The notes under the pieces: model-generated
What the model was told of the DNA's origin: nothing
The model's database searches: none
Seen by the model: only the letters and a program-made list of their open reading frames with translations
Assembly (NCBI RefSeq): GCF_000468755.1
Contig: NZ_AWEZ01000067.1
Coordinates: 1 to 64,000 of the forward strand
Direction of reading: 5' to 3'
DNA length: 64,000 nt
DNA from: Olsenella profusa F0195
GTDB lineage: Bacteria; Actinomycetota; Coriobacteriia; Coriobacteriales; Atopobiaceae
Program-made: the position numbers and the translations under genes
Shown here: piece by piece, positions 1 to 64,000 of the stretch
Numbering within the stretch: position 1 is the first letter of the stretch
How the letters are laid out: the number at the start of each line of letters is the position of its first letter

Positions 1-64
1 GGTATCCCTGGACGACCGACAGGTACACGCGCCCGTCCTTGCGCTTCTGCTTGCGTACGAACAA
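1..64 (-). CDS. IS1634-like transposase, N-terminal fragment (runs off the window)
   Basis: Reading leftwards from a TTG at 62-64, the 21 visible codons give LFVRKQKRKDGRVYLSVVQG followed by Tyr. This N-terminus resembles IS1634-family DDE transposases, where a first beta strand is followed by a VxxGYR-type segment. An in-frame stop lies at 98-100, so the gene must start within 36 bases upstream of this TTG, and no ATG is available there. A minus-strand promoter stands just upstream. The catalytic part lies outside the window, so the family call rests on a short peptide and is moderate at best. It could be an intact insertion sequence or a remnant. Confidence 0.45.
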   Translation of the reverse strand, partial: MFVRKQKRKDGRVYLSVVQGY

Positions 65-99
65 GATTCTGTTCCTGACCTGCGGGGACGCTGTTTCTT

Positions 100-127
100 A
101 TTATAACATAATATCAACGTTACACAA
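100..127 (-). promoter_or_regulatory. Promoter of the IS1634-like gene
   Basis: On the minus strand TTGTGT (127-122) and a perfect TATAAT (105-100) are 16 bases apart in an AT-rich stretch that contrasts with the GC-rich surroundings. It points at the transposase-like start at 64. A GGCCCT-GA-AGGGCC palindrome (160-173) lies further upstream and may belong to the end of the element. Confidence 0.5.
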
Positions 128-242
128 CGTATGATGTCATATTCAATCGACAAAAGGAAGGCCCTGAAGGGCCGTTGAACTGGGCATTTGTAGAAGAAGG
201 TTAGCTAGCTAGCTGCCAAACTCGGGGCGGACGCCACCCGAT

Positions 243-398
243 CCGGTCGTGCGAGGCTCCCCTCCCTTCGTGCGAGGTTCCCTCCCGTCGTGCGAGGTTT
301 TCTCGCCAAAACTGCCTCGCGTGCTGACTTGAGTCCGCATGCGAGACAATATCGACCAAAAAACCTAGCACGATGGGTGGGAAACCGAGCACGACCGG
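243..398. repeat. Imperfect long palindromic repeat upstream of pth
   Basis: The motif TCGTGCGAGG occurs three times in direct orientation (near 246, 268 and 288), each followed by a pyrimidine-rich stretch. Two inverted versions follow at 362-373 and 382-398. The left arm (from 243) and the reverse complement of the right arm share the order CCGGTCGTGC, GG, CCC, TCGTGC, AGG, TTTT. A smaller inverted repeat (CTCGCGTGC / GCATGCGAG) lies in the middle. Nothing in it looks like a gene. It looks like a dispersed intergenic repeat whose transcripts could fold into a large hairpin. Confidence 0.5.
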
Positions 399-417
399 AG
401 GGCGCCCGTCACCTTGG

Positions 418-423
418 TACAAT
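418..423 (+). promoter_or_regulatory. Candidate -10 element for pth
   Basis: TACAAT within TTGGTACAATGG, about 74 bases before the pth start. The same GGTACAATGG decamer stands before pyrE (3702-3711), which supports its being a promoter core. No good -35 hexamer is visible 16-18 bases upstream. Confidence 0.4.
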
Positions 424-496
424 GGCGCGCGAGGTCACAAGGCGGACGCTGCGGACCACGGCCAAGCGGCAGCAAGCCACATTGAGGGAGCAAGCG

Positions 497-1090
497 ATGC
501 CTCAGCGCACGGACACCACACCAACGGACATCCGCCTCATCTGTGGCCTGGGCAACCCTGGGGCCGACTACGAGCACACGCGGCACAACGCCGGGTTCCT
601 CACCATCGATGCCATCGCCCGGCGCGAGCACGTCTCCTACTGGAGGCGCGAGGTGGGCTGTCTCACCTGCCGCCTGCGCCACAAGGGATCGGACGGGACG
701 CTGCGCGAGGTGGTGCTCGCCAAGCCGCAGGGCTACATGAACACGAGCGGTGGTCCCCTCTCCAAGCTCATGCGCGAGCTGGGCCTCGCCCCCACTCAGA
801 TCCTCGTCGTCCACGACGAGGTCGACCTCTCGGCGGGCACGGTCTCCGTCAAGCTGGGCGGTGGCCTCAACGCCCACAACGGGCTCAGGTCCATCGCCAA
901 CAAGCTGGGCACACGCGACTTCGCCCGCGTGCGCGTGGGCACGGGGCGTCCGCCCGGCAGGATGAGCGTGGCGGACTTCGCCCTGCGGCAGCTCGAGGGC
1001 AACTTCCTCACGGACTTCGAACTCACCTGCGAGTCCGCGGCGGACGTCTGCATCTCCATCCTCGAGCGGGGCCTCCCCCGACAGGCCTAG
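497..1090 (+). CDS. pth: Peptidyl-tRNA hydrolase
   Basis: Cytosolic enzyme that cleaves the ester bond of peptidyl-tRNAs released from stalled ribosomes, recycling tRNA. The 197-residue product has the family landmarks in order: GLGNPG near the N-terminus, the RHNAGF segment with the catalytic His, the KPQGYMNTSG loop, VVHDEVDL with the conserved Asp, and the AHNGLRSI segment. Length matches bacterial Pth. The open frame extends upstream to 290, but ATG 497 is preceded by GAGGGAG at good spacing and is where the conserved domain begins. It is followed after a 143-base gap by nfnA, which probably has its own control region. Confidence 0.93.
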   Translation: MPQRTDTTPTDIRLICGLGNPGADYEHTRHNAGFLTIDAIARREHVSYWRREVGCLTCRLRHKGSDGTLREVVLAKPQGYMNTSGGPLSKLMRELGLAPTQILVVHDEVDLSAGTVSVKLGGGLNAHNGLRSIANKLGTRDFARVRVGTGRPPGRMSVADFALRQLEGNFLTDFELTCESAADVCISILERGLPRQA

Positions 1091-1170
1091 CGGGACACCC
1101 CGGACGCCGGATGCACTTTTGGCCCGTTTGCACGCTGGCATGCCAGTGCTCATGAACTACACTAGTGAGC

Positions 1171-1224
1171 AGTGTTTGGAGAGGGTGTCCTGCTGTCGCA
1201 GGACACGCAGTGTGTTCGGAGAGG
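1171..1224 (+). promoter_or_regulatory. Perfect hairpin flanked by direct repeats in the nfnAB leader
   Basis: GTGTCCTGC (1185-1193) and GCAGGACAC (1198-1206) form a perfect 9-bp stem with a TGTC loop. It is flanked by similar sequences ending GGAGAGG (1171-1184 and 1209-1224). The second carries the ribosome binding site region of nfnA (start 1234). The symmetry suggests a repressor operator or an RNA switch that could sequester the Shine-Dalgarno copy. There is no T-run, so it is not a simple terminator. A TACACT at 1158-1163 could be a -10. Confidence 0.4.
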
Positions 1225-1233
1225 AGCACATAG

Positions 1234-2076
1234 ATGTACAAAATCCTCGAGAAGACGCAGTTCTCCGAGAAGGTGTTCAAGTTTCGCATCGAAGCACCGG
1301 AGTTGGCCAGGCATGCCCATGCCGGCCAGTTCCTCATGGTGCGCGCCAACGAGACGGGCGAGCGCGTGCCCTTCACGTTCGCGGACTGGAACGCCGAGGA
1401 GGGCTGGGTCGAGTTCATCTTCATGGTGATCGGCAAGACCACCACGATGCTTGCGAGCTACGAGGTGGGAGACTCCCTGCAGGACGTCACGGGGCCTCTG
1501 GGCCAGCCCACCGAGATGGCGCCCGGCACGTGGGCCGTCATCGGCGGCGGCGTCGGGCTGGCCATCGCCTACCCCGTCGCCCGCCAGTTTGCGGCCTCGG
1601 GCAACGAGGTGCACGCCATCATGGGCGCCCGCACCAAGGACCTACTGCTGTTGGAGGACCAGTTCCGCTCCGTGTTCGATGACGACCACGTGCACATCAC
1701 CACGGACGACGGCTCCTACGGCGAGAAAGGCGTGGTCACCGCACCGCTGGAGCGCCTGCTCCAGGAGGGCAAGGTCGACCACATCTTCTGCGTGGGGCCC
1801 GTTCCCATGATGAAGTTCTCGACCCTCACCGCCGAGAAGTACGAGACCCCCATCACCGCCTCGCTCAACCCCATCATGGTCGATGGCACGGGCATGTGCG
1901 GCTGCTGTCGCGTGGAGGTGGGCGGCAAGACCAAGTTCGCCTGCGTCGATGGTCCCGACTTTGACGCCACGAAGGTCGACTGGGACGACCTGCGCGCACG
2001 TCAGGCTGCATACCTTACCGAGGAGGGCCAGGCCCTCGAGGCCTACGAGGAGGCGATGTGCGCATGCCGGAGGTAA
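1234..2076 (+). CDS. nfnA: NfnAB small subunit: FAD/[2Fe-2S] NADH-binding subunit
   Basis: Predicted small subunit of the NADH-dependent reduced ferredoxin:NADP+ oxidoreductase, a cytosolic flavin-based electron-bifurcating enzyme balancing NADH, NADPH and ferredoxin pools in anaerobes. The 280-residue protein belongs to the ferredoxin-NADP reductase/PyrK-like family: an FAD-binding RVPFTF motif (about 44-49), an NAD-binding IGGGVGLA (103-110), and a C-terminal iron-sulfur site MCGCCRVE with a later Cys (Cys222, Cys225, Cys237, with Asp217 nearby). A stand-alone PyrK is the alternative. The 19-base overlap with the glutamate-synthase-small-chain-like partner downstream makes NfnA the better call. 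GGAGAGGAG precedes the start. Confidence 0.82.
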   Translation: MYKILEKTQFSEKVFKFRIEAPELARHAHAGQFLMVRANETGERVPFTFADWNAEEGWVEFIFMVIGKTTTMLASYEVGDSLQDVTGPLGQPTEMAPGTWAVIGGGVGLAIAYPVARQFAASGNEVHAIMGARTKDLLLLEDQFRSVFDDDHVHITTDDGSYGEKGVVTAPLERLLQEGKVDHIFCVGPVPMMKFSTLTAEKYETPITASLNPIMVDGTGMCGCCRVEVGGKTKFACVDGPDFDATKVDWDDLRARQAAYLTEEGQALEAYEEAMCACRR

Positions 2077-3473
2077 ACGGTCGCTGGGTCGCGGACATGA
2101 AGGCGCCGCGCACCGCAGACAACGAGGAGCCCGCCGAGGAACGTGCCCACGACTTCCGTCCGGTGGACAAGGGCTTCACCGAGGAGATGGCCATCGCGGA
2201 GGCCGCGCGCTGCATGAGATGCAAGAAGCCCCTGTGCGTCGAGGGCTGCCCCGTGAACATCGACATCCCCTCCTTCATCGAGAAGATCTACGAGCGCAAG
2301 TTCGGCGAGGGCCTCGACGTCATCCACGAGCAGTCCATGCTGCCCGCCATCTGCGGCCGCGTCTGCCCGCAGGAGAACCAGTGCGAGGGCGTCTGCATCC
2401 GTGGCCGCCGGGGCGAGCCCGTGGCCATCGGCCAGCTTGAGCGCTTCCTGGGCGACCAACCCGAGCTCGCCTCCACACCCGAGATGGCGCCTAGGAACGG
2501 CAAGAGGGTCGCCGTCATCGGCTCCGGCCCGTCCGGCATCACCTGCGCCGGCGAGCTGGCCCGCAACGGCTTTGACGTCACCGTGTACGAGTCGTTCTTC
2601 ACCGGCGGCGGCGTGCTGGTCTACGGCATTCCCGAGTTCCGTCTGCCCAAGGCGGTCGTCAAGCACGAGATCGACGGCCTCAGGGAGCTGGGCGTCACAT
2701 TCGAGTACAACAGCGTCATGGGCAACCTGGCGGACGCCGAGGAGCTCCTGGGCGAGAAGGGCTTCGATGCGCTCTATGTGGCCACCGGGGCCGGCCTCCC
2801 CAAGTTCCTCAACATCCCCGGCGAGAACCTGCCCAACGTGTACTTTGCCAACGAGTACCTCACGCGCGTCAACCTCATGAGGGCCAACGAGTTCCCAAAG
2901 TTCGACACACCCACCAAACATGGCAGGCAGGTCATCGTCTTTGGTGGCGGCAACGTTGCCATGGATGCCGTACGCACGGCCAAGCGCCTGGGAGCCGACC
3001 GCGCCATCATCGCCTATCGCCGCACCGAGGCGGAGATGCCCGCCCGTAAGGCGGAGCTCCACCACGCCAAGGCCGAGGGCGTGGAGGTCATGCCGCTGGT
3101 CTCTCCCCTCGAGTTCCTCAAGGGCGAGGATGGCAACGTCTGCGGCGTGCGCGTGCAGCGGATGGAGCTGGGCGAGCCGGACGACTCCGGTCGCCGCCGC
3201 CCCGTCCCCATCGAGGGTGCCATCGAGGAGATCTCCTGCGACGTGGCCATCTCGGCCATCGGCACCAACGCCAACCCCTTTGCCCGAAAGATCGGTGGCA
3301 TGGAGCTCAACAAGTGGGGCTACATCGTCGCCAACGAGGAGACGGGCCGCACGAGCAACCCCAGGATCTGGGCGGGCGGCGACATCGTCACCGGTGCCGC
3401 GACCGTCATCCTGGCCATGGGCGCCGGCAAGAAGGCGGCAGCGGACATGACCAAGGTGCTGCTTGGGCAGTAG
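2058..3473 (+). CDS. nfnB: NfnAB large subunit (GltD-like, two 4Fe-4S clusters)
   Basis: Large subunit of the bifurcating transhydrogenase, carrying the second FAD, the NADP site and two [4Fe-4S] clusters that exchange electrons with ferredoxin. Residues 52-64 hold CMRC-x4-C-x3-C and residues 99-113 hold a second C-x3-C-x5-C-x3-C set. These are followed by an FAD Rossmann motif (VIGSGPSG) and an NADPH Rossmann motif (FGGGNVAMD). The 471-residue length is normal. GTG 2058 follows GAGGAGG by four bases; ATG 2064 is an alternative at ten bases. No glutamate synthase large chain is adjacent, which argues against GltD. A strong terminator follows. Confidence 0.82.
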   Translation: MRMPEVNGRWVADMKAPRTADNEEPAEERAHDFRPVDKGFTEEMAIAEAARCMRCKKPLCVEGCPVNIDIPSFIEKIYERKFGEGLDVIHEQSMLPAICGRVCPQENQCEGVCIRGRRGEPVAIGQLERFLGDQPELASTPEMAPRNGKRVAVIGSGPSGITCAGELARNGFDVTVYESFFTGGGVLVYGIPEFRLPKAVVKHEIDGLRELGVTFEYNSVMGNLADAEELLGEKGFDALYVATGAGLPKFLNIPGENLPNVYFANEYLTRVNLMRANEFPKFDTPTKHGRQVIVFGGGNVAMDAVRTAKRLGADRAIIAYRRTEAEMPARKAELHHAKAEGVEVMPLVSPLEFLKGEDGNVCGVRVQRMELGEPDDSGRRRPVPIEGAIEEISCDVAISAIGTNANPFARKIGGMELNKWGYIVANEETGRTSNPRIWAGGDIVTGAATVILAMGAGKKAAADMTKVLLGQ

Positions 3474-3502
3474 TCGGCACGCGACACACCATCCGCACAG
3501 GT

Positions 3503-3540
3503 GCGGCCCGGAATCAGGCAGGTTCCGGGCCGCGTTGCTT
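3503..3540 (+). terminator. Terminator of nfnAB
   Basis: An 11-bp perfect GC-rich stem, GCGGCCCGGAA (3503-3513) with TTCCGGGCCGC (3523-3533), a 9-base loop, then GTTGCTT. It begins 30 bases after the nfnB stop. The T-tract is weak but the stem is very strong. Confidence 0.7.
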
Positions 3541-3558
3541 GCGTGGGGCATGCCTGCA

Positions 3559-3653
3559 TGCCGTCCCGTAGCCAGATGCGTACGATGGCGACACCTCTAG
3601 GCGCCTTTGCCCCTTTTTTGTCGCAACGACGCACATCTGGCTACGGGACGGCA
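3559..3653. repeat. 95-bp element with 20-bp perfect inverted ends
   Basis: TGCCGTCCCGTAGCCAGATG at 3559-3578 is exactly inverted at 3634-3653. Inside, GCGACA (3588-3593) pairs with TGTCGC (3619-3624), enclosing AGGCGCCT and a run of six T. The whole can fold as one cruciform or hairpin. It lies between the nfnAB terminator and the pyrE promoter and carries no gene. It is probably a miniature palindromic repeat; the T6 run could also let it terminate transcription. Confidence 0.6.
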
Positions 3654-3703
3654 CGGGAGGGGTGGTACGGGACCATCTGTCCCGCCCGTCCGAGACGCCA
3701 CGG

Positions 3704-3709
3704 TACAAT
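3704..3709 (+). promoter_or_regulatory. Candidate -10 element for pyrE
   Basis: TACAAT inside CGGTACAATGG, 41 bases before the pyrE start, matching the decamer upstream of pth. No clear -35 hexamer. Confidence 0.45.
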
Positions 3710-3749
3710 GGACGAGGCACCCACCCGCCCATACACACGGAGGAACCCC

Positions 3750-4433
3750 ATGCAGGACTACAGGCGCGCGTTCATCGAGTTCATGGTCACAAGCGATGTG
3801 CTCAGGTTTGGCAGCTTCACGCTCAAGAGCGGCCGCCAGTCCCCCTTCTTCATGAACGCCGGCGCCTACGTGACGGGCAGCCAGCTCGGCCGTCTGGGCC
3901 GCTTCTATGCCCAGGCCATCCATGAGAGCTTCGGCGATGACTTTGACGTGGTCTTTGGTCCCGCCTACAAGGGCATCCCCCTGGCCGTTGTCACGGCCAT
4001 CGCCTACCATGAGCTCTACGGCAGGGACGTCCGCTACTGCGCGGATCGCAAGGAGGCCAAGGACCACGGGGCCGACAGGGGCCAGCTCCTGGGCACCGAG
4101 CCCCACGACGGCGACCGCGTGGTCATCGTGGAGGACGTGACCACCTCCGGCAAGTCCATCGATGAGACCTACCCCAAGCTCAAGGGCGCGGCAGACGTCG
4201 AGGTCGTGGGCCTCATGGTCTCGCTCGACCGCAGGGAGGTGGGCAAGGGCGGAAAGGTCACCGCGCAGCAGGAGATCCAGGAGCGCTACGGCTTCCCCGT
4301 CGCCTCCATCGTGAGCATGGACGAGGTCGTGGAGGCGCTCCACAACCATGAGGTCAAGGGGCGGGTGGTGATCGATGACGCGCTCAAGGACGCCATCGAT
4401 GCCTACTACGCGCGCTATGGCGTCAGGGCCTAG
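3750..4433 (+). CDS. pyrE: Orotate phosphoribosyltransferase
   Basis: Joins orotate with PRPP to give OMP, the fifth step of pyrimidine synthesis, in the cytosol. The 227-residue product has the type I phosphoribosyltransferase PRPP loop VVIVEDVTTSGKS (124-136), the flexible catalytic loop RKEAKDHG (100-107), and the substrate segment LKSGRQSPFFMN near the N-terminus. ATG 3750 is preceded by GGAGGA at ideal spacing; the open frame upstream of it is not conserved. It stands alone rather than in a pyr operon. The downstream gene is convergent, with only about 60 bases between and no obvious terminator. Confidence 0.93.
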   Translation: MQDYRRAFIEFMVTSDVLRFGSFTLKSGRQSPFFMNAGAYVTGSQLGRLGRFYAQAIHESFGDDFDVVFGPAYKGIPLAVVTAIAYHELYGRDVRYCADRKEAKDHGADRGQLLGTEPHDGDRVVIVEDVTTSGKSIDETYPKLKGAADVEVVGLMVSLDRREVGKGGKVTAQQEIQERYGFPVASIVSMDEVVEALHNHEVKGRVVIDDALKDAIDAYYARYGVRA

Positions 4434-4495
4434 CACGCCTGCCGCCCAAGGCCACCCGCACGCCGCAGGAGCGTCACCGCAAGGCCCAGCGACGC

Positions 4496-5566
4496 CTATC
4501 GGTTGGCCTTGAGCGTGGCAAAGACCCTGGTGCTGTGACGCCTCACGAACGAGATGAGCGTCCCCTCGTGGTAGCAGAGCAGGGGGTTCTGCGCCCTGAT
4601 GGGCGCCAGCATGAGGTTCATCATCCACGAGTGCGGACGTGCCACCTGAACGGCGAGGCAGGCGCGCTCGCTGGAGATCATGCGTTTGATCTCGTGCAGC
4701 TTCTGCTCGCGCGTGAGCTCGCACTTGGGGTTGCATACGTTCTCGATGCATCCCACCAGACGCTCGATGTAGCGACGCTGCACCATCTCCATGCTCGCCA
4801 CGTCACCGTCCAGGCCCCAGTGCCGATAGAGGTCAAGCATCCAGCTGTGTTCCTCCTCGCGCTTCTGGTACATGTTCGGTCGCCAGCGCGCCGTCTCGCT
4901 CTCGCTGCGCTGGCGGACGAAGTGGTAGTGGCCACGCGAGATGACGCCGACCCGCTCCACGTCGCGTATGTAGTCGAGCACGAAGGGGAAGTCATCCCAG
5001 AACGTCGGCCTGAAGCGGATGCCTAGCCGCTCGATGCGCTCGCGCAGGAAGAGCTTGCTCCAAGGCGGATAGAGCTGGTTGGCGTCAAAGAGCCGCCAGG
5101 CGGCCGCACGGAACTCCGCCTGCGTGCCGTAGACGGCATCGTCACAGCTCTTGAGCTCGCTGGTATGTTGGTCGGCATCGCCATAGTACGTATCGATGAA
5201 GAAGCCTGCCACCACGAGCTCAAGGCGATTGGCGATGGCCAGGGCATGCAGGTCGTCGAGCATGGTGGGCTCAGCCCAGTCATCCGCGTCAAAGAACATC
5301 ACATACGTGCCACGGGCACGGTCGAGCGCACGGTTGCGAGCCGCGGGGGCACCGGCATTCTCCTGATGGAACACGGTCACACGGATGTCGCGCTCGGCGA
5401 TGGCGTCGAGCACCTTGCCCGTGCGGTCGGTGGAGCCATCGTCCACGACCAACAGCTCGAAGTCCTCGAACGTCTGATGCTGGATGCTCTCGATGGCGCG
5501 ACGCACGTACCCATCCACGTTGTAGGCAGGCATGATGATTGTGATCTCGGGATGTTTGGGGCCCAT
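4496..5566 (-). CDS. Family 2 glycosyltransferase
   Basis: Predicted cytosolic or membrane-associated sugar transferase acting on a surface glycan. The N-terminal GT-A fold is clear: TIIMPAYN, then LLVVDDGSTDRT, the ENAGAPAARN segment, and the metal-binding FFDADDW. The rest of the 356-residue protein is an acceptor-specific region rich in aromatic and basic residues with no clear membrane span. The start at 5566 is chosen because GGAGA stands upstream and the family domain starts ten residues later; the frame is open to 5623. It is a lone gene, convergent with pyrE and ahead of truA on the same strand. Acceptor and donor cannot be deduced. Confidence 0.8.
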   Translation of the reverse strand: MGPKHPEITIIMPAYNVDGYVRRAIESIQHQTFEDFELLVVDDGSTDRTGKVLDAIAERDIRVTVFHQENAGAPAARNRALDRARGTYVMFFDADDWAEPTMLDDLHALAIANRLELVVAGFFIDTYYGDADQHTSELKSCDDAVYGTQAEFRAAAWRLFDANQLYPPWSKLFLRERIERLGIRFRPTFWDDFPFVLDYIRDVERVGVISRGHYHFVRQRSESETARWRPNMYQKREEEHSWMLDLYRHWGLDGDVASMEMVQRRYIERLVGCIENVCNPKCELTREQKLHEIKRMISSERACLAVQVARPHSWMMNLMLAPIRAQNPLLCYHEGTLISFVRRHSTRVFATLKANR

Positions 5567-5615
5567 CTCACGTCTCCAAACCCATATGTTCCATATCAAA
5601 CGCCCATATGCTTGA

Positions 5616-5621
5616 ATTATC
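5616..5621 (-). promoter_or_regulatory. Candidate -10 of the glycosyltransferase gene
   Basis: On the minus strand GATAAT within TGTGATAAT (extended -10 style), 50 bases before ATG 5566, in an AT-rich stretch that also contains three CCATAT-like repeats. No convincing -35. Confidence 0.3.
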
Positions 5622-5746
5622 ACATGAAACCATGCGTGCGGTGTGTACGCCCTATGGTCATGCGGGAACCCCCGATAAAATCACAGAATGGTGGCAGGCA
5701 TCACCATGGTGCCTGGTCGTGTAGGGCCCGCGGCGGGCCAGGTGGC

Positions 5747-6574
5747 TCACCTCCAGGGCGTGAGCAGGCCGGACGGATAGTCCACGCCCACAAGCGTGAG
5801 GCCCTCTGCCGGTGCCGTGGGGCCGGCGGCCCTGCGGTCGCGCGCGGCCAGGGCATCCGCCAGCCACCGGGCGTCCCGCTGCCCGCGACCCACCTCCACG
5901 AGGCTGCCCACGATGATGCGCACCATGTTGTGCAGAAAGGCGTTGCCACGCACGTCCACGACGACCAGCTCCTCGCCCGCCTCGCATACCTGTGCCACCT
6001 CGATGGACGTCAGGTTGCGGCAGCGCGAGCGGCCACCGCGGATCAAGAGCTCCGCGGACGTCGCCTTGCAGAACGACGTGAAGTCGTGCTCGCCCACGAG
6101 GGCCTGCGCGGCGCACGCCATGGCACCAACGTCCAGACGCTCGATGCCGCGGATCCACCAGGCATGGCCCCATGCCATCACGGGCCGCGCCATCCCACAC
6201 ACCAGACGATAGCAATAGTGGCGCCCCTGGGCGTCAAGGCGCGCCGAGAACCCCCGAGGAGCCTGGTACAGCCCCCGTAGGGCGAGGTCATCCGGCATCA
6301 ACGCCACGATTGACGAGCGCAGGCGCCGACCGGGCAACGTGGCCTCCTCAACCGTGATGGGAACGCTCGCATGCTGACCGAGGGCATGCACCCCCGCATC
6401 GGTACGTCCGGCCACCTCCATCTCGATGGGGCGCCTGAGCACGGTCGTCAGCGCCTCGCGCAGCTCGCCGGCCACCGTGCGCCGTCCCGGCTGCTCGGCC
6501 CAGCCCGAGAAGCCCGCGCCACGATAGCCCAGATGCATCACCATCGTGGCACCCCGGACCTCTCCCCTGCCCAT
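5747..6574 (-). CDS. truA: tRNA pseudouridine(38-40) synthase
   Basis: Isomerises uridines 38-40 of the tRNA anticodon arm to pseudouridine. The catalytic Asp sits in AGRTDAGVHA (Asp59 counting from ATG 6574), and the HNMVRIIVGSLVEVG segment typical of TruA is near the C-terminus. The 275-residue length is normal. The chosen start overlaps the stop of the acetyltransferase gene by one base (TGATG) and follows GGGAGGG, so the two are translationally coupled. truA is a frequent companion of rplQ; here an acetyltransferase has come between them. A GC-rich hairpin at 5725-5739 just after the stop may end the transcript but lacks a T-run. Confidence 0.9.
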   Translation of the reverse strand: MGRGEVRGATMVMHLGYRGAGFSGWAEQPGRRTVAGELREALTTVLRRPIEMEVAGRTDAGVHALGQHASVPITVEEATLPGRRLRSSIVALMPDDLALRGLYQAPRGFSARLDAQGRHYCYRLVCGMARPVMAWGHAWWIRGIERLDVGAMACAAQALVGEHDFTSFCKATSAELLIRGGRSRCRNLTSIEVAQVCEAGEELVVVDVRGNAFLHNMVRIIVGSLVEVGRGQRDARWLADALAARDRRAAGPTAPAEGLTLVGVDYPSGLLTPWR

Positions 6575-7191
6575 CAGGCGCCCTCCCCCATCCAGAGCCC
6601 CGCTGCGGCGAGCTCCGAGGGGGCGAGCGCCGCCGCAGGACGCACCGCGGCAGGGTCTGCCCGGTGCTCGCCGATCATCTTCTCCATCCACACCATGTCG
6701 TACCAGCGGCCAAACTTGCAGGCGCACTGGTGGAAGACGCCCACGCGACGGAAGCCCATGCGCTCATGGAAGCGTGGGCTGGCGTTGGTGAGGTACTCGT
6801 CCTCCCGCTGCGTGCAGGCGACGCAGGCGTTGAGGCTGAGGATGCCCTGTGCCTGCGACACGCCCTCGAGCGCGTCGTACAGCCTGCGTCCCACGCCCCT
6901 GCCGCGCGTGTCCGGACGCAGGTAGATGGTCGTCTCCGCAGACCAGTCGTAGCCCGCGCGCCAGTTGAGGCGCCCCGTGTGCGCATATCCCAGCAGGGTG
7001 CCCGTCGCGCCGTCCTGTGCGACCAGGTAGGGATAGTGCCTCAGGATGCGTGCCATGCACTCGGCACACTCGTCCACGGACGGAACGACCGTGTCGTAGC
7101 AGACGGCAGTCTTGCGCACGTAGAACGCATAGATGTCCACCAGTTGCCCTGCATCCTCCGGCTGCGCCATACGCACTCTCACGTCACCCAT
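6574..7191 (-). CDS. GNAT-family N-acetyltransferase, phosphinothricin-acetyltransferase-like
   Basis: Predicted acetyl-CoA-dependent N-acetyltransferase of the Pat/Bar-like branch. From ATG 7191 (preceded by GGAAGGTGG) the product has 205 residues. The acetyl-CoA loop RGRGVGRRLYDAL is at about 96-108, preceded by the TTIYLRPD strand, and the C-terminal block HERMGFRRVGVFHQC with FGRWYDMVWMEK is the signature of this branch. The last 25 residues are Ala-rich and probably disordered. Substrate is unknown; such enzymes often acetylate amino-acid-like compounds or toxins. It is inserted between rplQ and truA in the same operon direction. Confidence 0.8.
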   Translation of the reverse strand: MGDVRVRMAQPEDAGQLVDIYAFYVRKTAVCYDTVVPSVDECAECMARILRHYPYLVAQDGATGTLLGYAHTGRLNWRAGYDWSAETTIYLRPDTRGRGVGRRLYDALEGVSQAQGILSLNACVACTQREDEYLTNASPRFHERMGFRRVGVFHQCACKFGRWYDMVWMEKMIGEHRADPAAVRPAAALAPSELAAAGLWMGEGA

Positions 7192-7284
7192 GCGACACCA
7201 CCTTCCGTTGCGATGAAAGCGTGACGATATGCAGAGAGGGGCCCGCAGAGCGAACCCCTCGCATACCAACAGTGGTTAAGATGG

Positions 7285-7746
7285 CTACTCGGCGTCCTCT
7301 GCGGACTCCTCGACCTTCTCTACTTCTTTGACCTTCTCGACCTTCTTGACGCTGGACGAGCCAGCCTTGCCGGCCTTCCTGACGGACTCGGTCACGAGCT
7401 CGATGATGACGACCTCGGCGGCGTCACCTTTGCGGGGGCCGAGCCTCATGATACGCGTATAGCCGCCATTGCGGTCGGCCCACTGGCCCTGTGCGGCACG
7501 GTCGAAGACCTCGCGCACGAGCTCCTTGTCGCCCACCAGCCTGATGGCGAGGCGACGAGCGTGCAGGTCGCCCCTCTTGGCCCACGTGACCACGCGGTCC
7601 ACGTCGGAACGAATGGCCTTGGCGCGCGGCTCGAGGGTCTTGATGCGATCGTTGGCAAAGAGGGCCGCAACGAGGCCCCTCTTCATCGCCCTGGTATGGC
7701 TGGCATCGGTGCCGAGCTTCATACCCCTCTTCTTGTTGTGTCTCAT
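7285..7746 (-). CDS. rplQ: 50S ribosomal protein L17
   Basis: Large-subunit protein lining the exit-tunnel region. The first 118 residues match L17 (MRHNKKRGMKLG start, TLEPRAKAIRSDVDRVV, then the GGYTRIMRLGPRKGDAA block). The start at 7746 is chosen over 7764 because MRHNK is the family N-terminus and GGAG stands upstream. A charged tail of about 35 residues follows, built of KVEKV/KEVEKVEE repeats, probably disordered. rplQ follows rpoA as in the classic alpha operon. Confidence 0.95.
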   Translation of the reverse strand: MRHNKKRGMKLGTDASHTRAMKRGLVAALFANDRIKTLEPRAKAIRSDVDRVVTWAKRGDLHARRLAIRLVGDKELVREVFDRAAQGQWADRNGGYTRIMRLGPRKGDAAEVVIIELVTESVRKAGKAGSSSVKKVEKVKEVEKVEESAEDAE

Positions 7747-7782
7747 GGTCTGGTTACTCCTCATTCAAACGAGCGACGAACC

Positions 7783-8724
7783 CTAGGCCTTGAGACCAAG
7801 GCCCATCTCCTCGAGCTTGTCCTTGACTTCCTCGATGGACTTGACGCCAAAGTTGCGGATGTTGAGCAGGTCGTTCTCGGAGAAATCGACCAGCTGGCGC
7901 ACGGAGTGGATGCCGGCGCGCTTGAGGCAGTTGTAGGAGCGGACGGAGAGATCCAGATCCTCGATCTGCTTGTCAAGCTCGGTGTTGTCCTCCTCCCCGC
8001 CCTCGGCGAAGATCGAGACGTCCTCCTGGGGCTCCTCCTCCACGGAGACGCTCATGAAGGCACTCATGTGCTGATTGATGATGTTCGCGGCCTCGACGAC
8101 GGCATCGCGCGGGCTCAGGGAGCCGTTCGTCTCCACCTCAAGCACGAGACGGTCGTAATCGGTGTGCTGGCCGACGCGGCAGGGCTCGACGCTCTTGGCG
8201 CACCGATGCACGGGAGAGTAGAGCGAGTCCACATGGATGATGCCGATGGGGTCGCTGTCGCGCTCGTTGTCGGCACCGGAGACGTAGCCGCGGCCGCACC
8301 CGATGCGCATCTGCATGGAGAGGTGGGCACCCTCGCCCAGCGTGCAGATCACATGGTCGGCATTGACGAGCTCGAACTCGGCAGGAACCTTGAAGTCCCC
8401 ACCCGTGACGGTGCAGGGACCATCGATCGAGATGGAGGCGGTCGCCTCGCTACCCGTGCCCACGCTGCGGAACACGAGGCCCTTCACGTTGAGCACGATG
8501 TCGGTGACATCCTCGTAGACGCCCTCGACGGTCGTGAACTCGTGCTGAACGCCATCGATCTGGATGGCCTCGACCGCAGCGCCCTCGAGGGAGGACAACA
8601 GCACGCGACGCAGGGAATTACCCAACGTATCGCCATAGCCGCGCTCGAGCGGCTCGGCGGAGATGCGCGCCACGTTCTCGCTGACCTCCTCAACGGAAAC
8701 CTGTGGGCGGATGAATTCTGACAT
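7783..8724 (-). CDS. rpoA: RNA polymerase alpha subunit
   Basis: Dimerises through its N-terminal domain to nucleate assembly of beta and beta', and contacts UP elements and activators through its C-terminal domain. The 313-residue product shows the N-terminal GNSLRRVLLSSLEGAAV block and, after an acidic linker, an alpha-CTD with helix-hairpin-helix features (VRSYNCLKRAGIHSVRQL, then LLNIRNFGVKSIEEV). GGAGG precedes the ATG. It lies between rpsD and rplQ in alpha-operon order. Confidence 0.97.
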   Translation of the reverse strand: MSEFIRPQVSVEEVSENVARISAEPLERGYGDTLGNSLRRVLLSSLEGAAVEAIQIDGVQHEFTTVEGVYEDVTDIVLNVKGLVFRSVGTGSEATASISIDGPCTVTGGDFKVPAEFELVNADHVICTLGEGAHLSMQMRIGCGRGYVSGADNERDSDPIGIIHVDSLYSPVHRCAKSVEPCRVGQHTDYDRLVLEVETNGSLSPRDAVVEAANIINQHMSAFMSVSVEEEPQEDVSIFAEGGEEDNTELDKQIEDLDLSVRSYNCLKRAGIHSVRQLVDFSENDLLNIRNFGVKSIEEVKDKLEEMGLGLKA

Positions 8725-8746
8725 GAAATCCTCCTACCTGTTCGCG

Positions 8747-9340
8747 TTACTTGGAGTAAAGCTCGACGATGAGCTGGGCATCGATCTCGAGATCGATCTG
8801 GTCGCGGACAGGAGTCTGAAGCACGGTGCCCTGGAGCCTTTCGATGTCAACCTCGAGCCATGCGGGAACGGCCATGTGCTCGGAGGAGACGATGGCCTCC
8901 TTGATGGGGAGCAGATCCTTGGCCTTGGGGGCCACAGATACGACGTCTGCGGCCTTCACCTGGTAGGAGGGGATGTCGACGCGCTTGCCGTTCACGTTGA
9001 TGTGACCATGGCGCACGGTCTGACGGGCCTCCTTGCGGGTGCGGGCAAAGCCGAGGCGGAAGACCACGTTGTCGAGACGGCTCTCGAGCAGGCTCATCAG
9101 GTTGTCACCGGTGATGCCCTCGGTCTTCATGGCCTTGTCGTAGTAGCCACGGAACTGCTTCTCGAGGACGCCATAGATGAACTTGGCCTTCTGCTTCTCG
9201 CGCAGCTGGGCGCCGTACTCACTCTCCTGACGGCGGCGACGGCGAGGCTGACGGTTGGACTTCTTGTTGATGCCCATCGCGATCGGATCGATCCCGAGCT
9301 GGCGGCACCTCTTGAGGACAGGGGTCCTATCAACTGCCAT
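8747..9340 (-). CDS. rpsD: 30S ribosomal protein S4
   Basis: Primary 16S rRNA binder that starts assembly of the 30S body. The product has 197 residues with the S4 RNA-binding domain at about 88-150 (SRLDNVVFRLGFARTRKEAR through VNGKRVDIPSY). The N-terminal Cys zinc site of some S4 proteins is absent (only one early Cys), so this is the zinc-free form. It follows rpsK by 18 bases in the alpha operon. Confidence 0.97.
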   Translation of the reverse strand: MAVDRTPVLKRCRQLGIDPIAMGINKKSNRQPRRRRRQESEYGAQLREKQKAKFIYGVLEKQFRGYYDKAMKTEGITGDNLMSLLESRLDNVVFRLGFARTRKEARQTVRHGHINVNGKRVDIPSYQVKAADVVSVAPKAKDLLPIKEAIVSSEHMAVPAWLEVDIERLQGTVLQTPVRDQIDLEIDAQLIVELYSK

Positions 9341-9358
9341 GTGTTCTGTCCTTCCTTG

Positions 9359-9757
9359 CTACACGCGACGACGCTTGCACGGACGGCAACCGTTGTGCGG
9401 AATGGGGGTCTTGTCCTGAATGCCCGAGACCTCGAGGCCGGCGGCCTGGAGCGAGCGGATGGCGGTCTCGCGGCCGGAACCGGGGCCCTTCACGAACACG
9501 GCGACCTTGTGCAGGCCGTGCTCCATGGCCGCCTTGGCGCACGCCTCGGCTGCGACCTGGGCCGCGAATGGGGTGGACTTGCGGGAGCCCTTGAAGCCCA
9601 CGGTGCCGCCCGACTGCCAGGCGATGACGTTGCCCGCGGGGTCGGTGATGGAGATGATGGTGTTGTTGAACGTGCTCTTGATGTGGGCCTGGCCCACGGC
9701 GATGTTCTTGCGCTCGGCGCGGCGGACGCGCGTGTGCTGCTGGTTCTTCTTAGGCAT
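9359..9757 (-). CDS. rpsK: 30S ribosomal protein S11
   Basis: Platform protein of the small subunit near the mRNA exit. The 132-residue product ends in the basic [14 protein letters not shown] typical of S11 and includes the conserved [13 protein letters not shown] block. The start at 9757 (MPKKNQQ) is preferred to the in-frame extension to 9844, which runs into rpsM. It is separated from rpsM by ten bases. Confidence 0.97.
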
Positions 9758-9767
9758 GCTCTGCTCC

Positions 9768-10139
9768 CTAGCCCCTCTTCCTGGCACCGATCTGACGCTT
9801 CTTGCCCTTGCGGGTGCGAGCGTTGGTGTGGGTGCGCTGGCCATGGACGGGGAGGCCCTTGCGGTGACGGAGGCCGCGGTAGCAGCCGATCTCCATCAGG
9901 CGGGCGGTGTTCTGACGCACCTCGCGGCGGAGGTCGCCCTCCGTGGTGAAGTGAGCGCCGATGCAGTCGCGGATCTTGGTGACCTCATCCTCGGTCAGGT
10001 CCTTGACGCGGGTGTCGGGGTTCACGCCGCACTCGGCGCAGATTCGCTTGGCGCTGGTTGCGCCGATGCCATACAGATAGGTAAGACCGACCTCGGTGCG
10101 CTTGTCGCGCGGGAGGTCGACACCGTTGATACGTGCCAA
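9768..10139 (-). CDS. rpsM: 30S ribosomal protein S13
   Basis: Head protein of the 30S subunit that contacts P-site tRNA and 23S rRNA. The 123-residue protein starts [14 protein letters not shown] and ends with the basic [16 protein letters not shown] tail, as usual. GAGAGGAG stands before the start; rpmJ lies 15 bases upstream. Confidence 0.97.
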
Positions 10140-10154
10140 CTTCGAGCTCCTCTC

Positions 10155-10268
10155 TTAGCCCTGACGCTGCTTGTGGCGGGGGTTTTCGCAGATCACGTAC
10201 ACCTTGCCATGGCGACGAATGATCTTGCACTTGTCGCACATCTTCTTAACCGAAGGACGTACCTTCAT
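10155..10268 (-). CDS. rpmJ: 50S ribosomal protein L36 (zinc form)
   Basis: A 37-residue protein, too short for many gene finders, read from ATG 10268. It starts [14 protein letters not shown] and ends [11 protein letters not shown]. Cys11, Cys14, Cys27 and His32 form the zinc ribbon, so this is the zinc-binding form. It sits in the conserved infA-rpmJ-rpsM-rpsK order. The 116 bases before it, after infA, hold a CCGGTAG (10280-10286) / CTACCGG (10307-10313) inverted repeat of unknown role. Confidence 0.95.
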
Positions 10269-10384
10269 CATGCTTCCTTCCGGTAGTTCTCATACGAACC
10301 GTCGTGCTACCGGTAGAGCCAGGTGGAGCTGGCCTACCTTATCTTGTCGCCCAGCCGCAGGCGTGAACGTCGATGCTGCCATCG

Positions 10385-10603
10385 CTACTTGTAGCGATAG
10401 GTGATGCGACCCCTCGTGAGGTCGTAGGGGGAAATCTCGACGACGACCCTGTCGCCGGGAAGGATTCGAATGTAGTTCATGCGAATCTTGCCAGAGATGG
10501 TGCACAGGATGGTCTTGCCGTTTTCGAGCTCGACGTTGAACATTGCATTGGGAAGGGGTTCGATAACCTTACCCTCGAGCTCGATGCCGTCTTGCTTTGC
10601 CAC
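10385..10603 (-). CDS. infA: Translation initiation factor IF-1
   Basis: Binds the 30S A-site and helps IF-2 and IF-3 during initiation. The 72-residue OB-fold protein has [20 protein letters not shown] and the C-terminal [13 protein letters not shown]. The start is GTG 10603 (AKQDG begins at residue 2), giving exactly the usual length; the open frame upstream is not conserved. AGGT stands just before it. A minus-strand TATGAT at 10646-10641 may be a -10 for an infA-rpmJ-led transcript. Confidence 0.95.
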
Positions 10604-10718
10604 CTTACCTACTTTCTGTCGCGAGCCACAGCAATTCCATATCATACAGAAAACCACACATATTCATCCCTCCCCCGCACGGAACTACACATTTCCTGCG
10701 AAGAGGGAGGGTGTGTCA

Positions 10719-11606
10719 TCAGCTCTCAGGGGCGTCCGCGGACTCTGGGGGAGCGTCCTGGCCCTCGGGCGCCTCCCCTTCCGACGCGCCCTCCGCCTGG
10801 GCATCGTCCGCCCCCTCCGCATCGGAGCCACCCTGCATCGCACACCACGGGCCAAGCTCGTCCGCCGTAAGGATGAGGGGGCCGTCCTCGGTGATGGCAA
10901 CGGTGTTCTCGAAGTGAGCCGCCGGCATGTCGTCATCCGTGACCACCGTCCACCCATTGGGCAGCGTGTGATTGTCATAGGCGCCAAGCGTGATCATGGG
11001 CTCGATGGCAATGACCATCCCCACCTGCAGCTTGACTCCGCGGCCCCGCTTGCCATAGTTGGGGACGTTGGGATCCTCGTGCATGGCATGGCCGACACCG
11101 TGGCCCACGTACTCGCGCACCACGCCATAGCCGTTCTCCTCGGCAAGCGACTGCACCGCATGGCCGATGTCGCCGAGATGGTTGCCGGGAAGCGCCTGCT
11201 CGATGCCCGCCTTGAGGCAATCACGCGCGACATCGCACAGCCCTTGCACGGTGGTGGAGACGGCGCCCACATAGAACGTCCAGGCATTGTCACCCACCCA
11301 GCCACCATACGTGGCACCCGCGTCGATGGAGATGATGTCGCCCTCCGAAAGCGTGACGGTGGGCGAGGGGATGCCATGCACGATCTGCTCGTTGGTGGAG
11401 GTGCAGATGCTTCCCGGAAAGCCATCGTAGCCCTTGAACGTGGGCCTTGCCCCACACTCGCGGATGAAGAGCTCGACCGCCCGATCTATCTCCTTGGTGG
11501 AGACACCCGGACGCACGAGGCTGCCCGCCCGGCGCAGAGCCTGCTTGGCGAGCGACCCCGCAGCCCCCATCTGCTCGATCTCGGCCTCTGTCCTGATGTG
11601 AATCAT
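10719..11606 (-). CDS. map: Methionine aminopeptidase, type I, with acidic tail
   Basis: Removes the initiator Met from new proteins in the cytosol. The metal ligands are all visible: Asp95 (SIDAGA), Asp106 (GDNAWTF), His169 (VGHGVGH), Glu202 (AIEPM) and Glu233 (HFENT), with His78 in the substrate site. After the catalytic core (about 250 residues) comes an unusual 44-residue acidic, Ala/Glu/Pro-rich tail. ATG 11606 overlaps the adk stop by four bases (ATGA), as is common for adk-map pairs. Confidence 0.95.
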   Translation of the reverse strand: MIHIRTEAEIEQMGAAGSLAKQALRRAGSLVRPGVSTKEIDRAVELFIRECGARPTFKGYDGFPGSICTSTNEQIVHGIPSPTVTLSEGDIISIDAGATYGGWVGDNAWTFYVGAVSTTVQGLCDVARDCLKAGIEQALPGNHLGDIGHAVQSLAEENGYGVVREYVGHGVGHAMHEDPNVPNYGKRGRGVKLQVGMVIAIEPMITLGAYDNHTLPNGWTVVTDDDMPAAHFENTVAITEDGPLILTADELGPWCAMQGGSDAEGADDAQAEGASEGEAPEGQDAPPESADAPES

Positions 11607-12229
11607 AGGCCCAGCAGGGACTTGACGTCCGCGTAGACCTCGTTCACGTCGCGATCGCCGTCGACCTGCTTCAGGATGCCGTGACCGGCGTAGTACTCCA
11701 CGAGGGGTGCCGTCTTATTCCCGTAGGTCTCCAGGCGCTGGGCGATCGTCTCGGGTTTGTCATCGTCACGCTGGTACATTTCGCCGCCGCAGCGGGGACA
11801 CGCATCCACGCCCGCTTGGGCGGTGTAGCCACACTCGCGGCAGGTACGACGTGAGCTCAGACGATTGATGATGACCTCGGGCCTGACATCCACGAGCAGC
11901 GCGACGTCGAGGTCGATGCCCATGTCCTTGAGCTCGGAGTCGAGCACGACGGCCTGCTGGCTGTTGCGCGGGAAGCCATCAAGGATGAAGCCCCTCTTGG
12001 CATCGTCCTCCTGCAGGCGCTCCTTCACGAGGTTGATCACGAGCTTATCGGGCACGAGCCTACCCGCGTCCATGTAGCCCTTGGCCTCCTTGCCCAGCTT
12101 GCTCTGCGCCTTGACGGCGGCACGGAGCAGGTCGCCCGTTGAGATGTGCGCAAGACCGTACTCGGCGACGAGCCGCTGTGCCTGCGTACCCTTACCAGCG
12201 CCCGGGGCGCCTAGGAGAACGATGTTCAT
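11603..12229 (-). CDS. adk: Adenylate kinase (zinc LID form)
   Basis: Interconverts ATP+AMP and two ADP. The 208-residue protein has the P-loop GAPGAGKGTQ (7-16), the AMP-binding STGDLLR and FILDGFPRN segments, and a zinc-binding LID with Cys130, Cys133, Cys144 and Cys147. The start at 12229 is preceded by GAGAGGAAAG; the longer frame to 12280 is not conserved. In many relatives adk directly follows secY; here 490 bases with a palindromic element and a terminator separate them, so adk probably has its own promoter. Confidence 0.95.
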   Translation of the reverse strand: MNIVLLGAPGAGKGTQAQRLVAEYGLAHISTGDLLRAAVKAQSKLGKEAKGYMDAGRLVPDKLVINLVKERLQEDDAKRGFILDGFPRNSQQAVVLDSELKDMGIDLDVALLVDVRPEVIINRLSSRRTCRECGYTAQAGVDACPRCGGEMYQRDDDKPETIAQRLETYGNKTAPLVEYYAGHGILKQVDGDRDVNEVYADVKSLLGL

Positions 12230-12340
12230 GCTTTCCTCTCTCTCGAGTGGTGTCTTCGTCCCTCTGACCAACGTGTGCATGAGTCAAGTCTACACGCCTC
12301 GTCCTCGTTCTGGCACGGGTTTCCGGCAGAGAGGGGTCCT

Positions 12341-12414
12341 CGGCGCACACAGTTCCCACCCCTGTGCGCCGGGTGGGCCTCCAGGGACCCGGCTCGGGCA
12401 TCCGTGACGGTATA
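12341..12414 (-). promoter_or_regulatory. adk upstream region: possible -10 and leader hairpin
   Basis: A TATACC (12414-12409, minus strand) could be the -10 for adk, but no convincing -35 is seen. Downstream, CGGCGCACA (12341-12349) pairs perfectly with TGTGCGCCG (12363-12371), placing a 9-bp hairpin about 110 bases before the adk start. This could stabilise or regulate the leader. Confidence 0.3.
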
Positions 12415-12448
12415 TCAGAGCCACGTTAGAGCCACGCGATGGCGGCAT

Positions 12449-12624
12449 GGGAGCGAAAGGGCCCCAAGTGCGTGCCGACATCGAGGCGCAGGGTGGATTC
12501 GTCGGGGAGTCGGGGGCAACCCAGCGCCCTCGCGGACCTCGATCCTGGGCTTTCGTCGCTCGCGGGTGTCGCCAACGCGCCGTGGGCACGCAACCGAGCA
12601 CGCACTTGGGGCCCTTTCGCTCCC
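12449..12624. repeat. Palindromic element A (family with GGGAGCG...GTGCGTGC ends)
   Basis: A 176-bp element with a 27-bp perfect terminal inverted repeat (12449-12475 and 12598-12624; outer end GGGAGCGAAAGG, inner end CAAGTGCGTGC). The interior, read on the minus strand, contains AAAGCCCAGGAT and CTCGATGTCGG, blocks shared with element C, so this copy is in the opposite orientation. A GGCGGCAT stretch just outside is also shared with element E. No gene is inside. It separates secY from adk and resembles a MITE or a REP-type repeat. Confidence 0.75.
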
Positions 12625-12664
12625 CTAGGGGCACATTACCCGCACAGCGGGTGGGGTCCCTGTA

Positions 12665-12696
12665 TGGGAAGGGGCCCGGCCCGAAGGCCCGACCCC
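12665..12696 (-). terminator. Terminator after secY
   Basis: On the minus strand the stretch 12696-12671 folds as GGGGTC with GGGCCCC (one G.T pair) around an inner GGCC-TTCG-GGCC stem, followed by TTCCC. It begins 28 bases after the secY stop. The same TTCCCAT tail follows the terminator after rplL. Confidence 0.55.
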
Positions 12697-12723
12697 TGAG
12701 ACTTCCGCCGCACGATGCGGAAC

Positions 12724-14007
12724 CTACTTGAAGAATCCCTCGTAATTGTGCATCTTGAGCTGAGACTCCAGCTGGGAGATGGTATCCATCGCCACGCCGA
12801 CCATGATGAGCACCGAGGTGCCACCGAAGGCCTGCAGGAGCTGGTTGCCCGTGAGGGAGAACAGGATCGACGGAATCACGGCAAGGGCTGCCATGAAGAG
12901 GGCCCCGGGGAGCGTGATGTGGTCGAGCACACCCTTGATGTAGGACGCGGTGGCGCTGCCGGGACGAACGCCGGGGATGAAGCCGCCGTCCTTGCGGAGC
13001 TGGTCGGACGTCTCGTCGGGATTGAACACCATGGAGGTGTAGAAGTACGCGAAGAAGACGATGAACAGCACCGAGAGCACCCAGTTGAGCCAGCCGGAGG
13101 CCAGCGCGTTGGCGACCGTCTGCACCCATCCCACGTTGGGGAAGAAGACGGCGAGCTGGGCGGGCAGGTACAGCAGAGCGGAGGCGAAGATGATGGGCAC
13201 GACGCCGGCCGTGTTGACCTTGACGGGCAGGTAGGTGGACTGCCCGCCCATCATGCGGCGACCGACGACGCGCTTGGCGTACTGTACCGGGATGCGGCGC
13301 TGGCCACGCTCGATGCGCACGATGAACGGGATGATCAGCATGATGACGAACAGCGTCACGATGGTGATGAGCGAGCCCATGTCGGAGGTGTTCCACGTCT
13401 GCGCGAGCGTGGGGCCAAGGCCGGCCATGATGTTCACGAAGATAATGAGCGACATGCCGTTTCCGATGCCGTACTGGGTGAGCACCTCGCCCAGCCACAT
13501 GATGATGATGCCACCCGTGAGCAGCACCACCACCACGATGACGTTCTCGAGCATCTCGGGGACGCCCGGCATGGCGGAGAAGTTGATGCCCTGGCTCTTG
13601 AACAGGAACAGGTAGCCGATGGCGCTGATGAATGCCAGCGCGATCGTGAGATAGCGCGTGTACTGCGTGATCCGGTTCTGGCCGGCCTCGCCCTCCTTGG
13701 CAAGCTCGCCGAGGGACGGCACGACCGCCTGCATCATCTGGAGGATGATCTGCGCCGTGATGTAGGGCATGATGCCCAGGCTGAACACGGAGACGCGGGC
13801 GAGGCTGCCACCCGAGTACAGGTTGAGCACCGCGAGCGCGCCGCCCTGTGACGTGATGGCCTGGCCCGCCTCGATCCACTGCCTAAAGGGGATGCCCGGT
13901 GCGGGAATGTAGGCGCCCAGTCGGTACAGGAGGAGGATCCCCACCGTGATGAGGAGCTTCTTCCTGAGCTCAGGAACCCTGAAGGCGTTAGCGATTCCCC
14001 TTAGCAC
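12724..14007 (-). CDS. secY: Protein translocase subunit SecY
   Basis: Channel subunit of the SecYEG translocon in the cytoplasmic membrane. The 427-residue protein starts LRGIANAFRVPELRKK, has about ten hydrophobic spans, and includes the GIGNGMSLIIF and YYAxR-like YTRYLTIALAF family segments. The start is a GTG at 14007 overlapping the rplO stop by seven bases (GTGCTAA), so it is translationally coupled. SecE is encoded in this window (46891-47268). Confidence 0.96.
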   Translation of the reverse strand: MLRGIANAFRVPELRKKLLITVGILLLYRLGAYIPAPGIPFRQWIEAGQAITSQGGALAVLNLYSGGSLARVSVFSLGIMPYITAQIILQMMQAVVPSLGELAKEGEAGQNRITQYTRYLTIALAFISAIGYLFLFKSQGINFSAMPGVPEMLENVIVVVVLLTGGIIIMWLGEVLTQYGIGNGMSLIIFVNIMAGLGPTLAQTWNTSDMGSLITIVTLFVIMLIIPFIVRIERGQRRIPVQYAKRVVGRRMMGGQSTYLPVKVNTAGVVPIIFASALLYLPAQLAVFFPNVGWVQTVANALASGWLNWVLSVLFIVFFAYFYTSMVFNPDETSDQLRKDGGFIPGVRPGSATASYIKGVLDHITLPGALFMAALAVIPSILFSLTGNQLLQAFGGTSVLIMVGVAMDTISQLESQLKMHNYEGFFK

Positions 14008-14450
14008 GCCTCTTCGACCTTTCCGCCGACGGCTTCGATCTTGGCCTTGGCCGAAGCGGAGACCTTGTCGACCTTGACGGTGAGCCTCTTGGAGAGATCG
14101 CCGTCGCCCAGGACCTTTACGGGGATGTAGTCATGCTTGATGACGCCCTTGGCCCTGAGAGACTCGGCATCGACGATCTCGCCATCCTCGTAGAGGCCCT
14201 CGAGACGGGCGACGTTGACGGGCGCGAACGCCACGCGGTTGCGGTTCTTGAAGCCGGGGAGCTTGGGCAGACGCATGGCGAGCGGCTGCTGGCCACCCTC
14301 GAAGCCGGCGCCCTTGCCGCCACCGGTGCGGGAGAGCTGACCCTTGGTGCCCCGCCCGGCCGTGGTGCCGTAGCCGGAGGAGGTGCCACGGCCAATGCGC
14401 TTGCGGGCCTTCCGCGCGCCCTCTGCGGGACGAAGATCATTGAGCTGCAT
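14001..14450 (-). CDS. rplO: 50S ribosomal protein L15
   Basis: Late-assembly protein of the large subunit. The 149-residue product has the Gly/Arg-rich N-terminal extension (KRIGRGTSSGYGTTAGRGTK) that threads into 23S rRNA and a globular C-terminal half. It lies between rpmD and secY, in spc order. Confidence 0.96.
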   Translation of the reverse strand: MQLNDLRPAEGARKARKRIGRGTSSGYGTTAGRGTKGQLSRTGGGKGAGFEGGQQPLAMRLPKLPGFKNRNRVAFAPVNVARLEGLYEDGEIVDAESLRAKGVIKHDYIPVKVLGDGDLSKRLTVKVDKVSASAKAKIEAVGGKVEEAC

Positions 14451-14461
14451 GTGGGTGACTC

Positions 14462-14653
14462 CTAGTTCTCTTCTACCTCAACAAGGTGCTTGACCTTGAA
14501 GATCATTCCACGAACGCTCGGGTTGTCGGGCAGCACGGAGACGTCGCCGATCCTGCGAAGTCCCATGGCGCGGCAGGTGCGAGTCTGGTCCTCCTTGACG
14601 GAGGCAACGGCGCTGCGCACGAGCCTGACGGTAAGCTTCTTCTTGTCTGCCAT
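14462..14653 (-). CDS. rpmD: 50S ribosomal protein L30
   Basis: Small 63-residue protein with the L30 fold: KLTVRLVRSAVASVKEDQ, then MGLRRIGDVSVLPDNPSVRG. It is positioned three bases after rpsE and 11 bases before rplO. Confidence 0.95.
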   Translation of the reverse strand: MADKKKLTVRLVRSAVASVKEDQTRTCRAMGLRRIGDVSVLPDNPSVRGMIFKVKHLVEVEEN

Positions 14654-14656
14654 GCC

Positions 14657-15178
14657 TTACGCCTCCTTCCCGTTGAACATCTCGGAGACGGTGAGGCCAC
14701 GACGGTCGGCGGCCTCCTCGGGACTGGTGAGGGACTCGAGGCCCTCGGCGGCAGCCTTGATGCTGTTGAGGGCGTTGTCCGTGCCGAGGGACTTGGACAG
14801 CACGTTGGTGATGCCCGCAAGCTCGAACAGGGGACGGACCGGACCGCCGGCAATGACGCCGGTACCCTCGATGGCGGGCTTGATCAGGACGCGGCCCGCA
14901 CCGTAGTGGCCCTCGACGGCGTGGGGGATGGACCCACCCTCGGTGAGGGGCACCTTGAACATGCTCTTCTTGGCGTCGTCGGCGGCCTTCTGGATGGCCA
15001 GGGGCACCTCGGCGGACTTGCCCATGCCGATGCCAACGTTACCCTTGCCGTCGCCCACGACCACGAGGGCGAGCAGGCTCATGCGGCGGCCACCCTTGAC
15101 GGTCTTGGACACACGGTGGATGTAGACTACGCGCTCCTGAAGATCGGAGTCATTCTGGCGCTTGCGATCACGTGGCAT
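14657..15178 (-). CDS. rpsE: 30S ribosomal protein S5
   Basis: Small-subunit protein affecting decoding fidelity, near the mRNA entry helicase site. The 173-residue product has the N-terminal dsRNA-binding-like domain (RVVYIHRVSKTVKGGRRMSL) and the GGPVRPLFELAGITNVLSKS C-terminal block. It sits in spc order after rplR. Confidence 0.96.
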   Translation of the reverse strand: MPRDRKRQNDSDLQERVVYIHRVSKTVKGGRRMSLLALVVVGDGKGNVGIGMGKSAEVPLAIQKAADDAKKSMFKVPLTEGGSIPHAVEGHYGAGRVLIKPAIEGTGVIAGGPVRPLFELAGITNVLSKSLGTDNALNSIKAAAEGLESLTSPEEAADRRGLTVSEMFNGKEA

Positions 15179-15188
15179 TCAAATCCTC

Positions 15189-15557
15189 CTAGAACTTCAG
15201 GCCCGCTGCACGGGCACCGTCTGCGAGAGCCTTCACACGGCCGTGGTAGATGCGGCCACCGCGGTCGAAGGTGACCTTGCTCACGCCAGACTTCAGGGCG
15301 CGCTCGCCGATGAGCTTGCCGACGAACTCGGCGGCCTCCTTGTTGGAGCCGATCTTGCCCGTGGCACGGAACTCGGGGCTCAGCGTGGAGGCGGAGCAGA
15401 TGGTCTCGCTGGTCACGTCATTGACGACCTGAGCATAGATATGCGCGTTGGTGCGATGCACGGTGAGGCGGGGGCGCTTGGCGGTGCCAAAGACCTTGGC
15501 GCGGACGCGACGCTTGCGACGCTCGAGACCCGCCTTCTTTGCCTGGTACTTGTTCAT
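15189..15557 (-). CDS. rplR: 50S ribosomal protein L18
   Basis: Binds 5S rRNA with L5 and L25 in the central protuberance. The 122-residue product has the basic N-terminus ([17 protein letters not shown]), the [15 protein letters not shown] strand and the [20 protein letters not shown]-terminus of bacterial L18. It lies between rplF and rpsE. Confidence 0.96.
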
Positions 15558-15575
15558 TCGTTCTCCTTAGCTACG

Positions 15576-15597
15576 CCATCACCTGACGGGGTGATGG
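15576..15597. other. Intra-operon hairpin between rplF and rplR
   Basis: CCATCACC and GGTGATGG form a perfect 8-bp stem with a TGACGG loop in the 63-base gap. Read on the plus strand it is followed by TCTTT; on the coding minus strand there is no T-run. It may be an mRNA processing or stabilising structure. Confidence 0.4.
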
Positions 15598-15620
15598 TCT
15601 TTCCTCTGGGCTGGTGAGGC

Positions 15621-16157
15621 TTACTTGGCGGCCTTGCCGAGCTTCCTGCGGATGTGCTCGCCCTCGTAGTGGATGCCCTTGCCCTTGTACGGCTCGGGCG
15701 GCCTCTTGGCGCGCACCTCGGCGGCCACCTGACCCACCTGCTCCTTGGAGATGCCCTTCACCGTGATGTGGGTGTTGTCGGGCACCTCGAAGGTGATGTT
15801 GTCGGGGCAGGCGTACGCGACGGGGTGCGAGTAGCCCAGCAAGAGGTCGAGGTCCCTGCCCTTGAGCGCGACACGGTAGCCGACGCCCGCGAGCTCGAGC
15901 TTCTTCTCGAAGCCCTCGGAGACGCCGAGCACCATGTTGTTGATGAGCGTGCGCGTGAGGCCCTGCTGGGCGTTGGACTCGGTGGTCTCGTCGTTGCGGA
16001 CCACGCAGATCTCCTCGCCCTCCTGCCTGATGGTCACGAGGTCGGAGAACGTGCGCTCGAGCTCGCCCTTGGAGCCCTTGACGCTCACGTGGCCGCCGTC
16101 GATGGTCACGGTCACACCGGCAGGGACCGTGACAGGCTTCTTACCAATACGAGACAT
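15621..16157 (-). CDS. rplF: 50S ribosomal protein L6
   Basis: Large-subunit protein near the factor-binding region. From ATG 16157 (preceded by GGAGGAG) the product has 178 residues starting MSRIGKKPVTVPAGVTV and ending with the RPPEPYKGKGIHYEGEHIR block of L6. The open frame extends eight codons further, but MSRIGKKP is the family start. The order rpsH-rplF-rplR is conserved. Confidence 0.96.
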   Translation of the reverse strand: MSRIGKKPVTVPAGVTVTIDGGHVSVKGSKGELERTFSDLVTIRQEGEEICVVRNDETTESNAQQGLTRTLINNMVLGVSEGFEKKLELAGVGYRVALKGRDLDLLLGYSHPVAYACPDNITFEVPDNTHITVKGISKEQVGQVAAEVRAKRPPEPYKGKGIHYEGEHIRRKLGKAAK

Positions 16158-16184
16158 TGTCTCCTCCTTACTTCCTGTCAATCC

Positions 16185-16583
16185 TTACCAGATGTAGCAG
16201 ACGACCTCGCCGCCGATGCCCAGCTTGCGAGCATCGCGGTCGCACATCATGCCCTTGGAGGTGGAGATGACGGCAGTGCCCAGACCACCCAGCACGCGAG
16301 GAAGGCCCTCGGCGGAGGAGTAGATGCGCAGGCCGCACTTGGAGATGCGCTTGATGCCGCGGATGATGCGGGCGTGCTTCCTACCGTACTTGAGGGTGAC
16401 ATGCAGCGTCTTCTGGGGCTTGGTGTCCTCCACCTCATAGGACTCGACATAGCCCTCCTCGCAGATGACGCGGGCGACCTCGACCAGCACCTTGCTCGAG
16501 GGCATGGAGACCTCGGGCTTGCCGGCGGAGTTTGCGTTGCGGATGCGCGTCAGCATGTCTGCGATGGGATCAGTGACCTTCAT
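16185..16583 (-). CDS. rpsH: 30S ribosomal protein S8
   Basis: Primary 16S rRNA binder that in E. coli also represses the spc operon. The 132-residue protein starts with TDPIADMLTRIRNAN and ends with GGEVVCYIW, as typical. The 87-base gap before it (from rpsN) contains a long imperfect hairpin (CGCGTGC with GCACGCG, near 16617-16663). Confidence 0.96.
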   Translation of the reverse strand: MKVTDPIADMLTRIRNANSAGKPEVSMPSSKVLVEVARVICEEGYVESYEVEDTKPQKTLHVTLKYGRKHARIIRGIKRISKCGLRIYSSAEGLPRVLGGLGTAVISTSKGMMCDRDARKLGIGGEVVCYIW

Positions 16584-16670
16584 TGATTCTGTCTCCTTCG
16601 TTAGTGATGAACCAGCGCGTGCGGTTCACACGGGCCCCTGGCGGGTGTGCCTGCACGCGAGAGCCCCGAC

Positions 16671-16856
16671 CTACCAGCTTGCCTTGCGGACGCCGGGAAG
16701 CTCGCCCTTGCTCGCGAGTTCGCGGAAGCACACGCGGCACAGGCCGAACTTGCGATACACGGAGTGGGGACGCCCACAGCGCTGGCAACGGCTCTGCTTG
16801 CGCGTAGAGTACTTCGGCTCACGCGACGCCTTGACGATCATCGATGTCTTAGCCAC
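16671..16856 (-). CDS. rpsN: 30S ribosomal protein S14, zinc type
   Basis: Small-subunit head protein. The 61-residue product is the short zinc-ribbon form: Cys24-x2-Cys27 (SRCQRCG) and Cys40-x2-Cys43 (LCRVCF), ending LPGVRKASW. Zinc-free paralogs are usually about 90-100 residues. It lies 53 bases after rplE. A GCCCCGG / CCGGGGC hairpin occupies that gap. Confidence 0.96.
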
Positions 16857-16876
16857 AAATCCTCCTTCAGGAAGAG

Positions 16877-16894
16877 GCCCCGGCTCCCCGGGGC
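16877..16894. other. Hairpin between rplE and rpsN
   Basis: GCCCCGG (16877-16883) and CCGGGGC (16888-16894) form a tight 7-bp stem with a four-base loop. There is no T-run on the minus strand. Role unknown; mRNA processing or stability is plausible. Confidence 0.35.
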
Positions 16895-16909
16895 AACTTG
16901 CACGTTTGG

Positions 16910-17470
16910 TTAGTCCTGCTTGAACGGGAAGTGGAAGGCCTCAAGCAGCGCCTTGCCCTCCTCGTTGGTGTTGGCGGTGGTGACGATGGTGATGTCCATG
17001 CCACGGGTGTGGTCGACCTTGTCGTAGTCGACCTCCGGGAAGATCAGCTGCTCGGTGACGCCCATGGAGAGGTTGCCGCGGCCATCGAACGACTTGGGGC
17101 TGATGCCACGAAAGTCGCGGATGCGCGGGATGGCGATGGCGATGAGACGGTCGAGGAACTCCCACATGCGGTCGCCACGGAGCGTGACCTTGGCGCCGAT
17201 GGGCATGCCCGCACGCAGATGGAAGGTAGCGATGGACTTGCGGGCGCGGGTGACCAGGGGCTGCTGGCCGGTGATGGCGCGCAGGTCGGCAATGGCGCCG
17301 TCGATGGCCTTGGAATCGGTGGCCGCCTCGCCGACGCCCATGTTCACGACGATCTTCTCGAACTTGGGAACCTGGTTGACGTTCGTGTACGCGAACTTCT
17401 TCTGGAGCTCGTCACGCACGGTGGCGACATAGCGCTCCTTGAGGCGCGGGACGTACTTCTCTTCTGCCAT
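16910..17470 (-). CDS. rplE: 50S ribosomal protein L5
   Basis: Central-protuberance protein binding 5S rRNA and contacting P-site tRNA. The 186-residue protein starts [14 protein letters not shown] and has [29 protein letters not shown] and the [12 protein letters not shown] block. ATG 17470 is preceded by GGAG; the open frame continues far upstream without similarity. It should follow rplX directly, but 2.16 kb of foreign DNA lies between. It is now the first gene of the downstream half-operon and needs its own promoter. Confidence 0.97.
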
Positions 17471-17541
17471 GTGACACTCCTTGACTCTTGGGGTCTTAAG
17501 CACGGGGTTGGCCACTGTTCGGTTACCCTCGCACCTCCTGG

Positions 17542-17615
17542 CCTGGCATGCCAGGAGCCATATGTGCCTGACCTGGTCGAGACAGAATCGTCCCCACCCA
17601 GTCATACGGATTGTA
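17542..17615 (-). promoter_or_regulatory. Candidate promoter and palindrome before rplE
   Basis: On the minus strand TACAAT (17615-17610) stands 140 bases before rplE, resembling the -10 cores of pth and pyrE; the -35 region is poor. Between it and the gene lies a perfect 14-bp palindrome CCTGGCATGCCAGG (17542-17555). Because a terminator follows rplX, a promoter in this 500-base stretch is needed to express rplE through secY. This is the best candidate seen. Confidence 0.4.
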
Positions 17616-17786
17616 ATGGTACGCGTTTGGGAAAGCGATTGCCAGCGGGCATGGCCTGCATCCACCCTCCCCGTGGCAAATCCACAATTGCCAGCCCTGT
17701 CGGCCCTGATGAGCCCCCATCGCGCCCCGCCCTTCCCATGCCTGCAGCCCCTGGCGACAGGCAGGGATCCGTACTCTGGCGGTGCG

Positions 17787-17983
17787 GGGAGCGAAATGGC
17801 CCCAAGTGCGTGCTGGCCTCGCGTCCCATCCCCGCCAGGAGAGCATCCAGCGAGCCCACATAGGGAAAGGAAATCTTCTTTCGTTGCAAAAACAACGCTT
17901 TGGCCCAGCTGAGCGCACCGATCTGCACCTTCTAGGGACCCAACACCCGCTATGCAGCACGCACTTGGGGCCATTTCGCTCCC
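17787..17983. repeat. Palindromic element B, on the rplE side of the inserted gene
   Basis: A 197-bp element with a 28-bp perfect terminal inverted repeat (17787-17814 and 17956-17983; outer GGGAGCGAAATGG, inner CAAGTGCGTGCT). The ends are the same as in elements C and E, but the interior is different from A, C and E and less GC-rich, with AAAAACAACG inside. It lies about 190 bases upstream of the inserted nuclease-like gene. Confidence 0.75.
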
Positions 17984-18172
17984 AATCGCTCACTCTAGGC
18001 TATAACTGCGCGTCGATCAATCCGGGAAAGAACCATACACCTCCTGTCAGACACGTGCAGCAATCCACCTTTCTTTAAGGTGCCGCTCAAGGAACCACTG
18101 AGCGAGTAGGGCTTTCCCCTCCATGCATCCCCTATGGTCTTTGTACTCTGCCAGATGAGCCGGGGGGTGCCC

Positions 18173-19345
18173 ATGATTGTCGTCTCACATGAGAGTGCGC
18201 TTGCCCTGTGGCGCTCGACCGCCGAAGAGCCGCGGGGCATTGACGTACACGCATGTGATGGGATCTTCAGCCCCGTGTTGGGTGCTGGGCAGAGGATCGA
18301 CCGACGCGCAGGCGGGGCACGGGCCACCTGTGGCTTTTGGCAGCGACATCAGCGAGAGCCTGATCCTCAGTACCAGTTAAGCCCCCGTGCATGGCCCGGG
18401 AAGCAAGCGTCCCTCACCGCAGGCGCGTGCCGTTGTGCCCTGGGAGAGCTACACCACCTGCGCCACGCGATCGAGGTCGATGGCATCACACATGTGCTCT
18501 GCCCCTCTCGGTCTGGACGCACCGACGTGCCTGACATCAAGGCGCACCTGTGCACGAGGAAGCTTTCCGGCAGGGACCTCTACGTCCTCACGGATGGCGT
18601 GCTCGTCTGCAGCCCCGAACTCACCCTCCTTCATCTAGCGCGCGGAGCCACCCAAGCCAAGGTTGCGCTTCTGGCAACAGAACTCTGCGGCCTTTACAGC
18701 CTGGATGAGACGACACGGGATACTGGCGCGGGGTTCAAGGGCAGAAAGGCACCCCTCACACAGCCGCGTCTCATCGCGCACATGCTCGATCGTCATCCGG
18801 GTGCCCCGGGAAGTCCACTGCTGCGTTGCGTGCTCCCATTTGTCGCACCCTATGCCGCCTCCCCCATGGAGGCCAAGATTACCCTGCTCCTCTGCCTCCC
18901 CCGAAGGTGGGGAGGGTACGGTCTGCCGCTCGCCAGCCTGAACGCGTCCATAAGGCTCTCGCCTCAAGGCGAGGTGCTGATGGGGCTCCCCGCCATTGCG
19001 GGTGACCTCAGCTGGCCCCAGTCTCATGTGTCCATTGAGTACGACAGCACGGCCGCGCATGGCATCAGCATGCGCGGCACATGGATGACGCACAACGACG
19101 TCAAGCGAACTATGCGTGAGGTCGAGCGACGTCGCAAGCGCGACGAGACGAGGCTCTCGGCCCTCAGTGCATCGGGTTGGCAGGTGTATCCCCTGGTCGA
19201 CACCACGGTGCATGATCGCGAGGCACTTGACGCCGTCGCGCGTGCCGTCGCCCGAAAGCTAAGGAGAAGGCTCAAGCGGGACACGGCGGAGTCTCTGGCG
19301 CATCAGATGCGTCTCCGAAAGGAGCTCGGGTTCGAGCGCTCATGA
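18173..19345 (+). CDS. Uncharacterised protein with AbiEi-like N-terminus and PD-(D/E)XK/DUF559-like C-terminus
   Basis: A plus-strand gene inside the minus-strand spc operon. ATG 18173 follows GGGGGG at good spacing (the frame is open from 18134), giving 390 residues. The middle (PSRSGRTDVP, LYVLTDGVLVCSPELTLLHL, LLATELCGLY) resembles the AbiEi-like proteins common in Coriobacteriia. The C-terminal third resembles a PD-(D/E)XK fold of the DUF559/Vsr kind: Glu233 (SPMEAK), LPRRWGGYGLP, Asp278 (GDLSWP), then VSIEYDS with Glu289 and Asp291, and a GWQVYPL strand. Lys of the ExK motif is replaced by Asp, as in several DUF559-like lineages. No signal peptide or membrane span. Palindromic elements B and C bracket it. 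A nuclease role is an inference. Confidence 0.6.
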   Translation: MIVVSHESALALWRSTAEEPRGIDVHACDGIFSPVLGAGQRIDRRAGGARATCGFWQRHQREPDPQYQLSPRAWPGKQASLTAGACRCALGELHHLRHAIEVDGITHVLCPSRSGRTDVPDIKAHLCTRKLSGRDLYVLTDGVLVCSPELTLLHLARGATQAKVALLATELCGLYSLDETTRDTGAGFKGRKAPLTQPRLIAHMLDRHPGAPGSPLLRCVLPFVAPYAASPMEAKITLLLCLPRRWGGYGLPLASLNASIRLSPQGEVLMGLPAIAGDLSWPQSHVSIEYDSTAAHGISMRGTWMTHNDVKRTMREVERRRKRDETRLSALSASGWQVYPLVDTTVHDREALDAVARAVARKLRRRLKRDTAESLAHQMRLRKELGFERS

Positions 19346-19375
19346 TGTGATGTTTAGCCATACGATGGCGGCAGA

Positions 19376-19560
19376 GGAGCGAAATGGCCCCAAGTGCGTG
19401 CTCGGTTGTGTGTTCATGACGCGTCAGCGGTGTCCACGGATGGCAAAAGCCCAGGATTGGGATTTGCTGAGATTCGTGAAGGCGGCAGATGGCTCCCGAT
19501 TTCCCGATGGGGCCGCCTTACGTCTCGATGTCGGCACGCACTTGGGGCCAGTTCGTTCCC
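19376..19560. repeat. Palindromic element C, on the rplX side of the inserted gene
   Basis: A 185-bp element with terminal inverted repeats at 19376-19401 and 19534-19559 (24 of 26 positions pair). The interior has GTCCACGGATGGCAAAAGC followed by CCAGGATTGGG, shared almost exactly with element E and, inverted, with element A. It starts 30 bases after the stop of the inserted gene and ends 11 bases before the terminator that closes rplX. Confidence 0.75.
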
Positions 19561-19570
19561 TCAAGAACAC

Positions 19571-19602
19571 AAAAGGGTGCCCCGGTCTCAGCCGGGGCAC
19601 CC
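19571..19602 (-). terminator. Strong terminator after rplX
   Basis: On the minus strand GGGTGCCCCGG (19602-19592) pairs perfectly with CCGGGGCACCC (19585-19575) around a six-base loop, followed by TTTTGTGTTC. It lies 27 bases after the rplX stop, in what is normally the middle of the spc operon. It should therefore end the S10-proximal transcript there. Confidence 0.85.
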
Positions 19603-19628
19603 AGAACGTTCGCCTATGGGATCAGGAG

Positions 19629-19946
19629 CTAGACTTCCTCGCCGGACCTCTTGGCGTAGCGAACCTTGGTGCCGTTCTCGTCGAAGCGATAGCCAACGCG
19701 GGTGGGCATGTCGGTCTTGGGGTCGATCAGCGCGACGTTGGACACGTCGATGGCGGCCTCCCTCTCGACGATGCCACCCTGCTCGCCCATCTGCGTGGGC
19801 TTCTGGGCCTTCTTGACCATGGCGACGCCACGGACGACGACCTTGCCCGCGGTCGGGATGGCGCGCACGACCTCGCCGCGCTTGCCCTTGTCCTTGCCGG
19901 AGAGGACCTCCACCTGGTCGCCCTTCTTGATCTTCATCTTAGGCAT
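19629..19946 (-). CDS. rplX: 50S ribosomal protein L24
   Basis: Assembly-initiating large-subunit protein near the exit tunnel. The 105-residue product has the KOW motif ([20 protein letters not shown]) and the C-terminal [20 protein letters not shown] block. ATG 19946 is used because GGGAG stands eight bases upstream; a GTG at 19955 and an ATG at 19937 are alternatives. It is now the last gene of its transcript, followed by a terminator instead of rplE. Confidence 0.95.
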
Positions 19947-19959
19947 GCTGCTCACTCCC

Positions 19960-20328
19960 CTACAGCGTCTCGGGTGCGAGCGAGACGATCTTCATGTACT
20001 TGCGATCGCGCAGCTCGCGGGCCACGGGCCCGAAGATGCGCGTGCCCTTGGGCTCGCCGTCCTTGTTGACCAGCACGCAGGCGTTCTGGTCGAAGCGGAT
20101 GTAGCTGCCATCCTTGCGGCGCTGCTCCTTGACGGTGCGCACGATCACGCAACGGACGATCTCGCCCCTCTTGACGCCACCGCCGGGAGTCGCCTCCTGT
20201 ACGGCCGCCATGACGACGTCGCCCAGGCCAGCGTAGCGGCGCTTGGAGCCACCAAGGACCTTGATGCACTTCACACGCTTGGCGCCGCTGTTATCAGCGA
20301 CGTTGAGCATGGTCTCCATCTGAATCAT
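19960..20328 (-). CDS. rplN: 50S ribosomal protein L14
   Basis: Large-subunit protein at the intersubunit bridge. The 122-residue product starts [17 protein letters not shown] and has the [16 protein letters not shown]-like block and the basic RCVIVRT strand of L14. A second Met (20319) is possible. The order rpsQ-rplN-rplX is conserved. Confidence 0.96.
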
Positions 20329-20409
20329 TGCGGTTTCCTTCGAACTCTCTCCCCCAAAGAGGTGCGGCCACGCGAGCGCCGCACGTTATGGGAGGGCATG
20401 GATGGGTCG

Positions 20410-20676
20410 TTACTTGGCGCGCTCCACGATCTCCTCGACACGCCAACGCTTGGTCTTGGAGAGGGGACGGGTCTCCATGACGCGCACGGTGTCGCCGAGG
20501 CCACACTCGTTCCTCTCGTCATGGCAGTGGAGCTTCTTGCGTACGGTCATCATCTTACCGTACTTGGGGTGATGCTTGCGGTACGTGACCTGCACCGTGA
20601 CGGTCTTGTCGCCGGAAAGTGAGATGACCTCACCGGTGCGAACATGACGTGCGTTCCTGCCTTCGGTTTCTGCCAT
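20410..20676 (-). CDS. rpsQ: 30S ribosomal protein S17
   Basis: OB-fold small-subunit primary binder. The 88-residue protein has [35 protein letters not shown] and the C-terminal [19 protein letters not shown] of S17. It lies 15 bases after rpmC; an 81-base gap separates it from rplN. Confidence 0.96.
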
Positions 20677-20691
20677 TTCTCATCTCTCCTG

Positions 20692-20907
20692 CTACTTCTC
20701 AGCAGCGGACTGCTCCGCTGCAATCTGACGAGCACGCATCTCGGTCTGGACGCGGGCGATGTCACGCTTGACGATGGTCACGCGTGCGGTGTTGTCCAGT
20801 TGGCTGGTTGCCATCTGGAAACGGAGGTTGAAGAGCTCCGCGCGACCATCCTCGAGCTTCTGGGCGAGCTCCTCGTCGGAGAGCTCCTGGACGTCCCTGT
20901 ACTTCAT
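20692..20907 (-). CDS. rpmC: 50S ribosomal protein L29
   Basis: Small helical protein near the tunnel exit, part of the docking site for targeting factors. It has 71 residues, starting MKYRDVQELSDEELAQKLED, with the LFNLRFQMATSQLDNTARV core. It directly abuts the rplP stop. Confidence 0.95.
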   Translation of the reverse strand: MKYRDVQELSDEELAQKLEDGRAELFNLRFQMATSQLDNTARVTIVKRDIARVQTEMRARQIAAEQSAAEK

Positions 20908-21336
20908 CTACTTTGCCTCCACGTCCTGATCGGCGCGGGTAATGATCTTGGTCTTGATGGGAAGCTTGTGCTGCGCCAGGCGCAGGGCCTCCCTGGCAGT
21001 CGCCTCGTCGATCTCGCCAATCTCGAACATGACGCGACCGGGCTTGACGACGGCCACCCACTCCTCGGGGTTACCCTTGCCCTTGCCCATGCGGGTCTCG
21101 GCGGGCTTCTTGGAGACGGGCTTGTCCGGGAAGATGGTGATCCATACCTTGCCGCCACGCTTCATCTGGCGGGTCATGGCGACACGGGCGGCCTCGATCT
21201 GACGGTTGCTGATCCAATGGGCCTCGAGGGCCTGGATGCCCCACTGGCCAAAGTGCAGCTCGGTGTTGCCCTTGGCCTGGCCCTTCATGGAGCCACGCTG
21301 CACCTTACGGTGCAGGACACGCTTGGGAGCTAGCAT
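20908..21336 (-). CDS. rplP: 50S ribosomal protein L16
   Basis: Late-assembly protein near the A-site tRNA elbow. It has 142 residues starting [15 protein letters not shown], with [17 protein letters not shown] and the [20 protein letters not shown] block. ATG 21336 shares one base with the rpsC stop (TAATG), so translation is coupled. Confidence 0.96.
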
Positions 21337-22049
21337 TAGCGGCCCCTCCTCTCGTTGCGGGAGCGACGGGGACGGCTGGAGCCCTCGAGCTCGGGATGCA
21401 GCGCAGGCTGTCCCTTGAGCTGCTCGCCCACATAGATCCACACCTTGACGCCACAGGCACCCATGGTCGTGCGGGCAGTTGCCTCGCCAAAGCCGATCTT
21501 GGCGCGCAGGGTGTGCAGGGGCACGCGGCCCTCGCGGTACCACTCGCGACGGCCCATCTCGGCGCCGTTGAGGCGGCCGGAGCACTGGATGCGGATGCCG
21601 AGGGCGCCCGCCTTGCGCGCGGACTGGACGGCCTTGCGCATGGCGCGACGGAAGGCCACACGGCCCTCGAGCTGCTCGGCGATCGACCTGGCGACGAGCT
21701 GGGCGTCGATCTCGGGGCGCTTGACCTCGATGACGTCCACGTTCACATGGCCCTTCTCCACGCCGGTGAGCTTCTCGAGTTGGGAGCGCAGGACGTCGAT
21801 CTCGGCGCCCTTCTTGCCGATCACGATGCCCGGACGGGCGGTGTAGATGGTGATCCTGAGCTTGTCGCCGGCGCGGTCGATCTCGACGCGGGAGAGCGCG
21901 GCGGAAGCGAGGCGCCTCTCAAGGAACGTGCGAATCTCGAGGTCGGAACCGAGCGTCTTGGCATAGTTCTTCTTATCGGCGTACCAACGGGAACGCCACT
22001 GCTCGGTGACACCGAGGCGGAAACCGGTAGGCTGTACCTTCTGACCCAT
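21336..22049 (-). CDS. rpsC: 30S ribosomal protein S3
   Basis: Head protein at the mRNA entry tunnel. It has 237 residues, starting [16 protein letters not shown], with an N-terminal KH domain ([19 protein letters not shown]) and the C-terminal S3 domain ([26 protein letters not shown]). ATG 22049 is preceded by AGGGAAAG; the frame extends upstream over rplV without similarity. Confidence 0.96.
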
Positions 22050-22056
22050 GCTTTCC

Positions 22057-22419
22057 CTACGCCTCCTTTCCAGGTGCGACGACGATGGTGATGTGGCTCG
22101 TGCGCTTGTTGATGCGCGAGGCGGAACCCTTGGCGCGCGGACGGATGCGCTTGAGCGTGGGACCCTCGTCGACAGAGGCGCGCTTGATGACCAGGTTCCT
22201 GCCGCGCAGGCCGTTGTTGTTCTCGGCGTTCGCGACAGCGGAGTTGATGGCCTTGGCCACGGGCTCGGCGGCGGCACGCGTGGAGAACTGTAGCGCCTCG
22301 AGCGCCTGTTCGACGCCCTTGCCACGAACCATGTCCACGACCATGCGAACCTTGCGGGGAGCCATGCGCACGTACCTCGCGACGGCCCTCACCTCGTTGG
22401 AGGAGGTGTTGTCTGCCAT
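22057..22419 (-). CDS. rplV: 50S ribosomal protein L22
   Basis: Its extended loop lines the exit tunnel near the macrolide site. It has 120 residues with [20 protein letters not shown] and the loop [20 protein letters not shown] followed by [14 protein letters not shown]. It lies in the conserved rpsS-rplV-rpsC order. Confidence 0.96.
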
Positions 22420-22432
22420 GTCTCAGTGCCCC

Positions 22433-22693
22433 CTAATCCTGCTTGTGGCCACGGAAGGTGCGGGTCTGGGAGAACTCACCCAGCTTGTGGCCGACCATGG
22501 ACTCGGTGATGTACACGGGTACGTGTTTGCGACCATCGTGGACGGCAATCGTGTGACCCACCATCTCGGGGAAGATGGTGGAGGCACGCGACCAGGTCTT
22601 GATGACCTCCTTCTTGCCGGACTCGTTCATGGCAGTGACGCGCGCAAGGAGGCGAGTCTCCACGAACGGACCCTTCTTGAGACTTCTGCTCAT
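22433..22693 (-). CDS. rpsS: 30S ribosomal protein S19
   Basis: Head protein binding with S13. It has 86 residues, starting [16 protein letters not shown], with [20 protein letters not shown] and [16 protein letters not shown]. It lies 26 bases after rplB. Confidence 0.96.
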
Positions 22694-22719
22694 GCTTTCG
22701 ATCTCCTAAGGCTCGTGTG

Positions 22720-23556
22720 CTACTTGGAACGACGACGACGGATGATGAGGTGGTTGCTGGCCTTCTTGGGGTCGCGCGTCTTCTTGCCCTTGGTGGGGAC
22801 GCCCCATGGGGTGACGGACGGACGGCCGGACGTGTGGTTCTTGCCCTCGCCGCCGCCATGCGGGTGATCGACCGGGTTCATGACCGTACCACGGACGGTG
22901 GGGCGGACGCCCTTCCAGCGGTTGCGCCCGGCCTTGCCGATCACGATGTTGGAGTGCTCGGCATTGCCGACCTCGCCGATGGTCGCGCGGCAGGTGAGCA
23001 GCACGCGACGCAGCTCGGAGGAGGGCATGCGGAGCACGGCGTAGCCGTTGTCCTTGCCCATGAGCTGGATGGAGGTGCCGGCTGCGCGCGCCATGGCGGC
23101 ACCCTTGCCCGGCTGGAACTCCACGGCGTGGATGAGCGTGCCCACGGGAATCTCGGAGAGGGGCATGGCGTTGCCGGGCTTGATGTCGACGTCGCTGGTG
23201 CCCGAGAGCACGGTGTCGCCCACCCTGAGACCCTCGGGTGCCAGGATGTAGGCCTTGGCGCCGTCAACGTAGTGCAGAAGCGCGATGAGGGCGGACCTGT
23301 TGGGGTCGTACTCGATGGTGGCCACCTTGGCGGGCACACCGTCCTTGTTGCGCTTGAAGTCGATCCTGCGGTACTTGCGCTTGGTGCCACCACCCTGGTG
23401 GCGGGTGGTGATGTGGCCATTGTTGTTACGGCCGGCCTTCTTGTTCAGCGGCCCGAGAAGCGACTTCTCGGGCGTGCTGGTGGTGACCTCCGCAAAGTCG
23501 GAGACCGTCTGCCAACGACGACCAGCGCTCGTGGGCTTGAGGTGCCTTACTGCCAT
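22720..23556 (-). CDS. rplB: 50S ribosomal protein L2
   Basis: Key protein for subunit association and the peptidyl-transferase centre. It has 278 residues, with the N-terminal [20 protein letters not shown]-like block and the C-terminal [20 protein letters not shown] block containing the essential His. A 135-base gap with a strong hairpin precedes it after rplW. Confidence 0.97.
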
Positions 23557-23656
23557 TACTCGCTCCCTTTCTTCCGTTGGCCGTCACGTCCAGGGAGTTG
23601 CGTGACGACACCGGATTACCACGGTACCGCGCGTATCCATCATGCGCGGCATGCAA

Positions 23657-23681
23657 GCCCGCAGGCACGGGGCCTGCGGGC
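23657..23681. other. Strong hairpin between rplW and rplB
   Basis: GCCCGCAGGC (23657-23666) and GCCTGCGGGC (23672-23681) form a perfect 10-bp stem with a five-base loop, 10 bases after the rplW stop. The minus-strand tail is TTGCATGC, a poor T-run. It could be a leaky attenuator or a processing site in the S10 operon. A second inverted repeat (GTCACG / CGTGAC) lies nearer rplB. Confidence 0.45.
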
Positions 23682-23691
23682 GGATTGCCAG

Positions 23692-23994
23692 CTAGTCCTC
23701 CTGGGACTGGTTGTTGGCGAAGACCTCGATCTGCTCACCGTCGGCGATGGTGACGATGGCCTTCTTCCAGGTTCGGGTCTTGCCGGCGACGTAGCGCACG
23801 CGCTTGGTCTTGGGCTTCACCCACATGGTGTTGACCTTCTTCACGTGGACGTCGAAGAGCCTCTCGACGGCATCCGCGATCTCCTCCTTGGGAGCGGTGC
23901 GGGCGACCTCGAAGCTGTACTTGTTCAGGGACATCTGGTCGAAGGAACGCTCGGTGACGATCGGACGGATGATGACCTCGTACGGGGAGTTCAT
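23692..23994 (-). CDS. rplW: 50S ribosomal protein L23
   Basis: Tunnel-exit protein and docking site for trigger factor and SRP. It has 100 residues, starting MNSPYEVIIRPIVTERSFD, with VKKVNTMWVKPKTKRV and the RTWKKAIVTI strand. It starts two bases before the rplD stop region, so the genes abut. Confidence 0.96.
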   Translation of the reverse strand: MNSPYEVIIRPIVTERSFDQMSLNKYSFEVARTAPKEEIADAVERLFDVHVKKVNTMWVKPKTKRVRYVAGKTRTWKKAIVTIADGEQIEVFANNQSQED

Positions 23995-24621
23995 TTAAGC
24001 GAGCACCTCCTCGAGCTGCTTGGCGACGGCGGTGGTCATGACGAGCGCACCGTTGTCGAGGAGGACACGGGTGTTGGCCTCGGAGGCGCCATAGACGACG
24101 ACCTTGGGGAGGTTGCGGAAGGACAGGTAGGTGATGACGTCGTCATCGTCCACGACGAGGGTGACGCGCTTGCCCTCGAGCTCGAGCGCCTCGATGACGG
24201 CGGCAGCCTGCTTGGTGGACGGCCTCTCGAAGGAGAGGTCGTCGACGAGCACGAGCTCGGCGTCGGCGACCTTGCCGGAGAGGGCGGATCTCATGGCCAG
24301 CTTCTTCATCTTGTTGTTGGCGCGCTTGGTGTGCAGGTGTGGGGTGGGGCCGAAGGCGACGCCGCCACCCGCCCACTGCGGGGCGCGGATGGTGCCCTGG
24401 CGGGCGCGGCCGGTGCCCTTCTGGCGCCAGGGCTTCGCGCCGCCACCAGAGACGGCAGAGCGGTTCTTGGTGGAGTGGGTGCCCTGGCGCAGCGACGCCT
24501 CATAGGCGACGACGACCTGGTGCATCACCGGGACGTTCGGCTCGATGCCGAAGACGCTGTCGGAGAGCTCGACCGTGTCGGTCGCCTTCCCCTGCGCGTT
24601 CCTTACTTCGATCTTGGACAT
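23995..24621 (-). CDS. rplD: 50S ribosomal protein L4
   Basis: Tunnel-constriction protein; in E. coli also the S10-operon repressor. It has 208 residues with the extended loop [20 protein letters not shown] and the [13 protein letters not shown] block. The C-terminus ends KQLEEVLA. It lies 42 bases after rplC. Confidence 0.96.
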
Positions 24622-24663
24622 GCTGTTCTCCTTGGTAACCTAGGGTCTACGTGACGTGGGCCC

Positions 24664-25284
24664 TTAGGCCATACGGACCTGGACGAGGGCGTTCTTGCCG
24701 CCAGGAACGGCACCCTTGATGAGCATGAGGTTCTGCTCGGCGTCGACGCGAACGAGCTTGAGGTTCTTGACGGTGACGCGCTTGTCGCCCATATGGCCGG
24801 CCATGTGCAGGCCCTTGCGGACGCGGGCGGGGTAGGCGCACTGGCCGATGGAGCCAGGCTTGCGCTGGTTGCGGCTACCGTGGGTCATGGGACCGCGAGA
24901 GAAGTTCCAACGCTTGATGGTGCCCTGGAAGCCCTTGCCCTTGGAGGTGCCGATGACATCGACGGCCTTGATGTCGGCAAAATCCTCGACCGTGACCTTG
25001 TCGCCGCACTTGTGCTCCTCACCGGGGGCAACGCGCACCTCGCGGAGGTAGCGCATGGGCTCAACGCCGTGTGCGTCAAAGTGACCTTGGGCGGGCTTGT
25101 TGACGTGCTTGGGCTTGATGTCTCCGAAGCCGATCTGGACGGCGTCGTAGCCGTCAGTCTCCTTCGTCTTTACCTGCGAGACGGTGCAGGGGCCGGCCTG
25201 GACGACGGTGACGGGAACGACGTTGTCGTCCTCATCCCACACCTGCGTCATCCCGATCTTGCGGCCAAGGATGGTGCTAACCAT
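24664..25284 (-). CDS. rplC: 50S ribosomal protein L3
   Basis: Early-assembly protein reaching into the peptidyl-transferase centre. It has 206 residues, starting MVSTILGRKIGMTQVWDED, with KGKGFQGTIKRWNFSRGPMT and HGSRNQRKPGSIG. It is the first gene of the S10 operon here: rpsJ, which normally precedes it, is missing. GGAAAG precedes the ATG. Confidence 0.97.
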   Translation of the reverse strand: MVSTILGRKIGMTQVWDEDDNVVPVTVVQAGPCTVSQVKTKETDGYDAVQIGFGDIKPKHVNKPAQGHFDAHGVEPMRYLREVRVAPGEEHKCGDKVTVEDFADIKAVDVIGTSKGKGFQGTIKRWNFSRGPMTHGSRNQRKPGSIGQCAYPARVRKGLHMAGHMGDKRVTVKNLKLVRVDAEQNLMLIKGAVPGGKNALVQVRMA

Positions 25285-25419
25285 ACGCTTTCCTTACCCT
25301 CGGTGGTCATGGGACCTGTGAGACAGCTCCTCTGCCCTCCCCAGCGGACCACATCCTGTGTTGCTACACCGCAGGTAGATGTCCTGGACACAGAACGACC
25401 CCCTGAGTGCAGCTCGTTT

Positions 25420-25448
25420 AGTGTACATGCTCGCACGCTCGTTCACAA
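25420..25448 (-). promoter_or_regulatory. Promoter of the S10 operon
   Basis: On the minus strand TTGTGA (25448-25443) and TACACT (25425-25420) are exactly 17 bases apart, giving a leader of about 130 bases before rplC. The leader is GC-rich and could fold, which would suit autogenous control by a ribosomal protein, but no specific L4-type target can be asserted. The remaining sequence up to element D holds no gene. Confidence 0.65.
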
Positions 25449-25598
25449 TCTCTGCGCACAACTTTTTTGGCGTTCTAGCTGCAGCTTGAGTATCCACGGC
25501 GTCGGGCGTCTCCCTGGCCGCACGCGGGGGAGGCGCACGGGAACTGCGCGAGGCGGCCAGGCCTCGTCAGGCGCGCGATGCACGTATCGAGGTGCCGT

Positions 25599-25784
25599 TG
25601 GAGCGTTTTGGGCTGAAGTGCGTGATGGCTGCGGGGCCAAGGGGGCAAAATGGGCGATTCCATCGTCTTGGGATCCCGTCGGAGGCTGTGGTGGCATCCA
25701 TGTAGGTACATAACCGCACATGATGGATGCATTTGGATGGGGTCTCGGCGTAACCCATCACGCACTTCAGCCCAAAACGCTCCA
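25599..25784. repeat. Palindromic element D (variant ends), rplC side of the pilus locus
   Basis: A 186-bp element with a 30-bp perfect terminal inverted repeat (25599-25628 and 25755-25784). The ends share GGAGCG and AAGTGCGTG with elements A, B, C and E, but the middle reads TTTTGGGCTG instead of AAATGGCCCC, and both arms changed together. The interior differs from the other copies. No gene is inside. It lies between the S10 promoter and the Cna-B adhesin gene. Confidence 0.7.
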
Positions 25785-25885
25785 CTGCGGCATAAGATCG
25801 AAGGCCCCGTATGGCAGGAGGGCCCACATCCCTGTGGGCCCTCCCTGCGGCACGTCAGCCCCGCGCTCGTGCCTGTCTGTGCCCG

Positions 25886-27613
25886 TTACTGTTCGCGCCT
25901 GCGCAGGAGAGCCGCAAGGGCGATGCAACCGGTGGCTGCCAGGGCGGCAATGGCCGCGATGGTCATGATGCGGCCGGAGTCATCACTCGTCTGGGGCAGG
26001 TTGTCGCTCGGCCGTCCCGACGCGGGGGAAACGGGCGTGGTGGGCGTATGGGCGTTGGTGATCGTGAAGCCCGTCGTCGCATCGCCCGAGACGGTGGCCG
26101 TGTAGCCCTCGGGCGTGCCCACTTCCTGGACGGTGTAGGCGATGTCGCTGCCATCCTCCCTCTGGAGCAGGTCCGTCCAGGTATGGGTCCACTGGTTGTC
26201 GGCACCCAACGTGACGGGGTCGCCCACGGGCTGTCCGTTGGCGTACAACTGGACCAAGACGGAATCCGGACGGATGCCATCCTGGTCGTTCGCGTCATCC
26301 CAGGCCTTCGTGACCGTAACGGACGTCCTGATGGGCCTGTCAACGACGGTCTGCACGGCCGCGCCGGTGCCGTCCACCGTGAGCGTATATTCCTGGTCGT
26401 TCAGCTCGTAGCCCGCGGGAGCGATCTTCTCCCTGACCGTGTACGTGCCCTGCCTGAGGGCGCCCGAGGTCACCGTGCCATCCGCGCCCGTCGTGAGGTC
26501 GAAGGTCGACCCATCGGGGGACGTCACCGTGAACACAGCGCCAGCCAGCGGCGTCGTGCCATCCTCATCCACCTTGGTGATCCTGATGACGCCGGTATGC
26601 TCCCCGTCACCCGTACCGCCTGAGGCCGCAAGATGGTGGGATGCGGTGGACGTGTAGGTCCTGGTGCCGCCCGTGAGAGTCATCCTGTTGTGCAGCGTCA
26701 TCCCCGGCGTATAGGTCGTGCTGTACTGCAGGAAGTAGGCGTCGCTGGTGTCCCCAAGGCTCAACGTGAACGACTTTCCGTCGGGCGCCATCTGCAGCAT
26801 GCCATCGGCGACGAGCTCATCGGAGGTCCAGCTCTGCAGGGTGTCCGTGACGTCACCGTACTGTGAGTAGTTGACCTTCCTGAGGGAGAAGCTGTCGGCA
26901 ACGTACGTCTGGTTCTGGCCGTCAAGCGAGTCGGTGATGGTGCCATTCTGCAGAGGGGACTTGCTCAGGTTGATGCGCGCCTGCCACGTTGCCTGGTTGG
27001 GGTTGTCCGTGGAGTCGACGCCCCACTTGGCCAGGTGCTCCTCCGTGATCGGCTGGGACCCGGTGACGACGACGCCCGTCTGGGCCGTCGTGGAGTGACC
27101 CGAGACCTCCCCATTGACCGTCACCGTAAAGGTGTTGGGGCTGTCCATCTTGACCTTGGTCTCATCAAAGCGGGAGGCCAGGTGCATGGTGCCCTTGACG
27201 TTGTACCTGTTCTCCACCGCATCGGAGAAGACGACGTGCACCGTGCCGCCCGTGTCACCCGCACCTGGATCGACCGTGGCATGGGCCACGACGTTGCCCT
27301 GCGTGTCCGTGAGGTCGAATTCGCGCGCCGTCGTGTCGGACGGGAACCTCATGTTGTCGGGCAGGGTGACGTCGAAGTAGTCGCCCGCATGGACGTCCGT
27401 GCCGTGGCTACTGGCATCCCAGTCCATTGCCAGGTAGAACGTGCTCGTGTGAAAGACCGAATCCACGTCCTGGTGTTCCAGGTTCTGGATCTTGAGACTC
27501 GTGATCGTGGTGTCAACCACCTTGCCCGCCGCATGGGCGGGGATAGGCATGAGCACCCCCATGCCCAGCGCAAACACGAGCACCGTCAGGAGGCGCAGTC
27601 CCCATCTTACCAT
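25886..27613 (-). CDS. LPXTG-anchored Cna-B/SpaA-domain surface adhesin
   Basis: Predicted wall-anchored adhesin of 575 residues. A signal peptide ends about PIPAHAA. A long N-terminal region of beta-rich sequence resembles collagen-adhesin-type ligand-binding domains. Then come a SpaA-like domain (IRITKVDEDGTTPLAGAVF to PAGYELNDQEYTL), a Cna-B domain (VTVTKAWDDANDQDGIRPDS to FTITNAHTP), and a sorting signal NLPQTS with a hydrophobic span and RRREQ tail. ATG 27613 follows GGAAGAGGAAGA. It lies after the pilus operon terminator with its own promoter. It may be a pilus tip or an independent adhesin; the ligand is unknown. Confidence 0.82.
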   Translation of the reverse strand: MVRWGLRLLTVLVFALGMGVLMPIPAHAAGKVVDTTITSLKIQNLEHQDVDSVFHTSTFYLAMDWDASSHGTDVHAGDYFDVTLPDNMRFPSDTTAREFDLTDTQGNVVAHATVDPGAGDTGGTVHVVFSDAVENRYNVKGTMHLASRFDETKVKMDSPNTFTVTVNGEVSGHSTTAQTGVVVTGSQPITEEHLAKWGVDSTDNPNQATWQARINLSKSPLQNGTITDSLDGQNQTYVADSFSLRKVNYSQYGDVTDTLQSWTSDELVADGMLQMAPDGKSFTLSLGDTSDAYFLQYSTTYTPGMTLHNRMTLTGGTRTYTSTASHHLAASGGTGDGEHTGVIRITKVDEDGTTPLAGAVFTVTSPDGSTFDLTTGADGTVTSGALRQGTYTVREKIAPAGYELNDQEYTLTVDGTGAAVQTVVDRPIRTSVTVTKAWDDANDQDGIRPDSVLVQLYANGQPVGDPVTLGADNQWTHTWTDLLQREDGSDIAYTVQEVGTPEGYTATVSGDATTGFTITNAHTPTTPVSPASGRPSDNLPQTSDDSGRIMTIAAIAALAATGCIALAALLRRREQ

Positions 27614-27883
27614 TCTTCCTCTTCCTTTCCCGGAAACAGGCCCAACGCACAGCCAATGACAGCGAGCCACCAGCTCCCGCAATGACCCGTCGTGGCGACA
27701 CGGAGCATAGGATCAGTCCTCCCCACGAACAGACGCGAAATCCGCCGTGCCCAGCTCACACACGCGAACCACCTGCACTTCCCTTCACATCTCCATATAA
27801 GGACAAGCGCAGACGTCTAGCAGTCAAGACCCTATCCATAGCTTTGTGTCAGCTTCGATGACACTGTCCTCTTACTGAAGTAG

Positions 27884-27913
27884 AACATAGTGTTCCATCA
27901 AACTCCAGGTCAA
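27884..27913 (-). promoter_or_regulatory. Promoter with possible operator for the Cna-B adhesin
   Basis: On the minus strand TTGACC (27913-27908) and TATGTT (27889-27884) are 18 bases apart, in an AT-rich stretch. The -10 overlaps a symmetric GAACA-CTA-TGTTC sequence (27894-27882) that could be an operator. The implied leader is about 265 bases long and contains a GTGTCA / TGACAC hairpin (27846-27864). Confidence 0.5.
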
Positions 27914-28035
27914 TGGATGTTGCTGGGAAGACATAATTATCACTAAGCAACCATCAACCTCAATTGGCTATCAGCTTTCTGCTTCTCAGTTGTTTATGGG
28001 AACCGCCCTGATGCCATAGGTGTGGCCGTCGGAGC

Positions 28036-28066
28036 AAGAAAAGGGTCGAGCAGCTCTGCTCGACCC
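28036..28066 (-). terminator. Terminator of the pilus operon
   Basis: On the minus strand GGGTCGAGCAG (28066-28056) pairs with CTGCTCGACCC (28053-28043), followed by TTTTCTTG. This is a classic intrinsic terminator 35 bases after the minor pilin stop. Confidence 0.85.
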
Positions 28067-28101
28067 TCTATCGACCGACCCTGTTGCGATCGTCTGGGAC
28101 G

Positions 28102-28848
28102 TTACTGGTGACGCGCCGCGCGCTCCCGACGTCTCCGGGATATACCCAGCACGAGCGCGATGGCACCGACGACGCAGATGCCCAGGCTCAGCTGAATCAA
28201 CCCCCACATCGCATCATTCGTCTGGGGAAGCCTGAGGCCTAGGATCGTGGGGCCTGCCGGGGGATTGCTCTGCGGCGTCTCCCCGCCCACGAACGAGTGG
28301 TCGAAGGCAACGCCATCGAGCTTATCGCCCGAGGACAGGTCCTTGACCGTCACCCAGCCCAGCTTGAGACCACCCTCGTCATCGTTCTCTATGGCGACCG
28401 TGATCTCCCACACGGTTCCGTCGACCGTCATGCCGGGCGTCGCGGAGGCGTCGGTCACACAGCGAAGCTGGTAGGTATACACGCCAATGCGCGAAAACGC
28501 GAGGTCGCCGGTGGGCGTCGCGGTGCCTGCGGAGAGCGTGATCTCATATGATGCGTCACCATCCATGGTGAACGCATAGGTGTCCCCCTGCGCGCCGCTG
28601 GGCAGGGGAGCCGTCGCGTCCATGCGCCTGAGCTCATAGTCAAAGGAGGTGTCCAATCCCGCAGGAATGGCACCAGTCTTCGATAGGCTCTGTGTCACCT
28701 CAATGGTGCGTGGTTCAGAGTATGCATCGGTGGCCGCCCATGCACGGGAGGGGGCGCAGTGCAGCGCAAGCATGAACGTGAACGCAAGGGTCCCAAGTAT
28801 CGCAAGAACCTCGTCCCGCGCGCGTAGCTGTCTCGTTGTCGTGCCCAT
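28102..28848 (-). CDS. Minor pilin with Spy0128-like domain and LPQTN sorting signal
   Basis: Secreted, wall-anchored protein of 248 residues. The signal peptide is preceded by a basic N-terminus and ends near SRAWA. One domain resembles the Spy0128 pilin isopeptide-linkage fold (YAFTMDGDASYEITLSAG to HSFVGG). A Pro-rich linker leads to RLPQTN, a hydrophobic helix and an RRRRERAARHQ tail. It follows the class B sortase gene by six bases and is the last gene of the operon, so it is probably a minor or basal pilin. Its sorting motif differs from those of the shaft pilin and the tip adhesin. Confidence 0.78.
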   Translation of the reverse strand: MGTTTRQLRARDEVLAILGTLAFTFMLALHCAPSRAWAATDAYSEPRTIEVTQSLSKTGAIPAGLDTSFDYELRRMDATAPLPSGAQGDTYAFTMDGDASYEITLSAGTATPTGDLAFSRIGVYTYQLRCVTDASATPGMTVDGTVWEITVAIENDDEGGLKLGWVTVKDLSSGDKLDGVAFDHSFVGGETPQSNPPAGPTILGLRLPQTNDAMWGLIQLSLGICVVGAIALVLGISRRRRERAARHQ

Positions 28849-28854
28849 GACGCC

Positions 28855-29781
28855 TTACTCCTTCGAATCACTGTCCGTGGCCTTGGCTCGCCTGCGCGAG
28901 GGTGCTCCGACAACCCAGGCGATCAGCAAGAATATCAGCAGCCCAATGCCAATCCGTGCCCACAGAGCCAGACCCTTCCTCCCTGTGTCTGACAGCGAAC
29001 GATCGACTGCCTGCTGAGCATAGGGATTGTCATACGTCTGATCGGTAATGCGACCGACCACGACATGCCGTTGGTTCGTCCCTGAGCCACATGTCGAAAG
29101 AACGAGCATGTGGTCACTTGCCTGCAGGCCATCGTCCACCCACTGCGTCGCATGTTCCTTGAGATAGGCAAGGAATTCTCCCGTGGAGGGGGATGAACCC
29201 ACAGTCGTGCTGTACACCACCTCATCGTGGGCATCCACCAGCAGATACGCGCACACCTCAACGCCATGGCCCATGCCACTGAAGTAGATGTTGCCGTACC
29301 GGTGCTGCTGAAAGAAGTCAGCGTCCCCATATTTGTCAAGATCGCCAAACATGAGGGAGTTCTCCATGTGGTGGCCGAAGATGACCGTACTTGCATCCGA
29401 GAAGTCCCGCGCGTTGCGCCAGTCTAGGAACAGGGATCCGGAGAGGGCAAACTCACCCTTAGGGTTGGTGTTGAGATACCCCTCGTTATCCTTGCCTTGG
29501 ACGAGCGGGTAGTCGACCCCCGTGCCATAGAGCGTGAGCCATCCGACCACATCGGGGTTCATGGCCTGAAGCTCCGCAAAGCTCGGATCGTCATCGGATG
29601 AGGGTCGATATGAGGCAAAGGTCTCCTCCCCCGCCTGATCCTCCACGCGATTGTTGTCAAGTACCGAATAGGCCGTAAAGAGAACCACGAGCAACAGCAC
29701 GGAAAGGACTATTCCGTCGACCAGCCAGTTTGTGAGCCGGATGGCCCCCTTGGCCAGCCGACGGAATAGCGCGTGCTGCAT
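28855..29781 (-). CDS. Class B sortase
   Basis: Membrane transpeptidase that polymerises or anchors pilins. The 308-residue protein has an N-terminal transmembrane helix (about 20-40), a sortase beta-barrel with catalytic His in IFGHHM, Cys in LVLSTCGSG and Arg in RHVVVGR, and, unusually for a simple class B enzyme, a second hydrophobic helix near the C-terminus followed by a basic tail. The DNNRVEDQAGEE and DYPLVQGKDNEGYLNTN blocks are class B-like. It abuts the shaft pilin gene (two-gene coupling), which makes that its likely substrate. Confidence 0.87.
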   Translation of the reverse strand: MQHALFRRLAKGAIRLTNWLVDGIVLSVLLLVVLFTAYSVLDNNRVEDQAGEETFASYRPSSDDDPSFAELQAMNPDVVGWLTLYGTGVDYPLVQGKDNEGYLNTNPKGEFALSGSLFLDWRNARDFSDASTVIFGHHMENSLMFGDLDKYGDADFFQQHRYGNIYFSGMGHGVEVCAYLLVDAHDEVVYSTTVGSSPSTGEFLAYLKEHATQWVDDGLQASDHMLVLSTCGSGTNQRHVVVGRITDQTYDNPYAQQAVDRSLSDTGRKGLALWARIGIGLLIFLLIAWVVGAPSRRRAKATDSDSKE

Positions 29782-30954
29782 TTACCTCTCGAGCTTCCTC
29801 TTGGCGGTGCCGTAGAGGACCATGCCCGCGACGGCAACCGCTCCCATCAGGACGAAGGGAAGGTTGTTGACGATGAGGCCGGTGGGGGTGATGTCCTGGT
29901 ACTTGTTGGTCATCGTGCCGGTGTTGGTCTTCTCGCCGACGAGCACGCCCTGCTGCGTCGTGACGTTGTTGCCGTTGGCGACGGCGGCATAGGACTGCGT
30001 GTAGCCGTCGACGGAGGCCTCGGAGATCTCGTACTTGGTGCCAACGAGGAGATTGGCGAAGGTGACGCCCTGGGCATCGGCAGCGGTGAACGTGATGGTG
30101 CGGCTCGTGGCGCCAGCGGCGACCGTGCCCGCATCGGTGATGGTGGCACCGCCCTTGACGACGGGGTTGATGGCGTTCAGGACGTCAGCGGCCGTCTTGC
30201 CGGCAGGCAGGACAGAGGGAGCCGTGAAGGTGACGGTGAACGCAAACTGCTTGCTCTTGTCGCCCTGGGCACCCGTGACCGTCTTCGTGACCACAAGGTT
30301 CGTGTTGGGATGGTTGGGGTTGTCGGGGTTGTCGGGGTTGTCGGGGTTGGGGTTGTCCGGCTGGTCGTTCGTGTTCTCGGTGTACTTGTTCTGGTCGAAC
30401 GGGATCGTGTCACCGGAAACCTTGTCGTCGTTGGTGGTCGTGGCCACATCGCCCTTGGCAACGACGACGGCACCGAACTGGAAGCCGCCACCGTCCTTGG
30501 GCACGACGGTCGCGATCAGCGTATAGGTCTGGCCATCAAACTGGAACTCGCCATTGGAGGGGCCATTGGTGACGCTTTGGTTCTCCTTGATGGTCCAGGC
30601 GTACACGCCGGCGTGCGTGAAGTTGCTCGCGTCGGTGGCGCCACCAAACTTGATGGCACCCGTGCCCGTGTTGTTGGCCGTACTCGTCGCATCGCTGAGC
30701 GTGATGTCCTCAACGGTGGCGGCCGGACCGTCGGTGTAGGTCTGCTCGCTGCCGTTGCCCGTGCTCAGGGCCTTGGGCGTGATGGTGTAGCTGAACGTGG
30801 CGGTAACCGTGGACCCCTCGTTCATCTGGAGGGTCTTCCGTACCTGGGGCACCTTGGCGGCATCCGCCGCAAACGCCGGGCTCGCAAACCCAAATGCCGC
30901 AGCCGCAAGTGCCATGACAAGCGCCAGCGCGGTCCACCTTCTGCTCTTTCTCAT
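29782..30954 (-). CDS. Major shaft pilin, Spy0128/FctA-like, ITPTG sorting signal
   Basis: Probable backbone pilin of 390 residues. From ATG 30954 (AAAGGA upstream) a signal peptide ends about SPAFAADAA. Two FctA/Spy0128-like domains follow (about 30-180 and 215-345), joined by a repetitive Asn/Asp/Pro linker with repeats of DNP. Such domains usually carry an internal Lys-Asn isopeptide bond. The C-terminus has ITPTG, a hydrophobic helix and KRKLER. The TPTG-type signal suits class B/pilus sortases rather than a housekeeping LPXTG enzyme. It is followed directly by the sortase gene. Confidence 0.82.
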   Translation of the reverse strand: MRKSRRWTALALVMALAAAAFGFASPAFAADAAKVPQVRKTLQMNEGSTVTATFSYTITPKALSTGNGSEQTYTDGPAATVEDITLSDATSTANNTGTGAIKFGGATDASNFTHAGVYAWTIKENQSVTNGPSNGEFQFDGQTYTLIATVVPKDGGGFQFGAVVVAKGDVATTTNDDKVSGDTIPFDQNKYTENTNDQPDNPNPDNPDNPDNPNHPNTNLVVTKTVTGAQGDKSKQFAFTVTFTAPSVLPAGKTAADVLNAINPVVKGGATITDAGTVAAGATSRTITFTAADAQGVTFANLLVGTKYEISEASVDGYTQSYAAVANGNNVTTQQGVLVGEKTNTGTMTNKYQDITPTGLIVNNLPFVLMGAVAVAGMVLYGTAKRKLER

Positions 30955-31015
30955 ACGTACACGTCCTTTCGCTTGTGCGCGTTCCCGCGCCCTACCTACC
31001 ATATGTAAGCGGATG

Positions 31016-31585
31016 TCAGAAGTTCCTTCTTCTCACAACCGTCATTACCTTGCCTTCGGTTCCCGATTCAATGTCCACCGGACCGTACAGCCTGCTGTCC
31101 TTCGACCCGGTGCGGTTATCGCCCATGACGAACACCTGGCCCTCGCCTACGGTTATGGGATACGAGATCCCTGCCGTGAAGGGCAGCGTCTCCGCATAGA
31201 TGCGGTCCTCGCTCTGGTGGTATCCGTTCACCACCAGCCCGTCACTCGTGAAGTCGACCGTGTCCCCCGCAACCGCAATGACCCTCCTCAGCTCCTTCGT
31301 GCCCCCATCGTCCACCACGATCACATCACCTGCCGCATACTCCTTCTGCAGCCGGTAGTAGACGATGAGGTCCCCCTCTCGAAGCGCGGGATCCATGCTC
31401 CCATCAGGCTGCTGGACCATGCCAAAGAGGAACACGAAGACCATTGCGACGAACCCAAGCACAAACGCGACCTTGAGGACAAGGAGCACGAGCTCCGCGA
31501 CAAGGGAGGGTTCGTGCGCAGGGGCGTCAGCCTCACCGGTGGCGTCCCTCGCTGGCGAGGCCGCATCCATCACATGCCGAGGCAT
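31016..31585 (-). CDS. Pilus-associated type I signal peptidase-like protein
   Basis: Predicted membrane signal peptidase serving pilin export. It has 189 residues with one N-terminal transmembrane helix (about 30-58). The Ser nucleophile region is QQPDGSMDPAL, and the GDNRTGSKDSRLYGPV box of the family is intact. At the position of the general-base Lys the sequence reads ELRRVIAVAGD, with Arg where KR is expected. The enzyme may still act, use another base, or be a chaperone-like relative such as streptococcal SipA. ATG 31585 shares one base with the upstream stop (TGATG); a GTG at 31588 is an alternative. Confidence 0.75.
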   Translation of the reverse strand: MPRHVMDAASPARDATGEADAPAHEPSLVAELVLLVLKVAFVLGFVAMVFVFLFGMVQQPDGSMDPALREGDLIVYYRLQKEYAAGDVIVVDDGGTKELRRVIAVAGDTVDFTSDGLVVNGYHQSEDRIYAETLPFTAGISYPITVGEGQVFVMGDNRTGSKDSRLYGPVDIESGTEGKVMTVVRRRNF

Positions 31586-34116
31586 CACTCCCCTCGCCTG
31601 AACTTGAACCGGAACCTTGTACCAGCAACGCTCAGGGCTGCCAGAATGGCACCAACCCCAATGAGCAAGGGCGCATGGGAGCCGCCCACCGAGCCAACGA
31701 GGCCGGTGATTGGCACGTCCTGCTTGCTGTTCGTGAAGCTCACCGTCGTGTCGCCCGCGAGCGAGAAGCTCGACTCAACGCCCGTGCCATCGGTCGCGGT
31801 GCCATTGTCAACGGTATAGCTGGCGGAATAGCCATCGGCGTTGGTCTCCTTGATGGTGACGTGGTCGCCAGGCAGCAGTACCTTCCCGTCATCGGGGGCA
31901 ATGCCCTCCTGCTCGCCATCCGCAAGCGATGCCGTCCTCTCGAGGATGGTCTCACCGCCACGTGTGACCGTCACGTCAAAGTCGAACTTCTTGGTCCTGT
32001 CTGACAGATCACCCGTCACGCCCTTCTTGACGGTCAGGGAGGGTATCTCGCGATTCGAGACGATGACCGGCGTGTCAGGATCATCGTGCCGAATCGCGAA
32101 GGTGTTGGTGTCCTGCCCATACACGGTGACGGTGGTGCTGTAGTCGCCTGCGCTCGTGCCCGACGGATACCCGGTCTCCGCAACCGTATAGGTGTCCTCG
32201 AGACGCAGGTTGGTCATGACCTTGCGCTCTCCGGGCCTCAGGTCATACGTCTGGTCATATCCGTTGCTGCTGGTGACGTGAATGGCATAGGTCTGGCTGG
32301 GATCATCACTCGTCACCTCGTTGCCCTGCTTGTCATAGAGCCTCTTCTCCACGACGAGCAGCGTGGGATTGACCTGAGGGATGGGGAACGGGGAATCTTG
32401 GCGGTGCCCCGTCGTATCGATATAGCTAAGCCTGGCGTCGCCATTGGTGGCATACATGCCATCGGTGGGACTGGCATCCAATATGCTGTCATCGACCTCG
32501 ACGCGATAGTGCAGCTCGGCATACTTGACGTCGGGATGACTCGCGTCGATGGGTGTCGTGAGCGTGCCGAGGTCGTCCCAGTGCAGCCTCTTCTCGTTCG
32601 CATCGTAGCTTGCCGTACCCTGCGTGGCGGTGATGTCCGCGATGCTGCCGCCCGGGACGCTGAAGCCCGTCCCCAGGGGATCCGTCACCGATGCATCCTG
32701 CACCGCATCATTGATCCTACCGGCGATATCCTGATAAATCTGACTCAGGTCGGAAGGGCTTGCGGTGTAGCTGTGATTCGGGGTGGCAATGTCCTGGAGG
32801 ATCCCCGTCCCCCTGGGGCCGGCCTCCAGGGCGATCGTCCACATGGTGGACCCGTCGTCCTTGGCAAAGCCAGACTCGGCTATCGCGCTGTTGCCATTGT
32901 TGTAGCGTGCCTCACGTCCTCTGTACCAGCCATACTGCTGTGTCAAGGTACCACCGTTGCCCACTCTTGACGTGTGGTCGAACTGTCCTTCTGGCACCGC
33001 CGTAGAGGTCTCGTAGTGCCCGCCGACGGCAGTCAGGTAGTCGTTTGGGCTAAGGATCCCATAGCTGTACGTCGGCTCGCCGTCGGACAGCAGCACGATG
33101 TTCTTGATATCAGCCGTCGAGCTGGCAAGCAGCTGCCTCGCCCGGTAGATACCCGCCTGGGTAAAGGTGCCGCCGTTGGCGCGGAGGCCATTGATGGCCC
33201 TCTTGAGGGCGGCGGCGTCATTCGTCAGCTCCTGGTTGGTCTTGACAACGGAGTCGTAGGAGACCACCGCAATGTGCGTGTTGCTGCCACCACCGTTGGA
33301 CAGCAGCGTGTCGACGAAGCTGTTGGCCGCCTCCCGTGCCTCCTCGATACGATAGTTGTCCCGCATGCTGCCCGAGGTGTCGATGACGAGGACGATGTCA
33401 CTCGTCTTCCTCGAGTCCTTGCCCTCCACGCGCAGGGTCACGTCCCATGTGTTGACCATACCCGGAACTGGCGTGGCCGTCTTGAAGAGCATGACCTCGC
33501 CCGGGCTCTGGGGATGGTCGGTCCCTATGGTGGGACCTGTTGGCGAGTTGCCTCTCATAAGCTGGGCGTTCAGGCGGTTGCGCAAGCCATTGCCGGTGCC
33601 AAAGCCAGGCGCGGTGGGTGCACTGTAGTTGTCCGGAAGCCCTGTGGACGATTCGGGACCCGTGAGGTGGTCGAGGTTCTCCCCCTTCGTGGGATCGGAA
33701 TCATCGACCGTACCCCGTCCGTCAGCGGTGTCAGTCCCCTTGGCGTCGGCATTGGTCCCATCCGCGGCCACGGCCTTGAAGTTCGCGACATACGCGGCCG
33801 TCTTCTTGGGAGGTGTGAAGGTAGCGTCGGTGCTCACCTCCTTGCCATCGCACGTCCAGTCAACGAATGCGTAGCCATCGGAGGGCCTGGCGGTAACCGC
33901 AGCCACATCGCTGGCATCTCCAACGGCAAATGTCTGAGTCAGGGCGTCCTGTGGATCCAGCGTGCCGCCCTCGCCAGCCGTAAACGTGATGGTCACTGTT
34001 CCCGACGTGGCATCCTCAGCATACGTCCTCACGGTGGCACCACGTGCCATCGCGAAGCATGCCACGAGAACGATCGCGGTCAGAGTTATCCAGACCTTGG
34101 CAAACCTCTTTCTCAT
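31585..34116 (-). CDS. Large VWA-domain pilus tip adhesin
   Basis: Secreted, wall-linked adhesin of 843 residues, first gene of the pilus operon. A signal peptide is followed by an InlB-type bacterial repeat (FTAGEGGTLDP to FKAVA). Next is a low-complexity linker, then a von Willebrand A domain with the MIDAS motif VIDTSGSM (about 244-251) and the VVLLSDGEPTYSYG strand. Two Spy0128-like isopeptide domains and a VPITG sorting signal with a hydrophobic helix and basic tail complete it. VWA tip proteins of Gram-positive pili bind host matrix; the ligand here is unknown. ATG 34116 follows GAGAGG. Confidence 0.85.
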   Translation of the reverse strand: MRKRFAKVWITLTAIVLVACFAMARGATVRTYAEDATSGTVTITFTAGEGGTLDPQDALTQTFAVGDASDVAAVTARPSDGYAFVDWTCDGKEVSTDATFTPPKKTAAYVANFKAVAADGTNADAKGTDTADGRGTVDDSDPTKGENLDHLTGPESSTGLPDNYSAPTAPGFGTGNGLRNRLNAQLMRGNSPTGPTIGTDHPQSPGEVMLFKTATPVPGMVNTWDVTLRVEGKDSRKTSDIVLVIDTSGSMRDNYRIEEAREAANSFVDTLLSNGGGSNTHIAVVSYDSVVKTNQELTNDAAALKRAINGLRANGGTFTQAGIYRARQLLASSTADIKNIVLLSDGEPTYSYGILSPNDYLTAVGGHYETSTAVPEGQFDHTSRVGNGGTLTQQYGWYRGREARYNNGNSAIAESGFAKDDGSTMWTIALEAGPRGTGILQDIATPNHSYTASPSDLSQIYQDIAGRINDAVQDASVTDPLGTGFSVPGGSIADITATQGTASYDANEKRLHWDDLGTLTTPIDASHPDVKYAELHYRVEVDDSILDASPTDGMYATNGDARLSYIDTTGHRQDSPFPIPQVNPTLLVVEKRLYDKQGNEVTSDDPSQTYAIHVTSSNGYDQTYDLRPGERKVMTNLRLEDTYTVAETGYPSGTSAGDYSTTVTVYGQDTNTFAIRHDDPDTPVIVSNREIPSLTVKKGVTGDLSDRTKKFDFDVTVTRGGETILERTASLADGEQEGIAPDDGKVLLPGDHVTIKETNADGYSASYTVDNGTATDGTGVESSFSLAGDTTVSFTNSKQDVPITGLVGSVGGSHAPLLIGVGAILAALSVAGTRFRFKFRRGE

Positions 34117-34260
34117 CACTGCAACCTCTCGTTTGGCTACGTCCTAGCCCGTACGCCCGTGTGAGATGACTTTAGAAACCTTAAAGAACGTGCCACGAAC
34201 CAATGTCGAGCATATGCGGTTGGCCATTGCATTCCGCCGCTCAATCACCCAGCTCTAATT

Positions 34261-34266
34261 ACCATA
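34261..34266 (-). promoter_or_regulatory. Candidate extended -10 of the pilus operon
   Basis: On the minus strand TGTTATGGT contains TATGGT (34266-34261) with an upstream TG, about 145 bases before the VWA adhesin start, in the AT-rich stretch 34230-34330. No good -35. The AAAAAAACG run upstream may help. Confidence 0.3.
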
Positions 34267-34433
34267 ACAGATACCTCAATTATTTCTTTGCGAAACCTTG
34301 CGTTTTTTTGCTCACAACCGTTCGCGTTGGCACTCGCTTCGTACATAGCTACCCCCTCTACCCCATAGGGCGCATGTTGGTGGATAGAATACGGAGGATG
34401 CACGAGTCCCCTTCGTATGCCGCGCGGCGGCAT

Positions 34434-34609
34434 GGGAGCGAAATGGCCCCAAGTGCGTGCCCAGGCACGTGCCCATGGCACGTCGACGACGTCCACGGAT
34501 GACAAAGGCCCAGGATTGGGATTCGCGAAGGCGCCAGATGGCCCCCGGTTTCCCTGTGAGCTTGCCTTGCGCCCTGACGTCGGGACGCACTTGAGGCCAT
34601 TTCGCTCCC
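34434..34609. repeat. Palindromic element E, rpoC side of the pilus locus
   Basis: A 176-bp element with inverted ends at 34434-34462 and 34582-34609, differing by one substitution and one extra base. The interior contains GTCCACGGATGACAAAGGC, CCAGGATTGGGATT and GGCGCCAGATGGC, in the same orientation as element C. It lies between the rpoC terminator and the pilus operon promoter. Confidence 0.75.
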
Positions 34610-34800
34610 TCGAGAGCATCATGACCATCCGCATAGCGGATGGTCTGCCCTTGGCTGGGGCACGACCCTTCGGGGCCGACGACCCGGACGATCACCGTGC
34701 CAGAGGGTGAAGCCTTCTGCCATATGACGGGAGTCCATCGGCCGAATGGGTGGACCTGCATGCCGCGCGAAGGGCGCGCGGCACAGGGCTGGGGCCCTGT

Positions 34801-34842
34801 ATGAAGGTCGGGCCCCCACCGCACTGCGATGGGGGCCCGACC
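34801..34842 (-). terminator. Terminator after rpoC
   Basis: On the minus strand GGTCGGGCCCCCA (34842-34830) pairs perfectly with TGGGGGCCCGACC (34818-34806) around an 11-base loop, followed by TTCAT. It begins 37 bases after the rpoC stop. The 13-bp stem compensates for the short T-run. Confidence 0.75.
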
Positions 34843-34878
34843 TGCTGACTCCTTGCGGCGATACCACCTGTAGGGGAC

Positions 34879-39321
<4,443 letters not shown>

Positions 39322-39326
39322 GTTCG

Positions 39327-42821
<3,495 letters not shown>

Positions 42822-42849
42822 CAGACACTTCCTCCTTAGACGAGTGACC

Positions 42850-42863
42850 GCGACGATCGTCGC
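42850..42863. promoter_or_regulatory. Perfect 14-bp palindrome in the rpoB leader
   Basis: GCGACGATCGTCGC lies between the rpoBC promoter and the rpoB start (29 bases before it). It could be a regulator site or an RNA hairpin; no family assignment is possible by eye. Confidence 0.35.
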
Positions 42864-42894
42864 ACCCATATGGCGTCAGTCATCGCAAACTAAT

Positions 42895-42923
42895 AAAGTA
42901 TCGGAATGGAGGGGGTTGGTCAA
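42895..42923 (-). promoter_or_regulatory. Promoter of rpoBC
   Basis: On the minus strand TTGACC (42923-42918) and TACTTT (42900-42895) are 17 bases apart. It lies 74 bases before the rpoB GTG. The rplJL unit ends with a terminator about 235 bases upstream, so rpoBC appears to be an independent unit. Confidence 0.75.
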
Positions 42924-43156
42924 CGATTGGGGCTTGACATCGTCCAGAAAATACATTATGAGGCCAGCGGCCAGATAATCCTGCGGAAACGCCTTCTCGT
43001 TTGTGTGCGGGATGTGTGCTCGCGAGCCATGGTTCGTGCTGGTATGTGACTGCGGGGGAGCAGGGCGCAGGGAGGGTGTGCGGCGCTCGGACGTGCCGTT
43101 CCGGCATTCCTGTAGGACCGTCCATGCGGGCCCGCCTCGTTCCTGCGCCGCGGCAT

Positions 43157-43184
43157 GGGAAGGGGCCGAGCTGGGCTCGGCCCC
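43157..43184 (-). terminator. Terminator after rplL
   Basis: On the minus strand GGGGCCGAGC (43184-43175) pairs with GCTCGGCCCC (43171-43162) around a three-base loop, followed by TTCCCATG. It is 42 bases after the rplL stop. It may be partly read through into rpoBC. The stretch 42924-43156 holds no gene. Confidence 0.7.
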
Positions 43185-43225
43185 CGAGCGCGCAACGATG
43201 GCACGCCGAGCTCTGAGAAAACGAG

Positions 43226-43606
43226 CTACTTGAGGGTGACCTCGGCGCCGGCCTCCTCGAGCTGCCTCTTGGCATCCTCGGCATCGTCTTTCTTGGCACC
43301 CTCGATGAGGACCTTGGGAGCGCTCTCGACGGCCTCCTTGGCCTCCTTGAGGCCAAGGCTGGTGAGGGAGCGAACGACCTTGATGACGGCGATCTTGTTG
43401 GAGCCGAAGGAGGTCAGCTCGACGTCGAAGTTGGTCTTCTCCTCCTCGGCGGGGGCGGTGCCGTCGGCTGCGGGGGCGGCGGCAACGGCAACGGGAGCGG
43501 CGGCGGAGACGCCGAAGACGTCCTCCAGCTCGTGAACGAGCTCGGAAAGCTCGAGGGCGGGCATCTCCTTGAGGGTCTCGATGATCTCATCCTTGGTGAC
43601 GGCCAT
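43226..43606 (-). CDS. rplL: 50S ribosomal protein L7/L12
   Basis: Stalk protein that recruits elongation factors. It has 126 residues with an N-terminal dimerisation helix ([18 protein letters not shown]), an Ala/Pro-rich hinge ([13 protein letters not shown]), and a C-terminal factor-binding domain ([20 protein letters not shown]). It follows rplJ by 72 bases. Confidence 0.97.
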
Positions 43607-43678
43607 GTCAATTCTCCTTTGTCAGGGGCGCCCTTGTGACGCCCATTCCGATTCGGTGCGGTAGTGCGGGGGCCTGAC

Positions 43679-44197
43679 CTAGGCGGCCTCCCTCTGGTCG
43701 GCCACGGCGGACAGCGCAGTGACCAGGCCACGCGCAGGGCCGGCGGCAACCTGTGCGATGCCGGAAAGCGGGCTTGCCATGACGAAGACCAGCTCGGCAA
43801 GAAGCTCGTCGCGGCTCTTGAGCTCCGCGTAGGCCTTGGCATCCTCGGCAGAGAGAGCCTTGCCATCGGCGATGGCGCCAACCCACTCGATCTTGTGGAG
43901 GGCTTCGGACTGCCTCTTGATGACCTTGGCCGCCTCGACGGGATCGTTGTCATAGAAGACATAGGCGCAGGTGCCCACCATGTTCTCGATCTCGGGAAGC
44001 TCTGCGCTCCTCAGCGCGATCTTGACGATGTTGTTCTTGTACACCTTCATGTGCGCACCGGCCTTCATGAGGCTGCGGCGGAGCTCCTGGGTCTCCTTCA
44101 CGGTGAGACCACGGTAGTCGATCACGAACATGCCCTTGGAACTCTCGAGGGACTCGCCGATCTTCTCCAGCATGGAGACGTTGCTCTTGTTTGGCAT
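43679..44197 (-). CDS. rplJ: 50S ribosomal protein L10
   Basis: Base of the L7/L12 stalk. From ATG 44197 (GGAGG upstream) the product has 172 residues starting MPNKSNVSMLEKIGESLESS. It has VIDYRGLTVKETQELRRSLM and a C-terminal helix that binds L7/L12 dimers. The open frame upstream is not conserved. It is transcribed from its own promoter; the long leader may be the L10 autoregulatory target. Confidence 0.96.
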   Translation of the reverse strand: MPNKSNVSMLEKIGESLESSKGMFVIDYRGLTVKETQELRRSLMKAGAHMKVYKNNIVKIALRSAELPEIENMVGTCAYVFYDNDPVEAAKVIKRQSEALHKIEWVGAIADGKALSAEDAKAYAELKSRDELLAELVFVMASPLSGIAQVAAGPARGLVTALSAVADQREAA

Positions 44198-44402
44198 GAA
44201 ATACACCTCCCTGTCTGCGCTCGGGCACGAGCCGCCGACGCGGGCGGACCTTCGCACGAAGGACCCCGCCTGGCGCGCAGCCAAAGCGGGGTCCAAGAGA
44301 CAAGTCTGAGACCACCTCGGCAGGCGGGTTCCCCCTTTGAGCCTTGCGGCACCGGCTGTCTTTGGCAGCGGACGTGCTGTTTGTACATCGCCCTTTCGGA
44401 CG
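44198..44402 (-). promoter_or_regulatory. Probable L10 (rplJL) leader
   Basis: About 205 bases between the inferred start of transcription and rplJ. It contains GGACCCCGC (44294-44286 minus) paired with GCGGGGTCC (44269-44261) and a small CTTCG / CGAAG hairpin next to it (44260-44250). L10 leaders autoregulate rplJL by binding L10-L12 to such a structured leader. This one is assigned by position and structure, not by a matched consensus. Confidence 0.45.
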
Positions 44403-44408
44403 GGGGAC

Positions 44409-44437
44409 ATTGTTGCAGAGTTGCGGGCATACGTCAA
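44409..44437 (-). promoter_or_regulatory. Promoter of rplJL
   Basis: On the minus strand TTGACG (44437-44432) and AACAAT (44414-44409) are exactly 17 bases apart. It lies downstream of the terminator that closes rplKA, consistent with a separate rplJL unit. Confidence 0.65.
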
Positions 44438-44542
44438 GGCTCGCCATCCCCATACCTGGAAGGCTCTGTGGCAGCTCCTCACAGTCCGCAGGCGCGTCAC
44501 GGGACGCCTGCCACTCCCTCTCCCTCCCCTGGCCACCGCTGA

Positions 44543-44572
44543 CGAGCTTCGGCGGTGGAGCGCCGAAGCTCG
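44543..44572. repeat. Perfect 12-bp hairpin in the rplA-rplJ gap
   Basis: CGAGCTTCGGCG (44543-44554) and CGCCGAAGCTCG (44561-44572) form a perfect stem with a six-base loop, followed by no T-run on either strand. The surrounding 44440-44787 holds no recognisable gene. It could be part of a small RNA or a palindromic repeat. Confidence 0.4.
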
Positions 44573-44787
44573 CGGACTCCGGGGGCTCACGCCCGCATGG
44601 CATGAGTCGCGCCGCATCATGAATGGATCCGCCTCGCCCATGGAGACGCGTGTCATGCGAAGGGGAAGGTCTCGGCGGAGGCGCCGACTGACCGATGCCC
44701 TTGATGACCCGACCTCGCGGTGGGCACGGGGATCGGTTCTGAGCGCGCTCGTCGACAGGCCCGTAGGCCGTGGCGGCTCCAAGACGC

Positions 44788-44848
44788 GCGTTGGATTGAG
44801 GCTGCCCCACGTTTGCCCAGTTGGGAAATCTCACGCTCAATCCAACGC
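44788..44848. repeat. 61-bp stretch with 13-bp perfect inverted ends
   Basis: GCGTTGGATTGAG (44788-44800) and CTCAATCCAACGC (44836-44848) enclose 35 bases. It lies just downstream of the rplA terminator on the minus strand. It may be a miniature palindromic repeat. Confidence 0.4.
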
Positions 44849-44856
44849 ACACGTAC

Positions 44857-44889
44857 AAAAAGGTGTCCCGGCCTTCAGGCCGGGACACC
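44857..44889 (-). terminator. Strong terminator after rplA
   Basis: On the minus strand GGTGTCCCGGCC (44889-44878) pairs perfectly with GGCCGGGACACC (44873-44862) around a four-base loop, followed by TTTTTGT. It starts three bases after the rplA stop. It separates rplKA from rplJL. Confidence 0.88.
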
Positions 44890-44892
44890 CTG

Positions 44893-45597
44893 CTACTCGG
44901 CGAGGAAGTCGCGGGTGACGAAGGGGTCAATCCTGACGCCCGGACCCATCGTGGAGGACACGGAGATGGACCTGACGTAGCGGCCCTTGGCGCTGGAGGG
45001 CTTCACGCGGAGAATCTCGGTGTAGAGGGCCGCGTAGTTCTCCACGAGCTGCTCGACGGGGAAGGAGGCCTTGCCCAGGGGCACGTGGCAGATGCCATAA
45101 CGATCGGCGCGATACTCCACGCGGCCGGCCTTGAGCTCGCCGACCATCTTCTCGACATCCATGGTGACGGTACCGAGCTTGGGGTTGGGCATGAGGCCAC
45201 GGGGGCCAAGGATGCGACCAAGACGACCGACCTTGCCCATGAGATTGGGCGTGGCAATGACGGCATCAAAGTCAATGTTGCCAGCCTGAACCTCGGCAAC
45301 GAGGTCGTCAGAGCCCACGATGTCCGCGCCGGCGGCCTTGGCCTCGTCGGCCTTGGTGCCCTCGGCGAAGACGGCCACGCGCACGTTCTTGCCGGTTCCG
45401 TTGGGCAGGCTGATGGAGCCACGGACGTTCTGGTCGGCCTTGCGGGTGTCGACGCCCAAGCGGATGGAGGCCTCGATGGTCTCGTCAAATGCGGCGGACG
45501 CAAGCTCCTTGACGAGCGCAAGTGCCGCCTTGGGGGCAAGGGCGTCCCTCTCGACCTTGGCCGCAGCCGCGTTGTACTTCTTTCCATGCCTTGCCAT
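44893..45597 (-). CDS. rplA: 50S ribosomal protein L1
   Basis: Mobile L1-stalk protein and usual repressor of the rplKA operon. From ATG 45597 (GAGGAGG upstream) the product has 234 residues starting [18 protein letters not shown]. It has [20 protein letters not shown] and [15 protein letters not shown], the L1 signature. The frame remains open upstream without similarity. Confidence 0.96.
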
Positions 45598-45737
45598 ACT
45601 ACGTACCTCCTCTAGGTAGTTGCGAGGTGAACGGGCTGGCCACCCTCCCTCGATCTCAATGGCACTCCACCAGTTTCCAACGTTTGCCACTGCCGAGCCG
45701 TGGGAACCATCGCCAAGTAGCGGCGGCAGAAACCGAT

Positions 45738-45803
45738 GGGTGCATCCCCTTGTCCTCGGCGAAATCCATGAAATGCTTGAGCCGAGGACAAGGGGATGCA
45801 CCC
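45738..45803. repeat. 23-bp perfect inverted repeat between rplK and rplA
   Basis: The arm 45738-45760 (starting GGGTGCATCCCC, ending CCTCGGC) is exactly inverted at 45781-45803, with 20 bases between. The right arm also overlaps an alternative hairpin, GCACCCC-CGAA-GGGGTGC (45799-45816). The two structures are mutually exclusive in an RNA. It lies in the 223-base gap of a normally tight gene pair. Confidence 0.65.
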
Positions 45804-45820
45804 CCGAAGGGGTGCGTGCG

Positions 45821-46249
45821 CTACTCGGCGATGGTGACGCCCATGGAGCGGGCGGTGCCGGCAACGATCCTCTTGGCCGCCTCGATGTCGTTGGCATTGA
45901 GGTCGGGCATCTTGATCTCGGCGATCTTGGTGAGCTGCTCCTGGGAGAGCTGCCCCACCTTGTCGCGCTGGGGCACGCCGGAACCGCTCTTGAGCTTGAG
46001 CTCCTTCTTGATGAGCTGGGCCGCCGGAGGGGTCTTGGTGACGAAGTCGAAGGAGCGATCCTCGTAGACCGTGATCTCCACGGGGATGATGTCGCCGGCC
46101 TTGTCCTGCGTGGCCGCATTGAAGGCCTGGCAGAACTGCATGATGTTGACCTGAGCGGCACTGAGGGCGGGGCCCACGGGAGGCGCGGGGTTGGCCTGGC
46201 CGGCGGGAATCTGGAGCTTGATGAAGTGGACGACCTGCTTTGCTGGCAT
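45821..46249 (-). CDS. rplK: 50S ribosomal protein L11
   Basis: Binds the GTPase-associated centre of 23S rRNA; target of thiostrepton and needed for RelA activation. From ATG 46249 (GGAG upstream) the product has 142 residues with [19 protein letters not shown] and the C-terminal [20 protein letters not shown]. It follows nusG as usual. Confidence 0.96.
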
Positions 46250-46289
46250 CGTGTGTCTCCTTGAAGCGAACGTTTGCGATCTATCGTGT

Positions 46290-46326
46290 CTGTTCCGAGA
46301 AGCAATCCTCACCGATTACGGAACAG
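46290..46326 (-). promoter_or_regulatory. Hairpin before rplK
   Basis: CTGTTCCG (46290-46297) and CGGAACAG (46319-46326) pair with a 21-base loop in the 88 bases between nusG and rplK. It may be the L1 feedback site or a processing signal; no rRNA mimicry was checked. Confidence 0.3.
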
Positions 46327-46337
46327 GGGGTTGTGGG

Positions 46338-46883
46338 CTAGGCGATCTGTGTCACCTGGTCGAGCGTGAGCTCCACTGGGGTCTCGCGACCGAAGATCAT
46401 GAGCATGACCCTGACCTTGCCCGCCTCGGGCATGACCTCGGACACCTGGCCATCAAAGTCGGCCAAGGGGCCACTCACGACCTTGACGGACATACCAGCC
46501 TCAAGGTCGGTCGTGGTGGCGCGCTTAGGCTCCCGCACGCCCGACGGGTTGGTGCGGCGCATGATCTTGTTGAACTCGGAGCGGCGCAGGGGGACGGGCT
46601 TGCCGTCCACGCCCACGAAGCCCGTCACGCCGGGGGTGTTACGCACGACCACCCAGCTGTTGTCATCCAGCTCCATGCGTACGAGCACGTAGCCGGGGAA
46701 GACCTTAACGTCCTTCGTCTCGCGCTTGCCACCATTCTTGATCTCGGTGACCTCCTCGGTGGGAACCTGGATGTCTACGATCTGGTCCTCCATGCCGTAG
46801 GTCTCGATGCGATGCTCGAGGTCGTTCTTGACCTTGTTCTCATAGCCTGAGTAGGTGTGAACCACATACCAGCGCTTAGCCAT
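46338..46883 (-). CDS. nusG: Transcription elongation/termination factor NusG
   Basis: Bridges RNA polymerase clamp and Rho or ribosome. It has 181 residues with the NGN domain (RWYVVHTYSGYENKVKNDLE, VFPGYVLVRM) and a KOW domain (GMSVKVVSGPLADFDGQVSE). It follows secE by seven bases. Confidence 0.97.
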   Translation of the reverse strand: MAKRWYVVHTYSGYENKVKNDLEHRIETYGMEDQIVDIQVPTEEVTEIKNGGKRETKDVKVFPGYVLVRMELDDNSWVVVRNTPGVTGFVGVDGKPVPLRRSEFNKIMRRTNPSGVREPKRATTTDLEAGMSVKVVSGPLADFDGQVSEVMPEAGKVRVMLMIFGRETPVELTLDQVTQIA

Positions 46884-46890
46884 CGTGCCC

Positions 46891-47268
46891 TTACCCCCTC
46901 AGCTTTGTGAATTGGAACATGAGATTGAGGAAGCCCGTATCGACAAGCCATACGACGGCACCCACGACGACAAGCGCCACGATGACGGCCACGGAATAGT
47001 TGGTAAGCTCGGATCTTGAGGGCCAGGACACACGACGAAGCTCGCTCCCCACCGCACCAAGATACGTGCGTATGCGACCCTTCCTCCTGGGCGCCTCCTT
47101 GCCGCCTTTGGCGGAGCCAGCCGCGAGGCTCTTGCCCTCGGACGTGGCGACCCTCTTGGAGCCCTTGGACTCATCGGAAGTAGCGGCAGCCTCCTGTGCC
47201 TCGCGTGCGACACGCTCCCGTTGGCGCGCTTGACGGGCACTCCTCCTCTGTCGCTCTTTCTTTGCCAT
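46891..47268 (-). CDS. secE: Protein translocase subunit SecE
   Basis: Clamps the two halves of SecY in the membrane. It has 125 residues: a long, basic then Ser/Ala-rich cytosolic N-terminus, the conserved amphipathic segment VGSELRRVSWPSRSEL, and a single transmembrane helix (about 92-112). It lies between tRNA-Trp and nusG, the usual actinobacterial arrangement. Confidence 0.95.
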   Translation of the reverse strand: MAKKERQRRSARQARQRERVAREAQEAAATSDESKGSKRVATSEGKSLAAGSAKGGKEAPRRKGRIRTYLGAVGSELRRVSWPSRSELTNYSVAVIVALVVVGAVVWLVDTGFLNLMFQFTKLRG

Positions 47269-47340
47269 CCCTCACCCCTCTTGGATGTCCCTCTTCAGTG
47301 AAACCGGCAAGCCCCAAGGGGGATTGCCGGTGGTGTTAGC

Positions 47341-47416
47341 TGGCACGCCAGGAAGGACTCGAACCCTCAACACTCGGTTTTGGAGACCGATGCTCTACCA
47401 ATTGAACTACTGGCGT
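47341..47416 (-). tRNA. tRNA-Trp (anticodon CCA)
   Basis: The acceptor stem ACGCCAG/CTGGCGT, anticodon stem-loop with CTCCAAA, and T-arm GGTTCGAGTCC can all be folded. The 3' CCA is encoded (47343-47341). It lies between rpmG and secE in the same direction and is presumably co-transcribed. Confidence 0.95.
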
Positions 47417-47430
47417 ATACAGACCCCATT

Positions 47431-47580
47431 CTAGCGGGTCTCCTTGTGGATGGTGTGCTTATGGCACCACGGGCAATACTTCTTCAGTTCCATGCGGTCG
47501 GGAGTGTTGCTTTTGTTCTTCTTGGTGGTGTAGTTGCGACGCTTGCACTCGGTGCATGCGAGAGTAACCAGTGTGCGCAT
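47431..47580 (-). CDS. rpmG: 50S ribosomal protein L33 (zinc form)
   Basis: A 49-residue protein too short for many gene finders. It starts [17 protein letters not shown] and has Cys9-x2-Cys12 and Cys36-x2-Cys39 (YCPWCHKHT), the zinc-ribbon form. GGAGG precedes ATG 47580. First gene of the rpmG-tRNA-Trp-secE-nusG unit. Confidence 0.95.
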
Positions 47581-47635
47581 GAATCCTCCTGTAGACTATC
47601 GCCGCCGTATAACCCCATGGGCGACGCAAGTAGTA

Positions 47636-47665
47636 AGGGTATCATTGCTCGGCCAGGTATGTCAA
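47636..47665 (-). promoter_or_regulatory. Promoter of rpmG-tRNA-Trp-secE-nusG
   Basis: On the minus strand a perfect TTGACA (47665-47660) and TACCCT (47641-47636) are 18 bases apart, about 56 bases before the rpmG start. Confidence 0.65.
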
Positions 47666-47732
47666 CTGCCGCAGGTCATGCCACTGCCCCTCAACAAAAC
47701 CACCAAACCCTGGGCGCCCTCACGCACTTCAC

Positions 47733-47767
47733 GAAAGGGGCTCGGCATCCATCGGGATGCCGAGCCC
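47733..47767 (-). terminator. Terminator after tuf
   Basis: On the minus strand GGGCTCGGCATCC (47767-47755) pairs with GGATGCCGAGCCC (47750-47738) around a four-base loop, followed by CTTTCGT. It lies 39 bases after the tuf stop. Confidence 0.75.
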
Positions 47768-47806
47768 TGCTGCCTTGGGGGAGTGTCGCGCTCCGAAAGG
47801 AGGGAG

Positions 47807-49012
47807 CTACTCCTCGATCGTGGAGACACGGCCGTCACCGACGGTGTGGCCGCCCTCGCGGATGGCGAAGCGGAGACCCTGCTCCATGGCGATGGGATGA
47901 ATGAGCTCGCAGCTGACGGTCACGTGATCACCCGGCATGGCCATCTCGACCTTGCCACCATTGGAGTCGGTGAGCGCCTGGATGTCGCCCGTGACGTCGG
48001 TGGTGCGGAAGAAGAACTGGGGACGATAGCCGGAGAAGAACGGGGTGTGACGGCCACCCTCCTCCTTGGTGAGGACGTAGATCTCGCCCGTGAACTTCTT
48101 GTGTGGGGTGACGGAGCCGGGCTTGCAGAGCACCTGGCCACGCTCGACGTCCTCGCGCTTGATGCCGCGCAGCAGGATGCCCACGTTGTCGCCAGCCTCG
48201 CAGAAGTCCATGGTCTTGCGGAACATCTCGATGCCCGTGGCCGTAGAGGTCTGGGTGTCCTTGAGGCCCACGATCTCGATGGGCTCGTTGAGCTTGAGCT
48301 CGCCGCGCTCGACACGGCCGGTGACGACGGTGCCGCGGCCGGAGATGGTCATGACGTCTTCGATGGCCATCAGGAAGGGCTTCTCGTTGTCGCGCTGGGG
48401 CGTGGGGATGTAGGAGTCGACGGTGTGCATGAGCTCGATGATGGAGTCGACCCACTTCTGCTCGCCGTTGAGGGCGCCGAGGGCGGAACCACGGATGATG
48501 GGGGTGTCGTCTCCGGGGAAGTCGTACTCGGAGAGGAGGTCGCGCGTCTCCATCTCGACGAGATCGATGAGCTCCTCGTCATCAACCATGTCGCACTTGT
48601 TCAGGAAGACGATGATGTAGGGCACGCCGACCTGGCGGGCGAGCAGGATGTGCTCGCGGGTCTGGGCCATGGGGCCGTCGGTGGCGGCGATGACGAGGAT
48701 GGCGCCATCCATCTGAGCCGCACCGGAGATCATGTTCTTGACGTAGTCGGCGTGGCCGGGGCAGTCGACGTGGGCGTAGTGGCGCTCCCAGGTCTCGTAC
48801 TCGACGTGGGCGACGGAGATGGTGATGCCGCGCTGGCGCTCCTCGGGAGCCTTGTCGATGTTCTCGAAGGCGGTGTAGTCGGCCTTGCAGCCCTCCTGCT
48901 CGGAGAGGACCTTGGTGATGGCGGCCGTCAGGGTCGTCTTACCATGGTCGACATGACCAATCGTACCAATGTTTACGTGCGGCTTACTACGATCGAACTT
49001 CTCCTTGGCCAT
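47807..49012 (-). CDS. tuf: Elongation factor Tu
   Basis: GTPase delivering aminoacyl-tRNA to the ribosome. From ATG 49012 (GGAGG upstream) the product has 401 residues. The G1 motif GHVDHGKTT, the switch region RGITIS, G3 DCPGHADY, G4 NKCD and G5 SAL are intact. The frame is open through the tRNA-Met gene, but the protein starts at [12 protein letters not shown]. It stands apart from fusA, rpsL and rpsG, which are not in the window, and follows three tRNA genes in one unit. Confidence 0.97.
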
Positions 49013-49094
49013 TGCCGTCCTCCTTATGAAACAACCCTTAGGCCATCCTACACGTGCGCATATCTCAAACGGCACCGAAGCGCCGTAAGATTGC

Positions 49095-49171
49095 TGGTAC
49101 CGGTGACTGGATTCGAACCAGTGACATCGCGGGTATGAGCCGCGTGCTCTAACCAGCTGAGCTACACCGGC
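49095..49171 (-). tRNA. tRNA-Met (anticodon CAT, probably elongator)
   Basis: Anticodon arm CGCGG-CTCATAC-CCGCG, T-arm GGTTCGAATCC, encoded CCA (49097-49095). The anticodon stem lacks the three G:C pairs (GGG/CCC) of initiator tRNA, so it is elongator Met; a lysidine-modified Ile2 tRNA with the same anticodon cannot be fully excluded. It lies 83 bases before tuf. Confidence 0.85.
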
Positions 49172-49192
49172 ATGGTGCCGAACGACTTGAGA

Positions 49193-49268
49193 TGGAGCCC
49201 GCGACCGGATTTGAACCGGTGACCTCTTCGTTACCAACGAAGTGCTCTACCGACTGAGCTACACGGGC
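49193..49268 (-). tRNA. tRNA-Thr (anticodon GGT)
   Basis: Acceptor GCCCGTG/CGCGGGC, anticodon arm CTTCG-TTGGTAA-CGAAG, encoded CCA (49195-49193). It lies between tRNA-Tyr and tRNA-Met in the tuf transcript. Confidence 0.95.
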
Positions 49269-49269
49269 A

Positions 49270-49353
49270 TGGTGGGGATGCATGGACTCGAACCATGGAA
49301 CCCAGAGGGAGCGGATTTACAGTCCGCCGCAGTTGCCGCTGTGCCACATCCCC
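49270..49353 (-). tRNA. tRNA-Tyr (anticodon GTA)
   Basis: Class II tRNA with a long variable arm. Acceptor GGGGATG/CATCCCC, anticodon arm GCGGA-CTGTAAA-TCCGC, encoded CCA (49272-49270). Only one base separates it from tRNA-Thr. Confidence 0.95.
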
Positions 49354-49437
49354 ATGCCGTTTTCAAGCCACCCACAAGTGCGGAATCATCCCGAAAGGCA
49401 CGCCCCTCCGAATGGGTTCCTCCTTGCAAGCGGGAGA

Positions 49438-49466
49438 ATGATACGACGGGTACACATCGTTGTCAA
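49438..49466 (-). promoter_or_regulatory. Promoter of tRNA-Tyr-Thr-Met-tuf
   Basis: On the minus strand TTGACA (49466-49461) and TATCAT (49443-49438) are exactly 17 bases apart, one of the best promoters in the window. It implies co-transcription of the three tRNAs with tuf, about 80 bases before tRNA-Tyr. Confidence 0.8.
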
Positions 49467-49552
49467 CGGAATCCACGCGGCCGGGCGTCTCTCTCCCACG
49501 ATTCCTGCACAACTGTGGGGCGACCTGCGCGAGCGGCCCGTCGCAGGGGGCA

Positions 49553-50935
49553 CTAGCCCTGATCTGGCGCCTGCTCCTGCGCCTCCGCCGCCAGGAGGTC
49601 GGCATAGCGGGAGAACCGCACGACCAGGTCCCTCCCTCGCTCATCCCTGATGGACACGCGCGCATTGATGTGACGGAGCGTGGCAACGACGGCCGCGGCA
49701 TCATATGCATGAAAGGTGAGCTTGCCCATGAGCCTACCAGCAGTCACCTCCATGCCCTCCTGGGCCAGCATGTCGACGGCTATGTGGTCGTCAGCGACGT
49801 CCCGACGCGCCTGGGGGTCGTCCACGAGCGTGCCCTCCAGCTCCTCGAGCCCCCTGATGCTGGCGATGGTTCCCGCATGTGCGGCAAAGAAGAAGTAGAC
49901 GTTCGAGCTCTCGCGCATCGGACGCTCCGGCGGTCGGGGCAGCTCGTCCGCCTCATGCCCCCTGCCCAGCTGGAAGTCGAGCAGCCACTGGATGGCGTCG
50001 AAGCCGGTCATGGCGATCATCTTGTCATACCCCATGTCCGCCGTGAGGCGGTACCCCAGCTCGAAGAGGTGGAAGACGCCATCGGCCGTGCGGATGGCCT
50101 GGACGGAGGCGATGCCGTCCCGGCAGCCGGATGCGGCGAGCACACGACGCACGCCGGGATCCACGTCCCTGAGGTATGTGCAATAGCCCGTCGAGATGGT
50201 GGTTCCAAAGTCATAGATGTTGGGGGGATGTCCGGGCTCGTTGTAGGTGGCGCCCAGGCGCAGCATGCGCGCCTGCCCCCCCACCAGCGCGTAGACGATG
50301 CTGAACTCGTCGCCCACCAGGCGCTGCTCGACCACGACGCGGGGGTTCTCGGACACCTGGCGCACCAGCTGCCAGGCACGCACAAGCTCCTCGGGCGTGT
50401 CACAGAAGCTGACCCCCTGGTTGCCGCTGCAATCGACGGGCTTCACCACCACGGGGAAGCGCACGGCGGCGAGCTCCTCGTCGAGCCTCGCCCGCGTGGC
50501 ATCCCGGACGCCACCGGTGGCGAGCTCAGTCACAGCCTGATCCATGAGGGCGGGATCGGGGGCGTACTGGTCTGCCGTGGGCACCCCCTCCCGATGGCAG
50601 ATGTCGAGGAACCTGCCCTTGTTGCGCGCGGTCTCCCAGCCTTCGGGCGCAATGTAGCAGGGGAGTCCCAGACGCCCGCACAGCTCGATGGTGCGGTCGA
50701 GGTTGAACTCGCTGACGCCGGCAAAGACGCCGCCCACGCCCTCGGCACGGCAGCGCTCCTCGAGCGCCCCCACGTTTCCCGTGTCGATCGGCCAGCTCTC
50801 GTCGGCGACGAGCTTTGCCCGGGACGCCTCCGGGGCAAGCCCGTCGGTCACAATCACATGGCAGCCCATGCCCTGGGCCTTGCGCACGATGTCGACACTC
50901 CCCAGTGAGGTGCCCAGCATCAGCAGCTTCTGCAC
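49553..50935 (-). CDS. ATP-grasp family ligase of the polysaccharide cluster
   Basis: Predicted ATP-dependent carboxylate-amine ligase of 460 residues. It has a pre-ATP-grasp Rossmann-like N-terminus (LLMLGTSLGSVDIVRKAQ), then an ATP-grasp domain (PVVVKPVDCSGNQGVSF, VVVEQRLVGDEFSI, and the late metal-ligand region FHLFELGYRLTADMGYD). It starts at a GTG at 50935 with GAGAGGGG upstream. It is the last gene of the polysaccharide cluster. Together with the aminotransferase it could attach an amino acid or carboxylate to an amino sugar. That role and the substrate are inferred. Confidence 0.72.
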   Translation of the reverse strand: MQKLLMLGTSLGSVDIVRKAQGMGCHVIVTDGLAPEASRAKLVADESWPIDTGNVGALEERCRAEGVGGVFAGVSEFNLDRTIELCGRLGLPCYIAPEGWETARNKGRFLDICHREGVPTADQYAPDPALMDQAVTELATGGVRDATRARLDEELAAVRFPVVVKPVDCSGNQGVSFCDTPEELVRAWQLVRQVSENPRVVVEQRLVGDEFSIVYALVGGQARMLRLGATYNEPGHPPNIYDFGTTISTGYCTYLRDVDPGVRRVLAASGCRDGIASVQAIRTADGVFHLFELGYRLTADMGYDKMIAMTGFDAIQWLLDFQLGRGHEADELPRPPERPMRESSNVYFFFAAHAGTIASIRGLEELEGTLVDDPQARRDVADDHIAVDMLAQEGMEVTAGRLMGKLTFHAYDAAAVVATLRHINARVSIRDERGRDLVVRFSRYADLLAAEAQEQAPDQG

Positions 50936-51141
50936 GCGATCCCCTCTCTACCGTCCCTCTCTCGTCCCGGCGACGAGCCTGCTCCTCGGGCGTCCGGATG
51001 GGCCTGCGGGGAGTCTGGCGGCAGCGCAGCTGCCAGGGGTGGCACCCTGACGGCCAGCTCCACGTCCCATGACCGGCCGCATGCCCGCGAACCTGTCCCC
51101 TCTCGCCAGACAAGGTATCTGGCAAGCCCCTCGGGGGTCAT
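50920..51141 (-). CDS. Possible small coupled ORF, 73 aa
   Basis: ATG 51141 overlaps the aminotransferase stop by four bases (ATGA), and the frame ends 16 bases inside the ATP-grasp gene, so it is placed like a translationally coupled gene. The product (starting MTPEGLARYLVWREG) has no recognisable domain, is Arg/Pro-rich and could be chance. It otherwise leaves a 200-base gap that includes a GCCAGA / TCTGGC inverted repeat. Confidence 0.25.
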   Translation of the reverse strand: MTPEGLARYLVWREGTGSRACGRSWDVELAVRVPPLAAALPPDSPQAHPDARGAGSSPGRERDGREGIACRSC

Positions 51142-52268
51142 CGAGACGCCCCTGCCGTCCTGGCGTCCAGCACGAGGTCGCAGATGAAGTCCACGTCCTC
51201 GAGTGGCAGGTCGGCGTAGAGTGGTAGGGTGAGCACGCATTCGCTGAGCCTCAGCGCCACGGGCGTCTGCGTCGCGTCGAAGCGATCCCGATAGCACTCG
51301 AACGCACTCGTGAGCGGATAGAAGTACTTTCGTGCCTTGACGCCCGCCTGTTCCAGGACCTGGCAGACGCCGTCCCTGCTGGCCCCAAACTCCTGCTCGT
51401 CCACGATGATGGGGAAGTAGGCATAGTTGGGTCGCACCTGGGGGTCAACCGGACTGAGCCGAATGCCCCCCACACCCTCCAGCCGCTCCCGATACCGGCT
51501 GACCACGCGCCCACGCCTCGCGATCTCATCGTCCACATGGCGCAGGTTGCACAGGCCCATGGCAGCGCAGAACTCGTTCATCTTGGCGTTGGTGCCAACG
51601 CCATCCACCCACTCGGGACCTCGGATGCCAAAGTTCTTGAGTCGGTAGAGCTCCAGGCCAAAGTCCATGTCACGGTAGCAAGCCGCTCCGCCCTCGATGG
51701 TATTGAATACCTTGGTCGCATGGAAGCTAAGACATGATACATCACCAAAGCTTGCGATTCCCTGATTGCGATAGCGCATGCCGAAGGCATGGGCGGCATC
51801 GTAGATGACCCTCAGGTGATGGCGCTCGGCAATCTCGGCGATGGCGTCCACGTCACATATGTTGCCGTACACGTGCACGGGCATGATGGCGCTCGTGCGC
51901 GTGGTGACGAGGCTCTCGACCTTGGAGACGTCCATCGTGAAGTCACGGGCGCTGACGTCACAGAACACCGGCGTGAGGCCGTTGCGGACGATGGCGTGCG
52001 TCGTTGACGCGAACGTGAAGGGCGTGGTGATCACCTCGCCCTGGAGCTTCAGCGCCTGGAGCGAGAGCTCCAATGCCATGTGGCCGTTGGTCAGGAGTTC
52101 CACGCGCTGGACGCCGAGATAGCGTCTGAGCCCCTCCTGCAGCTGCTCGTGCTTGGGGCCCATGTTCGTCAGCCACCTGTTGTCCCAGACATCCCCGATC
52201 TCTCGCACGTACTCCTCGAACGGGGGCATTGACGGACGGGTGACCAGGATGTTCTTGTGTGCGCTCAT
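51138..52268 (-). CDS. DegT/DnrJ/EryC1-family sugar aminotransferase
   Basis: PLP enzyme that converts a keto-sugar nucleotide to an amino sugar nucleotide. The 376-residue protein has the family blocks: NGHMALELSL, TTPFTFASTTHAI, VHVYGNICD, Asp157 in VIYDAAHAFG, and the PLP Lys186 in SFHATKVFNTIEGG. No matching dehydratase or epimerase gene lies nearby, so the substrate must be made elsewhere. It lies inside the surface polysaccharide cluster. Confidence 0.87.
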   Translation of the reverse strand: MSAHKNILVTRPSMPPFEEYVREIGDVWDNRWLTNMGPKHEQLQEGLRRYLGVQRVELLTNGHMALELSLQALKLQGEVITTPFTFASTTHAIVRNGLTPVFCDVSARDFTMDVSKVESLVTTRTSAIMPVHVYGNICDVDAIAEIAERHHLRVIYDAAHAFGMRYRNQGIASFGDVSCLSFHATKVFNTIEGGAACYRDMDFGLELYRLKNFGIRGPEWVDGVGTNAKMNEFCAAMGLCNLRHVDDEIARRGRVVSRYRERLEGVGGIRLSPVDPQVRPNYAYFPIIVDEQEFGASRDGVCQVLEQAGVKARKYFYPLTSAFECYRDRFDATQTPVALRLSECVLTLPLYADLPLEDVDFICDLVLDARTAGASR

Positions 52269-52331
52269 GGGTTCTCTCTCACGGGGTCTGTTGGGGCTGG
52301 GATGGGGCGGGACGCCTCTCAGGGGCTCGGG

Positions 52332-53348
52332 CTATACCAGAGAGGTATGCTGCGACGCGACGTCGTCGGAACCGGTGCCCCTGTGTCGAAGCATCGTCTT
52401 GGCGCCGGAGAGCACGTTCCACTTGAGACGCTGGGCGACCCCGTACTCCTCAAGCACGGGCTTGTAGCGTGGGGAGAACAGTGCCGCGTAGTGGTGAAGG
52501 ACGAGGTCCTCGAAGAACTCGCGACGTAGGATGGCACGCTGCACATAGGTGGTGTAGCGACCCTCGCTATACTCGTCGAACGCCTGGAGTCCCGCGCGAT
52601 ACCCCTGGTGCACGCGTACGCTGAAGACGGGGTCACGGGAGAGTCGGGACATGAAGCCACCGCTGTCCTCGGTGTAGCAGGACATGGGGCGCGCAATGTA
52701 CCAGGCGGGTCCCTTGCTGAGGAAGAACAGCTGCATGGGCTGATCCCCCACGAGGTAGAACCTGCTGGGGAAGCCCGTTGGCGCAAGCTTGAGGTATTCG
52801 TCCACATAGTCGCGGCGCGTCAGCATGCAGCTGATCTGGAACATCCATCTGCCCTCATAGAGCTCCCGACGGAGCCATCCGTCCGCGCCGAGGATGCCCT
52901 CGTCGACAGGCACGGGCGGGAACATGGCGTGCGGATTGCTGTCACCGGGCCTACGAGCCAGCACGTCGTGAACCGAGAAGGCGCACTCGGGGTGCTCGTC
53001 GAGCGCATGCACCTGGCGCTCGAGCTTGGAGCTGTCGCACCAGCAGTCGTCCGTCTCCAGCAGCGCCACGTAGCGGCCGCGTGCCTGTGCGGCCATCTCG
53101 GTGATGACCGACCTTCCCTTGCCGTACTGGTTCTCGCTCTCGAGGAAGGGGCGCACGATCGCAGGGTAGCGCTCCGCGTACTCCCGAATGACGTCCGCAG
53201 AGCCATCCGTGGAGGCATCATCATGAACGAGCAGCTCGAAGGCGAAGCTCGTCTGCTGGCACACCACGCTGTCGAGGGCCCGTCGAAGCGTCTTGGCATG
53301 GTTGTAGCAGATTCCCAGTACCGACACCACGATCTCATTCGCTGGCAT
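52332..53348 (-). CDS. Family 2 glycosyltransferase
   Basis: Predicted GT-A glycosyltransferase building the surface polysaccharide. From ATG 53348 the product has 338 residues, starting MPANEIVVSVLGICYNH. It has LLVHDDASTDGSADVI, the NQYGKGRS segment, and LLETDDCWCD at the DXD-like metal site. The rest is acceptor-specific, with CYTEDSGGF motifs. The frame is open to 53408 but family similarity begins at 53348. No membrane span. Confidence 0.8.
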   Translation of the reverse strand: MPANEIVVSVLGICYNHAKTLRRALDSVVCQQTSFAFELLVHDDASTDGSADVIREYAERYPAIVRPFLESENQYGKGRSVITEMAAQARGRYVALLETDDCWCDSSKLERQVHALDEHPECAFSVHDVLARRPGDSNPHAMFPPVPVDEGILGADGWLRRELYEGRWMFQISCMLTRRDYVDEYLKLAPTGFPSRFYLVGDQPMQLFFLSKGPAWYIARPMSCYTEDSGGFMSRLSRDPVFSVRVHQGYRAGLQAFDEYSEGRYTTYVQRAILRREFFEDLVLHHYAALFSPRYKPVLEEYGVAQRLKWNVLSGAKTMLRHRGTGSDDVASQHTSLV

Positions 53349-53417
53349 ATTCTGTTCCAACTCTCTCATCGATTGTGACCAGTGGGCCACGCATGGCTCA
53401 CACCACATGAGGTTTCG

Positions 53418-54884
53418 TTAAGATAGCGAAAGCCTCCGCTTCAGTATGCCAAAAATCATCTGGAGAATCGGATTCCTGCCTAGGACACCACAGATGGCAT
53501 AGATGGACACGGCCACCACCACGTCGAGCACGAGTCCGAGGAACACGTTGTGGACGAGGGTGCCGACCGCCATGACGGCCGCCCACATGACGAGGGCGGA
53601 GAGCACGGTGCCGGCCACGAAGCGCACATCGACCCTGGGGCGCACGAGCCTGAGCGAGTGTCGCAGCAGCAGCATATTGACAAAGCACTCTGTCAGGACG
53701 GAGGCGACGGCCGCCCCGTTGAGCGACCAGAGGGGGATGAGGAACAGGTTGAGCGCCACATTGAGGGCCGTGGCGCAAAAGTAGGGCCCCACCAGCTTGC
53801 CCTCCTGTCGCGCGCCAATGATGACCTGATAGGAGACGATGTCGCCCAGCCCCTTGAAGATCATGATCGGCGCCAGGAGCTGCATCGTGAACGCCGCGGG
53901 GGCGAAGGGCTCACCAAACATGACGATAACCAGATTGTGCGCCACGGCCACCGTTCCCATCACGATGGGGGCGGCGAAGTAGAACACGATCTGCATGCCC
54001 AGGGTGACCAGATCGCTCACCTTCTCGCGATCCGTCTCGAAGAGGTAGCTGATGCGTGGCAGGAATACCTCCGAGATGGCCGTGCAGAGGGTGAAGACCA
54101 CCATGACCGCCTTCATGGCGTTGCTGTACCAGCCCACCACCTCGGGGGTGTCCATGGCACCCAGCATGAGCACGTCAACGTAGTTGTAGAGCTGGGCGCC
54201 GGCAGAACAGGCGACCAGGACGAAGATGGGCCTCAGGTGCTGCCTGAGGTGGAGGCCGTGGAGCGTGAGATGCACGTGGCGCCTGGCGCGCACGATGTTG
54301 AAGAGGTAGTTGCCACAGGTCCCCATGACCGTGAGGAAGGCACTCAGGACATAGTCCTGAGGGCCGTGCACGAACAGGAGGATCGCAAGCACCGAGAGCC
54401 CCTTGACGATGATGCTCCTTACGGCGATGTAGACGTAGTCCTCCCTCCCCTGGTAGAACCAGTCGATGCTGATGTAGTTGAAGAGGATGGGCAGGCCACA
54501 CACGAGATACAGCGGCAGGTCGCTCGTAAAGAACAGGGCGACCACGATCGCATAGGCCAGCAGTGCCACCGTCGTGGAGCAGAAGTTGATGGCGATGATC
54601 TCGCTGAAGCAGGTGTCGGTGTCCCGTTGGCTGTCGCGGCGCTTGGCGATCTCGCGCACGCCATACATGGGTATGCCCAGACAGGCGACGAGCACCAGAT
54701 ACGAGGCGACGTTCTGCGCGTACGAGACCGCTCCGACGCCCGCCGGCAGAAGGACGCGCGCGAGATAGACGGACGAGATGAGCGGGAAGATGACGTTCAG
54801 CACCTTATAGAGCACGTTGAACGCCGCGTTTGCGGCAAACGAATGCCCCTGCGGCGGCTGTGAGGTGACACGTTGGCTAGCCAC
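53418..54884 (-). CDS. Wzx-type polysaccharide flippase
   Basis: Predicted lipid-linked oligosaccharide flippase of 488 residues in the cytoplasmic membrane, of the MOP/MVF superfamily, with about 12-14 hydrophobic spans. The start AASQ-like NAAFNVLYKVLNVIFPLIS and the AQNVASYLVL and DVLMLGAMDTPEVVGWYSNA blocks are typical. The start is a GTG at 54884 with AAGGGGGAA upstream, overlapping the preceding VanZ-like gene by eight bases. The frame is open further upstream but not conserved. Confidence 0.85.
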   Translation of the reverse strand: MASQRVTSQPPQGHSFAANAAFNVLYKVLNVIFPLISSVYLARVLLPAGVGAVSYAQNVASYLVLVACLGIPMYGVREIAKRRDSQRDTDTCFSEIIAINFCSTTVALLAYAIVVALFFTSDLPLYLVCGLPILFNYISIDWFYQGREDYVYIAVRSIIVKGLSVLAILLFVHGPQDYVLSAFLTVMGTCGNYLFNIVRARRHVHLTLHGLHLRQHLRPIFVLVACSAGAQLYNYVDVLMLGAMDTPEVVGWYSNAMKAVMVVFTLCTAISEVFLPRISYLFETDREKVSDLVTLGMQIVFYFAAPIVMGTVAVAHNLVIVMFGEPFAPAAFTMQLLAPIMIFKGLGDIVSYQVIIGARQEGKLVGPYFCATALNVALNLFLIPLWSLNGAAVASVLTECFVNMLLLRHSLRLVRPRVDVRFVAGTVLSALVMWAAVMAVGTLVHNVFLGLVLDVVVAVSIYAICGVLGRNPILQMIFGILKRRLSLS

Positions 54885-55590
54885 GAGATTCCCCCTTGTC
54901 GTGATGACGCTTCCACCAGTGCCAGTATCCGGCTGCGGCAAGCGCACCACCGAGCGTGTTGTAGGTAAGATCCGCGACTTGGAACGTACCCACGTGCAGG
55001 ACGAGCTGACAGGCCTCGATGAGCAGCGAGAGAACGCCCACGGAGACGATGGCGCGCGCCAGCGGATGACGGGAGGCGTGACGGCGCAGGAGCACGTCGA
55101 GCAACGCCACGGCAACCGGCATGAGGAGCAGCAGGTTCTCGAACCCCTCCCCCGTGAAGTCGCCGTTGCTGTCGTGCAGGCCCCACCCCTCCCAGAGCAC
55201 GCACAGCGGGTCAGACCAGTACCCGCGCCCCATCAGCGTGCGGCTGGCCACCAGCACGACAAAGGTGACGAGGGCGCCCTCGCCTCTGAGGGCGGCATCC
55301 CCCCTGAGGGCGGTGGCCCATGCGCGTGCCCCCGCAAAGAGGGCACCCCTCACATGTGCGGCATGTTGGCACCAGACGAAGGGTGCCAAGGTCACCACCA
55401 CGGCGACGGCAAGGGCAAGGGGGAGCGGCACGAAGAACGCCTCGAGGATGTCCCCCACAACAGTGGCCAGAGCAACGATCAGCCTCATCATGAGTCCCAT
55501 GGCCCTCGCTCCCACGAGGCGTATAGGTGCCCAGCACCAGCGGTAGGGCCGGAACGCACCAACGACATCCTTGTCCAGAGGGATGGGCAC
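54877..55590 (-). CDS. VanZ-like membrane protein
   Basis: Membrane protein of 237 residues with four to five hydrophobic spans and the VanZ-family end (SVGVLSLLIEACQL, GTFQVADLTYNTLGGALA). VanZ-like proteins are known from teicoplanin resistance clusters, but most members lie in envelope clusters with unknown function. The start is uncertain: ATG 55590 or ATG 55500 (with GGGAG upstream). It is coupled to the flippase gene by overlap. Confidence 0.7.
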   Translation of the reverse strand: MPIPLDKDVVGAFRPYRWCWAPIRLVGARAMGLMMRLIVALATVVGDILEAFFVPLPLALAVAVVVTLAPFVWCQHAAHVRGALFAGARAWATALRGDAALRGEGALVTFVVLVASRTLMGRGYWSDPLCVLWEGWGLHDSNGDFTGEGFENLLLLMPVAVALLDVLLRRHASRHPLARAIVSVGVLSLLIEACQLVLHVGTFQVADLTYNTLGGALAAAGYWHWWKRHHDKGESRG

Positions 55591-55673
55591 GACCCCAGGC
55601 GCACCCCGAGACCCTGATGGCTCGACCGCACGGGGGATGACCGGAGCAGGGACACGGCCGTCATGCGCCCCAC

Positions 55674-56459
55674 CTATTCTCCCCCAGCCACAGCCTGGAC
55701 GGGAGACATCTTCCTCCCCTTGGCGTGCGCCCCATAGGTCGGAGGGACGCCATCCTCCTCATCCTGCCGGGAGGCGGCATGGTGATCCCGTGCCATGGCG
55801 ACGATGGAGCCGAGCACAAAGCCGATCACAAAGCCCAGGACCGCGACAAGATCGCGGGAGAGGGAGCTGGGGTGATCCGCGAGCTGCGGGGGCGAGGCGA
55901 CCGTCATGTAGGTCGAGTTGATGACGTCCTCCATGTAGCCCGGTGCCTCCTGCACGAGCAGCTGGGCGAGAAGGTAGGCGTCCTCTGCCGTATCCGCCGT
56001 CACAGTCACCGTCACGAGCGGGGTGGTGGCCTCCACCGTGGCGGTCGCCAGCTTGCCCTGGCGTGCGGCGATGTCATAGGCCGAAAGGCCGGCGGCATCG
56101 GCAGCCTGCTCCTGCAACGACCCGCTCGAGAAGGCGAACAGATAGACATTGGCAAGCGACTGTGACGTACTCATGTCGCTGGTGTTGAGGTAGCCGAGCG
56201 CCTGCTGGTCGTTCGGATCCAGCGCCGACTGATCCGCAGAGGCGGCGGCCTGGGTCGTGGGACGATTGCTCACGTACACGGTAAACGTGGACTGGTACTG
56301 CGTCTTTACGAAGTAGGTGACGTAGGCAAAGCCCAGGGCCGCACCGAGCAGCGCCATCAGGATGCAGGAGACCATGTGATGCCCTATCGACCCTAGCAGC
56401 GCGGACAGCCTGATCGTCGTATGCTCGTCGTACGAGAGGTCGATGTACTGACTGCTCAT
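55674..56459 (-). CDS. Chain-length determinant (Wzz/CpsC-like)
   Basis: Membrane protein of 261 residues that would set polysaccharide chain length. It has two transmembrane spans (about 30-52 and 207-226) flanking an extracellular region with the coiled, Gln/Ala-rich stretch and TATVEATTPLVTVTV. It belongs to the CpsC/YveK type without a fused tyrosine kinase. No separate Wze/CpsD kinase is present in the cluster. It overlaps the WbqC-like gene by four bases (ATGA). Confidence 0.8.
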   Translation of the reverse strand: MSSQYIDLSYDEHTTIRLSALLGSIGHHMVSCILMALLGAALGFAYVTYFVKTQYQSTFTVYVSNRPTTQAAASADQSALDPNDQQALGYLNTSDMSTSQSLANVYLFAFSSGSLQEQAADAAGLSAYDIAARQGKLATATVEATTPLVTVTVTADTAEDAYLLAQLLVQEAPGYMEDVINSTYMTVASPPQLADHPSSLSRDLVAVLGFVIGFVLGSIVAMARDHHAASRQDEEDGVPPTYGAHAKGRKMSPVQAVAGGE

Positions 56460-57166
56460 GAACGTTCCTCCGTGATGAGGTCGAAGCTCGCAAGCATGTC
56501 ATGGGCCTCCTGCCGTGAGGTGTTCATGATGACGTCGACGATCGAGAGGTTGGGGACGAACTCCTCGACGCGCACCTGTGGGTAGGGAACGGGGTGACAC
56601 CGCACGAACGCCAGCTTGATGCCGTGGGCCCGGAAGTCCTCGAAGGAATAGAGCGCGGTGCCCCCTATCGGGTTGTAGTAGGTGTCCGCCTGCAGCTGGT
56701 CGCAGTAGTCATAGAGACGCTGCTCGCGACGGAGGGACGGGTCCTGCGGAAGGTCGGACGTACGGATGAGCCGCGTGTCGATGCCAAGGTAGTGGCAGGT
56801 GAGTTCGATGGAGTCGAAGAGGAAGTCCGCAAGGTTGGTCTTTTTGCAGCGCAGCACCCTCTCCATGAGGTCGAGCCCCGCATCGAAGTTGGGTGCGGAA
56901 CGATACTCATGGCTCAGCTGGTGAAGCATCGTGTCCGCATCAAAGGGTGCGAGCTCGTGCTCCATGATGAAGCGGTTGCGCGACGCATGGACGATGGGCA
57001 GCGTGAGATAGCGCGGCCCCATGTTGCCCAGCACACGGTTGCGATTGACCCACCCCCGCTTGATGTAGTTGTAGTTGTCGGCGACACCATAGACGTCCAC
57101 CGCATTGATGAGCTGCCAGTAGCCCAGGTATGGCATGAAGTACGCCTGGTTTGCCCCAAAGATCAC
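56456..57166 (-). CDS. WbqC-like protein
   Basis: Cytosolic protein of 236 residues of the WbqC family: FGANQAYFMPYLGYWQLINA, YIKRGWVNRNRVLGN, and the YYNPIGGTALYSFEDFRAHG block. Members occur in O-antigen and exopolysaccharide clusters and are thought to modify sugars, possibly by adding amino acids; the reaction is not settled. The start is a GTG at 57166 that overlaps the upstream stop (GTGA). Confidence 0.8.
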   Translation of the reverse strand: MIFGANQAYFMPYLGYWQLINAVDVYGVADNYNYIKRGWVNRNRVLGNMGPRYLTLPIVHASRNRFIMEHELAPFDADTMLHQLSHEYRSAPNFDAGLDLMERVLRCKKTNLADFLFDSIELTCHYLGIDTRLIRTSDLPQDPSLRREQRLYDYCDQLQADTYYNPIGGTALYSFEDFRAHGIKLAFVRCHPVPYPQVRVEEFVPNLSIVDVIMNTSRQEAHDMLASFDLITEERS

Positions 57167-58176
57167 GAGAGGTCTCCCTTCAAAAGTGCCCCATAGAACG
57201 TCTGCTTCCCATTATGCTCGGCTGGGAACCCCTGCTTCCAGGTGAGTTTGAAAAGGCTGGTGTCGCGGGAGAGTTCGTCCCAGCGCGCCGAGTCAAAGGG
57301 TTCACCCAGGCACTTGGAGAGCTCGTCGCAGAGGGGGTTGTTGGGCGTGACCGCCTCGAAGGCCGCGGCGATGTATGGGTCGTGTCGCTGAGCCATCGCG
57401 ATAAGATAGTCCACAAGCAGATAGTCGACCATGAAGTCGCTCCGACGCCAGTGCTCGAGGAAGAGGTCGCGCACCGTGACGAACACGCGGCGATGGTCCT
57501 CGTCACAGGCAAGCGAATACCCCGCAAAGTTGCCTCCGGCAATGGAGGCATGCAGGTAGTCAGGACGCTTGATGGTGAACATCGGATGACCGAAGACCAG
57601 CTCGTCAATGGGGGCGACGCAGAAGAGCGTCGCGTCCAGCCAGAGCCCACCGTGTTCGGCCAGCAAGCTGAGCCTGAGAAGGTCAGAGAGGTTGGTGCGC
57701 GTGATGATGCCCGCATGCACCTTGTCCATCACCCAACCAGGAAGGTCCACGTAATCACGATAGTTCGCATCCGTGACAAGCGTAACGGGGTGATTGCCCA
57801 CGTTACGGCTGATGGATGCCACGCAGGCACGCACGATCTCCGGCGCCCGATCGAGCCCCTGCCACCAGCAGAGCCACACGTGATCCGTGAGGGTGGGAGC
57901 GGCTGGCGGGGGCGGGGCGGCATAGTCATAGGATGCGGCATAGTCTCCCAGCAGCCCCTCGAGGTACCGAAGAACCACCGCATGCTTGCGCAGGAGTCGG
58001 GCACGTACCGCCGGTGGCTCTCGGTAGCCATTGTGACTCATCACCTGGATGTCGACCTTCGCGCGAAGGGTGGCGAGCGCGTCAGACCATGATGTCGCCC
58101 CCGCGATGACCCGCGTGGCGTGTAGCTCTTCGCCGATGCGATGGAACATGTGCCTGACGCTCATGTGGCCCGTCAT
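57163..58176 (-). CDS. DXD-type glycosyltransferase (GT32/capsular synthesis-like)
   Basis: Predicted glycosyltransferase of 337 residues. The block LSDLLRLSLLAEHGGLWLDA followed by TLF contains the nucleotide-sugar-binding aspartates characteristic of Gly_transf_sug/capsular polysaccharide synthesis proteins (GT32-like), and DHVWLCWWQGLDRAPEIV precedes it. No membrane span. It overlaps its neighbours by four bases on both sides, so it is in a tight operon. Confidence 0.78.
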   Translation of the reverse strand: MTGHMSVRHMFHRIGEELHATRVIAGATSWSDALATLRAKVDIQVMSHNGYREPPAVRARLLRKHAVVLRYLEGLLGDYAASYDYAAPPPPAAPTLTDHVWLCWWQGLDRAPEIVRACVASISRNVGNHPVTLVTDANYRDYVDLPGWVMDKVHAGIITRTNLSDLLRLSLLAEHGGLWLDATLFCVAPIDELVFGHPMFTIKRPDYLHASIAGGNFAGYSLACDEDHRRVFVTVRDLFLEHWRRSDFMVDYLLVDYLIAMAQRHDPYIAAAFEAVTPNNPLCDELSKCLGEPFDSARWDELSRDTSLFKLTWKQGFPAEHNGKQTFYGALLKGDLS

Positions 58177-59219
58177 GGCTGACGACCCCTCCCCTTGCGG
58201 AACATGCGGTACAGGCGTGCCAGGCTCAGCACCGCGCAGACATTGTCGCGCTCGAGTTCGTGCTCGAACAGCCTTTCGCCCAACGGCATGCCTCGCCGTG
58301 ACAAGCCTATGCAGTATTCCTGAAACACACGAGACTCGACGAGCCGGCGGATGTCAGACGTCCGCCGGCTGTTGCTCAGGCTGCTCGATTCTATCGCTCT
58401 CACATACAGGATGGCATACGTCACAGCCGTATGCCTCGTGCGTTTCAGAAACTCAGCAGCATCGGACTCGTCCCTCGCCAGGGCGGCAAGCTCGCTGACG
58501 AACTTCACATAGTGGCTGATGGTGCCCCAGGCACCGAGGCGCGCACGCCACACGGGGTCATCCGTGCGATAGAAGTAGTCGGTGGAGCAGATGAACGATA
58601 CGCATCGCGCGTGGGCATACGCCGCGATGCTGAAGAGCGTGTCCTCGGTGACAACATCCTCAAAGGCGAGGGCATGCTCCTCGACGAAGGCGCGGCGATA
58701 GATGGACGCACCCACGAAGAGGGCAAGCGGGTGCGCCAACGAGTCCTCCGGAAGCATGCCAAAGAGCTGCCTGCGCACGCCGAGGATGCCTCGCCGCTCC
58801 CTCAGCACGATACCGGCGAGCGGGTGGGGCCGCACGCTACAGGTCACATTGTCGCGCACGTCACAGTGCCCGCTCGAGACGATGTCCGCCCCCTCCTTGA
58901 CGGCAGACCTGAGGAGCTGCCCGTACAGGGAGGGTCCCACCCAGTCATACGCATTGACGAAGGAAAGGTAGTCTCCCGTGCAGACGCGCATGCCGGCATT
59001 GCGCGCCTCGCCGGGACAGTGCCGCTGCCGATGCACCACACGCACGTTGGCATGATCCTGGCCGAGCCGATCGACCAGGCGGCCACTGCCATCGGACGAG
59101 CCGTCGTCCACGAGGATGATCTCCAGGTCATCGATGGTCTGGGCAAACAGGCTGTCCATGCATGTGGCAAGGTACCCCACGGCATCGTGGACGGACACGA
59201 CCACGCTAAGGATCGGCAT
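58173..59219 (-). CDS. Family 2 glycosyltransferase with altered metal-binding site
   Basis: GT-A-like glycosyltransferase of 348 residues: LSVVVSVHDAVGYLATCMDS, IILVDDGSSDGSG, PGEARNAGM. The usual DADDW/DSDDW is NAYDW (LSFVNAYDW), so the leading Asp of the metal motif is Asn and the second acidic position is Tyr. It may be a weak, altered or regulatory enzyme. C-terminal half unremarkable. It overlaps the next gene by four bases; an approximately 200-base gap separates it from the upstream GT4 gene. Confidence 0.78.
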   Translation of the reverse strand: MPILSVVVSVHDAVGYLATCMDSLFAQTIDDLEIILVDDGSSDGSGRLVDRLGQDHANVRVVHRQRHCPGEARNAGMRVCTGDYLSFVNAYDWVGPSLYGQLLRSAVKEGADIVSSGHCDVRDNVTCSVRPHPLAGIVLRERRGILGVRRQLFGMLPEDSLAHPLALFVGASIYRRAFVEEHALAFEDVVTEDTLFSIAAYAHARCVSFICSTDYFYRTDDPVWRARLGAWGTISHYVKFVSELAALARDESDAAEFLKRTRHTAVTYAILYVRAIESSSLSNSRRTSDIRRLVESRVFQEYCIGLSRRGMPLGERLFEHELERDNVCAVLSLARLYRMFRKGRGRQP

Positions 59220-59310
59220 GGGTCAGCCCCCCATACAGCCCCCCAGGCCAGCCGAGGCGAGCATCGGACGGGCAACGTGCGTGTGCAGGGGCGCTCAGGC
59301 CCTCCTGTCG

Positions 59311-59336
59311 GTGGCGATGGGAAGCCCCATCGCCAC
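59311..59336. other. Perfect 11-bp hairpin inside the polysaccharide cluster
   Basis: GTGGCGATGGG (59311-59321) and CCCATCGCCAC (59326-59336) pair around a four-base loop in the gap between the GT4 and GT2 genes. No T-run follows. It may mark a partial terminator, processing site, or a repeat. Confidence 0.4.
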
Positions 59337-59417
59337 GTGCGGGCCTCCCTCCCCGACCCGGGTCATATGTCTCTGCCCCGTCCGTGCGGCAGTGGAACCC
59401 GTCGACCAGGAGCGCCC

Positions 59418-60557
59418 TCATCGCGTGGGTCCCGGCAACGCAGTGCCCTCGTACACCGCCAGCGTACGATCGACAAGGGCGTCCCACGAGTAGGTGGATC
59501 GAACGTGCGCCAAGGCGGCCCTCCCCTGGCGCGCAACCTCCTGCTGCGCCCCCAGCAGACTCGAAAGCTGCTCCGCAAGGGACGAGGCGCTCCCGCGGGC
59601 AAAGGTCGTCCCCGTGCCCGCCAAGACGTCCGCGCACTCGGGGATGTCGCTCGTGAGGCAGCAACGTCCATAGGACATGGCCTCGAGCAGGCTCATGGGC
59701 ATGCCTTCGAGATCCGAGGGCAGCACGTAGAGGTAGGCGTTGCTGTAGAGCTCCTCCAGGACGCGCCCCTGCACGAAGTCCGTGAACAGGATGGAGTCAT
59801 CGCCTGCGGCGCGCTGTCGCACGTGGTCGAGATAGCCCTGCGAGTCGGAGGCACCCCCCGCTATCACGAGACGCTTGTCCGTATGCACGCGACCCCAGGC
59901 ACCGATCAGGTGGTCGAGCCCCTTCTCGGGCACGATGCGTCCCAGAAAGAGCACGTAGGAACCGGGTTCCAGCCCCCAGGCGGAACCGATGAGCCTCGCC
60001 GTCACGGGCGACTTCACGGAGACGGCATTGGGGATGAGGATGGTCTTACGCCCATAGGCGCGCCTGAAGTACTCCTGGGCACCACGGCTGAGCACGATGA
60101 CCTCATCGGCCTCATGCGCCGCCCTACGCTCCCCGTGCCTGAGGTATGCGGAGGCCGCACGACCCCACTTGGCACGCTGCCAATCGAGCCCATGGATGGT
60201 GACCACACTGCGCACGCCCGCGCGCTTGGCGAGGCCCACCATGGCGGCGGGGCCCTCGGCATGGAAGTGGATGACATCGACGCCATCCGCAAGGGCCGCC
60301 CGTGTCGCAAAGTACGAGGAGCTGGCGGCGGCGAGGCCCTTGGCCTCGATCGTGCGGACGTGGCGCACGCGCACGCCCTCGTACTCCATGACGGAGTGCT
60401 GGTCGAACCGTGTGCCAGCCACGTTGTGGCCACGGCGACAGTAGGCGACCACCTCGTTGCCACGCTCGACAAGACGTCGGGAAAGCTCGCTCACCACCAC
60501 CTCGACGCCACCCTCACGCGACGGCACACGCTTCTGTCCAACCATGGCTATTCTCAA
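59418..60557 (-). CDS. Family 4 glycosyltransferase
   Basis: GT-B glycosyltransferase of 379 residues. It starts with RIAMVGQKRVPSREGGVEVV, a GT4 N-terminus, at a TTG at 60557 with GGGGAG upstream (ATG 60545 would cut the first strand). The C-terminal domain has VLFLGRIVPEKGLDHLI and the donor-binding DLEGMPMSLLEAMSYG with the two conserved Glu. It follows the initiating sugar transferase by nine bases and probably adds the second sugar. Confidence 0.87.
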   Translation of the reverse strand: MRIAMVGQKRVPSREGGVEVVVSELSRRLVERGNEVVAYCRRGHNVAGTRFDQHSVMEYEGVRVRHVRTIEAKGLAAASSSYFATRAALADGVDVIHFHAEGPAAMVGLAKRAGVRSVVTIHGLDWQRAKWGRAASAYLRHGERRAAHEADEVIVLSRGAQEYFRRAYGRKTILIPNAVSVKSPVTARLIGSAWGLEPGSYVLFLGRIVPEKGLDHLIGAWGRVHTDKRLVIAGGASDSQGYLDHVRQRAAGDDSILFTDFVQGRVLEELYSNAYLYVLPSDLEGMPMSLLEAMSYGRCCLTSDIPECADVLAGTGTTFARGSASSLAEQLSSLLGAQQEVARQGRAALAHVRSTYSWDALVDRTLAVYEGTALPGPTR

Positions 60558-60566
60558 GAGGCTCCC

Positions 60567-61235
60567 CTAGCAGCCCTGTGCCCGAAGCACGGCAAAGACG
60601 GTCTGGAAGATGATTCTCAGGTCCGTGAGGAAGGAGCGGGTGCGCAGGTAGAGCACGTCGAGACGCATCCACTCGTCGAAGCTGATGGTGTCGCGATCGG
60701 GCTGCACCTGCCAGTAGCTGGTGATGCCCGGCTTGCAGCTCAGGCGATAGGCCTGATAGTAGTTGTAGCTGCTGCACTCACTGGGCAGGCCGGGACGCGG
60801 CCCCACCACAGACATCTGACCCATGAGCACATTGAAGAACTGGGGCAGCTCGTCGAGGGAGTGCGCCCGCAGGAACCTACCCACGCGGGTGACCCGCGGG
60901 TCATCGTGCATCTTGAAGACGGGGCCATCCTTCTCGTTGTACTGCATGAGTGTGGCAGCCTCCGCCTCGGCGCCCACGCGCATGGAGCGGAACTTCCACA
61001 TGCGGAAGGTCCTGCCATCCTTGCCCACGCGCAGCTGCTTGAAGAGCACGGGACCAGAGGGGTCATCGATCTTGATGGCGAGCACGATGAGCGCGTACAG
61101 CCAGCTGCCGAGGACGATGGCCACCGCCGAGAAGACTATGTCAAAGACGCGCTTTGCGAACCGATAGAGTGCCCCGCGCCTCGCGCGACCGGACCTCTCG
61201 CCAGAGGGCGGTATGATACCCAGTACCTGCTCCAT
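60567..61235 (-). CDS. Initiating undecaprenyl-phosphate sugar-1-phosphate transferase
   Basis: Membrane enzyme that starts the polysaccharide by transferring a sugar phosphate to undecaprenyl phosphate. The 222-residue protein has one N-terminal hydrophobic helix (about 33-55) and the bacterial sugar transferase domain: GPVLFKQLRVGKDGRTFRMW, KFRSM, RAHSLDELPQFFNVL and the GPRPGLPSE to KPGITSYWQVQ block. It lacks the multi-span N-terminal half of WbaP, so it resembles the short catalytic form. First gene of the cluster. Confidence 0.88.
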   Translation of the reverse strand: MEQVLGIIPPSGERSGRARRGALYRFAKRVFDIVFSAVAIVLGSWLYALIVLAIKIDDPSGPVLFKQLRVGKDGRTFRMWKFRSMRVGAEAEAATLMQYNEKDGPVFKMHDDPRVTRVGRFLRAHSLDELPQFFNVLMGQMSVVGPRPGLPSECSSYNYYQAYRLSCKPGITSYWQVQPDRDTISFDEWMRLDVLYLRTRSFLTDLRIIFQTVFAVLRAQGC

Positions 61236-61356
61236 GCGTACCCCTCATCCAAGTGCGGACCATTGCGACACGGGTGGGAGGCTGACGTCGCACGATGGGT
61301 CGCAGGACGACGATGGGCCAACACCCCCGTGGGTGCCGACCCATCTGCATACGCTA

Positions 61357-61432
61357 TGGAGCTGGCGGCCGGACTCGAACCGGCGACGACTAGTTTACAA
61401 GACTAGGGCTCTACCAACTGAGCTACACCAGC
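61357..61432 (-). tRNA. tRNA-Thr (anticodon TGT)
   Basis: Acceptor GCTGGTG/CGCCAGC, anticodon arm CTAGT-CTTGTAA-ACTAG, encoded CCA (61359-61357). It lies just upstream of the polysaccharide cluster, in the same direction. tRNA genes are common boundaries of transferred islands, but no attachment-site duplicate or integrase is visible here. Confidence 0.95.
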
Positions 61433-61954
61433 ATGCCACAGCATCATAGCGTCTGCGGGGCCGACACACCAGAAGTGCTAGAGAGAACCACCCTCCTCCT
61501 CATGCCATGACATGAGGCCTCGGGATGGGCGGAGGCCGCCCCGTGCACTCAGACGCGCCAGCAAGCACAAACCAACCCGTGCCACATCGACCGCCTCCTC
61601 ATGTGCCGGAGAGCTCCTGTCGCTCAAGGGCGATACCCACCGCAGGGCACCGTGTCCTTGTGACGAGCGAGCTCAGAAAGACATGAAACCTCCAATACAG
61701 CATTATCGGTAAGCGTGATTCCAGATAGCGACCCATCACGTTCCACATGTGCCGATATGGCAACAGAAGCGTTCCAATATATGCTGTTTTTTTAATCCAG
61801 ATCCAGAAATGTATATATCTATACAGATTACATTCAGATATAAAAGATTCAGGCTATTTACAGCGTTTTATGCAGAACGTCACACTCATGGATAAGAAAA
61901 TGAGGGTAATCTCACGCAATTTAAGTTTTCTTTATGGTAAGGCGACGGAGGGAG
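61433..61954. other. Intergenic region with an AT-rich island (about 61690-61940)
   Basis: No supportable gene. The first half is GC-rich; from about 61690 to 61940 the sequence becomes strikingly AT-rich (TTTTTTTAATCC, TATATATCTATACAG, AGATATAAAAG), unlike the rest of the window. An open frame at 61747-62022 on the plus strand has no recognisable domain and runs into the neighbouring gene. It may be a remnant of foreign DNA or a promoter-dense region. Confidence 0.5.
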
Positions 61955-62491
61955 CTAGGAGCGTCCGAGCATCCTGTCGAGCCGGGCGCGCGTCGCCGGG
62001 TCGAGGCGGTCCTCGAGTGTGAGGTGCTGGTGCGTGCGCTCCACGCGCTCCCGCTCCATCTCATGGGACAGCTGCTTGACGTCCGTCACCAAGACGTCGC
62101 TCGACACGCGCGTGACGGGGACGCCACCCACCGTCGCCCGGATAGTGTTGTCCGACGTCACCACCGTCACGGCTCGCGGGACGAGGCGCGCCGACGTCAC
62201 CAGACGTTCGATGACCGTATCGGCACTCTCACCCGCCTGGGAGAAGATGATGCGCACGCCAGCCCTGGACAGGTTGGGGCGATCGGGGGAGACGTTACCC
62301 GCGGCATCAAACACGATGGTCGCCTCATAGCGCCCCTGGGCGTAGGTGGCGACGTCCGCCACAAGCCGCTCGCGCGAGCGCTCGAAGGGGTCGCCTGGGT
62401 CGGTCTCGTCCATGAGGACGGTGTAGCGGGGACTCTCGTGGATGACGTTATAGCCATCGACGACCAAGAGCTCGTGCGGTTGCCTAGGCAT
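61955..62491 (-). CDS. YacP-like NYN-domain protein
   Basis: Predicted RNA-acting protein of the NYN (Rae1/YacP) family. B. subtilis Rae1 cuts certain mRNAs in the ribosomal A-site. From ATG 62491 the product has 178 residues with LLVVDGYNVIHESP (metal-binding Asp), ATIVFDAAGN, and VTSDNTIRATVGGVPV near the C-terminal catalytic region. It overlaps the rlmB stop by eight bases, the usual cysS-rlmB-yacP arrangement, which supports a role in RNA or translation quality control. Confidence 0.87.
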   Translation of the reverse strand: MPRQPHELLVVDGYNVIHESPRYTVLMDETDPGDPFERSRERLVADVATYAQGRYEATIVFDAAGNVSPDRPNLSRAGVRIIFSQAGESADTVIERLVTSARLVPRAVTVVTSDNTIRATVGGVPVTRVSSDVLVTDVKQLSHEMERERVERTHQHLTLEDRLDPATRARLDRMLGRS

Positions 62492-63359
62492 CTGCGCGCC
62501 CCCCTGCGGCCGTGGTGCGACGCAGCCACTCATAGCACATGACCGTGGCCGCCTGGGCCACATTGAGCGACTCCACACGCCCGCGCTGCGGAAGCCTGCA
62601 CGTGAAGTCGCAGCTCTCCCGTATCAGACGCGAGATGCCCGTGCCCTCGGACCCCATCACCAGACAGAGGCGGCCCTCGACGGGGGCCTGCCACACGTCA
62701 TCCTCCGCGTGCTCGGTGGAGCCGCAGACCCAAAAGCCCGCCGCCTTGAGCTCATCGATGGCACGGGAGAGGTTGGGGACCTGGGCGATGGGCACATGGA
62801 GCACCGCACCGGCAGAGGTCTTGTAGGAGCCGACGCCCACGCCCGCCGCACGCGCCCCGGCGATGATGACGCCTGCCGCACCGACGACTTCGGCGGAGCG
62901 CACGATGGCACCGAAGTTGCCCTCGTCCGTCACGTGATCGAGCAGGATCACGAGGGCATCCCCCGTGCCTGCGGCGACGATGACATCCGCCAGCGAGGCA
63001 TAGGAGTATGGACGGACCTGCACCATGATGCCCTGATGGGCGCCATGGGAGCTCAGGACATCGAGACGTGCCTTGGGCACGTACGCCATCGGCACGTCCG
63101 CAGCCGAAAGGCGCGACACCAGATGTGCCAGCGTGGCATCCGAGCCCTCGGCGCCGCCCTGCACGAGGGCGCGCTCGAGGGGCACGCGCGCCTCGAGCGC
63201 CTCGGCGACGGCACGACGCCCCTCGATGAGGTCGCCGGCCACCTGCTTTCCCACCTGGCCTTGGTGCCCTCGCCGAGGATGCGCACCGGCGCCCCGCACG
63301 TCCCGCGCTGGCCGAGCGGCACGCTTCCTGCTGGTGGGCCTACCCCTGCCTCGTGCCAT
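62484..63359 (-). CDS. rlmB: 23S rRNA 2'-O-methyltransferase, SpoU/TrmH family
   Basis: Methylates a 23S rRNA guanosine (G2251 in E. coli numbering) using SAM. From ATG 63359 the product has 291 residues. A basic, disordered N-terminal tail is followed by the substrate-binding domain (VAGDLIEGRRAVAEALEARV) and the SPOUT knot: ILLDHVTDEGNFGAIVRSAE, LCLVMGSEGTGISRL and the ESLNVAQAATVMCYEWLR block. The start is eight bases before the cysS stop. RlmB versus a TrmH paralog is not settled by sequence alone. Confidence 0.87.
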   Translation of the reverse strand: MARGRGRPTSRKRAARPARDVRGAGAHPRRGHQGQVGKQVAGDLIEGRRAVAEALEARVPLERALVQGGAEGSDATLAHLVSRLSAADVPMAYVPKARLDVLSSHGAHQGIMVQVRPYSYASLADVIVAAGTGDALVILLDHVTDEGNFGAIVRSAEVVGAAGVIIAGARAAGVGVGSYKTSAGAVLHVPIAQVPNLSRAIDELKAAGFWVCGSTEHAEDDVWQAPVEGRLCLVMGSEGTGISRLIRESCDFTCRLPQRGRVESLNVAQAATVMCYEWLRRTTAAGGRADA

Positions 63360-63366
63360 CGTGACC

Positions 63367-64000
63367 CTATGCCCTCCTCTTGGAGGGGCGCAGGCGTGCG
63401 CCAGCCGCCGTGTCCTCGACAACGAGCCCCAGGCTCGCGATGCCATCACGGATGGCATCCGCACGCGCCCAGTCCCTTGCCGCACGCGCCTCCTGACGGG
63501 CGGCCAGGAGGGCATCGGCCGCCCCCTGCGCATCGTCTCCGGCATAGTCCGCATGCTCGCGGGCAAGGCCCACCAGCTCGAAAGGCAGCTCGTCCTGGCC
63601 ACCCACCTCGCCGAGGTCGATGCCCAGCACGCCCAACAGCTCCACCAGCAGGTCGGCGGCACGCAGGACGGGAGCGGTCGTCAGGGCGCCGCCCGCATCC
63701 GCAAGGTACGTGTTGGCGGCGCCCATCAGCGAAAAGATGGCCGCGAGGGCACCGGAGGTGTTGAAGTCGTCATCCATCTGTCGCGTGAACTCTGCCTGTG
63801 CCTCCTTGCAGACGGCCGTGAGGGCGCGGTCGGTGTCGTCAAACGCACCGTCCTGCGGGGCGTTCCTTGCGGCCCAGCGCAGGTTCTTGATGCAGCTGGT
63901 CAGACGCTCCACGGTGCCCACCGCACCATCGAGCTGGTCGGTCTGGAAGTCGAGCGCCGAACGGTAGTGGGTCTGCAGCATGAGCAGGCGCACGGCATGG
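63367..64000 (-). CDS. cysS: Cysteinyl-tRNA synthetase, C-terminal part (runs off the window)
   Basis: The stop is at 63367 and the gene continues beyond 64000. The visible part includes LLMLQTHYRSALDF of the catalytic-domain end, the DFNTSGALAAIFSL block of the DALR-type helical domain, and the C-terminal EARAARDWARADAIRDGI-ASLG, all typical of CysRS. The HIGH and KMSKS motifs lie outside the window. It forms the cysS-rlmB-yacP unit. Confidence 0.92.
   Translation of the reverse strand, partial: HAVRLLMLQTHYRSALDFQTDQLDGAVGTVERLTSCIKNLRWAARNAPQDGAFDDTDRALTAVCKEAQAEFTRQMDDDFNTSGALAAIFSLMGAANTYLADAGGALTTAPVLRAADLLVELLGVLGIDLGEVGGQDELPFELVGLAREHADYAGDDAQGAADALLAARQEARAARDWARADAIRDGIASLGLVVEDTAAGARLRPSKRRA

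Follow-up and report, generated by a model that had tools for sequence, protein, structure and literature searches.

The insert between rplX and rplE

The ribosomal protein genes rplX and rplE are ordinarily neighbours in the spc operon, which is among the most conserved operons of bacteria. Their separation in Olsenella profusa F0195, an oral/gut actinobacterium, by more than 2 kb of DNA, including an opposite-strand gene and two inverted repeats, raises the question of what this DNA is and how it is accommodated within a ribosomal protein operon.

In the 64-kb stretch of DNA analysed here (the window), the spacing between the two genes is 2,158 bp (17471-19628). The upstream transcription unit ends with rplX (L24; 19629-19955, minus strand), which is immediately followed by an intrinsic terminator (19575-19602, minus strand) with 11 base pairs, ten of them GC, and a TTTTGTGTTC tail. 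Reading on in the direction of the operon there is an inverted-repeat element of 184 bp (element C; 19376-19559), a plus-strand gene for a 390-residue protein (18173-19345), a second inverted-repeat element of 195 bp (element B; 17788-17982), approximately 300 bp that include a structured leader, and then rplE (L5; 16910-17470, minus strand), with which the downstream transcription unit begins. The plus-strand open reading frame begins with an ATG at 18173 that is preceded by a G-rich stretch resembling a ribosome binding site. The arms of elements B and C are 26-29 bp long with the consensus GGAGCGAAATGGCCCCAAGTGCGTGC, and the two arms are fully complementary in element B and 92% complementary in element C (24 of 26 positions); the middles of the two elements are unrelated.

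The initial annotation of this region noted that rplX and rplE are split by a 2.1-kb insert with a plus-strand gene, and this is borne out by a second genome of the species, which has the same 2,158-bp arrangement and a protein that is 99% identical. As that genome is an independent assembly in one contig, the doubt that the insert might be an assembly artefact can be set aside.

The rplX-rplE junction in the Atopobiaceae

The rplX-rplE gap is wide in nearly all of the sampled Atopobiaceae, ranging from 226 bp to more than 7 kb with cargo that differs by species. In about half of the family genomes the distance is 226-505 bp, and in the rest it is 0.8 kb to at least 7 kb, the largest values being lower bounds where no rplX lies in the 5-6 kb examined. 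One family genome (G034) has just 86 bp, and outside the family the distance is 85-177 bp in six genomes representing five other families of the order; in a further family of the order (f10), rplX is likewise absent from the stretch examined next to rplE. By our own reading of the sequences, the cargo includes genes for surface proteins of great length, for small YGYGYG proteins and for a dehydrogenase-like protein, as well as members of the nuclease family described below. Within the genus of O. profusa itself, the junction is occupied by a gene for a 1,689-residue surface-type protein in G001, in G003 by 7 kb of DNA that includes a homologue of the window gene, and in G004 by 425 bp only.

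Surface-type proteins of 1,581-1,689 residues, dehydrogenase-like proteins and YGYGYG membrane proteins are encoded at junctions within the ribosomal protein cluster at loci L084, L085, L087, L091, L093, L095, L098, L099, L101 and L104. Genome G043 has two equal-scoring rplE matches 0.9 kb apart (C1:597588-598136 and 598525-599073), apparently a tandem duplication or a feature of the assembly.

The 100-190 bp immediately upstream of rplE are conserved in the genus and contain two hairpins, GGCTCCTGG..CCAGGAG and GTGCGAGG..CCCCGCAC, followed by a TTAAAACCCC-like stretch. This leader lies at 17500-17559 (minus strand) in the window, is conserved in the family, and occupies the corresponding position in 29 other Coriobacteriales loci. 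Across 30 genomes, 10 of the 12 pairs have changes on both sides and 93.6% of cells are paired; neither value is reached in any of 500 shuffles, and every slid control is lower. No Rfam family matches the leader, and a search of Rfam over the insert revealed no known RNA, with ftsZ-DE scoring 27 bits against a gathering score of 72.2. The leader is a candidate new ribosomal protein leader RNA, and it may be an L5- or S8-type autoregulatory site.

The terminator after rplX and the conserved structured leader before rplE together indicate that the spc operon is divided at rplX/rplE in this family and that the cargo lies in the space separating two transcription units. The expression problem posed by the insert is thus largely solved, and rplE would be expressed without read-through of the insert if the leader marks a putative promoter of its own. 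This family-wide division explains how a break of 2-7 kb is tolerated. A recent interruption of an intact operon is not supported by it, nor by the length and variability of the junction within the family or the presence of a sister gene in the same junction (see below). No clear target duplication was found.

A predicted Vsr-like nuclease

The family to which the 390-residue protein belongs is large, with hundreds of members, and fast-diversifying in the Atopobiaceae; homologues (E ≤ 1e-10) are present in 132 of 140 family genomes, often with 5-15 members each, and there are about eight paralogues per genome. On its own, the window protein is not recognized by any Pfam or NCBIfam model. A profile built from 56 homologues matches PDB entry 3R3P ('Mobile intron protein'), which we take to be the homing endonuclease I-Bth0305I, with an E value of 7.5e-4, and individual members match the Pfam families MTES_1575 (PF18741; 19 of the 56, best 8.8e-8) and DUF559 (PF04480; 12 of the 56, best 1.4e-5) in the C-terminal part of the protein. 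An AlphaFold model (pLDDT 84.7, pTM 0.84) has its best credible Foldseek matches to Vsr (1CW0 and 1VSR; probability 0.92, E 0.24-0.36).

Positions S230-P-x-E233, N257, D278, E289, H296 and R327 are invariant or nearly so in the alignment, an E and the D being invariant and a further E, the H and the R nearly so, and the key positions of the Vsr-like domain are E233, D278, E289, H296, D324 and R327. These conserved E, D, H and R residues fit an active Vsr/EDxHD centre. Both the fold and the catalytic positions agree, at the level of remote similarity, with the Vsr/EDxHD-type nuclease superfamily, and we conclude that the protein is predicted to carry a Vsr-like (EDxHD) nuclease domain. The MTES_1575 domain has itself been described as a novel Vsr-fold REase (PMC3710099).

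The protein is not a Vsr mismatch endonuclease proper, as the cut-off of the NCBIfam vsr model (97.85) is not passed; the window protein has no match to this model and the sister protein scores 13.6 bits. Residues 105-169 have a weak AbiEi-like match (PADLOC, E = 0.0026). No neighbouring gene is shared across 61 loci, and there is neither an AbiEii gene nor a conserved transposase among them.

Inverted repeats accompany the nuclease genes

The repeats flanking the gene in the window are not peculiar to this locus. We scored inverted 11-mers no more than 300 bp apart in the 300 bp past the gene at 62 loci from across the family, with the other genes of the same loci as controls, and found them 3' of the nuclease gene at 38 of the 62 loci as opposed to 11 of 149 control genes (Fisher test, 5e-16). 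When the controls are restricted to those with a matched noncoding flank, the count is 3 of 39 (Fisher test, 3e-8). Inverted repeats are present on at least one side of 49 of the 62 homologues, and on both sides of 15, as in the window; in about one in five of the homologues examined, no repeats could be detected. Most of the repeats are on the 3' side (60% of loci), with 17-22% in the promoter region.

The repeat sequences vary from gene to gene, each group of genes having its own motif, and the motif follows the gene version. An inverted 9-mer is common to 11 of 26 gene pairs with protein identity of 60% or more, to none of 124 pairs at 35-60% identity, and to 3 of 1,176 pairs below that. 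We found no description of such an association in the literature on Vsr-like, DUF559 and AbiEi genes and on Olsenella repeats.

Dispersal and structure of the elements

The arm sequence is present in eight copies in the window, where none is expected from shuffles, and in 26 copies in the genome, 13 in each orientation, with none for the reversed control. With one additional diverged pair on contig C43, a total of about 15 elements was found in the genome. Four of these are within the window, a region of ribosomal and RNA polymerase genes, and all four lie in noncoding gaps; besides elements B and C there are two copies of 174 bp, one in the secY-adk gap (12450-12623) and one between rpoC and a gene for a von Willebrand-type surface protein (34435-34608).

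Dispersed copies accompany the matching version of the gene for the three motifs at which copy number and gene version were compared. The window element, in its exact core paired form, is found only in its own species among the 140 family genomes. G003 contains 133 copies of the motif of its own gene, whereas its four congeners contain none. In the genus that we designate g33, the motif GAGGGTATGTACACC has 75-122 copies in the four genomes whose homologue bears it, three copies in one congener with a variant motif, and none in four other congeners.

The two arms of an element change together. In the 15 elements of O. profusa, 19 of 36 non-consensus cells are matched on both arms, compared with 9% in shuffles and a level attained by none of 5,000 (examples of paired departures are TTTT/AAAA, ATTC/GAAT and AAAG/CTTT). 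The lengths of the elements are also regular. They fall at 163, 174-175, 184-185 and 195-196 bp in spite of several unrelated middles, so that the steps correspond to one helical turn, and for seven lengths picked by hand as having unrelated middles, phasing this good is seen in none of 5,000 random sets of lengths. Elements of G003 are likewise regular (31, 41, 64 and 56 bp), as are those of g33 (21-22 and 96-97 bp, with a few of 117-119 bp).

History of the insert and its elements

All 12 of the O. profusa elements that were tested are at identical sites in the second strain of the species, with no empty site among them, and there is thus no sign of recent movement within the species. In that second strain (genome G002) there is about 2.0 kb of extra DNA at the left flank of the site of the 34435 element (C1:425933-427893), and about 0.39 kb adjoining the site of an element on contig C45 (C1:2474288-2474984), both of which are possibly further insertions.

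Differences are seen between species in g33. At site L268, G094, G099 and G104 carry an element that is lacking in G100, whose flanks are nearly identical; at site L271 it is G099 that lacks the element, and G094, G104 and G100 that carry it. The g33 species thus differ in the presence of elements, which are gained or lost as units. A clear target duplication is not seen at either site.

A 390-bp segment on contig C17 at about 76.2 kb (L018 1429-1821), far from the operon, is a 78% identical duplicate containing the rplX terminator, element C and the last 100 bp or so of the nuclease gene. It is an old copy of the unit in which the gene has decayed. The window gene and the gene at the G003 junction are sisters (SH-aLRT 100), and the latter is in the same junction, in the opposite orientation and with unrelated repeats. 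From this we conclude that the gene is probably an old resident acquired before the two species parted, or that there was repeated entry into the junction, and that the repeats have turned over. The suggestion that the gene and its palindromic elements form one unit is therefore sustained as to their association, by the repeats beside homologues, the C17 duplicate and the gain and loss of elements in g33, but not as a recent mobile insertion.

A proposed gene-repeat partnership and its alternatives

With modest confidence, we interpret the insert as a resident copy of a pair specific to its lineage, made up of a Vsr-fold nuclease gene and an inverted repeat that its product probably recognizes. 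The nuclease would bind and bridge the paired arms in a complex lying on one face of the DNA, and may nick or cut the arms when these are extruded as hairpins or exposed during replication, which would allow the non-autonomous elements to be lost, moved or copied elsewhere. The gene itself would persist because it is surrounded by its own elements. In the ribosomal operon the pair would be nearly harmless, the family having already split spc at this position and the gap taking varied cargo; little harm is expected because transcription terminates after rplX and restarts behind the leader of rplE. If such a nuclease cut the sites dispersed through its own genome, harm would follow unless it were limited to single-stranded DNA or extruded hairpins. 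The helical register of the arms favours looping of double-stranded DNA, whereas their co-variation favours hairpins, and no single simple model covers both.

Several other explanations account for parts of these data. The repeats beside the gene could be operators through which a defence- or toxin-like nuclease regulates itself, the dispersed copies being the work of recombination or of an unrelated transposase. AbiEi binds inverted repeats and represses abiE through them, and the weak AbiEi-like match, the position of the repeats next to the gene, and the inverted, helically phased sites suited to a DNA-bound looped regulator are all in keeping with this idea. We nevertheless think it unlikely, as the repeats are chiefly 3' of the gene rather than in the promoter region and there is no AbiEii-like or other common partner gene, and it leaves unexplained both the 75-133 dispersed copies tied to the matching gene version and the co-variation of the arms at non-conserved positions. 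The phased repeats could instead be landmarks kept by the host for chromosome architecture or repair, recognized by a domesticated site-binding protein with a nuclease fold, for which the helical phasing, the noncoding positions of the four window copies and the retention of sites between the two strains could be cited. The likelihood of this is smaller still; the different motifs of some eight paralogues in each genome, the turnover of motifs below 60% identity and the gain and loss of sites between species are unlike a stable host function, and the catalytic residues are conserved.

Two inverted copies bracketing the gene, as for the 15 homologues with repeats on both sides, would also be expected of a composite transposon in which elements B and C are the IS-like ends and a 1.77-kb unit, measured to the outer arms, jumped recently into an intact operon. 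This is very improbable given that neither the elements nor any conserved neighbouring gene encode a transposase, that the middles of B and C are unrelated, that the sister orthologue occupies the same junction with unrelated repeats, and that the junction is split throughout the family. It is also conceivable that the gene and repeats are unrelated passengers, both collecting in tolerant intergenic gaps, since the rplX-rplE gap accepts diverse cargo and some control noncoding flanks do have inverted repeats. We give this the least credence of all, because the excess of repeats at nuclease genes over control genes, the sharing of motifs in step with protein identity and the genome-wide presence of motifs according to gene version largely refute it.

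If the pairing of nuclease and repeat is correct, it could extend well beyond this locus. A plausible though tentative proposal is that the Vsr-fold paralogues, about eight per genome across the Atopobiaceae, constitute a new class of gene-repeat partnership in which each copy disperses and co-evolves with a helically phased inverted repeat of its own, an independent counterpart of the REPIN-RAYT system. Confirmation would mean that a way of life in which a resident enzyme gene is accompanied by tiny non-autonomous repeats arose twice, here with an unrelated nuclease, and each family would offer dozens of natural enzyme-motif pairs for working out the rules of DNA recognition.

Comparison with known systems

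The protein shares with I-Bth0305I (3R3P) and Vsr (1CW0, 1VSR) a nuclease core, by profile and fold, and the E, D, H and D positions, but it is larger, with extra N-terminal domains, and is encoded by a free-standing gene beside repeats with no intron or split intein. A third of the family members match MTES_1575, although the window protein falls below this model and that of DUF559. The HEPN, transglutaminase and wHTH fusions of MTES_1575 are not seen here, and the literature that we found describes no cognate repeats for known members of either family. The likeness to AbiEi, of type IV toxin-antitoxin systems, is the weak match in the middle of the protein, which differs in its fusion to a nuclease, in having no AbiEii toxin neighbour at the 61 loci, and in repeats that are mostly 3' and dispersed.

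RAYT transposases are thought to be responsible for the spread of REPINs. A REPIN is a REP doublet that forms a hairpin, and a RAYT is a REP-associated tyrosine transposase; REPINs show compensatory changes between their arms (PMC3116915). The elements described here similarly have two conserved inverted arms at constrained spacing, compensatory arm changes with the potential to form hairpins, and many dispersed copies; each family of repeats is linked to a cognate gene beside it, and the presence of elements varies between related genomes. The system resembles REPIN-RAYT but is not a member of it, because the predicted enzyme is a Vsr-fold/PD-(D/E)xK-type nuclease and not an HUH (Y1) transposase. 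It differs further in having many paralogues per genome, most with their own motif, and in arms that are about 50-200 bp apart and in helical register. The elements of about 141 bp in g33 (G094 L262-L277) carry the motif twice at each end, at a spacing of 22 bp, and their conserved asymmetric core (CGTTCTTCTCGGC...CTGACCTGCG) is found in both orientations.

Follow-up and report, generated by a model that had tools for sequence, protein, structure and literature searches.

The locus and its elements

Element D is an inverted repeat that lies between a Cna_B/SpaA pilin gene on one side and rplC on the other, in a stretch of 64,000 nucleotides from Olsenella profusa F0195 (contig NZ_AWEZ01000067.1, positions 1 to 64,000), here called the window. 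Four similar elements, A, B, C and E, are found with it in the rpoC-pilin-S10/spc region of the window:

12449..12624, no strand assigned: element A, lying between secY and adk; its arms, at 12450-12474 and 12599-12623, have a spacing of 149 and the cores AAAG/AAAG
17787..17983, no strand assigned: element B, lying upstream of rplE; its arms, at 17788-17812 and 17958-17982, have a spacing of 170 and the cores AAAT/AAAT
19375..19560, no strand assigned: element C, lying downstream of rplX; its arms, at 19376-19400 and 19535-19559, have a spacing of 159 and the cores AAAT/AACT
25560..25598, no strand assigned: outer flank of element D, drawn from the family rhythm that runs ~40 bp past the arms; probable extent
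25599..25628, + strand: left arm of element D, a 30-bp perfect inverted repeat containing the 25-bp core site 25600-25624, GGAGCGTTTTGGGCTGAAGTGCGTG
25629..25754, no strand assigned: interior of element D, with a 10.5-bp A/T rhythm that keeps the register of the arms and ranks at the 99.8th percentile of the window, and with no homologue elsewhere in the genome
25755..25784, - strand: right arm of element D, site 25759-25783, spacing 159 bp
25785..25824, no strand assigned: opposite outer flank of element D, probable extent as judged from the family
34434..34609, no strand assigned: element E, with rpoC on one side and a gene for a VWA/GBS104-like tip pilin on the other; its arms, at 34435-34459 and 34584-34608, have a spacing of 149 and the cores AAAT/AAAT

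The arms of D, 30 nt each with 126 nt between them, are 100% complementary, confirming the perfect match noticed in an earlier, sequence-only reading of the window. Both carry the core TTTTGGGCTG, and GGAGCG and AAGTGCGTG are retained around it. The departure of D from the other four elements, present in its two arms alike, is real. The comparison with the neighbours stands overall and needs correction in its details: A reads AAAGGGCCCC, not AAATGGCCCC, the right arm of C reads AACTGGCCCC, and the right arm of E reads AAATGGCCTC, one change.

Other features of the region are of separate interest. Elements B and C flank an open reading frame of 403 aa on the + strand (18134-19345), without a Pfam match, which sits between rplX and rplE and runs opposite to the spc operon. 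The RpoC-like protein (34879-39321, 1480 aa) matches the Pfam RNA polymerase alpha C-terminal domain at residues 1344-1394 (E=2.9e-8), close to its C-terminus, which is unusual for that subunit. A terminator-like hairpin, with 35-nt arms that are 80% complementary and a 25-nt loop, is found at 3559-3653.

A family of 27 intergenic copies

In a mismatch-tolerant search of the 2.72 Mb genome the arms occur solely as inverted pairs, and with an extra copy on contig 37 the total comes to 27 paired copies. Among non-redundant copies the arm consensus over positions 0-28 is (G/A/T)GG(A/C)(G/A)CG-WWWN-GGCCCC-AAGTGCGTG-N-Y-G, with sharp edges, so that the proposal of conserved blocks around a variable core is borne out. 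All 27 copies are intergenic, and in 20 of them the 3' end of a gene is at most 185 bp away. The adjoining genes are ordinary housekeeping genes, as placed by a retrained gene caller; several copies follow strongly expressed ones (rplX, secY, rplT and groEL, with rpoC at 270 bp). The order and orientation of the genes around the copies vary; some copies are set between two genes that converge.

The sample comprises one species and two strains. In the second strain, available as one 2.6-Mb contig, the identical 27 loci are occupied. Paired copies are absent from all 29 genomes of other species that were searched, three congeners included, and the arms have no match in the viral contigs searched. 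A scan of 84,980 species returned eight scattered exact single-arm matches, about the number estimated to arise by chance, with no obvious relative among them. No known family of this kind was found in the open-access literature, and the family to which D belongs is apparently an undescribed DNA element.

Helical spacing of the arms

The distances between arm starts fall at 137-139, 149-150, 159-160 and 170-171 bp (172 in the second strain). The 27 copies thus form four narrow classes, quantised at about 138, 149, 160 and 171 bp in steps of 10.7 bp. When one value is taken per homology group (n=16), the vector length is 0.951 at a period of 10.8 (p<5e-6). An unbiased scan with 14 fixed bases (AAGTGCG and its complement) over every spacing from 123 to 182 bp found no class beyond the four. 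In the first homology group, C17 and element C are longer than their relatives by an insertion of 10 bp, and copy C44 differs from its allele in the other strain by several 1-nt indels that sum to +1. Between the strains, interiors carry 1 indel event in 3226 sites and flanks 8 in 5894, a deficit that is suggestive and not significant.

Such strict helical spacing shows a constraint on double-stranded DNA. The arms stand in helical register (R=0.951) as the two sites of a DNA-looping operator pair do; at distances under about 500 bp, helical phasing is one of the usual marks of a loop (PMC8053113). Several of the tests in this study were conceived after the data had been seen; those on spacing and on the interior rhythm are mutually independent and far from threshold.

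A 10.5-bp rhythm through the interior

Of the interiors, nine belong to one homology group and four to a second; the other 14, D among them, are singletons. Aligned inward from the arms, their A/T content swings from 0.06-0.25 to 0.6-0.78 with a period of 10.5, at p=0.0005 (the lowest value that the test can give) and p=0.003 unaligned, in permutations that keep composition and destroy dinucleotide content. The A/T peaks recur near 31, 40, 50, 61, 72 and 83 across unrelated copies, and the phases of the left and right halves agree in nearly all singletons. AA/TT steps vary between 0.20 and 0.02 in antiphase to GC, and the centre of the element does not interrupt them. The rhythm crosses the arms and reaches about -40 outside (z of 4.7, 2.9, 2.0, then 0.9); by -60 to -90 it is absent, so the rhythmic stretch spans about 250 bp. 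Its strength varies between individual copies: it is at the 99.8th percentile of the window in D and at the 65th in E, the weakest, with modest values in A, C69b and C50a. Static curvature in a wedge model is only moderately raised (mean 58 versus 29 degrees).

The rhythm also takes in the arm core. Positions 7-9 are nearly always A/T and lie on its register; they may be AAA or TTT and are seldom G/C because of their place on the bending register. Given this restriction and the strict helical spacing, the earlier suggestion of a core with no need but pairing is an oversimplification.

Elsewhere in the window, at 242-399, a different and imperfect inverted repeat contains direct copies of TCGTGCGAGG at 247, 268 and 288, 20-21 bp (two helical turns) apart. 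For 10.5-bp A/T periodicity its peak ranks within the top 15 of the window, and it is possibly a second kind of phased element.

Matched arms and exchanged interiors

Core positions 7-10 are identical within pairs in 96 of 104 cases, where 45 +/- 7 are expected when the right arms are dealt out among the copies (p=0.0002, the lowest value attainable with 5000 permutations). This test for covariation, of the kind that had been proposed for the family, finds matching far beyond chance. Positions 3, 4, 13, 15 and 16 also match above chance; positions 0, 24, 27 and 28 do not under the same permutation, and blocks of the outer flank and interior match at chance level. Two loci whose alleles have diverged between the strains make the same point. 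At C20 the arms read TTTT/TTTT in one and TTTC/TTTC in the other, with positions 4, 10, 24, 26 and 29 altered in both arms, and at C44 TTTG/TTTG is set against TTTT/TTTT, both arms again altered together. The idea that the arms of one copy evolve together is well supported by these results. Single-arm changes without a change in the partner also exist, so matching is restored rather than immediate. Between strains the arms have accumulated 0.40% substitutions versus 1.27% in the interiors (p=0.008).

D does not form a clade of its own: its core lies within a continuum that includes TTTTGGCCCC, TTTGGGCCTG, TTTGGGGCCC, AAATGGCCCC and others. A D-like copy with unmatched arms had been named as evidence against joint change, and C69b, the nearest relative of the D core, does have one mismatch between its arms, at position 12; matching is otherwise strong, so it is best described as strong and not absolute. 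Two transposon lineages that differ in transposase recognition, one of the earlier explanations for the change in D, are rejected, since the cores are continuous, the two strains have their elements at one shared set of 27 loci and neither strain has a PF01797-type transposase.

Exchange between copies has left its own traces. Homology within the groups extends beyond the arms into 25-60 bp of flank. Relative to these homologous flanks, with flank scores judged against a shuffle maximum of 14, the interiors are found in both orientations, 5:4 in one group and 2:2 in the other. Copies C29 and C50b are identical at 169 of 174 positions (97%) from arm to arm on the same strand, whereas their flanks match only when swapped, at about 76%; an exchange bounded by the arms has therefore occurred between copies. 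In the second strain C50b has a cluster of differences at 72-82, which looks like a patch from another copy, the donor being conjectural. Interior orientation is identical between the strains at 25 of 25 comparable loci, so flipping must be rare.

Possible rivals: recombination site, mobile relic, gyrase site or RNA

The matched cores and the two orientations raise the question of site-specific recombination, with the arms as crossover sites of a recombinase, the core as an overlap that has to match, and a bent, phased interior that permits synapsis over 150 bp; segments would then flip at a low rate. Nine tyrosine-recombinase (PF00589) matches are present in the genome, and T-type arms include TTGGGGCCA, which in E. 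coli is the 9-bp inverted repeat at the fim switch (PMC11420993), a likeness that was spotted post hoc. The matching at positions 7-10 and the orientation ratios, 5:4 and 2:2, are accounted for together by such an element. It does not account for the constant orientation at 25 of 25 loci, nor for the matched changes at positions 4, 24, 26 and 29, which are outside any overlap and would not be homogenised by inversion. Moreover, the recombinases are Xer-like, integrase-like or broken, and no intact one was seen adjoining an element. On balance this explanation is unlikely, if still the most credible of the rivals. Particular forms of it are rejected: a serine invertase, as the genome has no match to PF00239, and a promoter inverton, given the shared orientation and the housekeeping neighbours. 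C20 (contig 20; about 2.554 Mb in the second strain) lies next to a tRNA and to an island that contains fragments of broken tyrosine recombinases; the island alleles of the two strains are about 70-75% identical. The recombinase there was set aside because it is broken and lies beyond the tRNA in this diverged island.

The three remaining rivals are less likely. Dispersed intergenic copies with inverted ends could be immobile remnants of a non-autonomous transposon (MITE), the arms being terminal repeats and the phase and bend set by transposase synapsis. At the one spacer examined, secY-adk, three congeners lack the arm pair and have a spacer roughly 160-285 bp shorter, although these spacers are too diverged to define a junction; homology groups that include flanks can be read in the same way. 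Yet all 27 loci are common to both strains, no target-site duplication was noticed, and homology runs beyond the arms. No autonomous relative with the same ends was found, as every 25-mer arm in the genome is paired at 137-172 bp and no copy has arms distant enough to hold a transposase. The arms also still look constrained in place, and unrelated interiors retain a phase and rhythm that relics would lose. A MITE origin is thus unsupported and improbable. REPIN/RAYT elements are rejected, there being no match to the Y1-type transposase (PF01797) in either strain; two congeners have one. A strong wrapping site for DNA gyrase or another topoisomerase, absorbing supercoils near operon ends in the manner of BIME-2 or the Mu strong gyrase site, would fit the position of 20 of the 27 copies within 185 bp of a gene 3' end, several of them after strongly expressed genes, and E. 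coli gyrase sites do have phased G/C variation from wrapping (PMC6379681). The E. coli gyrase motif is 130 bp long, with a 36-bp non-periodic centre between two 47-bp periodic sides (PMC6379681). Here the rhythm is continuous through the centre and covers about 250 bp, ~40 bp of it beyond the arms on either side, which is at odds with a site of the E. coli type, and two long conserved boxes at variable distance are needed; a wrapping site for gyrase or another topoisomerase is, if anything, slightly less credible than a MITE relic. Perfect pairing of the arms in many copies, and their joint change, would also be expected of a long RNA hairpin under compensatory selection, as the sequence-only reading allowed. 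Interior folding is mostly within the range of shuffles on both strands, with no consistent signal beyond the arms, and the RNA hairpin is rejected on this ground. An Rfam search gave no match, gene order and orientation vary, with some copies between convergent genes, and spacing on a 10.5-bp scale, like the A/T rhythm, is a property of double-stranded DNA, leaving this explanation very improbable.

A probable tight loop or wrap between bridged boxes

The two genomes directly display the boxes and their quantised spacing, the rhythm, the matching within pairs, the arm-to-arm exchange, and stable positions and orientations in both strains. A spacing that is quantised, together with an interior that is rhythmic, marks DNA that must bend tightly with the boxes on one face of the helix, and favours a loop or wrap. 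It is probable, as far as sequence can tell, that the element acts at the level of DNA, bent into a tight loop or wrap by a putative bridging protein, and that rare recombination matches its arms. This protein would bind both 28-bp inverted boxes and bridge them, and the DNA that separates the boxes and directly adjoins them, bendable in a rhythmic way, would be folded into a tight loop or wrapped on a protein surface. The segment is so short that the boxes must share a face of the helix, and their separation by an integral number of turns, some 13 to 16, would follow. That the spacing ranges over three turns argues against a single fixed protein surface and for a loop. A looping protein alone leaves the matching of the cores unexplained, so a separate recombination step is needed: rare recombination or template switching, within or between copies, would homogenise the arms and sometimes invert or swap the interior, perhaps favoured by juxtaposition of the arms or by replication. 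Selection would preserve the sequence of the boxes, the phase, and A or T at core positions 7-9.

More tentatively, and with rather less confidence, the chromosome may have about 27 nucleosome-like loop sites of ~250 bp, defined by shape and not by interior sequence, and organised by a putative dedicated architectural or recombinase protein. The candidate roles are chromosome architecture, the handling of supercoils near operon ends, and a slow recombination system.

Families kept by helical phase and bendability, with a sequence diverged beyond recognition, appear to be rare in bacteria. If the loop reading is true, the copies amount to 27 natural experiments on what a tight loop needs in length, phase and bend, and they point to a bridging protein of a bacterial chromosome. 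They are also a case of concerted evolution of paired arms in DNA, a pattern normally taken as a sign of RNA structure.

Relation to known systems

Invertons such as the fim switch share with the elements inverted arms, matched cores and a short segment, found both ways among paralogues, and TTGGGGCCA is common to fimS (PMC11420993); the elements differ in their constant orientation at 25 loci in two strains, and no intact recombinase was seen adjoining them. For a phase-variable inverton both orientations would be expected at one locus within the species. Strong gyrase sites and BIME-2 resemble them in phased A/T-G/C variation and as intergenic repeats, many near operon ends (PMC6379681), whereas the present elements lack a non-periodic 36-bp centre, are about twice as long, and have two specific inverted boxes at quantised spacing. 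MITEs, including Correia elements, are likewise non-coding, of about 180-260 bp, with inverted repeats of roughly 26 bp; here there is no partner transposon, no target duplication was noticed, the variable core is matched and the interior is phased. REPINs and REP elements are also extragenic inverted pairs, species-specific and vertically stable, in contrast with which the present arms are 137-172 bp apart, the interiors are phased and a Y1 (RAYT-type) transposase is lacking. The operators of lac and gal form short repression loops that depend on helical phase. Unlike such loops (lac, gal, ara), the family has 27 chromosomal copies, long conserved boxes, a rhythmic interior and no single regulon, and its binding protein is putative; it shares with them two protein sites, here presumptive, within a few hundred base pairs, and the dependence on helical phase (for the principle, and for AraC, see PMC8053113).

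Follow-up and report, generated by a model that had tools for sequence, protein, structure and literature searches.

A species-specific intercistronic hairpin and an L1-type control element between rplK and rplA of Olsenella profusa F0195

The window analysed here is a 64-kb stretch of contig C67 in the 73-contig, 2.72-Mb assembly of Olsenella profusa F0195. Its ribosomal genes lie on the minus strand in the order nusG, rplK, rplA, rplJ, rplL, an orientation which was overlooked in a preliminary description of the same DNA. The gene which we take to be rplK, by recognition and by its partner in all of the relatives' loci, encodes ribosomal protein uL11 at 45821-46249 (open reading frame and translation; 84-96% identity to relatives by tblastn). 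rplA encodes ribosomal protein uL1; it was identified from its open reading frame and translation at 44893-45597, and it is present in 56/60 relatives' genomes. One relative, G069, has a weak second L1-like protein match (C3:79917-80201; 31% identity, E 1e-3) beside its normal rplA. The putative Shine-Dalgarno sequence of rplA, GGAGG, has a computed position of 45606-45610. Directly 3' of rplA, an inverted-repeat search found a 13-bp hairpin, followed by five T residues read from the sequence (44862-44889, minus strand); this hairpin probably ends the rplK-rplA unit as an intrinsic terminator. A scan of 44600-47400 gave no promoter-like site. The gap between rplA and rplJ contains a perfect inverted repeat (arms of 13 nt, loop of 35 nt; 44788-44848). 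A sub-threshold match to the L10 leader is found at 44249-44383 on the minus strand (27.6 bits; gathering threshold 44), in its expected place before rplJ.

The intercistronic spacer between rplK and rplA (45598-45820) is 223 nt long, the length originally stated. Spacers were taken from 132 loci with both genes, the window genome's own loci included, which gave 98 distinct sequences ranging from 52 to 223 nt with a median of 108. The gap was described as unusually long, and it is indeed the longest of the 98; it is less odd than it seemed, however, given the range among relatives, and much of such gaps is a known L1 site which had gone unseen. The length of the gap is thus partly explained by the L1-type site before rplA. 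No paper on the rplK-rplA gap of Olsenella or Coriobacteriia was found in the open-licence literature.

The putative uL1-binding (autoregulatory) element lies at 45623-45652 on the minus strand and was missed in the preliminary description. It reads CGAGG-GA-GGGU-loop-GCCC-GUUCA-CCUCG and ends 13 nt upstream of the Shine-Dalgarno sequence of rplA; its assignment draws on compensatory changes in relatives and on likeness to the genome's own 23S rRNA. Like other L1 sites it is an irregular stem-loop, with two helices and GA opposite GUUCA. The motif GUGGGAGGGC-loop-GCCCGUUGACCAC was found by regular expression directly upstream of the rplA Shine-Dalgarno sequence in 97/98 distinct spacers, and the only spacer missed, L118, is visibly a one-base variant. 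Both helices form in 96/97 parsed rows, a count which leans towards structure as the parser takes standard pairs only; in L009, the one row that failed to parse, the loop of the CGAGG form is longer. The lower helix is GUGG/CCAC in 79 of these 96 rows and CGAGG/CCUCG in five (the window, G060, G003, G008 and G002); the remaining 12 could be parsed only as shifted or G-U forms. The upper helix is GGGC/GCCC in 85 rows, GGGU/ACCC in four, GGGU/GCCC in three, GGAU/AUCC in three and GAGC/GCUC in one. The helices therefore keep their pairing through two-sided changes, from GUGG/CCAC to CGAGG/CCUCG in the lower helix and from GGGC/GCCC to GGAU/AUCC or GAGC/GCUC in the upper. A second L1 site before rplK was found by regular expression in none of the 98 loci (~160 nt upstream of rplK). 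No Rfam family matched the L1 element at E values up to 5, and Rfam reports no L1 family there. A known RNA family for the gap was rejected as a candidate; the only Rfam overlaps, with microRNA families and Dictyoglomi-1, were sub-threshold and implausible.

The 23S rRNA of the window genome contains GGUGGGAGACGC...AGUCGCCCUUGGAAUACCACC, which we take to be the ribosomal L1 site. Comparison by eye shows that the strands GUGGGAG and ACCAC are common to the 23S rRNA (GUGGGAG...CCUUGGAAUACCACC) and the mRNA motif. uL1 represses translation of rplA through its site in the mRNA. According to a 2024 review (PMC10931766), the L1 sites of Actinobacteria are situated ahead of the L1 cistron. The element in the window resembles the site described there in position, in being a stem-loop with an internal loop, in its likeness to 23S rRNA and in its presence across relatives; the clade of the window differs in having CGAGG/CCUCG instead of GUGG/CCAC as the lower helix. 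Judged by its sequence, what is conserved in the gap is a standard L1 control site and a further example of a known control element. uL1 would bind this element and repress translation of rplA. The L1 helix has a probability of ~0.45 in its 293-nt context, where other folds compete with it, and forcing it costs 0.4 kcal/mol.

Upstream of this element the mRNA contains a long hairpin, found by an inverted-repeat search. In mRNA sense (minus strand), its 5' arm is at 45781-45803 and its 3' arm at 45738-45760, with a 20-nt loop (45761-45780) between them. The arms form 23 perfect base pairs (23/23 complementary), exactly as first described. The chance of such a repeat is ~1e-7 per 64-kb window by our own arithmetic. 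When 45600-45860 was folded as the minus strand, the z-score was -7.5 and 0/200 shuffles were equally stable. G060, a one-contig genome of the same species, has an identical gap except for one substitution; the inverted repeat is therefore not an assembly artefact. Folding also gives a small, UUCG-capped hairpin of 7 bp (minus strand; GCACCCC-UUCG-GGGGUGC in mRNA sense; -13.9 kcal/mol), which overlaps the base of the long hairpin by ~6 nt. This competing hairpin had been noticed earlier and does exist, but it lies at 45798-45815, one base away from the 45799-45816 originally given.

A further inverted repeat on the same strand was overlooked. One side (45819-45835, 5' in the mRNA) is formed by the final codons of rplK together with its stop codon, and the other (45706-45722) repeats the rplK 3' end almost exactly in inverted form, with 16/17 positions matching. 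The resulting outer helix pairs the end of rplK, including the stop codon, with the spacer and encloses the 23-bp hairpin. An inverted match to the rplK end as good as this was obtained in 0/300 shuffles for the window and in 1/300 for the corresponding match in G008 (locus L014). When the full arms of ~55 nt are aligned, stretches of 17 and 23 nt agree, and the 16 nt between them are unrelated in sequence and equal in length on both sides; equal-length internal loops are also seen in G008/L014. Outer-helix scores of at least 11 occur only in the window's species (two genomes) and L014, and the next best score among the 98 spacers is 7. The match in L010 is no better than shuffles (227/300 as good). 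The outer helix was therefore dropped as a clade-wide feature, being clear in only two species among the 98 spacers. Both the window's species and G008 have the outer helix, and the inner hairpin is independent in each.

The long hairpin is limited to the window's species. Matches were found in 2/140 family genomes, namely the window genome and G060, and there was no match in the other 138. The arrangement is absent from G001 and G002, which belong to the same genus and have only 11 and 10 nt, respectively, between the rplK stop codon and the L1 element. Within the window genome, a search at E <= 0.001 returned only the locus itself and its inverted self-match, and GGATGCACCCC with at most one mismatch occurs at 81 sites compared with 107 for a control.

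Relatives nevertheless often carry some hairpin in the slot between the rplK stop codon and the L1 element. Among the 92 spacers in which stop codon and element are 25 nt or more apart, 58 have a hairpin of at least 7 bp within the 60 nt that follow the stop codon, against 17.6 expected from mononucleotide shuffles. With dinucleotide shuffles, z is below -2 in 63/94 and below -3 in 45/94 upstream segments of at least 15 nt. These counts are not independent, since many of the relatives are close (e.g. Collinsella). The slot is shorter than 25 nt in 5/97 spacers, among them those of G001 and G002. Perfect inverted repeats of at least 15 nt occur in 11/98 spacers, and their sequences are unrelated. 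The hairpins of G003 and G008 also have different sequences, each unique in its genome. A hairpin followed by a T-tail is not the rule in relatives; in 7/92 spacers the nine bases that follow the best hairpin include at least five T.

Other Atopobiaceae include some in which the palindromes of this slot are dispersed. The locus of Olsenella uli An820 (L109) matches its own genome 66 times, mostly to the palindrome, and GGGACNGTCCC occurs 82 times in that genome against 0 for a control. The same sequence is strongly enriched in G029 and G163-G167 (49, 14, 19, 82, 63 and 15 against 1, 2, 0, 0, 1 and 0 control sites); the counts are 0 against 2 in G168, 6 against 1 in G003 and 3 against 4 in G008. 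Shared descent of the window's hairpin with these palindromes is unsupported, with 4 sites against 7 for the control in the window genome. The gaps of L093, L100, L109 and L110 contain paired, near-identical palindromes centred on GGGACNGTCCC or a close variant; their arms differ between species and agree within a locus, and the centre is enriched throughout these genomes. The gaps of L015, L052, L089 and L097, all loci from MAGs, share a related complex hairpin (…GGATTTCTTCG…CGGCTTCGCCTCA…) in which the outer arms are different yet complementary. A 25-locus tree speaks neither for nor against a single origin of the long hairpins, with six changes needed and 4/22 inner branches well supported; rows were hand-picked to include hairpin cases, and the counts describe that choice.

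The preliminary description offered two readings of the long hairpin, an attenuator and a palindromic repeat inserted in the operon. As an attenuator, the small and long hairpins would serve as alternative terminator and antiterminator structures and set transcription of rplA. The 3' arm of the small hairpin is indeed part of the 5' arm of the long one, a similar overlap occurs in G003, and prefix folding gives the small hairpin initially (P 1.0), followed by its loss on completion of the long one (P 0.02). To call the two structures mutually exclusive is an overstatement, however. They exclude each other over only about six base pairs and at nearly equal energy: forcing the small hairpin leaves 17 bp of the long helix in place, at -51.0 instead of -52.9 kcal/mol (a cost of 1.9 kcal/mol), and the minimum-energy fold of G003 holds both hairpins. 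Neither hairpin has a U-tract, and a terminator scan found no stem plus T run on either strand of 44600-47400. The silence of the scan is weak by itself, as it also missed the terminator at 44862-44889, perhaps owing to the 2-nt loop of the latter; reading the gap by eye agrees with it. The locus thus has neither the terminator hairpin with a U run nor the mutually exclusive structures, one of them terminating, which characterise attenuators, and the arrangement is absent from G001 and G002. With no U-tract and two hairpins which mostly coexist, an attenuator is very improbable and was rejected. The second reading, taken here as a dispersed palindromic repeat of REP/BIME- or MITE-like type, is hardly more credible. 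Passages of PMC3733652 describe REP/BIME elements as short intergenic palindromes after genes. The hairpin is alike in being a short palindrome after a gene, of the size (20-40 bp, extragenic) expected of a palindromic unit, and Olsenella uli An820 is among the family genomes that hold dispersed repeats in the same slot. The window genome differs; the many genomic copies expected of REP/BIME are not found, as the self-search, the GGATGCACCCC count and the 2/140 family matches all indicate. A palindrome was gained here, as suggested, but no dispersed copies were found in this or the other family genomes, and a pure repeat is not borne out. A different inverted-repeat family is, however, dispersed in the window genome. 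This MITE-like family has copies in the window at 12449-12624, 17787-17983, 19376-19559, 25599-25784 and 34434-34609, in which inverted repeats of ~27 nt (GGGAGCGAAATGGCCCCAAGTGCGTGC) flank 122-139 nt. Its arms have 44 matches in the genome, many of them paired ~150 nt apart. The inner parts are related in the first, third and fifth copies and not in the other two, and the copy at 25599 has diverged arms which are still 30/30 complementary.

Rather than an attenuator, the long hairpin is probably a hairpin for mRNA stability or processing, or else an accident of DNA copying which has been tolerated. The account which we tentatively prefer is a locally generated intercistronic mRNA hairpin which separates decay of the rplK mRNA from that of L1-repressed rplA. 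When uL1 binds its element and represses rplA, the untranslated rplA message would decay; the hairpin would block 3'-to-5' exonucleases coming from the repressed rplA mRNA and so spare the rplK mRNA. Alternatively, or in addition, the hairpin may be cut by a double-strand RNase (RNase III-type) to give two messages, of which the rplK mRNA would survive L1 repression. The anatomy is far more secure than the functional half of this account. Cells require uL11 and uL1 in equal amounts, and the need to separate rplK from rplA is therefore not obvious. The hairpin is also dispensable in the genus, as the short slots of G001 and G002 show, which counts against a need for it.

Comparable hairpins are known elsewhere. 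Two papers describe 3'-UTR stem-loops which set the transcript ratios of operons, including those for ribosomal proteins (PMC8219983), and stem-loops after genes which fix transcript ratios within operons (PMC5927463). The hairpin of the window resembles these stabilising stem-loops, known from operons with selective RNA processing and stabilisation (SRPS), in being a strong, stable hairpin after the upstream gene of an operon and lacking a terminator tail; it differs in that its sequence is species-specific and its outer helix includes a stop codon. The intergenic region of rplL-rpoB in E. coli is described as an RNase III substrate in a part of PMC2777011, and is likewise double-stranded RNA between genes of the same ribosomal cluster. 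That region belongs to a different gene pair. The perfect helix of 23 bp in the window reaches the ~20 bp or more expected of an RNase III site and is a candidate for cleavage.

A local origin of the perfect arms is most likely, through short-range template switching in replication which would also have reverse-copied the end of rplK. Template switching best fits three features together, namely perfect arms, a lack of genomic copies and an adjacent gene end copied in reverse; the unrelated 16-nt stretch in the middle of the arms argues against a single recent switch. PMC8794818 describes how perfect RNA hairpins can arise by template switching. The locus is alike in having perfect stems gained at once together with a reverse copy of neighbouring sequence, and differs in its unrelated mid-arm sequences and in that no relative without the hairpin is close enough for ancestral reconstruction.

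A close rival to the functional hairpin, and a quite possible one, is a tolerated palindrome with no function, left in a harmless slot by template switching or by a lost mobile palindrome. Hairpins would do little harm in this slot, which comes after the rplK stop codon and before a self-contained L1 element. Confinement to one species (2/140 genomes) and absence from G001 and G002 are consistent with this, as is the filling of the same slot by unrelated sequences in other genera, some of them dispersed (in L109, for example). The repeat at 25599-25784 keeps perfect arms even though the arm sequence has diverged, which makes homogenisation of arms at the DNA level plausible. On the other side, the slot contains a hairpin three times as often as shuffles do (58/92 against 17.6), which suggests that a hairpin is favoured, with the limit that shuffles of relatives are not independent. 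Two further readings turn on the stop codon of rplK, which lies inside the outer helix. An unlikely one is a conformational relay, in which a ribosome ending at this stop codon would unfold both the outer helix and the small hairpin, thereby altering L1 folding or rplK-rplA coupling. According to a part of PMC7538156, a reporter shows seven-fold translational coupling of rplK and rplA in E. coli, and the L1 helix has only an intermediate probability in the full fold. The L1 element is ~50 nt beyond the outer helix, however; the folds which lower L1 probability use the intervening sequence and not the hairpin, and only two species show a clear outer helix. A more doubtful reading still is a decay switch which senses termination: the ribosome terminating on rplK would undo the outer helix, and whether the spacer is a long double-stranded RNA target for processing would depend on rplK translation. 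If true, such a switch would link rplK translation to the lifetime of the L1-regulated rplA message.

Whichever of these applies to the long hairpin, the rplK-rplA gap of Coriobacteriales has a conserved L1-type control element which Rfam does not report. Upstream of the element is a variable slot which has been filled repeatedly by strong, unrelated hairpins, as local palindromes in some genera and as dispersed ones in others. The slot offers a natural collection for two questions: whether hairpins inside operons are favoured because of mRNA stability or are simply tolerated, and how perfect stems arise and remain perfect.
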